Virus record (IMG/VR): IMGVR_UViG_3300024262_000094
Coordinates: 1-39,459 of that record
Strand: one strand, 5' to 3'
Source: a virus
Length of the DNA: 39,459 nucleotides
Part shown: positions 1 through 39,459 of the stretch, piece by piece
Position numbering within the stretch: position 1 is the first letter of the stretch
Layout of the letters: each line of letters opens with the position of its first letter
Translations under genes and position numbers: made by a program
The notes under the pieces: model-generated
Told to the model about the DNA's origin: nothing
The model's database searches: none
Seen by the model: the letters and a program-made list of their open reading frames with translations, nothing else

Positions 1-133
1 CTTTGATAGAAAATATTAACATAATAAAAATCTTCTTATAATAGTTAAGAAAACAGAAAAAATGAAGGAAATATAATAAAAACTATATTACTTTACATAA
101 GATATATTATAGGACGTTAAAAACTGAATATCT

Positions 134-316
134 TTATTTATTATCTTCTAAAAACTTAATGATATTAGCGATATGAGCATAATTTTTAGGAACAGTTTTT
201 CTCTTTTTCCATCTTACATAGGTAGCGTGATGAACTTTGAGTAGTGCAGCCATCATTGTATCAGAATATTTTTTACGTTCTTGAATTTCAATCAACATTT
301 TTATTGTCTTTATCAT
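134..316 (-). CDS. Small helix-turn-helix protein (60 aa)
   Basis: A 60-residue basic protein. Its middle (about residues 17-40, including SDTMMAALLKVHHATYVRW) reads like the two helices of a Cro/CI-type helix-turn-helix, so it probably binds DNA. The ATG has an AGGAGG ribosome site about 10 bases upstream. A perfect sigma-70 promoter (340-368) lies just before it, so it is probably the first gene of a leftward unit that continues outside the window. No other domain is visible. A regulatory role is inferred from the fold signature and the dedicated promoter. Confidence 0.6.
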   Translation of the reverse strand: MIKTIKMLIEIQERKKYSDTMMAALLKVHHATYVRWKKRKTVPKNYAHIANIIKFLEDNK

Positions 317-339
317 TTTCTTCTTGCCTCCTACTAATA

Positions 340-368
340 ATTATAAACCTTTTTTATACAGCTGTCAA
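340..368 (-). promoter_or_regulatory. Consensus sigma-70 promoter for the HTH gene
   Basis: On the minus strand this reads TTGACA (363-368), a 17-base spacer, then TATAAT (340-345). Both hexamers are perfect. It lies 24 bases upstream of the start codon of the 60-aa HTH gene, with the AGGAGG ribosome site in between. A CAGCTG palindrome overlaps the end of the -35 box and could be part of an operator; that is only a guess. Confidence 0.85.
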
Positions 369-392
369 GCTTTATTTTAAAAATAAATGAAA

Positions 393-563
393 TTATTTTG
401 AATTATTTTTGATATATTCTTTTAGTGCAATCTGGCATATTGAAGATAAACTAATTTTTACCGGGTTAAAATCCTTTGCCAGCTTAATTGCTTTCTCTTT
501 CAGCTCTTTTGATCCACAGTCAAATGTTATCATAGCTCTTTTGGTTTCGTTATTCTTAGGCAT
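393..563 (-). CDS. Ribbon-helix-helix-like small protein (56 aa)
   Basis: The predicted protein begins MPKNNETKRAMITFDCGSKE and ends in EYIKNNSK. A short beta-like segment (RAMITFDC) is followed by two helices, which is the layout of Arc/MetJ-type ribbon-helix-helix DNA-binding proteins or antitoxins. No toxin partner is visible. The ATG follows an AAAGGAGA ribosome site. The gene is third in a leftward run starting at the promoter at 1196-1224. Function as a repressor or antitoxin is inferred from shape and size only. Confidence 0.6.
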   Translation of the reverse strand: MPKNNETKRAMITFDCGSKELKEKAIKLAKDFNPVKISLSSICQIALKEYIKNNSK

Positions 564-612
564 ATTATTCTCCTTTCTTCTTAATCCTCATCGGTGCCGG
601 TTTGACCGACAG

Positions 613-633
613 ACCGGGAAAAGGCTTCCCGGT
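613..633 (-). other. Intercistronic hairpin
   Basis: An 8-base-pair perfect stem (ACCGGGAA / TTCCCGGT) with a 5-base loop lies between the 56-aa gene ending at 641 and the ribbon-helix-helix gene starting at 563. A weaker stem (TCGGT/ACCGA) follows. There is no U-run on the minus strand, so it is probably an RNA-stability or partial-termination element. Confidence 0.4.
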
Positions 634-640
634 TTCGGAT

Positions 641-811
641 TTATTCTTTTGTCTTTTTTGCTTTAGTGATATCATCTCCAGCTTTCCAACTCATATTAGG
701 CTTTTGCTTTACATCATAAATTTTTCCATCTGAACCTTCTACACAATTATAACCCCAGCCGTCTTTCCCAGTATAGCCATTGATTACTCGAATTACAGTA
801 AGCTTTTTCAT
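641..811 (-). CDS. Hypothetical small protein (56 aa)
   Basis: Starts MKKLTVIRVINGYTGKDGWG and ends in a lysine-rich tail (TKAKKTKE). The body is beta-like with several aromatic residues. I do not recognise the family. A GGAGGT ribosome site precedes the ATG, and the start lies 4 bases after the stop of the upstream 114-aa gene, so the two are co-translated in the operon fed by the promoter at 1196-1224. Confidence 0.6.
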   Translation of the reverse strand: MKKLTVIRVINGYTGKDGWGYNCVEGSDGKIYDVKQKPNMSWKAGDDITKAKKTKE

Positions 812-815
812 TTCT

Positions 816-1160
816 TTACCTCCAATATAAAGTTTTTTCTATAATACAATTCTCTTCATCTCTCATGGTTTTTCCATCTACGCCTTTTAGAAAGAATGTT
901 CCATGCCCCATATTTTCATATCCTTTACTTTCTAATTCCTTTTTAGCTTCTATATATTTTTGATGTTTTTCTAATATCACTTGAAATTCTTCATCAGTTT
1001 GTATTGTAGCTATTTCTCTTCCGATATTTGCAGAGTGGCTAATTACAAATTTATCTTCATAATCTATTTTTCTTATTCCTAATCCTCCTTCTATTTCAAT
1101 ACTCCCTCCGTAAGATGGGCTTTCGAGTTTGGTTTTTATTTCGCTTAATGTTACTTTCAT
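816..1160 (-). CDS. Hypothetical protein (114 aa)
   Basis: An acidic, soluble protein of alternating strands and helices, beginning MKVTLSEIKTKLE. No motif is recognised and no membrane segment or signal peptide is seen. It is the first gene behind a consensus promoter (1196-1224), with a GGAGG ribosome site. It probably heads a three-gene leftward unit with the 56-aa protein and the ribbon-helix-helix-like protein. Function unknown. Confidence 0.65.
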   Translation of the reverse strand: MKVTLSEIKTKLESPSYGGSIEIEGGLGIRKIDYEDKFVISHSANIGREIATIQTDEEFQVILEKHQKYIEAKKELESKGYENMGHGTFFLKGVDGKTMRDEENCIIEKTLYWR

Positions 1161-1195
1161 TTCCTTACCTCCTAATTTCTTTTTTCTTATACCTA

Positions 1196-1224
1196 ATTAT
1201 ATACCCAAATAATAACTTTGTCAA
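1196..1224 (-). promoter_or_regulatory. Consensus sigma-70 promoter
   Basis: Minus strand reads TTGACA (1219-1224), a 17-base spacer, then TATAAT (1196-1201). Both boxes are perfect. The 114-aa gene starts 36 bases downstream behind a GGAGG site. A short inverted repeat (ACCC before the -35 box, GGGT before the -10 box) straddles the core promoter and may be an operator; this is inference. Confidence 0.87.
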
Positions 1225-1676
1225 GGGTTTTTATAAAAAAAAGTAAAGTATTTTAATTTATTTTTTAAAGTATATACAAAGTTAAGAGGAATTATTATTT
1301 ATGTATCTTTTACGAAGCGTAGGAAACTGTTATTATATAAGGCTTTCAGGAGATGGGCTATTTCTATAATCATAAAATTGGCTAAAAATAAGGTTATTTT
1401 TGCTTAAAATCGCTGTAACCGTTGACATATAAGAGTTTGCGTGATTTTCGGAAGTGTTCTATTTTGGCGTATATGAAGAATATTTTGTATACCCCTTATG
1501 ATTATACCTATTTTAAATTTGACCCCCCTTAAAAACGAAAATAGAGCGTCTTTTTTTTGAGGTAATATGAAATCTTAGCCAAAACAAGAAAACCGGCTTT
1601 TACACCGGCTCTCTTGCGGAGGAAAAAATGAGCTGGACATAAACCGGTTCCAGCCGCCGGATTGGGAGGATAGGTA
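1225..1676. other. Gene-free stretch, AT-rich
   Basis: About 450 bases with no credible gene on either strand. It holds a terminator-like hairpin near its right end (1581-1613), an AAAAATAA/TTATTTTT stem near 1390, the palindrome GTATATAC near 1272, and repeated AAAGTA words close to the promoter. It separates the promoter at 1196-1224 from the frameshifted gene to the right. I see no further function. Confidence 0.5.
1581..1613 (-). terminator. Probable rho-independent terminator
   Basis: On the minus strand a 9-pair stem (GAGAGCCGG with CCGGTTTTC, some G-U pairs, 8-base loop) is followed by TTGTTTT. It lies about 65 bases after the stop of the frameshifted ORF at 1677, so it would end the small-gene operon coming from the right. 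Confidence 0.55.
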
Positions 1677-2117
1677 TTATACGTATCCTAATATTATATT
1701 CCTCGATACTTTTAAATCCGGATGTTTTTCAAATAATCCTTCTTCAACTTCGATGATCCATTCCGGCTCTTTGAACATTTCATTTACTATTTCATCTATA
1801 GATTTTTTAGTTGCCATAAAGCGGTCAACTTCTTCTAAGATCCTCTTACTTAATTTATATCCAAATTCCTTCTGGTCTAAATAGGTAAACCAGGCCTCTA
1901 TTTCATCTTTGTGTTTAACATCTAATTTCTGCTTTAGAAACTCATCCATTATCTTTTGCTTAATACAATAGATGATAATATCCTTGGTAAGCTCAAATAA
2001 TATTTTCTTTATTGCCTTTTTATCAGCACCCTTTATTAATATTGCTATCGCTTCAGCAGATAAAAAGAAAATTTTTGATGCCTCTTTTAGTCCGATTCCC
2101 TTATTTAGTCCAAAGGG
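1677..2117 (-). CDS. -1 frame extension of the 77-aa gene (recoding or frameshift)
   Basis: An open frame runs from about 2123 to the stop at 1677. It has no ATG, GTG or TTG until the ATG at 1949, and that ATG lacks a good ribosome site. The open 170 bases before it read like protein (for example KEASKIFFLSAEAI). The frame is -1 relative to the upstream 77-aa gene and overlaps its end at CCCTTTG (2111-2117), an X-XXY-YYZ slippery heptamer in the correct phase, one codon before the stop at 2105. A -1 shift would give a fusion of about 220 aa. The C-terminal part is helical and acidic; function unknown. A homopolymer error or a mutation could give the same picture. Confidence 0.55.
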   Translation of the reverse strand, partial: PFGLNKGIGLKEASKIFFLSAEAIAILIKGADKKAIKKILFELTKDIIIYCIKQKIMDEFLKQKLDVKHKDEIEAWFTYLDQKEFGYKLSKRILEEVDRFMATKKSIDEIVNEMFKEPEWIIEVEEGLFEKHPDLKVSRNIILGYV

Positions 2118-2338
2118 AACTCTTCAAGCGGATATAATTTAATCAGTTTATCTCTTAACCCTAATTCAATTGTCTTTAGACTATTATCATCAAATTCAGT
2201 TGTCGTTTTTTCTACCTGAGCTTGAAGTTTTCCATGAATAGTACCGTAGATAGTTTCTACCTGTGCTTCTACAAAAGCATTTCCTGCTTCTAAAAGTTTA
2301 TTCAATACTTCCCAAACTGCATTTAAATCAATTGCCAT
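2105..2338 (-). CDS. Hypothetical protein (77 aa), probable frameshift donor
   Basis: A mostly helical protein beginning MAIDLNAVWEVLNKLLEAGN. The start has a strong GGAGGTGATGATAA-type ribosome site. The last codons carry the CCCTTTG heptamer, after which the downstream frame continues. On its own the protein ends ...EEFPLD. It follows a 26-aa membrane peptide gene. The family is not recognised. Confidence 0.65.
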   Translation of the reverse strand: MAIDLNAVWEVLNKLLEAGNAFVEAQVETIYGTIHGKLQAQVEKTTTEFDDNSLKTIELGLRDKLIKLYPLEEFPLD

Positions 2339-2374
2339 TTATCATCACCTCCTTTCCTAATATATTTTTACTTT

Positions 2375-2455
2375 TTAGAAATTTATCCAACCATTTACAT
2401 AGGCAATAAACCCTGCAAACAGTGCCAGTACAAAACCCATTAATAATTGTCCCAT
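2375..2455 (-). CDS. Single-pass membrane micropeptide (26 aa)
   Basis: Starts MGQLLMGFVLALFAGFIAYV and ends NGWINF. Residues 4-20 form one hydrophobic membrane helix. The ATG has an excellent GGAGGTAAATATA ribosome site, which is the main reason to call so short a gene. It lies directly before the 77-aa gene and directly after a structured RNA segment. It may be a membrane regulator or a mini-holin; nothing in the sequence decides this. Confidence 0.5.
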   Translation of the reverse strand: MGQLLMGFVLALFAGFIAYVNGWINF

Positions 2456-2495
2456 TATATTTACCTCCTTTCTTATTCTCATTTTTATACACCAA

Positions 2496-2730
2496 CTATT
2501 TCGTGCATATAATCGTGAACTAACCGGTAATCCCGGATAACCTAATTGCCAATTTTATGCCAACTTAATCGCCATGTAGTCTAAATCTACCACGGTTGTA
2601 GTCAATATGGGTTCACACCCCATATATTTAACATACAAGGTAGATATATGCAGTATCGTTATTTGGTATAAAACGATACCAATGATAATAAGTAATTGCG
2701 TTATTATCATCTTGTGCAATAAATGCACTT
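2496..2730 (-). ncRNA. Candidate structured RNA
   Basis: Nested and consecutive perfect stems fill this gene-free segment. An outer 8-pair helix joins 2504-2511 to 2645-2652 (TGCATATA/TATATGCA). A 7-pair helix joins 2585-2591 to 2639-2645. A 7-pair hairpin spans 2605-2625. Three further hairpins follow on the right: GTATCGTT/AACGATAC (about 2652-2679), GATAATAA/TTATTATC (about 2684-2708) and GTGCA/TGCAC (2714-2728). The multibranch layout suggests a functional RNA or leader of the 26-aa peptide gene. Inverted repeats cannot fix the strand; minus is assumed from the neighbours. Confidence 0.45.
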
Positions 2731-2968
2731 ATTCAAAATATGCTAAAAATTTCTCCTCAAATTCTTTACCTTTCTCGGTATAATTGTGATCCATATCGAA
2801 ATCCTCGTGTATATCCACAACGGCACACTTGAAATCGTCTATGGCCTCTGCTTTTGTTTTTCCCGAACCATATAAATTTAAGTCACTTGACTCTACGGTA
2901 TAAAGCTTAGTAACTATTACCTCGATAGGCTTTATTAGTTGCAATCCTTTAATTTTATTTATTAGCAT
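2729..2968 (-). CDS. HicB-like small protein (79 aa)
   Basis: The middle (GSGKTKAEAIDDFKCAVVDI) follows the pattern 'glycine turn, T-x-x-E-A-x-x-x-h' seen in solitary HicB-like or partial RNase H-like antitoxin folds. The N-terminus is beta-like. There is no HicA toxin beside it. The ATG sits 2 bases after the stop of the 35-aa gene, with an AAGGTGAT site. The assignment rests on pattern only and is weak. Confidence 0.45.
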   Translation of the reverse strand: MLINKIKGLQLIKPIEVIVTKLYTVESSDLNLYGSGKTKAEAIDDFKCAVVDIHEDFDMDHNYTEKGKEFEEKFLAYFE

Positions 2969-2970
2969 AT

Positions 2971-3078
2971 TTAATCACCTTCAAAATAAAGCACCCGGCC
3001 CAGCAATTCCAGCTCGGCATCGTTCTTTTCATCAGGTGTGCCATTCTCTATTTTATCGAGTAAATCAAAATAATCCAT
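2971..3078 (-). CDS. Hypothetical acidic peptide (35 aa)
   Basis: Begins MDYFDLLDKIENGTPDEKND and ends LYFEGD. Strongly acidic and likely helical. A CAGGAG ribosome site precedes the ATG, and the gene is closely packed between the 43-aa and 79-aa genes. No family is recognised. The tight spacing and ribosome site are the case for it being real. Confidence 0.5.
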   Translation of the reverse strand: MDYFDLLDKIENGTPDEKNDAELELLGRVLYFEGD

Positions 3079-3098
3079 TTAATATACTCCTGTTTATA

Positions 3099-3230
3099 TT
3101 AGTTATTAACCATACGATGAGTTTCTATTACTCTTTCTATATCATGGATAATATCTTCCAGTTTCCAATTATTGTCTAATGACATAGTCATAATTCTTAA
3201 TATTTTAACTATAAAATTTAAACTTGACAT
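3099..3230 (-). CDS. Hypothetical small protein (43 aa)
   Basis: Begins MSSLNFIVKILRIMTMSLDN and continues into an amphipathic helix (KLEDIIHDIERVIETHRM). The ribosome site GGAGGTAGAG before the ATG is strong. It lies 20 bases before the 35-aa gene. Function unknown. Confidence 0.5.
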   Translation of the reverse strand: MSSLNFIVKILRIMTMSLDNNWKLEDIIHDIERVIETHRMVNN

Positions 3231-3240
3231 CTCTACCTCC

Positions 3241-3620
3241 TATGTCAACTTTACCACCCAACTTGTAAAAATTCCTTACAAGTCTGGTAACGTTACTTGG
3301 ACACTCTCCGTTCTATGTAGTATTTTGTCTACCATGAGACGCAAGTTACTTTGTAGATAACCTACTACACACAAATTAACAGAAATGATAACTACCTGTC
3401 TTTGTAAACCGATATACGTTTCTTTGTAAACTATCGTTGTCGTTATGTTCACCAATTCGCTTTGAAACGGCATTAGTGAACACTACGGCATTTTCATATA
3501 TTGCCGTTGGTTTGTGTTACAACTTGAGGCAACCGATTGGGACCTCATCTTTTTTTAAAGTTCGTTTCGTGTCCTGTGGGGCTACTCTTTACATTCTAAG
3601 TGTAATTTTCTCCATTACGT
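3241..3620. other. Hairpin-rich gene-free stretch
   Basis: About 380 bases with no gene carrying a ribosome site. It contains an 8-pair hairpin ACTTGTAA/TTACAAGT (3261-3283), the 10-base palindrome GTAACGTTAC (3287-3296), GTTCAC/GTGAAC arms around 3447-3481, an ACGGCA/TGCCGT hairpin near 3485-3507, a TGAGG/CCTCA pair near 3524-3547, and two small stems near 3590-3616. Minus-strand words containing TACAAAG recur three times. A 65-codon minus frame (3276-3473) is open but has no ribosome site. It may be a non-coding RNA or a long leader for the 43-aa gene. Confidence 0.4.
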
Positions 3621-3805
3621 TTACATTACTACGCTTTCAATATAGCGTCTTGTATAGCCTTCTCTAATATCCGCTTTTGCCGTTTCCGCCTCAATCGCCT
3701 CCAACATAGTTTTGTAGAAGCACGGACACGAACAATGCCATGACAGTCGTCCCAGTCCCAGCGTTCAACTATATTTTTATCTTCTTTGTTAGGGTTGGTT
3801 TGCAT
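3621..3805 (-). CDS. Small protein split by a frame change at an A4 run
   Basis: From the ATG at 3805 (AAAGGAT site) the first half reads NIVERWDWDDCHGIVRVRAS. In that frame it then turns into an arginine-rich tail ending at 3629. The neighbouring frame after AAAA (3710-3713) instead continues as TMLEAIEAETAKADIREG and ends at 3621, which looks far more protein-like. One extra A, or a -1 slip on the Lys codon (A-AAA), would give a protein of about 61 aa. The second half could be an Arc-like helix pair. Whether this is recoding, decay or a base-calling error is open. Confidence 0.45.
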
Positions 3806-3815
3806 AGTTATCCTT

Positions 3816-3857
3816 TATTCCACTAAATGATAATATAGATTTCGCTATTCCACTAAA
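3816..3857. repeat. Direct repeat of TATTCCACTAAA
   Basis: The 12-base word occurs at 3816-3827 and 3846-3857, exactly 30 bases apart (about three helical turns). It lies between the 90-aa gene and the split gene. It could be a pair of protein-binding sites; no other evidence. Confidence 0.4.
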
Positions 3858-3889
3858 GCCAGATAAATGAGAATAATGGCAATAGTAGA

Positions 3890-4162
3890 TTATTTCTCCT
3901 TATTGTCATATCCCAATAAAAACCATTTTTCTATTGGCATTATAATAACGTGTCCACCTACATTTATACCAATATTGCCATCTTCAGTAACGTGAATACT
4001 TGGTGAATAATAATCTCCTTCAACTTTACGCCATAAATTTTTATCAGTATTAATACAACCTAATCCATTTTCTCTCTCCATAATAATTTTATATTCCTCC
4101 TTAAACTTTTCTTTAAATTCTTTATTCTCTATTAACTTATCAAGATATATTTTTTGTTTCAT
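3890..4162 (-). CDS. Hypothetical protein (90 aa)
   Basis: The first half is a charged helix (LIENKEFKEKFKEEYKIIM). The second half is beta-like and glycine-rich (GNIGINVGGHVIIMPIEKW). No family is recognised. An AAAGGAC ribosome site lies about 10 bases before the ATG. It follows the structured RNA at 4197-4440, which lies in its apparent leader. Confidence 0.6.
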   Translation of the reverse strand: MKQKIYLDKLIENKEFKEKFKEEYKIIMERENGLGCINTDKNLWRKVEGDYYSPSIHVTEDGNIGINVGGHVIIMPIEKWFLLGYDNKEK

Positions 4163-4196
4163 TTTTAAAGCGTCCTTTAAATAGCATTTTCAAGAA

Positions 4197-4440
4197 TTGA
4201 CCACCCCACCTATCTTGGTTGTTTCCTTTCGCTTAAAAAAGTTCCAGTAACAACTAACCGGTATCTTCAAGAAAAGCTACCATGAGCTTTTATCAGCGGG
4301 GTGGTACCTTTATGAACGGTTTGCCTATAGGACTTAACGCCACCGTCGGAGCGTTCGGGCGTCTATACGCTTGGTATAGCACCTCGTCTAAGGCAGTCAT
4401 ATAAACTGCCTAACCTGCATAAAGCAGGGGAGTCGTATAA
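4197..4440 (-). ncRNA. Orphan structured RNA, omega-RNA-like layout
   Basis: The minus strand from 4440 to about 4197 holds consecutive perfect hairpins: CCTGC/GCAGG (4414-4428), AGGCAGT/ACTGCCT (4391-4411), CTATAC/GTATAG (4363-4379), AACGC/GCGTT (4336-4355), AAAAGCT/AGCTTTT (4272-4291) and GTTGTT/AACAAC (4218-4254). An 8-pair long-range helix joins 4298-4305 to 4200-4207 (ACCACCCC with GGGGTGGT). The segment is GC-richer than its surroundings and begins at the stop codon of the metallophosphoesterase gene. Hairpins after a stop codon closed by a long-range helix near the 3' end recall RNAs at the ends of IS200/IS605 tnpB elements, but no tnpB is present. The family link is an impression; the structure is seen. 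Confidence 0.55.
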
Positions 4441-4441
4441 A

Positions 4442-5569
4442 TTAATCTTTCCAATATTTATTATTACCGATATAAAATTTCTTATCAAAGAATGTTATAA
4501 ACTCTACCATTACCCGGTTAATAGTCCCGTCTTTTGCTAACCGCATATGCAATATACCGCCACCGATATCATACCGCAAGGGCTTCTTCCTGGACCAAAC
4601 ATTCTGGTCAACCGTGCAACCCATCTGAATACAATGCACCTCACGAGGGAAACAGTAATCAATTTTATGATAATGCCCGATTAAAAGTATCCGAGGTTTT
4701 TCACCTCCCTGAAACGACTCAACTATCTTTTGTGGCTTGTATGAAGTAGCATAGGCAGAACCACCACCCGGGTGCATTACCCTCATCCAGCTTTTACCTT
4801 TTATCCCCTCAAATGGGATATCACATTCAAGGTAACCGAGATACTCTAAATCTTTTCTACCAGCGTTTTCGGCTACCATTTGGGTATATTCACCGATATT
4901 AATATGCTCCCTTTGGGCATACCAACCTTCATGATCATCCCCAGCTATATATCTTGTAATTATCCCTTTACGTTTAGGATAGTTATTAACGAAATATTTT
5001 ACTTGTGGAGTCATCCCCATTGTATGTATATCAAACTTATTAAATCTACTTTCCCCTTCGATGTAGTTTCCGCCGTGATAAACTACTTCAATTTTCTCAT
5101 CTGCAAAAATATCATAAATTAAATTAAGCTCTTTTAATCTTTCATACTTTGAACATAGGTGGCTGTCAGATACAAAGCCGATTTTTAGATTATCACCTTT
5201 CCAGTAATCAATATTTAATTTTTTAGTATTGCCGGGTTTAATTTCTTTTGTGAGTTCAACCTTATTATCTTTATAATGTATGTTAAATTTTTTATCTTCT
5301 AACTCTTTAATGATCCTTCTTACTTCTTTTGGTATTATCCCGGTTTGATTACTTAGTTCCTCAATAGAAAGACTACCCTTTTTTAATAAGTCTTTTAGTT
5401 TGCTATCATTAGACTTTAATATTATATCCTCTTTATTCCTATACTTCTTCGCTCCTTCTGTTGGATATTTACCACAAGATTCACATTTATATTTCTGTTT
5501 ATTATGTTTATCAAAGCCTCGTTTAGTTAAGTTTGTAGACCCGCAATGTGGGCATTTATAATTTATCAA
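4442..5569 (-). CDS. Zinc-ribbon / winged-helix / metallophosphoesterase
   Basis: 375 aa. An N-terminal zinc ribbon (C6, C9, C29, C32) of the kind found in transposase-type zinc fingers is followed by a winged-helix-like segment (about 55-105). A calcineurin-like phosphoesterase domain follows with DSH (135-137), GDDHE (210-214) and GHYH (298-301). The second metal motif, normally GD, reads HGGN (165-168), so a canonical aspartate is missing and activity may be altered. The start is TTG, supported by GGAGGAGATTAT just upstream. The domain set suggests a nucleic-acid-binding phosphoesterase; the substrate is unknown. The structured RNA at 4197-4440 follows immediately. Confidence 0.8.
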   Translation of the reverse strand: MINYKCPHCGSTNLTKRGFDKHNKQKYKCESCGKYPTEGAKKYRNKEDIILKSNDSKLKDLLKKGSLSIEELSNQTGIIPKEVRRIIKELEDKKFNIHYKDNKVELTKEIKPGNTKKLNIDYWKGDNLKIGFVSDSHLCSKYERLKELNLIYDIFADEKIEVVYHGGNYIEGESRFNKFDIHTMGMTPQVKYFVNNYPKRKGIITRYIAGDDHEGWYAQREHINIGEYTQMVAENAGRKDLEYLGYLECDIPFEGIKGKSWMRVMHPGGGSAYATSYKPQKIVESFQGGEKPRILLIGHYHKIDYCFPREVHCIQMGCTVDQNVWSRKKPLRYDIGGGILHMRLAKDGTINRVMVEFITFFDKKFYIGNNKYWKD

Positions 5570-5586
5570 ATAATCTCCTCCTTTAC

Positions 5587-5713
5587 TTATTCAAATTCAA
5601 AATACCTTTCGAGGCCATCATTCTCCTCATTTTCATATTCCTCTTTATCAATCTCCAGCCTGTCCCCGCAAAAGGGGCAATAACTGACATATTTGTCCCC
5701 CTATATTGCTCAT
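5587..5713 (-). CDS. Zinc-ribbon mini-protein broken at a G5 run
   Basis: An ATG overlapping the stop of the 51-aa gene (TAATG) opens a frame that leaves register at GGGGG (5697-5701). One base fewer would give a protein of about 41 aa containing YVSYCPFCGDRLEID, a CxxC zinc knuckle, with an acidic tail. As read, the knuckle frame has no start codon. The span of 127 bases is one more than a multiple of three. This is a one-base insertion, a base-calling error or a +1 recoding site. Confidence 0.45.
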
Positions 5714-5868
5714 TAGTCGCTTCCATCGTTCCCCTCCGGCGCCGGGCATATATTGTCATCACACTCGATAGTTGTTTTAGTTACATCGTTATAATTTACC
5801 CAGAAATATTTAGCTACGAAAAAACTTATCCCAGCTATCAATATAAAAATTATAATAACTCTAATCAT
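5713..5868 (-). CDS. Small N-terminally anchored membrane protein (51 aa)
   Basis: A hydrophobic helix (VIIIFILIAGISFFVA) is followed by an aromatic stretch and a short acidic tail with two cysteines (ECDDNIC). The start lies 2 bases after the endolysin stop. Its position at the end of the lysis cassette and its single helix suggest a spanin-like or holin-accessory role. No lipobox is seen, so it is not a typical Rz1. Confidence 0.55.
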   Translation of the reverse strand: MIRVIIIFILIAGISFFVAKYFWVNYNDVTKTTIECDDNICPAPEGNDGSD

Positions 5869-5870
5869 CT

Positions 5871-6323
5871 TTACTTCTCAACTTCTTCCATTAAAAATTC
5901 ATATAGTTTTGCTATCCTATGAGTCCACCCTCTCAGGTGTGTCTTTTCTGTCTTACAATGGGTATTGAAAACTATCCTCAAAAGTAGATACAATTTCCAA
6001 TCATCTTTACATTCCTTCAATATCTCTTTTGCCTTACTTACCCCACTGTTTACGGCCGTATCGAATACCACCATAGCAAAGGGTAAAGTCATTGTATGGC
6101 AATTCGCTTTAATCCAATACTCTCTATAAAAGAAGTTTGTTGCCCGTTCTTTTGCTTCTTCTATTTTTCCTTCGTCTATAAGTATTTTTAATTGTTTGAC
6201 TTCTTCCGGCCACCACCTTGAACTTATGCCAAAAATGGTAAGTTTCCCCGTATCCTGGGGATCATTAGATATAAACCCTTCAACAAGTAGGGTAAATTTA
6301 ACTGCCTTAGAAAATTCGTTCAT
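5871..6323 (-). CDS. Endolysin, GH108-type muramidase
   Basis: 150 aa. The N-terminus carries the glycosyl hydrolase 108 signature: a catalytic Glu at residue 15 in LLVEGF, then SNDPQDTGKLTIFGIS, equivalent to the EGG-YVNDP-DPGG-TNFGI pattern of the family. The second Gly of EGG is Phe here. Residues 85-100 (FDTAVNSGVSKAKEIL) match the conserved C-terminal part. It would cleave the glycan strands of peptidoglycan at the end of infection. It has no signal peptide and follows two holin-like genes. Confidence 0.85.
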   Translation of the reverse strand: MNEFSKAVKFTLLVEGFISNDPQDTGKLTIFGISSRWWPEEVKQLKILIDEGKIEEAKERATNFFYREYWIKANCHTMTLPFAMVVFDTAVNSGVSKAKEILKECKDDWKLYLLLRIVFNTHCKTEKTHLRGWTHRIAKLYEFLMEEVEK

Positions 6324-6329
6324 TTAATC

Positions 6330-6530
6330 TTATCCTTCCTTATCCCTCGAATTTAAGTAAAATTTTATTAACAAAGTTTCTATCGATGCAAATATTCCAT
6401 AAGCGGAAACTTTAAAAGCGTCTAAAGTTACTCCGTCGCAAAATAATCTATAAGTGATAAGTAAGAAAAAATAAGTAAAGGCAATTAATAAACCTCGCCT
6501 GATTAAGTGATATTTGTCTACCCAGTTCAT
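6330..6530 (-). CDS. Holin-like membrane protein (66 aa)
   Basis: Two hydrophobic segments (about 13-29, GLLIAFTYFFLLITYRL, and about 36-58) with a positively charged N-terminus and a charged C-terminus. It overlaps the preceding XhlA-like gene by ATGA and is followed by the endolysin. Size, topology and position fit a holin or holin partner; the family is not named with confidence. Confidence 0.65.
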   Translation of the reverse strand: MNWVDKYHLIRRGLLIAFTYFFLLITYRLFCDGVTLDAFKVSAYGIFASIETLLIKFYLNSRDKEG

Positions 6531-6739
6531 TGCTTCGTACCAAAATAAATACCGATAATAGACGTTATAAGTGACACGACAAAAGCGATAACCCCGCTTT
6601 GCCCTTTCATCTTTGCTATATCCGTACTATTCTTGAATGTTCTACCATTTAATGTATCTAATCTTGTATTAACTCCATCTACTTTTTTATCAATGTTTCC
6701 AATCATTATTGCTAATCCTTCATTGGTTACTTTTGCCAT
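6527..6739 (-). CDS. XhlA-like holin accessory protein (70 aa)
   Basis: An N-terminal coiled-coil (about 10-46, containing IDKKVDGVNTRLDTLNGRT) is followed by one membrane helix (about 49-66) and a short GTKQ end. This is the layout of haemolysin XhlA/phage holin family proteins that act with a small holin and an amidase or muramidase. It heads the lysis cassette after the fibre gene. Confidence 0.7.
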   Translation of the reverse strand: MAKVTNEGLAIMIGNIDKKVDGVNTRLDTLNGRTFKNSTDIAKMKGQSGVIAFVVSLITSIIGIYFGTKQ

Positions 6740-6766
6740 TACTTCATCTCCTTAATCAATTATTTC

Positions 6767-8446
6767 TTACAACATTCTTACGATTGATACATAACAATAT
6801 CTTGTACTTGCGTCTCCATTAGTTATTCTAATTTTGTATGTACTCATAGTGCAAGTAAAGTAAAGAGGAACTAAGATATCGGTAACTACTGTCCCAGTTC
6901 CACGTCTTGCAACAAGCCATTGTCCAGTATCACCAACTGTATTAGTCCCTGTTAGTTGCATAAGCGTTACCATGTAAACAGAGTTAGTTTCAATATCAAA
7001 AGATGAATCTATATATTCATTTTGAGCAAGACCCCCACCCCCCTCTAATTTTTCACGATAAACAAAACTGCTTACTGTTAGACTGGTCGCAGAAGCAACA
7101 CCTAAAACAGGAGTAACTAAAGTAGGTGAAGTAGCTCTCATACCTTTTTCCCCTACGGCGAAATTATCACCAATATCAATCATATTTCCTATTAGGTCTA
7201 AAGCTTGATTCATTGTAACAATGCTAATATTCTTTGCTTGTATATAGTCTATGAGTTCATTCATCATTGCTACGTCATCTGCATCAGTAGAATGTAAATA
7301 GAAAATTATCCATCTATTTCCTGATTCTGCACTGTCAACATACGTTTCATAAGTAGCTAATGTAGTATGGTCATCAGCACAAACTGAATATAAGGCATAA
7401 GTATTCAAAATGGAGGAGTTTACTGCTTCTGCCAAATCTGCCCATCCACTCCTTGCTGCACGATAATATTCTCTTGTTATTCTTCTAACGATTTCATTAC
7501 TCTGATTAAAAGGATAGGCAAAGTTATTGACTGTTAAACCTAATGCTTCCAGAGCATTTTTAGAATCTTCTAATTCGCCTCTAATTTCTGCCTCAGATAA
7601 AGCTGTAAGATGGGGATGAGTTTTTGAATGACTTAATGTCTCCCAACCAGCACTTTGTAATTCCAATAATTGTGCAGCGGTTAGAAAACCAACTCCTTCA
7701 ATTTTGTCAGTCCAAATTGCTGAACAGGCAACTTCACCTTGAGCATCAAATACAGGTTTCATTACAGTATAATCTGTATCATTTGAATCATCAAAAATAA
7801 ATGTAACCAATGCTTGAGATTTTTTAGGACTAAAACTTATTTCATCAGTAAATTTCGGAAGAGTCCCAAATACCAACGCACCTGTGCCAGTTTCATCACT
7901 TATCACCCCTGCAAGTTCGGCAGAAGTAGTGGCGGCAAAGGCAGATAGTTTATTTTGAGCAGGGTAAAAAATTTTAGCCTTTACAACCCAATTCGCCCCA
8001 TCACTCTTAAAACTTGCACAAGCCCATTGATAATTAAGACCTGTAAAAGTTAATGCCCCATTGATGGTTTCAGTCCCATTTGCATCTATTGTAATTAAGT
8101 TAGTATTGTTATCAGTTTTTATAATGGTATATTCTAATCCAGTGTTACCTACGGCAGTGGGTAAATAAAGAATATATGCTGAAGCAGCAGAAACTTTAAC
8201 CAACCCGCCTTCGGCCGCAGTCAATGTGCCAGTTTCTGTCTTTGTGGTTGCTCTACGAATATCAATAGTGCCACCTGCAGACCCGTCTTTTGGATAGGCG
8301 TCATTGAATTTGCTGTGTCCTAAAAGTTCACCAAGATCATCAAGTATTTGCCTAACTTCATTTTCTGACTCTAAAGCGTCACATTTATCGGCTGCGCTGA
8401 CTTTAAAATCTGTACCACTTTCAGAAGTATATTTATACCTTGCCAT
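6767..8446 (-). CDS. Tail fibre with polysaccharide deacetylase (NodB) domain
   Basis: 559 aa. The N-terminal 200 residues are beta-rich fibre-like repeats. A carbohydrate esterase 4/NodB domain follows at about 212-410: the FDD motif (218-220), the zinc motif HSKTH (273-277), a YPF motif (311-313) and the late HS motif (385-386). A beta-rich C-terminal domain (about 440-559) resembles a trimeric fibre tip. It probably binds and deacetylates an N-acetylated host surface glycan. The start overlaps the preceding endonuclease gene by 14 bases, with its own AAAGGAG site inside that gene. Confidence 0.8.
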   Translation of the reverse strand: MARYKYTSESGTDFKVSAADKCDALESENEVRQILDDLGELLGHSKFNDAYPKDGSAGGTIDIRRATTKTETGTLTAAEGGLVKVSAASAYILYLPTAVGNTGLEYTIIKTDNNTNLITIDANGTETINGALTFTGLNYQWACASFKSDGANWVVKAKIFYPAQNKLSAFAATTSAELAGVISDETGTGALVFGTLPKFTDEISFSPKKSQALVTFIFDDSNDTDYTVMKPVFDAQGEVACSAIWTDKIEGVGFLTAAQLLELQSAGWETLSHSKTHPHLTALSEAEIRGELEDSKNALEALGLTVNNFAYPFNQSNEIVRRITREYYRAARSGWADLAEAVNSSILNTYALYSVCADDHTTLATYETYVDSAESGNRWIIFYLHSTDADDVAMMNELIDYIQAKNISIVTMNQALDLIGNMIDIGDNFAVGEKGMRATSPTLVTPVLGVASATSLTVSSFVYREKLEGGGGLAQNEYIDSSFDIETNSVYMVTLMQLTGTNTVGDTGQWLVARRGTGTVVTDILVPLYFTCTMSTYKIRITNGDASTRYCYVSIVRML

Positions 8447-9365
8447 TATTTACCATCTCCTTTATTTCATTGACAATTGGTAATTGTCTATCTCTAAATT
8501 CAATAATCTTCTTTTCTACTTTTTCAATATCACTATTAATCTCATTCCCCCAAAATACTATGCAATCCAAACCTGTATTTTTATATTCCCTAATTATTTC
8601 ATTTATATTTTCTCCTTTATACCAATAGTTGCCGAAAACTTCTATTATTTTATTTCGCCCTGTAAATTTAAAATCTGGATTTCGACGTTTTTTTTCTGTT
8701 AATCTCCAAAACATACCATTGCCAGTATATTTAAGTCCTTTAATATTCAAATTAATAATTTTATTTTCTATACCTGTTGGTCTACGATTATTCGCTTTTA
8801 AGATTTTTTCCACATATTTAGGGTCTGACCAATGCTTCTTTGAAATTTCACTCATCTTCAATTTTACTTCTGGAGTATCTTTTCCTTTTTTCGTCGCTTC
8901 AATAACCCTATTTCTATATTCTGGATTTTCCCAACATTTTTTTGAACTTATACTTTTTCTTAATTTTGCTTTAGAAGTATTTAATGCTTCAATATTTCTA
9001 TTTCTTTTTTCTGGATCTCTCCAACACTCTTCTTTGATTTTTTTCATTTTTAGTTTATATTCTGGGGTATTATGCACATCAATATATTTCTTTCTTTTTT
9101 CTGGGTTTGCCCAACGTTTTTTAAAACTCCTACTCATTTTTTCTTTAATTTCTTTGCTCCTAATCCTACCATTGTTATCAGGAATGAATTTTGGCATTTT
9201 GCCTTTCAATGCTTCACTCCTAGAACGAATATATATATTGAATTTTTTTAACCATCTTCCTATGGTTTTATTACTTACCCCACATAATTTCCCGATTTGT
9301 TCTTGTGATAATTTCTCTCCTGTATATTTCTTTCTTAACCATTCCTTATCTTTATATTCTTCCAC
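8433..9365 (-). CDS. NUMOD-repeat homing endonuclease, Vsr-like nuclease domain
   Basis: 310 aa. An N-terminal helix-turn-helix (about 17-45, LSQEQIGKLCGVSNKTIGRW) is followed by about four repeats of a 'S-KK-W-(N/D)-P-E-x-R' unit typical of DNA-contacting NUMOD modules of homing endonucleases. The C-terminal domain carries NPDFKF ... IIEVFGNYW, the D...E arrangement of very-short-patch/EDxHD-type nucleases such as I-Bth0305I. It starts at GTG behind AAGGAAG. It is a free-standing mobile gene inserted between tail genes. Confidence 0.75.
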   Translation of the reverse strand: MEEYKDKEWLRKKYTGEKLSQEQIGKLCGVSNKTIGRWLKKFNIYIRSRSEALKGKMPKFIPDNNGRIRSKEIKEKMSRSFKKRWANPEKRKKYIDVHNTPEYKLKMKKIKEECWRDPEKRNRNIEALNTSKAKLRKSISSKKCWENPEYRNRVIEATKKGKDTPEVKLKMSEISKKHWSDPKYVEKILKANNRRPTGIENKIINLNIKGLKYTGNGMFWRLTEKKRRNPDFKFTGRNKIIEVFGNYWYKGENINEIIREYKNTGLDCIVFWGNEINSDIEKVEKKIIEFRDRQLPIVNEIKEMVNNGKV

Positions 9366-9380
9366 TTTTTTACTTCCTTA

Positions 9381-9572
9381 TTATTTTTCTTCAGTCGATT
9401 TATCAACTGCTTTTTTCACAATCGGTTTACAATCGTTAGGCTTGAAATTTGCTATCTCACCTAAAACAACTTGCTTAAGTGTTCTAAAACTCCACTGATT
9501 TTCTCTATTCCCTACATTGTCTCCAAAATACTGATCTAATATCTTTTCTACCTTACTTATTAACTCTTCCAT
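9381..9572 (-). CDS. Hypothetical protein (63 aa)
   Basis: A small charged protein beginning MEELISKVEKILDQYFGDNV. The N-terminal half is an amphipathic helix. It starts behind a GAAAGGGGGG site just downstream of the terminator at 9601-9651. It might be a fibre-associated factor by position; unknown otherwise. Confidence 0.6.
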   Translation of the reverse strand: MEELISKVEKILDQYFGDNVGNRENQWSFRTLKQVVLGEIANFKPNDCKPIVKKAVDKSTEEK

Positions 9573-9600
9573 TTTTATTTATTCCCCCCTTTCTTTCATA

Positions 9601-9651
9601 ATAAAAAAGAGCACCAAAGACTGAGATTTTATTCTCAATCGATGGTGCTCT
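9601..9651 (-). terminator. Rho-independent terminator of the exported-protein unit
   Basis: On the minus strand the 9-pair stem AGAGCACCA/TGGTGCTCT (9643-9651 with 9608-9616) has an inner TGAGA/TCTCA hairpin and is followed by TTTTTTAT. It lies after the exported protein gene ending at 9701. A second copy of the 5' arm (AGAGTGCC) lies just upstream and can also pair with the 3' arm using G-U pairs. Confidence 0.85.
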
Positions 9652-9700
9652 AAGGCACTCTACAAATTCTATTCGGTTTTTAGGAATTAGTTATTAATTA

Positions 9701-10225
9701 TTAAAAATCTTCTTTAGCTTTTTCTGCTTCTTTTTGTTTATTGTCTTTAGGTTCTTCGGAATGTATTTCTTTGTTTGTGATTGTAAAAATACCTGCATTT
9801 TTATCAGGATAAAAAAACAACTGAATTTTTGTCTTATCCCCATTCCAAAATAAGGGATACTTTTTGTTTTTTAATTTTGCTGGCTTGCCAAATCTCTCTT
9901 CAAAAATTATTTTTAAAATATCATAATTGGTCTCACTATAAAACATCCCCCAAACTTTATAAAATTGGCTACTATAAAGATTAAATAAATATTTTATTGA
10001 AACAAGTTCCGCACTGCCAATCGTTAATTTATCGCTTTTTCTATAATAGTAATTCCCCTTGTGTATATCATATTTAGATATCGCTTGAGAGGAAAACGTC
10101 ATATCCTCTGTCGGTGCGTCTCCCCACTTTAACCCTCTAAATCCATCAGGTTCATTTTGAAAGGCAAATCCTATTCCTGTAATCAAGAATATTAAAACTA
10201 TACTTAATAAAATAATATTTTTCAT
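9701..10225 (-). CDS. Exported protein (174 aa)
   Basis: A clear signal peptide (lysine, hydrophobic core IILLSIVLIFLITGIGFAF, cleavage near FAF-QN) is followed by NEPDGFRGLKWG, a phrase common at the N-terminus of exported bacterial proteins. The C-terminus is Lys/Glu-rich. No catalytic motif is visible. It is the second gene of a two-gene unit with its own promoter and terminator. It is probably cargo altering the host envelope rather than a virion protein. Confidence 0.65.
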   Translation of the reverse strand: MKNIILLSIVLIFLITGIGFAFQNEPDGFRGLKWGDAPTEDMTFSSQAISKYDIHKGNYYYRKSDKLTIGSAELVSIKYLFNLYSSQFYKVWGMFYSETNYDILKIIFEERFGKPAKLKNKKYPLFWNGDKTKIQLFFYPDKNAGIFTITNKEIHSEEPKDNKQKEAEKAKEDF

Positions 10226-10282
10226 TTTATCCCTCCCAAGATAAAATTTATTTAATTTTTATATACTGTTTCTACGATATTA

Positions 10283-10858
10283 TTATTGTAATCCTTGTAT
10301 TACATTATACTTGAAGTCATAAACGATATATTTTTTCCATTCCAAAAGTGTAACATGCTTGCTATCATATTCTACAATTTCTCTAAATGTATTAAACCAA
10401 CAACCGTTATTATTGTAATAAATTGTTTTGCCAGTGTATGATAGTCCATCATCTTCTACATAAACCGCGATAGCATGTGTTATGGGAACGTCTTTAATAT
10501 CTTTATAAAATATTACTATCATATATGTTCTATAATGATGGCACATAGCAATGAACATCCCAAAGGTAGCAAAATCATTGCAATCGGCTTTTTTATCTTT
10601 CCATAAACTATAAGGATCTGGTGCATAATAATCGTGATACTCATAAATAAAGTTCTCTATCATATAATTACTTATCTTTTGTGGAGTATCTAATTCCTCA
10701 ATCAATTTAATAAACCCTGGGTCGTTTGGGACTATCCACTCATCGAGAATAAACAATCCCCAATCATCAGGATTGAACGGTTTACACTCTACTAAGATTG
10801 ATGTTAACATTAAGATGCACATAATTAAAATTATATGTAACCAAATAATCTTTTTCAT
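10283..10858 (-). CDS. Exported transglutaminase-like cysteine protein (191 aa)
   Basis: Signal peptide or anchor at residues 5-24 (WLHIILIMCILMLTSIL). The body carries a transglutaminase/papain-like triad pattern: Cys93 in ADCNDFATFG at the start of a helix, His128 in ITHAIAVYV, and an Asn/Asp candidate near 149 (IYYNNNG). Members of this superfamily act as proteases, amidases or cross-linkers. The ATG has no ribosome site. The -10 box ends 6 bases before it, which suggests a leaderless message. Confidence 0.65.
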   Translation of the reverse strand: MKKIIWLHIILIMCILMLTSILVECKPFNPDDWGLFILDEWIVPNDPGFIKLIEELDTPQKISNYMIENFIYEYHDYYAPDPYSLWKDKKADCNDFATFGMFIAMCHHYRTYMIVIFYKDIKDVPITHAIAVYVEDDGLSYTGKTIYYNNNGCWFNTFREIVEYDSKHVTLLEWKKYIVYDFKYNVIQGLQ

Positions 10859-10864
10859 GTAATC

Positions 10865-10893
10865 ATTATATACTCTTTTATTTAAGATTTCAA
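10865..10893 (-). promoter_or_regulatory. Promoter for the exported-protein unit (leaderless)
   Basis: Minus strand reads TTGAAA (10888-10893), a 17-base spacer, then TATAAT (10865-10870), then GATTAC and the ATG. The -35 box overlaps the stop codon of the upstream tail gene. The predicted transcription start falls at or next to the start codon. Confidence 0.75.
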
Positions 10894-11375
10894 CTTTTTG
10901 GATTTTTAATTATCAATTCTTCTACTTTATTATTGTATTTTTTGAAAAAATCAGGATAATCCATATTAAGGTTATCCATTATATATTTAAAAGTTTTCCT
11001 TAAAATCTTTAGTTCAGATGATGGATTATATAAATCATTAATCTTAAGTGCTAAAGATACCCTTCTATCTGTATCTATTAAGAAATAAGCATATTTGGTA
11101 TAATCAAAGGAAATTATTTTATTCTCTACAATTTCATAGAGAGGGAAACTATTCCAGCCATCAGCTCTTACTTTGAATTGTCTGATTTCTTTATCATCTT
11201 TCCCTATCTTCCCTATTTCGAGGGTATCTTTTATAAACTGACTATTGGTGGGTAGATTAATCAAATAATCACAACCCACAAAATCATCCTCTAAAATGCT
11301 TAGAATGATTTCATGTTCTACTTCGTTATTTTCTTCATCAAAAGTCATCTTCTTTGTATTCAAGTATAATTTCAT
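10890..11375 (-). CDS. Hypothetical tail-associated protein (161 aa)
   Basis: A soluble mixed alpha/beta protein beginning MKLYLNTKKMTFDEENNEVE and ending with a charged helix. It follows the tail tip gene by 4 bases, so it is co-translated with the tail module and may be a tail or chaperone protein. No family is recognised. Confidence 0.6.
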   Translation of the reverse strand: MKLYLNTKKMTFDEENNEVEHEIILSILEDDFVGCDYLINLPTNSQFIKDTLEIGKIGKDDKEIRQFKVRADGWNSFPLYEIVENKIISFDYTKYAYFLIDTDRRVSLALKINDLYNPSSELKILRKTFKYIMDNLNMDYPDFFKKYNNKVEELIIKNPKS

Positions 11376-11379
11376 CTAA

Positions 11380-14300
11380 TCACCACCCCCCTGATGCAGT
11401 TACACTTTTCCAACCAGCAGCAGTATAAACGTGCAACAAACTGTCAGCTCCACCCTCTTTGGCTATTATTTGCCCGGCATAATTATTTTCAGTTGGGGCA
11501 TTTACACTTACTCCCAAATATAATTGTCTTGTTCCAGTCCAAAACATAAGACTACTTAAAGCATTTCCAGTCCCTAAAACTATTTGATTACCGTTTGTAA
11601 TAAAACCAGCAACTCCATTAGCCTTTTGACCCATAAAAAGAGCATAAGCTCCAGCATATAAACGGAAGTCTGTTTCTACGGGTGAGTCTGTAGAATGATA
11701 AGTCAATCGTGCAAAATCTAACGTACTATATTTAAAATAGATTTGCTTATCGCCACCACTAACAGCGTCATACATCCTAATTGCACTATCTTCAAAATAT
11801 ATATCCTCGTTAGTTCCGCCACCAACATATATCTTTTTCACTTTAATTAAATCTGTTCTTAAATAACCGCCTGAAATTATAGTCGTTCCCAAGTCAGTAT
11901 TTGCTATCTCATCTTTAATTGCTAAGTCTCCAGCGTCTGTTAGGTTAGCTATGCCAGAACCGCCGGTTATTGTTACAATTCCTGCAATATTTAGATTTGC
12001 CCCATCCCATTTTAGATATTGAGTATTAGTTCCGATATGTAATTTATATTTGTCTACATTATAACCCATCCAAAAACCAGCAACAGCATCACCATAAGTT
12101 TTACCGGATGATCTAATAAAGCCAGTGGCATTTAAAGTGATATTACCAGCCGTGATAGTTCCTAAATCTGCATTTAGAGCTGATAGATTATCTAATGAAA
12201 CTAAACCTTTTATTGTTAGGGCGGCACCATCCCATTTTAAATATTTTGTGGCATTGCCGATGTTGAGTTTATATTTATCTACATTGTAGCCTAACCAGAT
12301 TCCCGCTGTTTCACTCGCATAAGAAGTTTTATTCAATACAATCGCATTGTTATCCAAGTCAAAATAAGTTAACCCATCAGTCGATTCAATTTTACCTGTC
12401 CGGATAAATTTTCCATTTATGATCGTCTGGCCGTAAGTTAAGGATACTCCCCTCACACTGTCAACTACGCTATGTAATACTCCGATAAGGAAATAATAAT
12501 ATGTGGCGTCATCATCGAATTTTCTTTGAGTGCTGTCTACTACAATCTGTCCGGTATAGCCCTCTTTTGTGCATTTTGCATAAATATAATATGCTGTTTC
12601 GTTTACTAAGCTGTCTTGAGTATTTGCCGATAATGTCCAGGTTGTAATTTCATCAGCGATTGATAAATGAATTAAACTTCCGGCACTGGCATGGAATTTA
12701 GACACATCAGAAGTATAATTCCCTTCAATTTCAACACCGGATAAAATAAATTGGGTTGATTTTGATCCCACTGACAACATTCCGGTTTCAACTGACTCAG
12801 GTCTAATTTTCCCCATATCAAAATATCCGTCTGTGTCAAAGACCATCGTTCTTAATTCTTCTGATGTTCGCCAGTTTCGCCTTGACCGGATAATGTCACC
12901 ACCATAACCGATTTCTACTTTTTCTTTTAAATCTTCCTGTTCAGAATATAGCCGTTGGATTAACTGCACTTCTAAATGGTCAGTTAGTTTCAGAGTATAT
13001 TTGTATTCATTAGCCACCGATTTAGTTAATTCTACAATCCGGGTCATAACATCTATACCCAAATCTGTATCTTGTATGGTAATAAAATCCCCTACTTTAA
13101 GAACAATAAAACCGGTTTGGAAAAATCGCCAGTCGGGTTCGAGTATATAGGTTACTCTCGGTTCACAATTATCATTAAGGTAAGTTTGAGCTTTGGCCTG
13201 CAGGGCTGTTTCAGCAGTGTCAATATAAGATTGTGGAAGATATATTTCAAGTAAAACGTATTTATCGCCAACAGCAGGTTTTAAGGTGGCATTTGGCAGG
13301 GTATAACCAACTTCGTCTTGATAAGCAATAATGGTAAATTCTTTGGTAACGTTATTATAATTAGCTACTTCAAATTCATACCCACCCAAATTTCCAGAAT
13401 TAAAATGTATTTTTGCGGTTACTCCGGGAAGTAAATAATCATTAAGATTAAACATGAGAGGCTCATTAGTATCGGTAAATTTTGTTATATCTCCTCCGTC
13501 AACTGCGCTAATCGTTCCTTCCCGGTGAGGATAAATATCATTAAATAGTTCAGTTTGTTCAATTGTGCCATACTTATCAATATTTTTCTCAAGATATGAT
13601 TTGCCACCAATGGTTACAAATTTTAATCTTCTGGAATGGTCTCTATAATCACTTGACAGATTTTTTTCTGAGCCAAAAGCATATAGCCGGGTAATAATAT
13701 TCTTTTCGCTTAGTGTAGAGCGTTGTATATTTCTCAAACCCTGTTTATACATAAAAGTTAAACCGGAATTACTACCTGCCTTGTCAGTAAAACAAATATC
13801 CTTCTTTGTATAATTAATAGTCGTTTCGGCAGGTCTATATTCGTGGTCAGCTTCAGCAGCGGGTTTATAGCCTATTACTGCTCCGCCTGCAGGGTAATAA
13901 GGTAATTCGGCACCCTCAGCAAAATATAAATCAAAATCAAAGTAAAATTCCCCTTCAAATTCATCACAAAGTTTTTGTAAAACCTGCATACAGTTAGCTT
14001 TTGAAAAACTTAACAATTTATATTCTTGATTTGTCTGGTCGCAAGTTCCCTTTGCCCATCCAGGATGTAAACGGTTCATGTTAGTTATAATAAGGTCAAT
14101 AAATGTTTCTAAATTGCCTACCAAATAAAAATCACTATTCCCATCTAAGTCCATGAATTGGGTCTTTAATAATTCGTAATATTCTGATTCAAAAATTACG
14201 TTGTAGTCAAAGGAATTGGAAGAATTTTTCTTGATATCGGGTAAATTATTTATATAATACTTAATACCATCAAAGACAATATAATCACCGATTTGAATAT

Positions 14301-14430
14301 CTAAAATAATATGAGAATTAAAAGATGATTTGACAATATCAGCACCCAGTAATTGTTTTGTGAGCCTTGTAGAATCGTCAATTTTTATTGTTACCCAGAT
14401 TTCAGTTCCTCGAAATATATTAAGATTCAA
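11380..14430 (-). CDS. Tail tip / tail-associated protein (1016 aa)
   Basis: Position after the distal tail protein and the N-terminal 400 residues (baseplate hub-like beta domains, with a YYELLKTQFMDLDG region) fit a Tal/tail tip protein. The second half carries fibre-type repeats: two units with DKYKLNIGN..KYLKWDGAAL and DKYKLHIGT..QYLKWDGANL, each ending in I-x-G, plus a GKIESTDGLTYFDLDNN block common in receptor-binding proteins. No separate peptidase motif is seen. The start is TTG behind AAGGAGAAATAAATA. One repeat reappears in the membrane protein at 30436-30657. Confidence 0.8.
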   Translation of the reverse strand: MNLNIFRGTEIWVTIKIDDSTRLTKQLLGADIVKSSFNSHIILDIQIGDYIVFDGIKYYINNLPDIKKNSSNSFDYNVIFESEYYELLKTQFMDLDGNSDFYLVGNLETFIDLIITNMNRLHPGWAKGTCDQTNQEYKLLSFSKANCMQVLQKLCDEFEGEFYFDFDLYFAEGAELPYYPAGGAVIGYKPAAEADHEYRPAETTINYTKKDICFTDKAGSNSGLTFMYKQGLRNIQRSTLSEKNIITRLYAFGSEKNLSSDYRDHSRRLKFVTIGGKSYLEKNIDKYGTIEQTELFNDIYPHREGTISAVDGGDITKFTDTNEPLMFNLNDYLLPGVTAKIHFNSGNLGGYEFEVANYNNVTKEFTIIAYQDEVGYTLPNATLKPAVGDKYVLLEIYLPQSYIDTAETALQAKAQTYLNDNCEPRVTYILEPDWRFFQTGFIVLKVGDFITIQDTDLGIDVMTRIVELTKSVANEYKYTLKLTDHLEVQLIQRLYSEQEDLKEKVEIGYGGDIIRSRRNWRTSEELRTMVFDTDGYFDMGKIRPESVETGMLSVGSKSTQFILSGVEIEGNYTSDVSKFHASAGSLIHLSIADEITTWTLSANTQDSLVNETAYYIYAKCTKEGYTGQIVVDSTQRKFDDDATYYYFLIGVLHSVVDSVRGVSLTYGQTIINGKFIRTGKIESTDGLTYFDLDNNAIVLNKTSYASETAGIWLGYNVDKYKLNIGNATKYLKWDGAALTIKGLVSLDNLSALNADLGTITAGNITLNATGFIRSSGKTYGDAVAGFWMGYNVDKYKLHIGTNTQYLKWDGANLNIAGIVTITGGSGIANLTDAGDLAIKDEIANTDLGTTIISGGYLRTDLIKVKKIYVGGGTNEDIYFEDSAIRMYDAVSGGDKQIYFKYSTLDFARLTYHSTDSPVETDFRLYAGAYALFMGQKANGVAGFITNGNQIVLGTGNALSSLMFWTGTRQLYLGVSVNAPTENNYAGQIIAKEGGADSLLHVYTAAGWKSVTASGGW

Positions 14431-14452
14431 TATTTATTTCTCCTTATAATAA

Positions 14453-14872
14453 TTAAGTTGGGTTGGGCTCCCTTAGTTTAAGAATGAATTTCCCTACCAA
14501 CATAGAGCTATCCCATTTAGTCAACATATCCAGTGCCCCGCCAGCCACAAAATACACATTCAAATTAGAAGATAAGAATGGTAATTTTAAGGTGTGCAGG
14601 CCAGAGCTTTTTAATACGGCTTTGAAGGCATTTAATTGGCTAAGAAAATTAGCCTTTGAGGTCGCTTTCATATAACAATATAAAATTATGTCTCGTGGCT
14701 CAAAATATATATCGCCTGCATCAGTAAATGATTCTTCCCCATCTTCATCAAGCCAGCTATAAGCTGTTTTGCCTTTTCGTTTTAGGAAATCTAAAGCCCC
14801 TGTTGTCTTTTGAACATATATATTATATGTAGAAGCCATATCTAAAGTGTCTAATAAGTACCCAGATTGCAT
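14453..14872 (-). CDS. Distal tail protein (Dit-like, 139 aa)
   Basis: A beta-rich protein immediately after the tape measure and before the tail tip, the standard position of Dit. It is short for the family (usually 200 or more aa), so it probably has only the core ring domain. Contains YFEPRDIILYCYMKA and a C-terminal KFILKLREPNP strand. The assignment rests mainly on gene order. Confidence 0.6.
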   Translation of the reverse strand: MQSGYLLDTLDMASTYNIYVQKTTGALDFLKRKGKTAYSWLDEDGEESFTDAGDIYFEPRDIILYCYMKATSKANFLSQLNAFKAVLKSSGLHTLKLPFLSSNLNVYFVAGGALDMLTKWDSSMLVGKFILKLREPNPT

Positions 14873-14874
14873 AA

Positions 14875-17800
14875 TTAACCTCCTATCGACCTTAAAGTTT
14901 CATTTTCTAAAGAGCCACCTGCGTTCATTTTATTCCAGATGTTCTCTAAATATCTGTTATAACTGGTGTGCTCAGCGATTTGGCTATTAATAATTATTAT
15001 GCTCTCCATATTTCCTAATATCTCTACGGTATTAATTCTAATCGCCATAAATTGCCCAGCCAGTAAACCCGCTGTTTCTTCTGTTATTCCGGCAATTGCC
15101 CCCGTCAGGCCTGTTACATCCGAAATCGTTTCCGCTACTCCTTCTAATTCTATACCTGCTGCTTCTAAAACTGCTTGTATTGCTTCCCATTTTGTTTCTA
15201 TTCTTGAGAGTAATATCAAATACGTTGATGCCGCGTAATCTATTTCTCCGGGTGTTAATCCGCCTTCCGTTAAATTGGCAAATCCTTCAAGCCAGTTTTG
15301 AATATGTTGCGTAATTATAGTCCTTTTAAAGGCATCCATAATTGCTTTTTTCATCATATCGTTAAAAGTATCAGCAAAGACCTGCGCCGAATCTAATCCT
15401 TGAGAAAATCCTTCGGCTATAGCATCGGCAATAGTTTCAGCGGTAGTCCCTGTAAGAATTTCCTGATATTGTTGGTTCAGATTAAATATTTCTGCGTTTA
15501 TACTTTCTATAGAAGATAACCAATTATCTATTGCTTCTTGATTAGTCTCATCCCATGTCCACCATAGGAATTGCCCATAAGCTGCCTCTTCTGCAGCTAT
15601 CAGATCATTATATACGTCAATCTGCTTTTGTAATAAGGTAATCCTTTCCTTTATTGCTGCTGTTTCAGCCATCCCAGTTGCTTGATTTAATATGTTTTGC
15701 TGTTTTTGTAATTCAAGGGTGATCCCAGCCAATTCTTCTTGAAGTTCAGGAACGTCGGATTTATGCTTAACGAATAAATTAATAATACTACCTATAACAG
15801 TTGCGATACCGCCCAAAGCGGTTGCGATACCACCAATACCACCTATTGAAAATCCGATGCTTATGTTACCAATCCCGCTAACTAAATCTGCTAAATCATT
15901 TATTGCCTTTTCAAGCTCTGTATCAAAATTACCTACAGCATCGGCAAGATTATGTAAAGCGCTTACCGTATCATCGATTTCACTTCTTACATTTTCCCAA
16001 ATCTGCTTTTGCGATTCATAAATTTTCTCATCAATCTCAATCATGAGTTCGGCAAAATTAGAATATTTTAATTTCATCTCTTCCAGAAATGCGATATAAT
16101 TTTCTAACTGCTGATTATTTAATTCCTGGATATTCTTATCTCTTCCACCAAATATCTCTTCACTTGCTTCACCGTATTCTATCTCCGCAATTAACCGTTC
16201 TTCTATATTTTTTAGTCTTTCTTTTTCATATTTGTCATCAGTAAGTAATAATAATTCAGCAGTTTTTTTATGGATCGAAACAATCTTTTCTTCTATTGTC
16301 TGGTAAGCGGCGAAATAAGAATCCAATAATTCTCTTTTTTCTTTGGCCGCTTCTTTTTCTTTTATAGCTATTTTATTCAATGCGATAGTTACAAATTCAT
16401 AATATTCCTTATTGGCTTCTGTTTCCTTATAGAGTCCTGCCCTGGCTGTTTCAAGTCTTACTTTATATAATTTATCGGTCTCCCCTATCTGCCTTTCTAA
16501 ACCTTCTTTGAATATAGTGAATGCTGCTTCCGCTATTTCCTTATTATATTTATCATTAATTTCTAATATATTTTTATTATGCTTTTCAACTGCCGATAAA
16601 TACTCGGTAGATCCTTCTTCATAATTTTTGATTATAGATTCGAATATATCTTCTTCAGCTTTAAGGTCTTTTTTCCTTGCTTCTGTTATATATTCGTAAA
16701 GTTCATCTTCTAACTTCTTCTTTTTCTCTGTTATTGTTTTATTATATTCATATATATCATCAGAAATTTGTCTGTTTAATTCGGCATTGCCTTGATACAT
16801 TACTGCCATATCAGATAAGAATTGAGCGTAATTACTACCTTCTTTAAATAATAGTGCATTATTTTCTTTTACCCAATCTTCCCCACGTGCTGCTATATCA
16901 CTCAAATATAATTTATACTGACTTGCCATATATTTTAGTTGGGCTTCTACTTCTTCAATATTAACGGTAGTTATAGTGTCTTTATCGGGACCCTTGCCCT
17001 TAGGGGGTTTCGGAATTACAATTGGTTTGCCCCCAGCTATTAATCTATTTAATTCTTTTTCTTTTTCTATGGTTGCATCATAAATAAGATTTAATTTTAG
17101 ACCTTCATATACTCTACCTTCAGTCGCCAGTGCTAATTTGCCTTCTAATACTAATAGTTCATTTTGTTTTTGTATTCTTTCCTTATCTGTTTTTACAAAC
17201 TGGAATTGACCTTCCCCTACCTCTATATAATCTTTTATAGCTTTTATTTGTTTCTTTAATCCTTCTATTGTTTTATTAGATTCATCTTTTCCTAAATTAT
17301 ATTGGTCTACATCTAATTTTGCCTGTATTACTGCAATTTTGGCTTGTTTTAATTCTAATTCTGCAATTTCTTTGCTTAAATCTATTAAATCTTTTTTAGC
17401 GGCTGATAATAAATTAACCTCGCCAGTGACACTATTAATATTTTCCCCCAAAGTAGGATAATATACCCCTAATGCTTTTTCAGCTGCTGTTAACTCTACC
17501 GTTTCTTCTTTAGTCAGTTTCGTTTTGCTTTGTAAATCCTCTATAGTTTTGGTTAATTCATCAATTCTACTTTTCTTTTTTCGTAAGGTATCGGTTAATT
17601 CTGAATATACACGGCTCATATTTGAAAGTTCATCAGTAGCCCCGCTCATAGCAATATTAATTCCCTTTGCCATATTGTTCATGGTTTTGAGTATACTATC
17701 GCCGAGAGGTTTCAATTTTGCCATTAAATTATTATGGAGAATAGCAAATTGATTTTCGGTAGTGTCTATCATGGTTTTTGTAGCTTTATTAAATTCTTCT

Positions 17801-18747
17801 GTCCCCTGTGCCATTGCGTCTAAAGATGCTGTATATTTGTCAGCGTCTAAAGCTAAAGCTCCAATTAAACCTCTGATGTTCGGGAAAATGGCTGCAAGTT
17901 TTTCCATTTTATCAACATCATTACCAACTGCCTTTTGCATTTCTAATATTATATAAGAAAATCCTTTAGTTTTTAAAGTAGCAGCATCAAATTCAATACC
18001 TAATTCTTTAATCATATCTTTGGCTTCTTGGCCAGGTGATATAATTGCTGTTAAAATACCCCTGATTGCCGTTGTCATAATGTCTATTGGTAAGCTCTTA
18101 ACGCCTGTAGCAATAGAAGCCATTAAATCTTCGAAAGATCCGCCAGCTTGGGCCCACATTCCAGCAACCTTTGAGACTGCGGGAGCTAATTCTTCCATGC
18201 GCGTTTTTCCTAATTTAACTGTCATAAAGAGTTTGCCAGCAATATTTTCAGCATCTCCAGCGGCTTCACCGAAAGAGTTCATTATATAAGTCATTGCATC
18301 AGCGGCGGTAAAAGTATCGGTTACACCAGCGACGGCAAGTTCAGCAGAAACTTTAAGTATATCCATAGCCTTTTTTCCGTCATAGCCGGCCGACACAATT
18401 TGATAAAGAGCTTTGGTTAGTTTTTGGGCACTATCGGGGACGGTCTTTGACATATTAATAATTTCTTGAGAGATCCCCTTGTAATTATCTTGAACCGCTT
18501 TTGAAATTGTCTGGACTTCCTTCATGGCAGTTTCGAAGTCTTTGGCAAAATTGTAGGCCTGTTTGGTTATCTTTGCAAAGACCATAGCGGCGCCGATACC
18601 CAACCCAGCAAAGATATCCATTCCAGTTACTTGACGGGATAATAGACTTAATATTCCTTTGGATTTAACTGCACCCGCTTGGAGTCCAGTCGTATCCAAC
18701 CCCGTACGCCAATATAAAGAATCTGATCCACCTACATTAAGAGGCAT
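14875..18747 (-). CDS. Tail tape measure protein (1290 aa)
   Basis: The TP901-type tape measure core lies at about 65-340 (phrases FETAMKEVQTISK, IVSAGYDGKKAMD, GGSFEDLMASIATGVKSLP). Long charged coiled coils follow (about 370-960), then a hydrophobic glycine-rich stretch (about 960-1030, GIGNISIGFSIGGIGG) likely to insert into the host membrane. At about 0.15 nm per residue the tail would be near 190 nm (family rule, inference). The start overlaps the HNH gene by 11 bases. Confidence 0.92.
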   Translation of the reverse strand: MPLNVGGSDSLYWRTGLDTTGLQAGAVKSKGILSLLSRQVTGMDIFAGLGIGAAMVFAKITKQAYNFAKDFETAMKEVQTISKAVQDNYKGISQEIINMSKTVPDSAQKLTKALYQIVSAGYDGKKAMDILKVSAELAVAGVTDTFTAADAMTYIMNSFGEAAGDAENIAGKLFMTVKLGKTRMEELAPAVSKVAGMWAQAGGSFEDLMASIATGVKSLPIDIMTTAIRGILTAIISPGQEAKDMIKELGIEFDAATLKTKGFSYIILEMQKAVGNDVDKMEKLAAIFPNIRGLIGALALDADKYTASLDAMAQGTEEFNKATKTMIDTTENQFAILHNNLMAKLKPLGDSILKTMNNMAKGINIAMSGATDELSNMSRVYSELTDTLRKKKSRIDELTKTIEDLQSKTKLTKEETVELTAAEKALGVYYPTLGENINSVTGEVNLLSAAKKDLIDLSKEIAELELKQAKIAVIQAKLDVDQYNLGKDESNKTIEGLKKQIKAIKDYIEVGEGQFQFVKTDKERIQKQNELLVLEGKLALATEGRVYEGLKLNLIYDATIEKEKELNRLIAGGKPIVIPKPPKGKGPDKDTITTVNIEEVEAQLKYMASQYKLYLSDIAARGEDWVKENNALLFKEGSNYAQFLSDMAVMYQGNAELNRQISDDIYEYNKTITEKKKKLEDELYEYITEARKKDLKAEEDIFESIIKNYEEGSTEYLSAVEKHNKNILEINDKYNKEIAEAAFTIFKEGLERQIGETDKLYKVRLETARAGLYKETEANKEYYEFVTIALNKIAIKEKEAAKEKRELLDSYFAAYQTIEEKIVSIHKKTAELLLLTDDKYEKERLKNIEERLIAEIEYGEASEEIFGGRDKNIQELNNQQLENYIAFLEEMKLKYSNFAELMIEIDEKIYESQKQIWENVRSEIDDTVSALHNLADAVGNFDTELEKAINDLADLVSGIGNISIGFSIGGIGGIATALGGIATVIGSIINLFVKHKSDVPELQEELAGITLELQKQQNILNQATGMAETAAIKERITLLQKQIDVYNDLIAAEEAAYGQFLWWTWDETNQEAIDNWLSSIESINAEIFNLNQQYQEILTGTTAETIADAIAEGFSQGLDSAQVFADTFNDMMKKAIMDAFKRTIITQHIQNWLEGFANLTEGGLTPGEIDYAASTYLILLSRIETKWEAIQAVLEAAGIELEGVAETISDVTGLTGAIAGITEETAGLLAGQFMAIRINTVEILGNMESIIIINSQIAEHTSYNRYLENIWNKMNAGGSLENETLRSIGG

Positions 18748-19474
18748 AAACTTTCTCCTTCATTTTTTTATGACATTTCTCACATAAAGTTATACCGTTG
18801 TTTATATCCCAAAATTCCTCACATAACATAGCTTCTTCTAAAGTTGTTATCTCATAATATTGTAATATTTTAGAAAAATTTTTAATATGATGAGCATTTA
18901 ACTTTTTGCCTTTATCACCACATCCTTGGCAGGTAAAATCATCCCTACAATAAACATCAAATCTCCATTTTTTATATTTATCAGAATTTCTTATCTTATT
19001 TCTAAGTGTGGATATACCACCTTTCCAACTTGGATTTTTATCCCCTAATTTGGATTTTCTTATTTTTTCTTTTTCTTCTTTTGTATGATGTCTTCCATAT
19101 ACAGGATGATTTTTACCAATTACTCCAAACCAACAACTGTCTATTCCGCAGCATTTACCTTCCCGGGATTTACTCATCTTTTCTAAAGTTTCCTCAGAAT
19201 AAATTCCAGTTTCCCCTTTATTCCAGGGGATATTCCCTTCAAGACTATTCTTTATCTTTAATTTTGTTTCTTGGCTATGATGTTTATCTTTCCAATATCC
19301 GGGTTTTCCTTTATGAATTTCACTCATATGTTCCTTATAATCTTCATCTTGCCAATTTTTTAATCCTGCAATCCTTATTTTCTTTAAAGTTTCATCGCTT
19401 AAATTCTCTTTTAAATGGGCAACTCTATTCTTTTCTATAGCTTCTTTTGAACGTTCATATACTCCAGTCGGCAT
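18737..19474 (-). CDS. HNH homing endonuclease with NUMOD3 repeats
   Basis: 245 aa. The N-terminus MPTGVYERSKEA is followed by NUMOD3 repeats (HLKENLSDETLKK, and three further 'E-T-L/K-x-K' units). A C-terminal HNH domain has CQGC, AHHI, and DINNGITLCEKCH, with both zinc-binding CxxC pairs and the catalytic His. The ATG abuts the stop of the glycosyltransferase gene. Its stop overlaps the start of the tape measure gene. Free-standing homing endonucleases spread by cutting related phages that lack them. Confidence 0.85.
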   Translation of the reverse strand: MPTGVYERSKEAIEKNRVAHLKENLSDETLKKIRIAGLKNWQDEDYKEHMSEIHKGKPGYWKDKHHSQETKLKIKNSLEGNIPWNKGETGIYSEETLEKMSKSREGKCCGIDSCWFGVIGKNHPVYGRHHTKEEKEKIRKSKLGDKNPSWKGGISTLRNKIRNSDKYKKWRFDVYCRDDFTCQGCGDKGKKLNAHHIKNFSKILQYYEITTLEEAMLCEEFWDINNGITLCEKCHKKMKEKVYAS

Positions 19475-20668
19475 TTATTTATCTTCCTTAATTAATCTTT
19501 TCCTTGTCTTTTCTGTAGCTGAAAAAATATCCCACCTCAGAGGTAATCTTCCCTTATTCATCATTATCCCTTTGTTTAATATCTCTCCACTTTTCTTATA
19601 ATTCCCTTTCTCAAAGTAATAGGTCGCTAAATAATTTAGTATTTCAGGAAGTATTACTTTGGTATTTGATATTAATAAACCCTCGTATAAACTACCTTTT
19701 TTTTCACAAATATTTACAGCAATCTCGAAATATTCTTTTGCTTTTTCGTCATCTTTCCCTGTATACCAATTTCCGAGCATTAAATATAGTTGGGATATTC
19801 TACTCGAGTAGTGACAGGCCTCCCTCTCTACCCTTTCAGCATTTTTGATGTCATCAATGGCTAAATAGGCGCCGAGAATATTGCAAAATGGCTCAAGAAA
19901 CGCTGTCCAGCCCTCATTATATTTTGCTTTTCTCATTTGCTTCATCCATATCTTTCCGTATTTAATAGTGTTTTTAAAGTCGCGTGTTACATAATAGGTT
20001 TTGACTAAGTGAGTTAAATTATGCAAATTATCCGGATGTTCTTTATATTCCTTTTCGAGCATTGGCAGGCTACGTTCCATTTTATGGTCATATAGCTTTT
20101 CGCCCTTTTCGCCTTCAAAAACATAGCCATAATGATTCAAAATTATATGGGGAGCAAATAAATAGGGAGCTTTTAGGACAGGTTTATTATGCACCGCCTG
20201 CTCATAACAAAACTCACCATCATTTTTAAATAGCCGGGGTTGTAACATTTCAGAATATTGCTTCAAATCCCTGGTATGGTAATTATAAAGTTTTACAAAT
20301 ACTGCCGGCTCTTTATAGTTTGGATTTAATATAATATCTTCTAATTTATATAGAGAGTTTTGCCTAAGTTCCTCATCAGCGTCTACTATAAGAATCTTAT
20401 CCCCGGTAGCTTTTCGTATCCCATAGTTGCGAGCCTCACTAAAGTTCCAGGGAATAAATTCTTTCTCATATACTTTGTCAGTAAACTTCCTAGCAACATT
20501 AACCGTTCTATCTGTTGATCCTGTGTCAACTATTATTAATTCCGTTAAATTTTCTAACGTTTTATCGTCTTTCATCATAATAATAGGTAAGAAAGAATCT
20601 AAGCACCTTTGTAAATTCGCTTCCTCATTTTTAACAATTAAACATATTGACAATTTCGGTTTATTCAA
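19475..20668 (-). CDS. Family 2 glycosyltransferase with TPR-like C-terminus
   Basis: 397 aa. GT-A fold: LSICLIVKNEEANLQRCLDS at the N-terminus, IIVDTGSTDRT, then ILIVDADEELR (metal-binding DxD), followed by MLQPRLFKND typical of the SunS/SPBc2-like GT2 group. From about 190 on, helical TPR-like repeats (YEKGNYKKSGEILNKGI) may hold a protein acceptor. It starts at TTG behind AAGGAGAAATAA. It is inserted between the tail chaperone and the tape measure, where no sugar gene is expected. It might glycosylate a tail protein. Confidence 0.8.
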   Translation of the reverse strand: MNKPKLSICLIVKNEEANLQRCLDSFLPIIMMKDDKTLENLTELIIVDTGSTDRTVNVARKFTDKVYEKEFIPWNFSEARNYGIRKATGDKILIVDADEELRQNSLYKLEDIILNPNYKEPAVFVKLYNYHTRDLKQYSEMLQPRLFKNDGEFCYEQAVHNKPVLKAPYLFAPHIILNHYGYVFEGEKGEKLYDHKMERSLPMLEKEYKEHPDNLHNLTHLVKTYYVTRDFKNTIKYGKIWMKQMRKAKYNEGWTAFLEPFCNILGAYLAIDDIKNAERVEREACHYSSRISQLYLMLGNWYTGKDDEKAKEYFEIAVNICEKKGSLYEGLLISNTKVILPEILNYLATYYFEKGNYKKSGEILNKGIMMNKGRLPLRWDIFSATEKTRKRLIKEDK

Positions 20669-20683
20669 TTATTTCTCCTTTAT

Positions 20684-20887
20684 TTAGAATAAATCTCCTA
20701 TCTCTCCTATATCTTTAATTTCTAAATCTTTTGCCTTTTTTTTCTTCTCATCTTCTGGGCTATACGAAGGAATACTGCTCATTAGCATTGCGATGTTTAC
20801 GTATGAATAATTCCACAATATATCCTTCATAGGTATTCTGAAATATTTCATCAGCCCCCCTATTACTCTCCAAGGGTTTCCTTTTTC
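20684..20887 (-). CDS. Tail chaperone -1 frame extension (gpT-like)
   Basis: A frame open in -1 relative to the 186-aa chaperone continues past its stop and reads KGNPWRVIGGLMKYF, then ILWNYSYVNIAMLMSSIPSY, which resembles the second part of frameshifted tail chaperones (helical, then a 'W-x-Y-x-x-x-N-x-x-x-x-S-x-P' segment). The slip site is GAAAAAG at 20881-20887 (G-AAA-AAG in phase), five codons before the zero-frame stop. An internal ATG at 20851 exists, but the G-run before it is only 3 bases away. Confidence 0.72.
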   Translation of the reverse strand, partial: EKGNPWRVIGGLMKYFRIPMKDILWNYSYVNIAMLMSSIPSYSPEDEKKKKAKDLEIKDIGEIGDLF

Positions 20888-21423
20888 TTCGTCTGTAGAA
20901 GATTCATCCCCTTTAGAGATGCTAAACTGGCCAAAAAAGGGGAGACGTCCATTTGCTGGATCACCAGGGTCAATATTTTCAACCCTTCCTTTGCCGTTAA
21001 GTTTTCATTCAAGAATTTAATTAAACTTTTAGGCGGCTCTTTCTCACTATTTACAATCCCATAAGCAATCATCTTAATCAATTTATCTTTATTCTCTACT
21101 ATATTTTTTGCCCCTAAATCTAATATATTAATTTTTTTCCCTTCGCTTTTCATAACTCCCAATAATTCCTCAGTATCTAAATCTAATAGGATCTTGCTAA
21201 TCTTTAATAAAGACCCCATTTTAATAGGATAGATAACGAATTTTCTTTTAACTGGAATTAAATTCAGCTTATGAAGTACATTCGTTTTAGTTACCGTTAT
21301 CTCAAAATCTACTCCCCTTTCAAGAATGGAATCGATAGCGTCCTGTTTAACCTTCGTTGGATTTACCTCTATTTTTTCCTTAACCTTCTCTAAAACTTTG
21401 GCTTTTACTTTATTTTTTGGCAT
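20863..21423 (-). CDS. Tail assembly chaperone, short form (186 aa)
   Basis: A soluble, mostly helical protein rich in Lys and Leu. It lies between the tail tube module and the tape measure, as in lambda gpG and related systems. The C-terminus (NLLQTKKKETLGE) contains the slippery A-run. The short and frameshifted long forms would coat the tape measure during tail assembly. Unusually, two inserted genes separate it from the tape measure. Confidence 0.72.
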   Translation of the reverse strand: MPKNKVKAKVLEKVKEKIEVNPTKVKQDAIDSILERGVDFEITVTKTNVLHKLNLIPVKRKFVIYPIKMGSLLKISKILLDLDTEELLGVMKSEGKKINILDLGAKNIVENKDKLIKMIAYGIVNSEKEPPKSLIKFLNENLTAKEGLKILTLVIQQMDVSPFLASLASLKGMNLLQTKKKETLGE

Positions 21424-21440
21424 TTTTGCCTCCTTTTTTA

Positions 21441-21740
21441 TTAATCTAAATTATCATGAACTACAAAACTAACTGTTTCTCCATACCCTTTCCAAGTTGG
21501 TGATTCTATATATAATTGAATATCCCATTTTCCCGCAACATCTAAATCATTTGCTATTGTGATATAGTATGCGTAATTCGTTCCTTCTGGTACAGCAACC
21601 CATTCTCCTTTTATTCTCGATGTACCAGGTTTAGAATATATAACTTTCCAAACAGTAGCTCCAATACCAGTGGCAGATATATCACACCCTGCGTCTAATT
21701 TAATTTTTGTTCCTATATCATTTTTATATATTTTACTCAT
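21441..21740 (-). CDS. Beta-sandwich structural protein (99 aa)
   Basis: Begins MSKIYKNDIGTKIKLDAGCD and contains ATVWKVIYSKPGTSRIKGEW, close to the N-terminal immunoglobulin-like module of BppU and related baseplate/tail accessory proteins. The start overlaps the stop of the repeat protein (TGATG). It is probably a virion accessory protein. Confidence 0.55.
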   Translation of the reverse strand: MSKIYKNDIGTKIKLDAGCDISATGIGATVWKVIYSKPGTSRIKGEWVAVPEGTNYAYYITIANDLDVAGKWDIQLYIESPTWKGYGETVSFVVHDNLD

Positions 21741-23929
21741 CAGTCTGTCTCCAAATTAATTTTAGAATTAAACGTAACCTCTCTTGTAATTCCCGAAGCT
21801 AACGAAATTTCTTTTGTTATGGTTGAGCTTAACGCAAGCTCTTTTATTATGTTAGAATCTAATGTAAGTTCCTTTGTTATATATGAAAGGAAAGTTATAA
21901 TTTCTTTAAATCGAAAGGCAGTTCCACCAAATGTAAACTGTCCACTACTTACATATACATAGAACACAGCTTCAGTTTCGTAAATACATTCGGCAATTCC
22001 CGAGTAGATAAATTCTCCACTGCCCGCATACAGATAATTACGTGAATATACTTGTGTTGCCGTCCCTGAACAGGTGAAATCTCCACTACCTATATAAAAA
22101 AATCCAATACTATAAAGAGCAGTGCCACTATAAAGTAATTGCCCACTTGCCGAATATGAAAAATTTCTACTATAAAGACAAGGTGCAATTCCCGAAAAAG
22201 CAAACGTTCCATTCCCTATATAAGCAAAATTAAATGTGTAGGATTGTGTGGCGTCTCCACTATAGGCAAAACTACCACTTCCCATATAAGATAATCCTAA
22301 ACTGTAAAGACCTGTTCCATTAAATTGACAAGTTCCACTTCCTATACAGGTAAAGCCGACTGTTATTGTCACCTCTCCTGAATAGGTTAATTCTCCACTT
22401 CCCGTATATAAATAGTAACGGGAATGTGTTTGAGTGGCAGTTCCGATAAAAGCAAGTGAACCACTGCCAACGTATTCAAAATTTGCAGTAGTTTGATAAC
22501 TACAAATAGCACTACCAGAAAAAGCAAATTGCCCACTACTTATATAAGTAAATCCAATTTCTGCTATAGCAATTCCGCTATAAGTAAAATCGCCACTTGC
22601 TGTATAAAGGTAGTCTGTTGAATGAACTTGTATCGCAGTCCCTGAATAAATTAAACTTCCGCTTGCTGTAGTGAGATAATTAAATGTAAAAGTCTGGTCT
22701 GCACTACCAGAAAAGGCTAAACTTCCACTACCTTCATATAGATAATTCTTTGAATATACCTGAATGGCACTACCAGAAAAAGCAAATTGACCGCTTGCTG
22801 TAGTGAGATAATTCCTCGTATGAGATTGGGTTGCAGTTCCCGAATAAGCGAATGAGCCAGTGCCTGTATAAGTAAAGTCACCTTCTGGTGGAGCTTCTGC
22901 TGCCGCCTTAATAATCACCGTAGCCGCCGCCCATTCTTCAGAGGCACTCATACCGAATACTGCTGTGCCTGTTTCGCCTTCGGTAGTATCTATTGTGTAA
23001 AAATCTACTTCCATTAAAAATGCAGTTTTAGCAGTAATAGCAGTATTATAAAATTTAACCCTCATTGCTGTTACAGTTTGGGTTGAACCAATCTCTTTTT
23101 CTACCCATTCTTCGTTGGCAAAAATACCTTCATAAATATTATGCCAACCAGCACCCCCGCCATCATCATAATAAACATCTAAACTTATTTCCGTAATACT
23201 TGTGTAATAGTAATATGCCCAAAATCTCACCTTTGAACAACTTATAGCAGAATGAGTAAGTTCTAAATAATCACTCCAAGAAGTTGCGGGTATAGGGTTA
23301 ATTGCATAACTTACAGTATTATTATCATAAACATTTGCTCCATTAGTCCAAGCAGTATCAGGGTCGTTAAAACCTGTCGGTGAAATCCAATTATCACCTG
23401 CGGGAGCTTCCTTCTCTCCCCCAGCACCACCAATAGTTCCCGCCTCGTCATTAAATCTTGACGCCAGTTGTGCAGGAAAGTTATAAGGAAAACTCTTTGA
23501 AGGATTATCTGCACCAAACATCTGCAAGACTAAACTGCCTGCTGTTAAATTCGTAAAAGCTACTGAAGGGGCTATCGGGGCAGCGTCTACGCCCGATGCA
23601 CTGCCAGAATCATAAATAGGTGTAGTTGCGTCATGTCCAGTATAGCGAAGGATAACGCCGTAGTAATCCTCACTGCTTTCTTTCCAAGTCCACTGCGTAT
23701 CTCCATCTGCGAAAAGTTTCCAAGCTACATAAAGACGCATAGCTGCGTTGCCTGCTGTACTGACAATAACGTTCCAATCACTCCCACTGGTTAAGGTAAC
23801 TGCCTCGTCATCATCTTTGGCAATATAACAAATGAGTAAATCACCAATGGCAGAATTTTCAGGAGCGGCAATAGTTATACTTGTTCCAGTAGCTTTTACT
23901 ATTCTTGAGTTCTGAAATACTACAGCCAT
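21740..23929 (-). CDS. Large Ser/Thr-rich repeat structural protein (729 aa)
   Basis: Residues 1-350 look like a folded beta-rich adhesin or carbohydrate-binding region (for example AGSLVLQMFGADNP and EISLDVYYDDGGGAG). Residues about 356-672 hold about 15 copies of a 21-24 aa unit, consensus GSGxFxYSGxAxxxxSxNYxY. Residues 684-723 hold four copies of a 10-aa unit (ITKELTLDSN and variants). The repeat part should form a stiff beta rod. It lies between tail tube genes and the tail chaperone, so it may decorate the tail. It is dense in Ser/Thr and thus a candidate glycosylation target. Confidence 0.7.
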   Translation of the reverse strand: MAVVFQNSRIVKATGTSITIAAPENSAIGDLLICYIAKDDDEAVTLTSGSDWNVIVSTAGNAAMRLYVAWKLFADGDTQWTWKESSEDYYGVILRYTGHDATTPIYDSGSASGVDAAPIAPSVAFTNLTAGSLVLQMFGADNPSKSFPYNFPAQLASRFNDEAGTIGGAGGEKEAPAGDNWISPTGFNDPDTAWTNGANVYDNNTVSYAINPIPATSWSDYLELTHSAISCSKVRFWAYYYYTSITEISLDVYYDDGGGAGWHNIYEGIFANEEWVEKEIGSTQTVTAMRVKFYNTAITAKTAFLMEVDFYTIDTTEGETGTAVFGMSASEEWAAATVIIKAAAEAPPEGDFTYTGTGSFAYSGTATQSHTRNYLTTASGQFAFSGSAIQVYSKNYLYEGSGSLAFSGSADQTFTFNYLTTASGSLIYSGTAIQVHSTDYLYTASGDFTYSGIAIAEIGFTYISSGQFAFSGSAICSYQTTANFEYVGSGSLAFIGTATQTHSRYYLYTGSGELTYSGEVTITVGFTCIGSGTCQFNGTGLYSLGLSYMGSGSFAYSGDATQSYTFNFAYIGNGTFAFSGIAPCLYSRNFSYSASGQLLYSGTALYSIGFFYIGSGDFTCSGTATQVYSRNYLYAGSGEFIYSGIAECIYETEAVFYVYVSSGQFTFGGTAFRFKEIITFLSYITKELTLDSNIIKELALSSTITKEISLASGITREVTFNSKINLETD
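21761..21880 (-). repeat. Four tandem 30-bp repeats (10-aa units)
   Basis: Encodes four consecutive units of the pattern I-T-K-E-L/I-x-L-x-S-x at the C-terminus of the repeat protein. The DNA copies have diverged but keep the AACGAAATT/AACGCAAGCTC-type words every 30 bases. Confidence 0.75.
21914..22864 (-). repeat. About 15 coding tandem repeats of 63-75 bp
   Basis: Each copy encodes a unit with SG-x-F-x-Y/F-SG-x-A. Unit length varies by whole codons, so the frame is always kept. The copies have diverged but several pairs share long identical words, as expected for repeated duplication and recombination. Confidence 0.8.
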
Positions 23930-23932
23930 AGG

Positions 23933-24043
23933 TTACTCACCTACCACATTTACAGCCACTATTCTTTTTTCAAAGAGCAAAAGATTGATATGGTATTCTA
24001 AATTATCTATAACATTATTAGGAATATTTAATTGTCTTTTCAT
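23933..24043 (-). CDS. Hypothetical small protein (36 aa)
   Basis: Begins MKRQLNIPNNVIDNLEYHIN and ends VAVNVVGE. A TTGGAGGTTGGT ribosome site precedes the ATG, and the gene fits exactly between two structural genes. Function unknown. Confidence 0.55.
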   Translation of the reverse strand: MKRQLNIPNNVIDNLEYHINLLLFEKRIVAVNVVGE

Positions 24044-24059
24044 ACCAACCTCCAATCTT

Positions 24060-24461
24060 TTATTCACCTACTAATTTAATAGTAATCTTTTCTGTTCCAC
24101 CACCAGCAGGAATAGCATGTGGTGCGTCAGTAAATCTTTCAGCCCACAATAATCCTGTGCCTGCGATGTCAGTTATGTAATAACCATAGTGAGAACCTGC
24201 GCCAGTCAGCGTAAAAGTTTTTTGTGGTTGTGCTGCTGTGGTCGTTCCTGTAGCTGTCTCAACTGTCCAATCCGCCTTCGCTAAGTCTATTGCAGTATAA
24301 CCAGCAGTATCTGCTTCGGTAAAATCTCCTACCACACTTCCTTCAACTGGTGTATAGTCATTTGTAAAAAGTTTTAATTTTACCGAATCTCCTGGTGCAA
24401 TCTTATTTAATGAGTAACTTAAAAGTAGGACTTCTCCTACATCTGGTACTAATAGAGCCAT
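24060..24461 (-). CDS. Beta-rich structural protein (133 aa)
   Basis: Begins MALLVPDVGEVLLLSYSLNK, with a glycine/threonine-rich beta body and an ITIKLVGE end. Its size and position after the major tail protein suggest a tail or virion decoration protein. I know similar short proteins from phage structural regions but cannot name a family. Confidence 0.55.
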   Translation of the reverse strand: MALLVPDVGEVLLLSYSLNKIAPGDSVKLKLFTNDYTPVEGSVVGDFTEADTAGYTAIDLAKADWTVETATGTTTAAQPQKTFTLTGAGSHYGYYITDIAGTGLLWAERFTDAPHAIPAGGGTEKITIKLVGE

Positions 24462-24511
24462 TATTAATTACCTCCTTTCATATTATTTTTTTACATAACT
24501 AAAAATGTTCT

Positions 24512-24545
24512 ACCCGCCCTAAAATATTACTATCATAGAGCGGGT
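24512..24545 (-). terminator. Weak terminator or attenuator after the major tail protein
   Basis: A 6-pair ACCCGC/GCGGGT stem with a 22-base loop is followed on the minus strand by AGAACATTTTT. It lies between the major tail protein and the next gene and probably lowers downstream expression. Confidence 0.5.
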
Positions 24546-24559
24546 AATATAATCATTGC

Positions 24560-25081
24560 CTATCCAGCTACTTGCGTAATTACTATTGGAGAAATTTGAG
24601 TCGAAGAAGCCGGTATCATCACATCACAGGAAAAAGTTATTTGACCTGATTCTGTTTTACTAAACCGCAAATCTCCTCCAACCTTGACAGAAGCTCTGGG
24701 AATTTCTACCTTTAACTTCTTACTATTGTAGACTTTAGATATTGCTTCTATACAACTTTCCTTTACAACAGCAGCAGTCACAGGTGCGCTCCATGCTCCG
24801 GTAGTGCCATTAAAACTTCCACCAAAAGCCTCTAATAATACCGCAGAACCCATATCCCTTGTAGCAAATTCGATGGTCTTTTTACTTGTGCCTAAAATAG
24901 ATATATCGGGAAGGTCTGTTTCTTCTACAAAAAGGTCAGTACTTGCGGGGGCTTCTACGATAAGATGGGCACTGTCAGGAACAGTAGGGGATATTGTTGA
25001 AAGTGTAGTTCCCATTACTCCAGTTACTCCTACAGCTCCAATTCTTATACTTTCAAGTCCAATTAATCGAATGTTTGACAT
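24560..25081 (-). CDS. Major tail tube protein (173 aa)
   Basis: A beta-rich protein of the right size for a siphovirus tail tube. Contains KKTIEFATRDMGSAVLLEAF and FSKTESGQITFSCDVMIPAS, which fits tail tube proteins related to phage-tail beta-barrels. It lies downstream of the head-tail connector genes and is followed by an attenuator. The homing endonuclease gene lies just upstream. Confidence 0.7.
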   Translation of the reverse strand: MSNIRLIGLESIRIGAVGVTGVMGTTLSTISPTVPDSAHLIVEAPASTDLFVEETDLPDISILGTSKKTIEFATRDMGSAVLLEAFGGSFNGTTGAWSAPVTAAVVKESCIEAISKVYNSKKLKVEIPRASVKVGGDLRFSKTESGQITFSCDVMIPASSTQISPIVITQVAG

Positions 25082-25104
25082 TATTATTCACCTCTTTCTT
25101 TATT

Positions 25105-25848
25105 TTATTTTATTAATAATTTATTTAAAATATTCTCTTCATTAACTTCAATTTCATTAAAATACATTATTTGCCAGCCATACTGTTTAAATACTTCTGA
25201 CCTTTGGATTTTCCAATCTTCTATGCTATCGTGATTTCTTTTCTTATAGTATCGAGCATAAACCTCTACTGCTATTTTTTCGCTGTTAGTATTAATAAAA
25301 TCAGGATTATACCTGCCTATAATAAAAGAACCATTGCCGACATATTTGTAAGGTAAATTATGTTTATCCACTATGGATTGAAACTTTTCTTCTAAGCTCG
25401 TTGGGATTCGCCTGTGTAAAATTTTCTTAAGTTGTTCTTTGGTAAAATTATGTTTACCTTTTTGAGATTCACTCATCTTTTTTAAAGTCTCATCGGTTAG
25501 ATTTTCCTTTAAATGACTAATTCTCATTTTTTCTAAAGTTTCCTCTGAATAATGTTTACCTAATTGAGCTTTTCTCATATTTTCTCTTGCTTCTTCAGTA
25601 TAATTCTTCCCTAAATGAGAAAGTCTCATCTTCTCTTTAGTCTCTTCCGAATGATGTTTACCTAAATTAGCCAATCTCAATTTTTTTTTAACTTCTTTTG
25701 AACGATGTTTACCATAAAAAGGATGATTCTTGCCTGATTTAGCAATACTTAATTTCTGTTTTATCTCTTCTGTAGGATATTTACCTAAACAAGCAAAACT
25801 GATTTTTTGCCTAATCGCTTCTGTTCTTTCGTATACTCCTCTGGGCAT
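25105..25848 (-). CDS. NUMOD3-repeat homing endonuclease, Vsr-like nuclease domain
   Basis: 247 aa. MPRGVYERTEAIRQ is followed by about six NUMOD3 units (KHHSEETKEKMRLSHLGKN and variants). The C-terminal nuclease has YNPDFI ... IAVEVYARYYKKR and ends QYGWQIMYFNE, the PD...E arrangement of Vsr/restriction-like endonucleases. It shares MPxGVYER and HLKEN-L-(T/S)-DETLKK with the HNH enzyme at 18737, although their nuclease domains differ. It is inserted between the tail completion and tail tube genes. Confidence 0.78.
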   Translation of the reverse strand: MPRGVYERTEAIRQKISFACLGKYPTEEIKQKLSIAKSGKNHPFYGKHRSKEVKKKLRLANLGKHHSEETKEKMRLSHLGKNYTEEARENMRKAQLGKHYSEETLEKMRISHLKENLTDETLKKMSESQKGKHNFTKEQLKKILHRRIPTSLEEKFQSIVDKHNLPYKYVGNGSFIIGRYNPDFINTNSEKIAVEVYARYYKKRNHDSIEDWKIQRSEVFKQYGWQIMYFNEIEVNEENILNKLLIK

Positions 25849-25860
25849 TTATTGGTCTCC

Positions 25861-26259
25861 TTATTTCTCGATATAGCACTGTAGACGTATGCTCGCGTAT
25901 GACATGGATATTTGTTCGTTGTCTTGTAACAATATTTGACTCGTGATATCAAAAACATGATATTTATTCGTAGCGTTATATCCTTCAATTACTGCCACCA
26001 CCGCATCAGTTACTGCTCTTAATCGTGTGATATCAGGAGTGCTATTAACGAAATTCTTACAAAAGCAATTTATAATGAAAACGGAATCATTTATAATTTC
26101 GCTACCTACATAATTGCTTAAAGGCAATATGACTATATCTTGTAGTTCGTTATTTAAAGGCTTCTTATTTCGATAGACCCCGCCGTCAATAGTAGTTTTT
26201 ACACTGGCTACGTTAATTATCGGGTACAAGATATCATTAATGTCTATAGTTGTGATCAT
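25861..26259 (-). CDS. Tail terminator / completion protein (132 aa)
   Basis: Compact alpha/beta protein beginning MITTIDINDILYPIINVASV. Position after the HK97 gp10-like gene and before the tail tube matches the tail terminator (SPP1 gp17/lambda gpU slot). It overlaps the previous gene by ATGA. Assignment mostly by order. Confidence 0.6.
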   Translation of the reverse strand: MITTIDINDILYPIINVASVKTTIDGGVYRNKKPLNNELQDIVILPLSNYVGSEIINDSVFIINCFCKNFVNSTPDITRLRAVTDAVVAVIEGYNATNKYHVFDITSQILLQDNEQISMSYASIRLQCYIEK

Positions 26260-26681
26260 AATCTATATTCCTTTATCTTTTTCCTTAGAAGATCCTTCGC
26301 TGCCGGTATACTTCCGGTAATTACATCGTATCCCTTAGCCTCAACCGCACAAGCGTACTCCATGCCGGCAACCCCTATTAATACAAACCCTTTAGTATTT
26401 TTTCTTAAAACTTCACTTACTATTTTTCTCGCCTGAGCCTGCCCTTCAGGTGTACCTTGTACATCTTCCTGTATAATTTCTCCATTTTTAGCAATGATAT
26501 AACCAATTGAACTTCTCAGGTTTCCGGTCTGATCATGATAAGTTTGAGTACTCCTGGCGGCATTAACAAATGCTTCACCTACCATAGCCAATGTTAAAAT
26601 GATTCTTTTTTCTATACTAAGTACGAATCTGTCTATCCGATTATTTATACCACCTTGAGAAAAGCCAGGTATAAGCCCCAT
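26256..26681 (-). CDS. Head-tail joining protein, HK97 gp10-like (141 aa)
   Basis: Contains the gp10-like layout: helix with VGEAFVNAARSTQTYHDQTG, then NLRSSIGYIIAKNGE, and a C-terminal AVEAKGYDVITGS segment. Proteins of this family complete the neck before tail docking. It is packed head to tail with its neighbours. Confidence 0.75.
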   Translation of the reverse strand: MGLIPGFSQGGINNRIDRFVLSIEKRIILTLAMVGEAFVNAARSTQTYHDQTGNLRSSIGYIIAKNGEIIQEDVQGTPEGQAQARKIVSEVLRKNTKGFVLIGVAGMEYACAVEAKGYDVITGSIPAAKDLLRKKIKEYRL

Positions 26682-26990
26682 TTAACACTTTACCTCTAAA
26701 TGTTTTTGATATGGAAACAAATCTAATATTACATGTTCCTTGTCGAAAAAAGTTAATTTTGATTCAGCAGGTACATTGTCGACCCCATCGAATATTTCAG
26801 AATATATATTATAGCTATATCCGATCATATCCCCCGATTCCCCTATGATATATTTAGTTGAATTCGGTTGGATATTACAGACAATCCCTATCGTTACCAA
26901 AGTCCCTGGGGTATATATTCCAATTGAGTTCGTAGTCCCGGCTCCGTAATAACTTATAGTTGCTGTATGCGGATATCTTTTCATTACCAT
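26682..26990 (-). CDS. Head closure / minor capsid protein (102 aa)
   Basis: Beta-barrel-like protein with YPHTATISYYGAGTTNSIG and GESGDMIGYSYNIY. The sequence and slot resemble SPP1 gp16-type head completion or 'minor capsid' proteins. It starts 7 bases inside the previous gene. Confidence 0.6.
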   Translation of the reverse strand: MVMKRYPHTATISYYGAGTTNSIGIYTPGTLVTIGIVCNIQPNSTKYIIGESGDMIGYSYNIYSEIFDGVDNVPAESKLTFFDKEHVILDLFPYQKHLEVKC

Positions 26991-27277
26991 ATTGCCGCTC
27001 CATTAACTATCGCTTCGTCTAAATCATATTTTTGCAAGATTGTTTTTGCCATTGTAATCAATTGTGCTCCATTATATTTCACTGCAAAAGACCCTTCCTT
27101 TAATTCGGGGTGTGCAGCAAGGGTAAAATAGAGGGATGCGGCAGCTAAATCTATATCTTTAGCATTAGCCGCCGCATAAGTCCCTCCGGTCGCAACGCCT
27201 CTATCTAAAAGAAGTTTCTCTAATAGGTTATCATTGCTATATTCAGTTAAACTTTGTAGAGCTTCTTTATTGGTCAT
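26984..27277 (-). CDS. Head-tail connector protein (97 aa)
   Basis: A helical protein beginning MTNKEALQSLTEYSNDNLLE, in the slot directly after the major capsid protein where gp6/gp15-type connectors lie. Alanine-rich middle (YAAANAKDIDLAAASLYF). Ribosome site AAAGGAG. Confidence 0.6.
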   Translation of the reverse strand: MTNKEALQSLTEYSNDNLLEKLLLDRGVATGGTYAAANAKDIDLAAASLYFTLAAHPELKEGSFAVKYNGAQLITMAKTILQKYDLDEAIVNGAAIW

Positions 27278-27292
27278 CTAGCTATGCTCCTT

Positions 27293-28417
27293 TTATACTG
27301 CCCAAGTAGTAGCTTCTGTATCTAAATTGTAAATATGGTCTATGGAAGGACAGCTCGGAAACGCATTAATTTCACCTTTTGTATATTGAGTCACAGGGTC
27401 AATGCTACTCCAAGACGAGATTAAAATACCACCCTTTTTAGCTTGTATTACCTGTTTCGGAGGATTAGTCTCTTCCGCAATAGGACCTCGAAGTGTATTT
27501 CCACATTGTAAATTATCTACAAAAACTACATGCTTATCTGCACCAGCTGCATTTAACCACGGGTCGACTGATTTGACTTCATGGTCTGCATTCTCATAAT
27601 CTACAATAGTATCTATTATTACTATTTGAGGAAGCCCAAAAGCCTTTAATGTTATATTTAAAACATTTAAAGACGGAACCATAGTAATTGTGGTAGCTCC
27701 CCAGGTTGTATAAGGTACTACAAAATTCCTAACTTCGTCTTTAGTTACCATTTCCGAAAACTTAGATTCATTCATTAGAATATATTGAGGATTTGCTCCA
27801 GCTTTTTTTGCGGCTCTTACAACAGTCCTTATATCAGTAATTGGTTTACAAGTTGCTTCATTATCTGCAGCAGACCAAATTCTACCAGCAGCAGCAGTAG
27901 ACATTGCCTTTTTATTGGCAGTAGGAAGTTGGAAATTTACTACTTCTTCGGTAACTATTCCACCAACATTATTAGTTGTAGAAAGAATTATTTGCCCAGT
28001 AGATAAAACCTGTAAAGCAAACCACTCCAAACGCCCTAATACTGCATCCATACAAAAGTTGGTATCGTTAAAGACAAGTTGTAAAAGTGCCCCCTGTTCT
28101 GGATTTGCCATAGCCTTAAAAGCATTATAATCGTTGATATCAGTTTCAGTCATTTGTCTTTTTACTCTAATCGAAGGAATTGAACCGGTTAATTTGCTTA
28201 TGCTTTTTCTTGTCTTGAGAGGGGCAGAACTGTTAAAACTCACCACATCTGCCATTACACGATTCCCTTCACTGCCAATTAAAGTTTCAAAATTCAAATA
28301 TGGCGTAGTCTTCATGGGGAAGAAGTTAGGCCAATATTGTTTCTCATACGGCCTCTTATTTAACCATATTTCTAAATTCTTCTTATTCATCTCATTAAAC
28401 ATATTATATTCACTCAT
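27293..28417 (-). CDS. Major capsid protein, lambda gpE-like (374 aa)
   Basis: The phrase DVVSFNSSAPLKTRKSISKL followed by GSIPSIRVKRQMTETDINDY is typical of the gpE-like branch of HK97-fold capsid proteins. A C-terminal domain with AKKGGILISSWSSIDPVTQY follows. Its length fits this branch. It lies after scaffold and decoration genes, as expected. Confidence 0.85.
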   Translation of the reverse strand: MSEYNMFNEMNKKNLEIWLNKRPYEKQYWPNFFPMKTTPYLNFETLIGSEGNRVMADVVSFNSSAPLKTRKSISKLTGSIPSIRVKRQMTETDINDYNAFKAMANPEQGALLQLVFNDTNFCMDAVLGRLEWFALQVLSTGQIILSTTNNVGGIVTEEVVNFQLPTANKKAMSTAAAGRIWSAADNEATCKPITDIRTVVRAAKKAGANPQYILMNESKFSEMVTKDEVRNFVVPYTTWGATTITMVPSLNVLNITLKAFGLPQIVIIDTIVDYENADHEVKSVDPWLNAAGADKHVVFVDNLQCGNTLRGPIAEETNPPKQVIQAKKGGILISSWSSIDPVTQYTKGEINAFPSCPSIDHIYNLDTEATTWAV

Positions 28418-28450
28418 TATTGTTCACCTCATTTATTCATTTTTTATTTT

Positions 28451-29044
28451 TTATGCGAATCTTATTCTGGCAGTAAGAGCAGTCTTGTCAGCAGCAGTTA
28501 CAAAATAAGGCATCTCTGATTCATCGACCGTACCTCTAACAACAGCACCTGCGAATATATTAGCTAATTTCTCGCCTTTCTCGTCTCTCACTTCTATAGT
28601 ATCCCTCAGGACAGCATTTGCAGCATAAAGAGCGGTTGCGGTTGTAACGGTGGCAGTTTCATATAAGACTGCACCTGAAGCAACACCACCAGTAGCAAGT
28701 GCAACAGCTAAATGAAGTGTAGCTGGTTCAGCAGTGACAATTTTATTGGCATGGATTAAATTAGTATAAATATAATCATTAGCCTTAAATAAATGGTCAG
28801 CAGGTTCAACTGCTAAAACAGTGTCAGCTGCAGCTGCAGCAGCAGTTACCCTTACAGTCTTGATTACGTTATACAGCCCCGCAGTAGTAGCGTCATCGTT
28901 TAACAATGCACCCTTTTTAATTTCTTTGGTATCGGTCGGGAATCTATTAGTTTTAATAGTTACTCCACCGGGAATATCTTCTAATATTTTTAGAAACACA
29001 GGATCATAAACAGATCCCGATTCTTTATTTACTTGTAAACTCAT
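28451..29044 (-). CDS. Head decoration / head fibre protein (197 aa)
   Basis: The N-terminus (VFLKILEDIPGGVTIKTNRF) is followed by a strikingly Ala/Thr/Val-rich beta body with an Ala6 run. It lies between scaffold and major capsid genes, the slot of decoration proteins. Low sequence complexity fits a surface fibre or cement protein. Confidence 0.65.
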   Translation of the reverse strand: MSLQVNKESGSVYDPVFLKILEDIPGGVTIKTNRFPTDTKEIKKGALLNDDATTAGLYNVIKTVRVTAAAAAADTVLAVEPADHLFKANDYIYTNLIHANKIVTAEPATLHLAVALATGGVASGAVLYETATVTTATALYAANAVLRDTIEVRDEKGEKLANIFAGAVVRGTVDESEMPYFVTAADKTALTARIRFA

Positions 29045-29074
29045 TATTATTCACCTCGTTTAAATTATTTATAT

Positions 29075-29788
29075 TTATTCTTCTATTAATTTCTTACCTT
29101 CAAAAGTTCCTTCAGCTGTTCCTTTTCCACTTGCAACTTTAGCTATTAATTCTTCATTCATAGATCCAGCCGCTTCGCCTTTTGCAGGTGGTTCACCGTC
29201 TTTTAATTTCTTATCGATTTCTGCTTGTTTAAGTCCGAGAACCTCGTCCTTTAAGCTAGTGACACTTCCCTCGATGTCCTCATCTTTCTCAACTGTAATA
29301 TATTTAGAGAATCCTTCACTTAAGCCTGCTTTTTTTAAAGAGTCTTTTATTAAAGTTTCCCTTTTTGCCTTAACAGTCGATTCGCCGAGACCCTTAACCA
29401 TATTGGTTAAGTTCCCAATCTGTTCAGTTAGGTTAGCTATTGTCTTTTCAGTTTCGCTCATATTCGCCTGCTCTTTCGTTTTTGTTTCTTCTGTTTTTGC
29501 TTTTGCTGTTGCCTCTTCTTTTTCTTTTGACAGTTTAAGGTCATGAGTAGTAATGGCCTGCGAGACCCTTCTGTCCACTTCACTTTGTAGGGATTTTTTA
29601 TAACTTTCCTCTAATCCAGCTTCTTTAATTGCTGCGGCGAGCTGTTCTGGGGTAAGTTCTATTTTCCCTTTTAATTTTTCAATTTCTGCTTCAATTTGAC
29701 TTTCTTCAGTCACCTTGATCTTTTCCGCTAACGCCTCATCAAGCCCTGCTTCTTTCAGTGCTTTTTTAATTTGAGTTGTTAAGTCCAT
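29075..29788 (-). CDS. Scaffolding protein (237 aa)
   Basis: Almost entirely charged coiled coil (EEATAKAKTEETKTKEQANM, then TEQIGNLTNMVKGLGE). Three repeats of 'AxxEAGLxExxxxKI/L' sit in the N-terminal half. It lies just upstream of decoration and capsid genes and has a strong ribosome site. This is the classic scaffold composition and position. Confidence 0.8.
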   Translation of the reverse strand: MDLTTQIKKALKEAGLDEALAEKIKVTEESQIEAEIEKLKGKIELTPEQLAAAIKEAGLEESYKKSLQSEVDRRVSQAITTHDLKLSKEKEEATAKAKTEETKTKEQANMSETEKTIANLTEQIGNLTNMVKGLGESTVKAKRETLIKDSLKKAGLSEGFSKYITVEKDEDIEGSVTSLKDEVLGLKQAEIDKKLKDGEPPAKGEAAGSMNEELIAKVASGKGTAEGTFEGKKLIEE

Positions 29789-29811
29789 TTTAATTAATCT
29801 CCTTTATATTT

Positions 29812-29991
29812 TTATTTTTTTGAAGCCGCTTTAATAGCCGCTTCCCTTAATATAGCTGATATGCTCTTTTGTTTCTTTTCCATTACTTTTATAGCTTTAT
29901 TTAATAGGTTCTTATCTTGTTTGATATCTTCAGCTCTTAACAAAGTATCCATTGCAGATTCGATTTGATATTCTTCTTCTCTATTCGCCAT
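29812..29991 (-). CDS. Small charged head-module protein (59 aa)
   Basis: Begins MANREEEYQIESAMDTLLRA and ends IKAASKK. Helical and charged. A GGAGGTGAATA site supports the ATG. It is the first gene after the terminator at 30016-30072 and directly precedes the scaffold. Function unknown. Confidence 0.65.
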   Translation of the reverse strand: MANREEEYQIESAMDTLLRAEDIKQDKNLLNKAIKVMEKKQKSISAILREAAIKAASKK

Positions 29992-30015
29992 TATTCACCT
30001 CCAATTATTTTCCCC

Positions 30016-30072
30016 AAAAAAAAAGAGCCAGCCTAAGAAGATTCGATTAAAAATCATTCTTAAGTTGGCTCT
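30016..30072 (-). terminator. Rho-independent terminator of the cargo block
   Basis: Minus strand stem AGAGCCA/TGGCTCT with an inner CTTAAGAA/TTCTTAG hairpin, followed by nine T residues. It ends the transcript of the three small membrane/soluble genes at 30117-30657. It shares the pattern AGAG-NN-CCTTAGAG with the terminator at 9601-9651. Confidence 0.88.
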
Positions 30073-30116
30073 CTAAGGGGCTCTCGTTAATTTATTATTT
30101 AATTTTCAAATATTAT

Positions 30117-30332
30117 TTACTTTTCAATAAATTCCAATATCTTTATAGGAACATTATTTATATCCGCTCCCATATAAGCACCTTTTAATGTGCATACCTT
30201 TTCTTTGTCATTAATATTAATAACTTCAAATGCACCATCGTCTGTATAAACTACCGTTCCATTGCGGTCATTTATTAGTAATGGAGCTTTTTCTTTGTCT
30301 TTAATTCTGGCTTTCATATTATCCCTTTCCAT
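30117..30332 (-). CDS. Hypothetical soluble protein (71 aa)
   Basis: Beta-rich protein with LLINDRNGTVVYTDDGAFEV and a helical end. An alternative start at Met6 has a better AAAGGGAT site. It is the last gene of the small promoter-terminator unit. Function unknown. Confidence 0.6.
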   Translation of the reverse strand: MERDNMKARIKDKEKAPLLINDRNGTVVYTDDGAFEVININDKEKVCTLKGAYMGADINNVPIKILEFIEK

Positions 30333-30335
30333 AAA

Positions 30336-30443
30336 TTACCTTTGTAAATTATGTACTTTTATACTTAACCAAATATAAAACCCTATTGCAAAAACTGCAA
30401 CTACTCCAGCACATATATAACCTGCTATTTCGGAATTATCCAT
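30336..30443 (-). CDS. Membrane micropeptide (35 aa)
   Basis: Begins MDNSEIAGYICAGVVAVFAI and ends KVHNLQR. One membrane helix with an acidic N-terminus and basic C-terminus, so it probably has its N-terminus outside. Its ATG overlaps the end of the 73-aa membrane gene (ATGGATAA), with a GGGAG site. Likely translationally coupled to it. Confidence 0.55.
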   Translation of the reverse strand: MDNSEIAGYICAGVVAVFAIGFYIWLSIKVHNLQR

Positions 30444-30657
30444 TTAAACTCCCTTTAATTTCTAATTGGTTTCCATCCCATTTTAAATAGTGTATATCAT
30501 TACCAATATTCAATTTTAATTCATCCCAATCTTTAAAATGAAAATCTGTTTTCTGAAATTTTCTATACCATCTTTCAGTTTTATCAAAATAGATTATAAT
30601 AAATAAAGTTCCAAACCAACCTATTGCAAAACCAATTAAACCCATAATTACGTTCAT
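30436..30657 (-). CDS. Membrane protein carrying a tail-tip repeat (73 aa)
   Basis: One membrane helix (LIGFAIGWFGTLFIIIYF) is followed by a basic linker, then ELKLNIGNDIHYLKWDGNQL and IKG. That last segment closely matches the repeats of the tail tip protein at 11380-14430 (KLNIGN..KYLKWDGAAL..IKG). An in-frame TTG lies 6 bases earlier, but the ATG at 30657 has the better TAGGAG spacing. It is the first gene behind a perfect promoter. A membrane-held copy of a tail-tip piece suggests an immunity or exclusion role; that is inference. Confidence 0.65.
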   Translation of the reverse strand: MNVIMGLIGFAIGWFGTLFIIIYFDKTERWYRKFQKTDFHFKDWDELKLNIGNDIHYLKWDGNQLEIKGSLNG

Positions 30658-30682
30658 ATTCAACTCCTATATATACATTTTA

Positions 30683-30711
30683 ATTATATAACAGAATTTT
30701 TTATATGTCAA
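30683..30711 (-). promoter_or_regulatory. Consensus sigma-70 promoter of the membrane-protein unit
   Basis: Minus strand TTGACA (30706-30711), a 17-base spacer, then TATAAT (30683-30688). Both boxes are perfect. It lies between the glycosyltransferase stop and the 73-aa gene start, and the unit ends at the terminator at 30016. Confidence 0.87.
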
Positions 30712-30722
30712 CTTTTCTATCA

Positions 30723-31643
30723 TTAAAATATTTCTCTTAATTCTTTCAATTGATTTTCGAGTGTCCAGCCTTTATTAATTACCCAACTTCTATATAGTTT
30801 AGAATTATAATCTCCATCAGTTATTTCTATTACTGCTTCATTAATTGTATTGAAGATAACATCTTTGGGATACAATCCTTTAGCACCCCTGAAATCATGA
30901 ATGATAGGTTTTATCCCTCTTGAAAAAGCCTCAAGTATTGCGTAAGAATGTCCCTCGTGGATTGATGTATGCAAGAGATAATTTATATCTTCCCAAAAGC
31001 CTTCCATGTCATCTATCCAGCCATGAAAAATGACGTTATCCTCTAGTCCCATTTCTTTTATTATGTGTTCAAGGTATATTTTATACCGTAAGTCCTGATA
31101 TGCCCCAGCCACGTGTAATAAGTATCTCTTATCAATATCTACCAGCTTTTTCATTATCTGTAATGCCATTTGCGGATTCTTCTTGTAATTAATATACCCG
31201 ACTAAGGCGATGTTATGCCCCGGCTCTCTCTCTTTGAATGGGATTTTATCTATATCTACCCCATTATAAACTACCGTAGTTTCTACTTTTTCTATAATTC
31301 CAGGAGATAATTCATTTAAGATCTCTCTAATATGCGGAGCTACAAAGATTAAACTATCTACCACATCCCAGTTAATTTGTTTCGGGAAGTCGGTAAATAT
31401 TTCATAGCTGTGAAGCCGGACTATTACCTTTTTCCCTTTTATATTTTTATAGTTAGTCCCTATAACAGCCGATTCATTCGCCCATTCGAAGAAGATCGTA
31501 TCGCCCCAGTCAATTGCATTAAAAATATCCCATTTAGTCCTTACTACAAACTTCCTAACTGTATAATCACTTGCCAACCCTTCAATTATCGGGTCAATGA
31601 AATTATCAAGATCTGCAGCACAAATTACACTTACTTTTTCCAA
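30723..31643 (-). CDS. GT-B glycosyltransferase, family 4-like (306 aa)
   Basis: The C-terminal half shows the GT4 pattern: a NIALVGYINYKKNPQMALQI strand-helix, LHVAGAYQDL, NVIFHGWID, and the donor-binding LHTSIHEGHSYAILEAFSRG with its conserved Glu residues. The N-terminal acceptor domain is short (FFEWANESAVIG). It starts at TTG with GGAGGAAGAAA. It is last in the sugar gene block and probably transfers the sugar made by its neighbours. Confidence 0.8.
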   Translation of the reverse strand: MEKVSVICAADLDNFIDPIIEGLASDYTVRKFVVRTKWDIFNAIDWGDTIFFEWANESAVIGTNYKNIKGKKVIVRLHSYEIFTDFPKQINWDVVDSLIFVAPHIREILNELSPGIIEKVETTVVYNGVDIDKIPFKEREPGHNIALVGYINYKKNPQMALQIMKKLVDIDKRYLLHVAGAYQDLRYKIYLEHIIKEMGLEDNVIFHGWIDDMEGFWEDINYLLHTSIHEGHSYAILEAFSRGIKPIIHDFRGAKGLYPKDVIFNTINEAVIEITDGDYNSKLYRSWVINKGWTLENQLKELREIF

Positions 31644-31658
31644 TTTCTTCCTCCTTTT

Positions 31659-31997
31659 TTACTTTCCATTTAACACCCTCATATACTCCCTCACAAACTC
31701 CGGGTTATCCCGAATAAAGCAGGTAACGCCAGTAGTGAGTTGAATATTCATATTCTCATCATTATTACAATCAAAGCGCATTTCATATTTTATACCATGC
31801 ATAGCTTCATGTAAGATAACCTGCAATTCATATTGATAATTAAGTGAATCAAGTATTTCTATTTCTTTATCCCCTTCATCAATATGACCATCTAAAGAAC
31901 GTCCATCTTTTACAATTATTTTATGATATGTAATTATATAGTCACTCGAAACAATTCTAACCTTCTCAAACTTTATCCGTTTCTCTTTTTGTTTCAT
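31659..31997 (-). CDS. HExxH metallopeptidase-like protein (112 aa)
   Basis: Contains a zinc-binding HEAMH motif (His63-Glu64-His67) in a helix (ELQVILHEAMHGIKYEM), like small ImmA/IrrE-type or related minimal metallopeptidases. A third ligand may be in the acidic stretch after it (DCNNDEN). The gene lies within the sugar block but need not be functionally linked. Confidence 0.6.
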   Translation of the reverse strand: MKQKEKRIKFEKVRIVSSDYIITYHKIIVKDGRSLDGHIDEGDKEIEILDSLNYQYELQVILHEAMHGIKYEMRFDCNNDENMNIQLTTGVTCFIRDNPEFVREYMRVLNGK

Positions 31998-32008
31998 AAT
32001 CCCCCTTC

Positions 32009-32755
32009 CTATCCTACATAAAACTTTTGATTCTCTATTAACTGATCACTAAGTACATTCCGTATAACCCGAGCAGGTGACCCCATAACCACCATTCGAG
32101 CAGGTACATCTTTGGTAACTATTGAACCCGCCGCAACCAAAGCATCCTCGCCTATAACTTTACCCGGAAGTATAACCGCCCCTGCTCCGATTCTACCGCC
32201 TCTTTCTACTCTAACACCGCAAAAATGTTTGAATCGTTCTTCTGTCCTACCCAAATAATTATCATTACTTGTGACTACTCCGGGAGCAATAAAAACATAA
32301 TCGCCTAAATAGGAATAAGCTGTAATATAACAGTTACTTTCTAACTTACAACGTTTACCTATCATTACATAATTTTCAATGGTTACGCCCCTGCCGATAA
32401 TGGTATATTCGCCTATTGTAGTATTTTCTCTTATAGTAGCCAAGTCAGCTACCATAACATTGTTAGCAATTTTAGAACCTATATAAATAACCGTGTTGGT
32501 CCCGATTATACAATTATCGCCTATAACTGTTGGAGCTAAATTTAAATCCTCTTTAAAAATGCTTATACTTGCTCTCATGGGAAGTTTCCCGATTACTGCA
32601 TTATCATCAATTCTAACGTTGTCGCCGATAACAGTGCCGTTTCTAATTACTACATTATAGCCAAACTTACAGTTTTTTCCGATGATTACTTTGTCCTCAA
32701 TAATTGTAGTTCTCACCATACTAAAATCTTCAAAATCGTTTAAATAATCCCTCAT
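32009..32755 (-). CDS. Left-handed beta-helix acetyltransferase, WbpD/WlbB-like
   Basis: 248 aa built of hexapeptide repeats ([IVL]-G-x-x): [20 protein letters not shown] and onward through [20 protein letters not shown], then VMGSPARVI. Enzymes of this type acetylate amino groups on nucleotide sugars using acetyl-CoA. With the WbpB-like and WbpE-like genes it would complete the 3-acetamido group. Length is a little above WbpD/WlbB. Confidence 0.75.
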
Positions 32756-32757
32756 AA

Positions 32758-33138
32758 TTACCTCCCAATAATTTTTATTTTAACGACTTCTGGGTTTATC
32801 ATAAGTCTATTTATATAAATCCATTCTGGTTCGTTTAAACATTTTTCACCACCTTGAGGATATGGTACATGGATTATTCCACTTACAAAAACATCATCTT
32901 CGTCATCCCCTGGTAATGTAAAAATATAACCATAGTCTGGTTGGTTATATCCACATCTTTTCCGCCAATATATTTCTACTTTTGCACCAGGATTTATAGG
33001 AGGATTAATCTGTTCTATTTTTTTATAATCTGAATCAAGGATTTTATATGTTTTAGTAAGTCTACGTTGTTCCTCATCTTCGCTACAGATATTTACATCT
33101 TCAATTAATTCCATTAATGTTGAATTTATTAAACTCAT
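32758..33138 (-). CDS. Hypothetical protein (126 aa)
   Basis: A soluble protein with a helical acidic N-terminal part ([19 protein letters not shown]) and a beta-rich C-terminus ([19 protein letters not shown]). A GTG at 33150 is in frame, but the ATG at 33138 sits at proper distance from GGAGGTGA, so I choose the latter. It lies between two sugar genes and is unrecognised. Confidence 0.6.
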
Positions 33139-33146
33139 AATTTTTA

Positions 33147-34262
33147 TCACCTCCCCTCAAATACAAACTCTTCCGAACTTATATCCGACCCTTCATCAGC
33201 ACCTATAGCCCTCGAATATTTTTGAGACTTATAGGCCATCAAAATTATGCTTAAAGATTTTCTTCCTTCATTGCCATCTATCAATGGAGTATCATTATTC
33301 CTAACCGCCCATATAAAATCTGCATATAACGGAGTATGCCCATCGCCATAGATATTACCGTCCCCTAAATCATATTCCCTTTTTACCTGCTCTAATGAAT
33401 CCCGCCTGTCTTCAAAGTCCCAAACTAAGATCTTATTTAAGGCCAACCCGCCTATAACCGCAGTCCCCTTTTCCCCTAATATGGTAAGTGTTTCCTCTAA
33501 GTTTGTAGGATAGACATTAACAGTCCCCTCGACATTTCCTATAGCTCCATTGTTAAACTTAATGATAATGCTTCCATAGTCTTCAGCTTGAATATAGGGA
33601 TGTAAGAAATTCCCAGTCTGGCCATAAACGGAGTATATCCCGCTGTCTATCATCCATTGTAAGAGGTCTATATTGTGGGTGCATTGGTTTAATAAGCAAC
33701 CGCCGTCTAATTTCCAGGTACCTCTCCAGCCTGCTTTACTGTAATATTCTTTACTTCGATTCCATAAGATCCTGGCAGTACCGGCAAAGATTCGGCCAAA
33801 ACGCCCTTCTTCGACTGCCTGCCTCAATTTCTGTATAGGCTTATTAAATCTATTCTGGTGACAAACTGCTAACTTTAGCTTATTGTTATGAGCAGTTTTT
33901 ATCATCACGTTAGCACCTGATATTGACATGGCCATTGGTTTTTCTACGATGACATGTTTGCCGTGGTCAAGGCAGTAGAGGGCAATCCCAACATGATAGC
34001 CAGATTCGGTACAAATAGAACAGATATCTATGTCCTCTTTTTGGAGCATTACGCGGTAATCAGAATATACTTTAGGCCATGTAATTAAAACATATCTTTC
34101 CCGTGCTTTTGATAGATATTCGGTAGCTTTAAATCCAGCCTTACTCTCTATAACATCGCAGACCGCCACAAGCTCTATTTCACAATAATTGTCTAATACC
34201 GCTTTCAGGTGATTATCTGATATCCTTCCACAGCCTATTAGGGCTAATTTTAATTTACTCAT
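33147..34262 (-). CDS. Nucleotide-sugar 3-dehydrogenase, WbpB/WlbA-like
   Basis: 371 aa Gfo/Idh/MocA oxidoreductase. The N-terminal Rossmann motif is ALIGCGRISDNH, followed by VIVEKPMAMS (conserved EKP). The next region reads WNRSKEYYSKAGWRGTWKLD, then GGCLLNQCTHNIDLLQWM, a stretch I know from WlbA/WbpB enzymes that oxidise C3 of UDP-GlcNAcA. Product would be the 3-keto sugar for the adjacent aminotransferase. Confidence 0.82.
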   Translation of the reverse strand: MSKLKLALIGCGRISDNHLKAVLDNYCEIELVAVCDVIESKAGFKATEYLSKARERYVLITWPKVYSDYRVMLQKEDIDICSICTESGYHVGIALYCLDHGKHVIVEKPMAMSISGANVMIKTAHNNKLKLAVCHQNRFNKPIQKLRQAVEEGRFGRIFAGTARILWNRSKEYYSKAGWRGTWKLDGGCLLNQCTHNIDLLQWMIDSGIYSVYGQTGNFLHPYIQAEDYGSIIIKFNNGAIGNVEGTVNVYPTNLEETLTILGEKGTAVIGGLALNKILVWDFEDRRDSLEQVKREYDLGDGNIYGDGHTPLYADFIWAVRNNDTPLIDGNEGRKSLSIILMAYKSQKYSRAIGADEGSDISSEEFVFEGR

Positions 34263-34280
34263 TTAACCCCCTCATATTTT

Positions 34281-34559
34281 TTAATAATTGTCATTACACT
34301 CTTCCAATCTATTTTTTAATTCTCTATCTAATTCTTCACTTATATCAAAATTCATTAATTCATCGTGTTTTATTAATTTAATTTCAATTTCATCTAATTT
34401 TGATTCATCTAATTCATTTTCAAGACATTCCCCTTCCACTAATGCATAGATATGGTCGAGATATTCTATCAATTCAGAGATTTTATATTTATAATTTGGT
34501 TTTGGTAAAACCTTTGTTTTATCTCCCTTTAAATAATCTATGTATTCTTTATTAATCAT
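34281..34559 (-). CDS. Hypothetical acidic protein (92 aa)
   Basis: Acidic, helical protein (ISELIEYLDHIYALVEGE; later SEELDRELKNRLEEC). Ribosome site GGAGGTAAAAATTAG. It lies between the aminotransferase and the dehydrogenase. No family is recognised. Confidence 0.6.
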   Translation of the reverse strand: MINKEYIDYLKGDKTKVLPKPNYKYKISELIEYLDHIYALVEGECLENELDESKLDEIEIKLIKHDELMNFDISEELDRELKNRLEECNDNY

Positions 34560-34575
34560 CTAATTTTTACCTCCT

Positions 34576-35751
34576 TCATAATTTATAAAATTCACTTATC
34601 TTACCTATTATATATTCCTGTTGTTCCCCTGTAAGCTCCGGATAAATCGGCAAAGCCAGCGCGTGTTTACTGGCATTTTCTGCAACGGGGAAGTCGCCTT
34701 CTTTGTAGCCTAAATATTTAAAACATTCCTGTAAATGTAGACACAATGGATAATAGATGTTCGTTCCTATACCGTTTTCTTTTAGGTATTTTTGCAGTCT
34801 GTTTCTGTCTCTTGCGTAGATTACATATTGGTTAAAGGTATGGTCTTTGTATTGGCTATAGCGGATATTATATAACGGAAGTTTTATCATATTTAACAAA
34901 CCATATCGTTCAAATAATAATTGATATCTATAGGCTACCTTAGCCCTATCTGCTAACCACTTATCCAAATATCTCAATTTTATAAGCAATATGGCAGCGT
35001 GAATTTCGTCTAAGCGGGAATTAATACCTATAACTTTATGATAGTATTTGGGGTCTGCACCGTGAGAACGGAATAAGCGGCAGTAATCAGCAAGTTCCTT
35101 TGAAGAGGTTACAATCATGCCTCCGTCTCCATAAGTGCCAAGATTTTTAGTAGGATAGAATGAGAAGGTTGTAAGGTCTCCGTAGCTTCCAGCTCTTTTG
35201 CCTTTATATTCTGAACCTATCGCCTGAGCGCAATCTTCTATTACTTTCAGGTTATACATGCAGGCTATATCCATTATCTTATCCATTTTACACATCTGGC
35301 CGAATAGGTGGACTGGGATAATTGCCTTAACGCCTAAGCCGGTTTCTTTATCTATTAATTGGCGACCTGCTAATATACAAATTTCATCGATATATTCTTG
35401 TAATTTTACAGGGTCTATATTATAAGTATCTGGTTCGATATCTACAAATATAGGGGTCGCTCCTGCTCTTACAATACTTCCAGCAGGAGCAAAGAATGTA
35501 AAAGGTGTCGTTATAACATAATCGCCCTTAGTTACTCCCAAGGCTTTTAGGGCTATATAGAGAGCGTCTGAACCGTTGGCCACGCCTACGCCGTATCTGG
35601 TTCCTGAATAGCATGCGAGAAAGTTTTCTATTAGTCTTACATTGCCACCATTGATAACTGTGCCTGATTCAAGAACGGATTTAATAGCTGTATTGATTTC
35701 TGATTTTATGGAAGCATATTGAGCCGTTAAATCAAATTGCGGTATTTTCAA
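34576..35751 (-). CDS. Nucleotide-sugar aminotransferase, WbpE-like (DegT/DnrJ)
   Basis: 391 aa PLP-dependent sugar aminotransferase. GVGVANGSDALYIALKALGV binds PLP phosphate, VIEDCAQAIGSEYKGKRAGS carries the Asp, and TTFSFYPTKNLGTYGDGGMI contains the internal aldimine lysine. SRLDEIHAAILLIKLRYLD completes the family signature. It would transaminate the 3-keto sugar from the WbpB-like enzyme. It starts at TTG behind GAAGGAGGGAATAAA and heads the sugar block. Confidence 0.85.
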   Translation of the reverse strand: MKIPQFDLTAQYASIKSEINTAIKSVLESGTVINGGNVRLIENFLACYSGTRYGVGVANGSDALYIALKALGVTKGDYVITTPFTFFAPAGSIVRAGATPIFVDIEPDTYNIDPVKLQEYIDEICILAGRQLIDKETGLGVKAIIPVHLFGQMCKMDKIMDIACMYNLKVIEDCAQAIGSEYKGKRAGSYGDLTTFSFYPTKNLGTYGDGGMIVTSSKELADYCRLFRSHGADPKYYHKVIGINSRLDEIHAAILLIKLRYLDKWLADRAKVAYRYQLLFERYGLLNMIKLPLYNIRYSQYKDHTFNQYVIYARDRNRLQKYLKENGIGTNIYYPLCLHLQECFKYLGYKEGDFPVAENASKHALALPIYPELTGEQQEYIIGKISEFYKL

Positions 35752-35768
35752 TTTATTCCCTCCTTCCC

Positions 35769-36836
35769 TTAGAGATATGGAACGTTTGCTTTTTCTAATA
35801 AATTAAAATTTTTATCATAGTTTTGTTGTATAAAAAAAGGCAATTGTTTATACCCTAAAATCTTCTCTTTATTCTCATTTATCCATTGTTTAGCATTAGA
35901 AGGTATTTTTGTAATATATCGATCTTGAGCAATATTCCCAGTCTCCATATATTTTAAAGAATCCTTTTCGTTTAACATGATTGAGGTAGTATAACAGACG
36001 CAACGAGGGTGAAAGTTATCAAAACAATAAGTCTTGGGATATACTCCAACTAAGGAATCGCAAATATCAAAAATGTCATGGTCGGATGATAGGTGTACTT
36101 CTATTCCAACAACGAAATCAAGATTTTGTCTCCTAACATAATCGGAAACCCTGTAAGCGGAATTGACTTCGGTTGATGTTAACCGCAAGGCATTTTGATA
36201 TGATGATCGGTATACACCCGCTCCAGGTCTGTATCCCCTTGCGGCTTTTGATAATACAAGCTTCCTTTCCTGTCTAACTCTTCTAAAAAGTTTATTTGGC
36301 TCATTCAAATACATTTTTACATCTCTCGCTATACCCGCCGCGCTTCTACCTGTAGATATACCACTTGCCAAATATAGCTCTATTTGATCCTTCGCCCCAG
36401 CCACTATATTCCAGACCCTATCGCTAACCTTTATTCCCGCTGTGGTCCGCGTAAGAAATGTATCTAACGCCTCCATATTCAACTGGTTAAATGAGGTCGG
36501 TATACCGTTTTTAGTCAACTTTATTCCCTCTGCCCACTTGCCCACTAATTTATTATTTTTTAGGTTAGCCATATCCCATTGACTGACTACGCCGTTTCCG
36601 ATATAGGCCTCGATATCATTACGGAGCTTGCCTAAGATTATATCAACTTGTTTTTCTAAGCCTTTATTGCGTATATAGAAAGAGCCTTGAGAGATTGCGG
36701 TCGGGTTCTTTAAATTAAAAACAGTTATTCTCTTCGCAAGGTCTTTGGAAGCCTGATTTAATACAGCTTCAATTTTCTTGTTGTATGCGATTATGGCTTT
36801 TATATGTTTAGCTTCAAATTGTTCTTCTATAGTCAT
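35769..36836 (-). CDS. Minor head protein, Mu F / SPP1 gp7-like (355 aa)
   Basis: The C-terminal domain has the gpF signature: RLTSTEVNSAYRVSDYVRRQ, then EVHLSSDHDIFDICDSLVGV, and CFDNFHPRCVCYTTSIM with paired Cys residues. This family sits inside the head beside the portal and is needed early in assembly or DNA delivery. Slot after the portal is standard. Confidence 0.85.
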   Translation of the reverse strand: MTIEEQFEAKHIKAIIAYNKKIEAVLNQASKDLAKRITVFNLKNPTAISQGSFYIRNKGLEKQVDIILGKLRNDIEAYIGNGVVSQWDMANLKNNKLVGKWAEGIKLTKNGIPTSFNQLNMEALDTFLTRTTAGIKVSDRVWNIVAGAKDQIELYLASGISTGRSAAGIARDVKMYLNEPNKLFRRVRQERKLVLSKAARGYRPGAGVYRSSYQNALRLTSTEVNSAYRVSDYVRRQNLDFVVGIEVHLSSDHDIFDICDSLVGVYPKTYCFDNFHPRCVCYTTSIMLNEKDSLKYMETGNIAQDRYITKIPSNAKQWINENKEKILGYKQLPFFIQQNYDKNFNLLEKANVPYL

Positions 36837-36845
36837 TTAATACTC

Positions 36846-37073
36846 CTAAAATAATAATTCTGGGATAGCCTTTATTCGCCGTCTGGCTATCTCGCAATAT
36901 TCTGGATTCATTTCTATACCTATATACCTACGCCCTAATTCCTTACAAGCCACTCCAGTCGTGCCACTTCCTATAAATGGGTCAAGAATAATATCATCTT
37001 TTTTACTAAATTTAGATATTATGAATTTTGCCAAACCTATATGAAAAGCAGCATTATGTTCTGTTTCTCCTTT
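36846..37073 (-). pseudogene. C-terminal remnant of a DNA methyltransferase
   Basis: The frame from a stop at 37074 to 36846 encodes about 75 residues: HNAAFHIGLAKFIISKFS, then DIILDPFIGSGTTGVACKEL and YIGIEMNPEYCEIARRRI. This is the SAM-binding motif I end of beta-class N4/N6 DNA methyltransferases. The catalytic (D/S)PPY part, which precedes it in such enzymes, is absent. A TTG at 37034 could start a 62-aa fragment. A ribosome site remains near 37068 with a 5-codon ORF after it. It is likely a non-functional leftover between portal and minor head genes. Confidence 0.75.
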
Positions 37074-37100
37074 TTATTTACTCCTAAATATCCCAATGTT

Positions 37101-38483
37101 TTATATAACATACGATTCTCCAAGTTTTCCTACCTCGCCTTTCTTTTCTTCGTCTAATCTTTGAATATCCTCTTCCGAATCTTCTACGAGAGGATTGCCT
37201 CGAACTGCTGCATCTCTGCTCATTATTGCCTCTCCACCCCTTGCAGTCGATAAAGCGTTTATTGTTTCGGTTACATCCTGTGGTAATACGTTCCCGAATT
37301 TCACCGATATATCTAAAAGGTCTAAGTTCTGTTTTTCTTTTACATCGGTCACACTTATTATTGCCTTTAATAAATTTATTCTTCTCATTAACGCCTCTCC
37401 AAATGTTTCTTCTTTGTTTTTTGCTTTTAAGATAGCATCTAAAAACATGAATTTAAGGGTTTCGCCGGAAGTTTGATTCATACCTTTAACGTTGTCAAAG
37501 GATAGATCAGGTGTAGAAGTCATAGAGAAGATTATATCTTTTAGGGTGTTATATTCTAATTTAATCGCTTCCGGAGCCTGGTCCCAGGTTAGGTATTCAG
37601 CATCGCCGTATTCTGTTTTACCTTCAGCGCCTATCACACCAGTGAATTGTAATATTTTCCCTACTTCTGCCTTCTCCGGAGGGTTGGTTACTTTCCCTTT
37701 TATCTTTAATGTAGGTGATCCAAAGTAATCATTAGTATCAGCAAATTTACTGATCAGCATTTCGCTTCTATCAATTTCAGTTTGTACATCTGTCCACTCC
37801 GGTTCAGCCTGCTCATAATAAATAACCGGGATCTTGCCAAAATAATTCTCTTTCTTTACGACTTCCCAGGCCTCTTTTTTAATGCCATAAATAATCTCTT
37901 TAGCGGTATAAATATCAATATGCTCATAGGTTTTCTCATCTACATCTTCTAACTTATATCTGCGTACAAAGCCGTCTAAGTCTCCGTTTTCATTGAAGTG
38001 GGAAAATATCTCGTCTCCGTTTTCATTGCATAGGAGAGCTACCTTAATATGTTTTATATTTTCATCATCGACTACCACATACCATAGCTCGGCTACCTTT
38101 GTTTCAATGAATAACCGCCGTGCCAGCTTCCGATTAAAATAATCAAGCTTATTCTTATCCCAAACATCCTGAATAAGGGTAAATGTATCTTGTAAATTAT
38201 CTTCTTTGTTGGCCAAGACTAATTTCACGGCATCACCGAATAAGAATGATACAGCCATGTTAACAATTTTCTTCTGATATTTGATGACTAATTTTGCCTG
38301 CTCTACACGCCTTGTCGAAGTACCAGTACCAACAGTCTTAACTTCCCTATTTAGGATAGCATGATCCCCTGTATATTCTTTTTCATGAGTTTCAATATCC
38401 CGTTCTACCGGGTCTTTACAAAGAACGGTTGTTAGCTTGGCAAAATCGTCTTTATACTTCTCTAAAATATCTTTTATGTTCAT
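37101..38483 (-). CDS. Portal protein, SPP1 gp6-like (460 aa)
   Basis: Contains LVIKYQKKIVNMAVSFLFGD, IPVIYYEQAEPEWTDVQTEI and the helical FSMTSTPDLSFDNVKGMNQT region typical of SPP1 gp6-type portals, with a charged C-terminal tail. It forms the 12-mer DNA channel that terminase docks to. It starts at ATG behind AAAGGAGATTTACC and lies 23 bases after terminase. Confidence 0.85.
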   Translation of the reverse strand: MNIKDILEKYKDDFAKLTTVLCKDPVERDIETHEKEYTGDHAILNREVKTVGTGTSTRRVEQAKLVIKYQKKIVNMAVSFLFGDAVKLVLANKEDNLQDTFTLIQDVWDKNKLDYFNRKLARRLFIETKVAELWYVVVDDENIKHIKVALLCNENGDEIFSHFNENGDLDGFVRRYKLEDVDEKTYEHIDIYTAKEIIYGIKKEAWEVVKKENYFGKIPVIYYEQAEPEWTDVQTEIDRSEMLISKFADTNDYFGSPTLKIKGKVTNPPEKAEVGKILQFTGVIGAEGKTEYGDAEYLTWDQAPEAIKLEYNTLKDIIFSMTSTPDLSFDNVKGMNQTSGETLKFMFLDAILKAKNKEETFGEALMRRINLLKAIISVTDVKEKQNLDLLDISVKFGNVLPQDVTETINALSTARGGEAIMSRDAAVRGNPLVEDSEEDIQRLDEEKKGEVGKLGESYVI

Positions 38484-38506
38484 GGTAAATCTCCTTTATT
38501 AATTAC

Positions 38507-39459
38507 TTAAAATATTCCTAAACCTGAAGCGGTATATACCTCTTCTTCCTCTCCTTCGAAGATCCTGTCATTTAGGGCATATCTGACCTGGTCGATGTAA
38601 TGATTGTACTTGTCTACAGGTTCGTTTATTGTTTCCCCGTCTTTATTCTTTTTCCATTGATACTGTTGGAATTCATTAATTGCATTTTGACATTGCCTAT
38701 CTATTACAATTTCAAATTGCCTCAAATATTGAATCCCGAAGTTGACACTTCCCGGACCCTTTTTAGCTGCCAGAGCCTCTATTCCGTAGCCTCTTAATTC
38801 AGCTATTGATTTAGGTTCGTTGTCACATCGGATATATTCTTTTTTGATTATCGGTTCGAGCTTTTTAGCTATAACATCATTGGTTAATCCCAGCTCATAG
38901 ATCATCTCTTCTAAGATATATAAAGTCTTGCCCTTTATAGCCTGCCTACCTGCCGCTGTGGGGTCATTACTATAGCCAAAGTCAAGGCCGTTATAATAAG
39001 TCCCGAAAGTATTTTTAAGCTTTGAGAGATCTTCTATGCGCCAGTTGGTGAAGATCAGGTCACCTAAGATGCCCCAGTTGCCTAAGGTGTAAACGTCTCT
39101 ATAATACGGGTCTTGTTCGTTTTCTAATTCGTCTATATCGTCTTGCTCTAAGAAACGGTTATCCTTATATGTTGTCTTTAATATCGATAACTTGTCATCG
39201 TGATATTCAAAACTGCCTTCTATCCAATTAGTGAAGAATTCTTTAAATATCCAGTGCGAACGCATAATCGGATTAAAGGATAATGTTATACGCTTTAAAA
39301 TTTTAGATTTAACTCCGGTAAGTCCCCTTAATCTCTTCTTTAATTGATTAAAATCATCCTTTTTCATTTCGGTTGCTTCTTCTATCCAAAGATCGGTAAT
39401 TACACCTTTTGTGGGGATGATCCCTTTTAATTTTTCTGTGTCATCTAAACCTCTAAAAT
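38507..39459 (-). CDS. Terminase large subunit, partial (N-terminus off window)
   Basis: The frame is open to the right edge. The part seen includes VITDLWIEEATEM, matching a Walker B-like segment (hydrophobic strand then acidic pair), and the RNase H-like nuclease domain: GLDFGYSNDP (first Asp), RCDNEPKSI (second), and DKYNHYIDQVRYAL (third). The Walker A region would lie beyond 39459. An internal ATG at 39367 is not the true start. This motor-nuclease packages DNA through the adjacent portal. Confidence 0.9.
   Translation of the reverse strand, partial: FRGLDDTEKLKGIIPTKGVITDLWIEEATEMKKDDFNQLKKRLRGLTGVKSKILKRITLSFNPIMRSHWIFKEFFTNWIEGSFEYHDDKLSILKTTYKDNRFLEQDDIDELENEQDPYYRDVYTLGNWGILGDLIFTNWRIEDLSKLKNTFGTYYNGLDFGYSNDPTAAGRQAIKGKTLYILEEMIYELGLTNDVIAKKLEPIIKKEYIRCDNEPKSIAELRGYGIEALAAKKGPGSVNFGIQYLRQFEIVIDRQCQNAINEFQQYQWKKNKDGETINEPVDKYNHYIDQVRYALNDRIFEGEEEEVYTASGLGIF

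What the first reader, a model, noticed from the sequence alone, without database searches (positions are those of the whole stretch)
30436..30657. Membrane protein displaying a copy of the phage's own tail-tip repeat
After a single membrane helix, this small protein ends in a KLNIGN-x4-YLKWDG-x2-L-x-IKG segment almost identical to repeats near residues 700-830 of the tail tip protein. It is expressed from its own perfect promoter. A membrane-anchored piece of the receptor-binding apparatus is an unusual design. It could block the receptor or jam an incoming tail (superinfection exclusion). The match is seen; the role is inference.
Basis: partly seen in the sequence, partly recalled or inferred. 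Interest (0 to 1): 0.78.

Follow-up and report, generated by a model that had tools for sequence, protein, structure and literature searches.

The report
Membrane protein with phage tail-spike segment
A bacterial virus carries, in a swappable accessory-gene slot, a tiny membrane protein whose end is a three-strand piece of the shaft of phage tail spikes; it probably faces the inside of the cell, so it could act on tails being built rather than on tails arriving, but nobody has tested what it does.

Summary
A 73-aa ORF (minus strand, 30436-30657) has one membrane helix and ends in 25 residues homologous to two repeats of the phage's tail-tip protein: 16/25 identical, far above shuffles, and detectable in DNA (69% over 93 nt). 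Three corrections. (1) It is not a recent copy of this virus's own gene: tail-tip repeats of sister phages are closer (17/23 aa; 76% DNA over 79 nt). (2) The repeat maps to the beta-prism shaft of T5 pb4, which has no direct role in receptor binding, and charges predict a cytoplasmic C-terminus. It is therefore probably not displayed, and receptor blocking or jamming an incoming tail is poorly supported. (3) The perfect promoter is not private: it is the conserved promoter of an accessory-gene (moron) slot; in relatives it precedes an unrelated gene, or none, before the same terminator element. The protein was found in only one virus (two contigs, 1 nt different over 11.4 kb); no other short membrane ORF with the motif turned up in non-exhaustive IMG/VR scans. 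Best guess, untested: a membrane-tethered decoy that interferes with assembly of related phages' tail spikes, working like Tai/Tab but with no shown homology to them. Superinfection exclusion and a functionless fusion remain open.

The parts
30683..30711 (-). Perfect sigma-70 type promoter TTGACA-17-TATAAT; slot promoter conserved in relatives
   Evidence: 12/12; 57/65 nt identical through RBS and ATG in L013 and 45/52 in L006; also 12/12 in L016 and L017
30436..30657 (-). 73-aa membrane protein: helix about residues 4-22 (with GxxxG), basic linker, tail-spike segment 44-69
30451..30525 (-). Segment homologous to tail-tip repeats (residues 45-69; predicted strands 50-52, 57-60, 65-68)
30336..30443 (-). 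35-aa single-helix peptide overlapping the end of the 73-aa ORF by 8 nt (likely translationally coupled); a homolog sits alone in the same slot of L007 (6844-6948)
30117..30332 (-). 71-aa soluble orphan protein, third gene of the cassette
30020..30104 (-). Conserved terminator-ended RNA element closing the cassette (AGAGxyCC ... AGAGy'x'CC-stem-GGxyCT-T run)
   Evidence: MFE -25.1 kcal/mol, z -4.4; 23-sequence alignment and pair counts
12199..12282 (-). Tail-tip repeat A (own phage) matching the 73-aa protein
11977..12057 (-). Tail-tip repeat B (own phage)
11380..14430 (-). Tail-tip protein, 1016 aa (Pfam Prophage_tail plus PB4_spike)
   Evidence: PF06605 4e-9, PF24168 3e-16; T5 pb4 3.6e-6

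Best explanation
Shown: the 73-aa ORF is cargo of a moron slot (conserved promoter - exchangeable cargo - conserved terminator element) between the sugar genes and the scaffold gene, and its C-terminal 25 residues descend from a tail-tip spike repeat of this phage lineage. Inferred: the protein sits in the inner membrane with the spike segment in the cytoplasm; its helix (GxxxG pattern) may self-associate. Proposed mechanism (inferred, untested): the segment is a decoy strand unit of a trimeric beta-prism. It pairs with nascent tail-spike chains of related phages and tethers or mis-registers them at the membrane, so a co-infecting or later phage makes fewer working tails. That is tail-assembly interference with the outcome of Tai/Tab. 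The virus's own tail would have to escape by divergence of its repeats or with help of a cassette partner (35-aa or 71-aa protein).
For: Homology at protein and DNA level confined to the module's second half. Closest to tail repeats of sister phages (L038 17/23 aa; L034 76% over 79 nt) rather than its own (16/23 aa; 69%). C-in topology by charge, where nascent tails are. The repeat is a trimeric shaft element in T5, and the model gives three strands. Slot architecture typical of accessory genes. Precedent: tail-assembly interference aimed at the central tail fibre (PMC11364771) and at the tape measure (PMC10884400).
Against: No functional data; one virus only, so selection cannot be tested (1 difference in 11.4 kb). 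The segment lacks the first strand (AGFWLGY) of the module. Tab and Tai were not described as membrane proteins in the text read here. No integrase found, so prophage expression is unproven. Own-tail inhibition would need an escape that is not shown. The structure model is low confidence overall (pLDDT 55) and the Foldseek match to T5 pb4 is not significant (E 5).
Confidence: 0.33

Rival explanations
1. Superinfection exclusion at the membrane: the protein interferes with adsorption or DNA entry of incoming related phages, through its helix or through an exposed tail segment.
For: Small phage membrane proteins from independently expressed cassettes often do this (HK97 gp15, P22 SieA: own knowledge; SieA paper PMC10883804 listed, not read). 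Promoter and slot fit.
Against: Predicted C-in topology; the repeat is spike shaft, not receptor-binding; no lysogeny genes found.
Confidence: 0.22
2. Accident without a tail-related role: a short tail-gene fragment was fused by illegitimate recombination to a small membrane peptide in a fast-turnover slot, and either drifts or serves only as a soluble end.
For: Found in only one virus; the slot turns over, with different or no cargo in relatives. The last codons also supply a Shine-Dalgarno-like AAGGGAG for the 35-aa gene.
Against: The ORF is intact with a good RBS, and the segment keeps 16-17 of 23 residues identical to tail repeats while about a quarter to a half of the shared residues use different codons, more conservation than expected of a decaying fragment.
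Confidence: 0.3
3. Helper of its own tail: a membrane-bound assembly or localisation factor that recruits the phage's own tail tip or regulates its trimerisation.
For: Same genome; same repeat family.
Against: Relatives that carry the same tail repeats and whose slot is covered (for example L010/L011/L037, one contig set, and L006) have no such gene; it is in a separate promoter unit, not beside the tail genes; the own repeat is not the closest.
Confidence: 0.1

Closest known systems
Phage morons (independent promoter-gene-terminator units inserted among late genes)
   Same: Own perfect promoter, short cargo genes, strong terminator, placed between structural genes; cargo differs or is missing in relatives
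   Different: Promoter and terminator element persist without cargo in relatives (L006, L016), so they form a fixed slot; lysogenic expression unproven
T5 pb4 straight fibre spike (Pfam PF24168, PDB 7zlv/7zn2/7zqb)
   Same: The C-terminal segment is homologous, via the tail-tip repeats, to the pb4 spike sheet
   Different: Only about 25 of about 40 module residues; attached to a membrane helix; not part of a virion protein
Tai / Tab tail-assembly blockers (PMC11364771, PMC10884400)
   Same: Proposed outcome: interference with tail assembly, for Tai at the central tail fibre
   Different: No sequence link tested; a membrane anchor and mimicry by a tail-derived segment are not described for them in the text read here
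Membrane superinfection-exclusion proteins (HK97 gp15, P22 SieA, T5 Llp)
   Same: Small membrane-associated phage proteins that protect against related phages
   Different: Not derived from tail-tip repeats as far as I know (own knowledge, not tested); predicted orientation here is cytoplasmic

Membership tests
Moron | Dedicated promoter immediately upstream | tested here: met
   TTGACA-17-TATAAT ending 25 nt upstream of the ATG; sequence match only
Moron | Terminator immediately downstream of the cargo | tested here: met
   30020-30104 minus strand, dG -25.1 kcal/mol, z -4.4, run of T
Moron | Cargo absent or different at the same site in relatives | tested here: met
   L006/L016 none before the terminator element, L013 unrelated 79 aa, L007 homolog of the 35-aa peptide only
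Moron | Expressed in the lysogen | not testable with these tools
   No RNA data; no integrase seen
PB4_spike / tail fibre protein family | 73-aa protein reaches the family model | tested here: not met
   No PF24168 hit at E<=1; PHROG 3890 only E 0.13 at residues 46-70. Homology of the segment rests on pairwise protein and DNA matches
Tai/Tab tail-assembly interference | Blocks tail assembly, tailless particles released | not testable with these tools
   needs an infection assay
Tai/Tab tail-assembly interference | Sequence relationship to Tai or Tab proteins | not tested
   PADLOC 2023 gives no hit, but it predates both 2024 papers
Superinfection-exclusion membrane protein | Membrane localisation | tested here: inconclusive
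   One strongly hydrophobic segment; prediction only
Superinfection-exclusion membrane protein | Effector part exposed where the incoming phage acts | tested here: inconclusive
   Charge rule predicts a cytoplasmic C-terminus; a prediction, not a measurement

The most novel reading that the evidence does not exclude
A phage has turned a strand unit of tail spikes of its own lineage into a membrane-tethered, cytoplasm-facing decoy that captures nascent tail spikes of competing sister phages: interference by self-derived structural mimicry.
Probability: 0.25. Interest if true: 0.75.

Novelty: new variant of a known kind. Interest (0 to 1): 0.45.

Why it matters
If the protein interferes with tails, phages can build exclusion factors cheaply by tethering a fragment of a tail protein to a membrane helix, and the targets could be predicted from sequence alone (phages whose spike repeats are closest). 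It also gives a clear correction: resemblance to a 'tail tip' does not by itself mean receptor mimicry, since this repeat is shaft.

Tried and rejected
Chance resemblance: rejected (score 87 vs 58 maximum in 2000 shuffles; DNA match to sister tail genes E 1e-10 to 3e-10). Recent duplication of the own tail gene: rejected (69% DNA; closer relatives exist). N-terminal 'homologs' L211-L213 are antisense to the portal gene with stops inside: artefact. Genome hit L182 (Neolewinella) is an internal stretch of a large unrelated protein: chance. Weak plasmid hits (E 0.5 and above) are chance-level. PADLOC, NCBIfam and PDB sequence: nothing convincing for the 73-aa protein. Whether L034 and L038, the closest tail repeats, carry the gene is unknown: those contigs do not reach the slot. 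The AlphaFold model of the tail segment is poor (pLDDT 45) and is used only to note that the repeats show the same strand order. The host was not identified.

Full report
What is there. The window is a 39,459-nt IMG/VR virus record of a siphovirus-type phage (SPP1-like portal, Phage_cap_E capsid, tape measure, tail tip). The ORF lies on the minus strand, 30436-30657: 73 aa, one hydrophobic segment (residues 4-22), a basic linker, and a C-terminal segment DELKLNIGNDIHYLKWDGNQLEIKG.

The match is real. It aligns without gaps to two repeats in the 1016-aa tail-tip protein, 16/25 identical with the first; local score 87 against a best of 58 in 2000 shuffles. The DNA also matches: 69% over 93 nt, E 7e-7 in a 1.76-Mb set of loci. 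The homology covers about residues 44-69 only.

It is not a recent copy of the own gene. Repeats of sister phages are closer: L038 17/23 aa with 13 of 17 shared residues in the same codon, L034 76% over 79 nt (E 3e-10); the own repeat has 16/23 aa and 8 of 16 codons. A more distant phage tail (L104) also reaches 16/23. The module KTxY..xAGFWLGYxxxxYKLNIGxxxxYLKWDGxxLxIKG is widespread in tail fibres; the 73-aa protein has only its second half. [quoted passage not shown] AlphaFold on the 73-aa protein gives three strands (50-52, 57-60, 65-68, pLDDT about 80) in an otherwise unreliable model that leaned on a tail alignment; T5 pb4 is the best Foldseek match but not significant.

Topology. No charge precedes the helix; five basic and two acidic residues follow within 15. 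By the positive-inside rule the C-terminus is cytoplasmic. The 35-aa peptide that overlaps the ORF by 8 nt shows the same pattern. This is a prediction, not a measurement.

Context. The perfect promoter belongs to a slot. In L013 the same promoter, RBS and start (57/65 nt) drive an unrelated 79-aa protein; in L006 and L016 the promoter runs straight into a terminator-ended element; in L007 a homolog of the 35-aa peptide stands alone there. In each of these cases the same kind of element closes the unit. This is the layout of a moron with exchangeable cargo.

Distribution. The gene was found in this virus and in one 11.4-kb contig that differs from it by one base. Nineteen related records show no match other than in the tail tip, apart from three antisense artefacts; several of these records are fragments that do not reach the slot. 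Motif scans of viral contigs found no other short membrane ORF with it, but the patterns are not exhaustive. So selection cannot be tested.

Interpretation. A cytoplasm-facing, membrane-tethered spike strand unit fits best with interference in tail-spike assembly of related phages, as Tai and Tab do by other means (PMC11364771, PMC10884400). That step is inference. Superinfection exclusion and a functionless fusion are serious rivals. No integrase was detected in the window or in 12 relatives, which weakens every reading that needs a prophage, though the records may be fragments.

The terminator element (side observation). Twenty-three copies were aligned. The terminator stem pairs in 99.5% of cells, with three pairs changed on both sides. 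An invariant upstream half-site AGAGxyCC carries a dinucleotide complementary (G-U allowed) to that of the stem's 5' arm in 21 of 23 copies, with five cells changed on both sides at one pair, so an alternative pairing is possible. It occurs at least twice in the window (30020-30104 and 9601-9685), and Rfam has no match there.

Noticed in passing
window 30020-30104 (-) and 9601-9685 (-); also L005-L007, L009, L010, L013, L014, L016-L018, L020, L034, L035, L038-L041, L045: A recurring terminator-ended RNA element with an invariant extra half-site AGAGxyCC upstream of the stem; the xy dinucleotide covaries with the stem, allowing an alternative 4-bp pairing (possible attenuator or small RNA). In L006, L016 and L017 it follows a perfect promoter directly. 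No Rfam match in the window.
   Followed up: partly
window 30093-30127: 18-nt near-perfect tandem duplication TATTATTTAATTTTCAAA just upstream of the terminator element.
   Followed up: no
window 1224-1196 and 368-340 (-): Two further perfect TTGACA-17-TATAAT promoters in the left end, ahead of small unannotated ORFs.
   Followed up: no
window 30723-35751 (-): Sugar-modification cluster (aminotransferase, Gfo/Idh oxidoreductase, hexapeptide transferase, glycosyltransferase) inside the head-gene region; relatives keep the glycosyltransferase followed by a methyltransferase-like gene.
   Followed up: no
window 36846-37034 (-): 62-aa remnant matching only the C-terminal end (170-220 of 221) of the N6/N4 DNA methylase family.
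   Followed up: no
window 21740-23929 (-): 729-aa protein without family match, with many degenerate repeats of the type GSGxFxYSGTAxxxY.
   Followed up: no
window 25510-25697 and 18737-20668: 51-bp tandem repeats inside a homing-endonuclease-like gene (25105-25848), and a NUMOD3/HNH endonuclease gene (18737-19474) next to a glycosyltransferase gene between tail genes.
   Followed up: no
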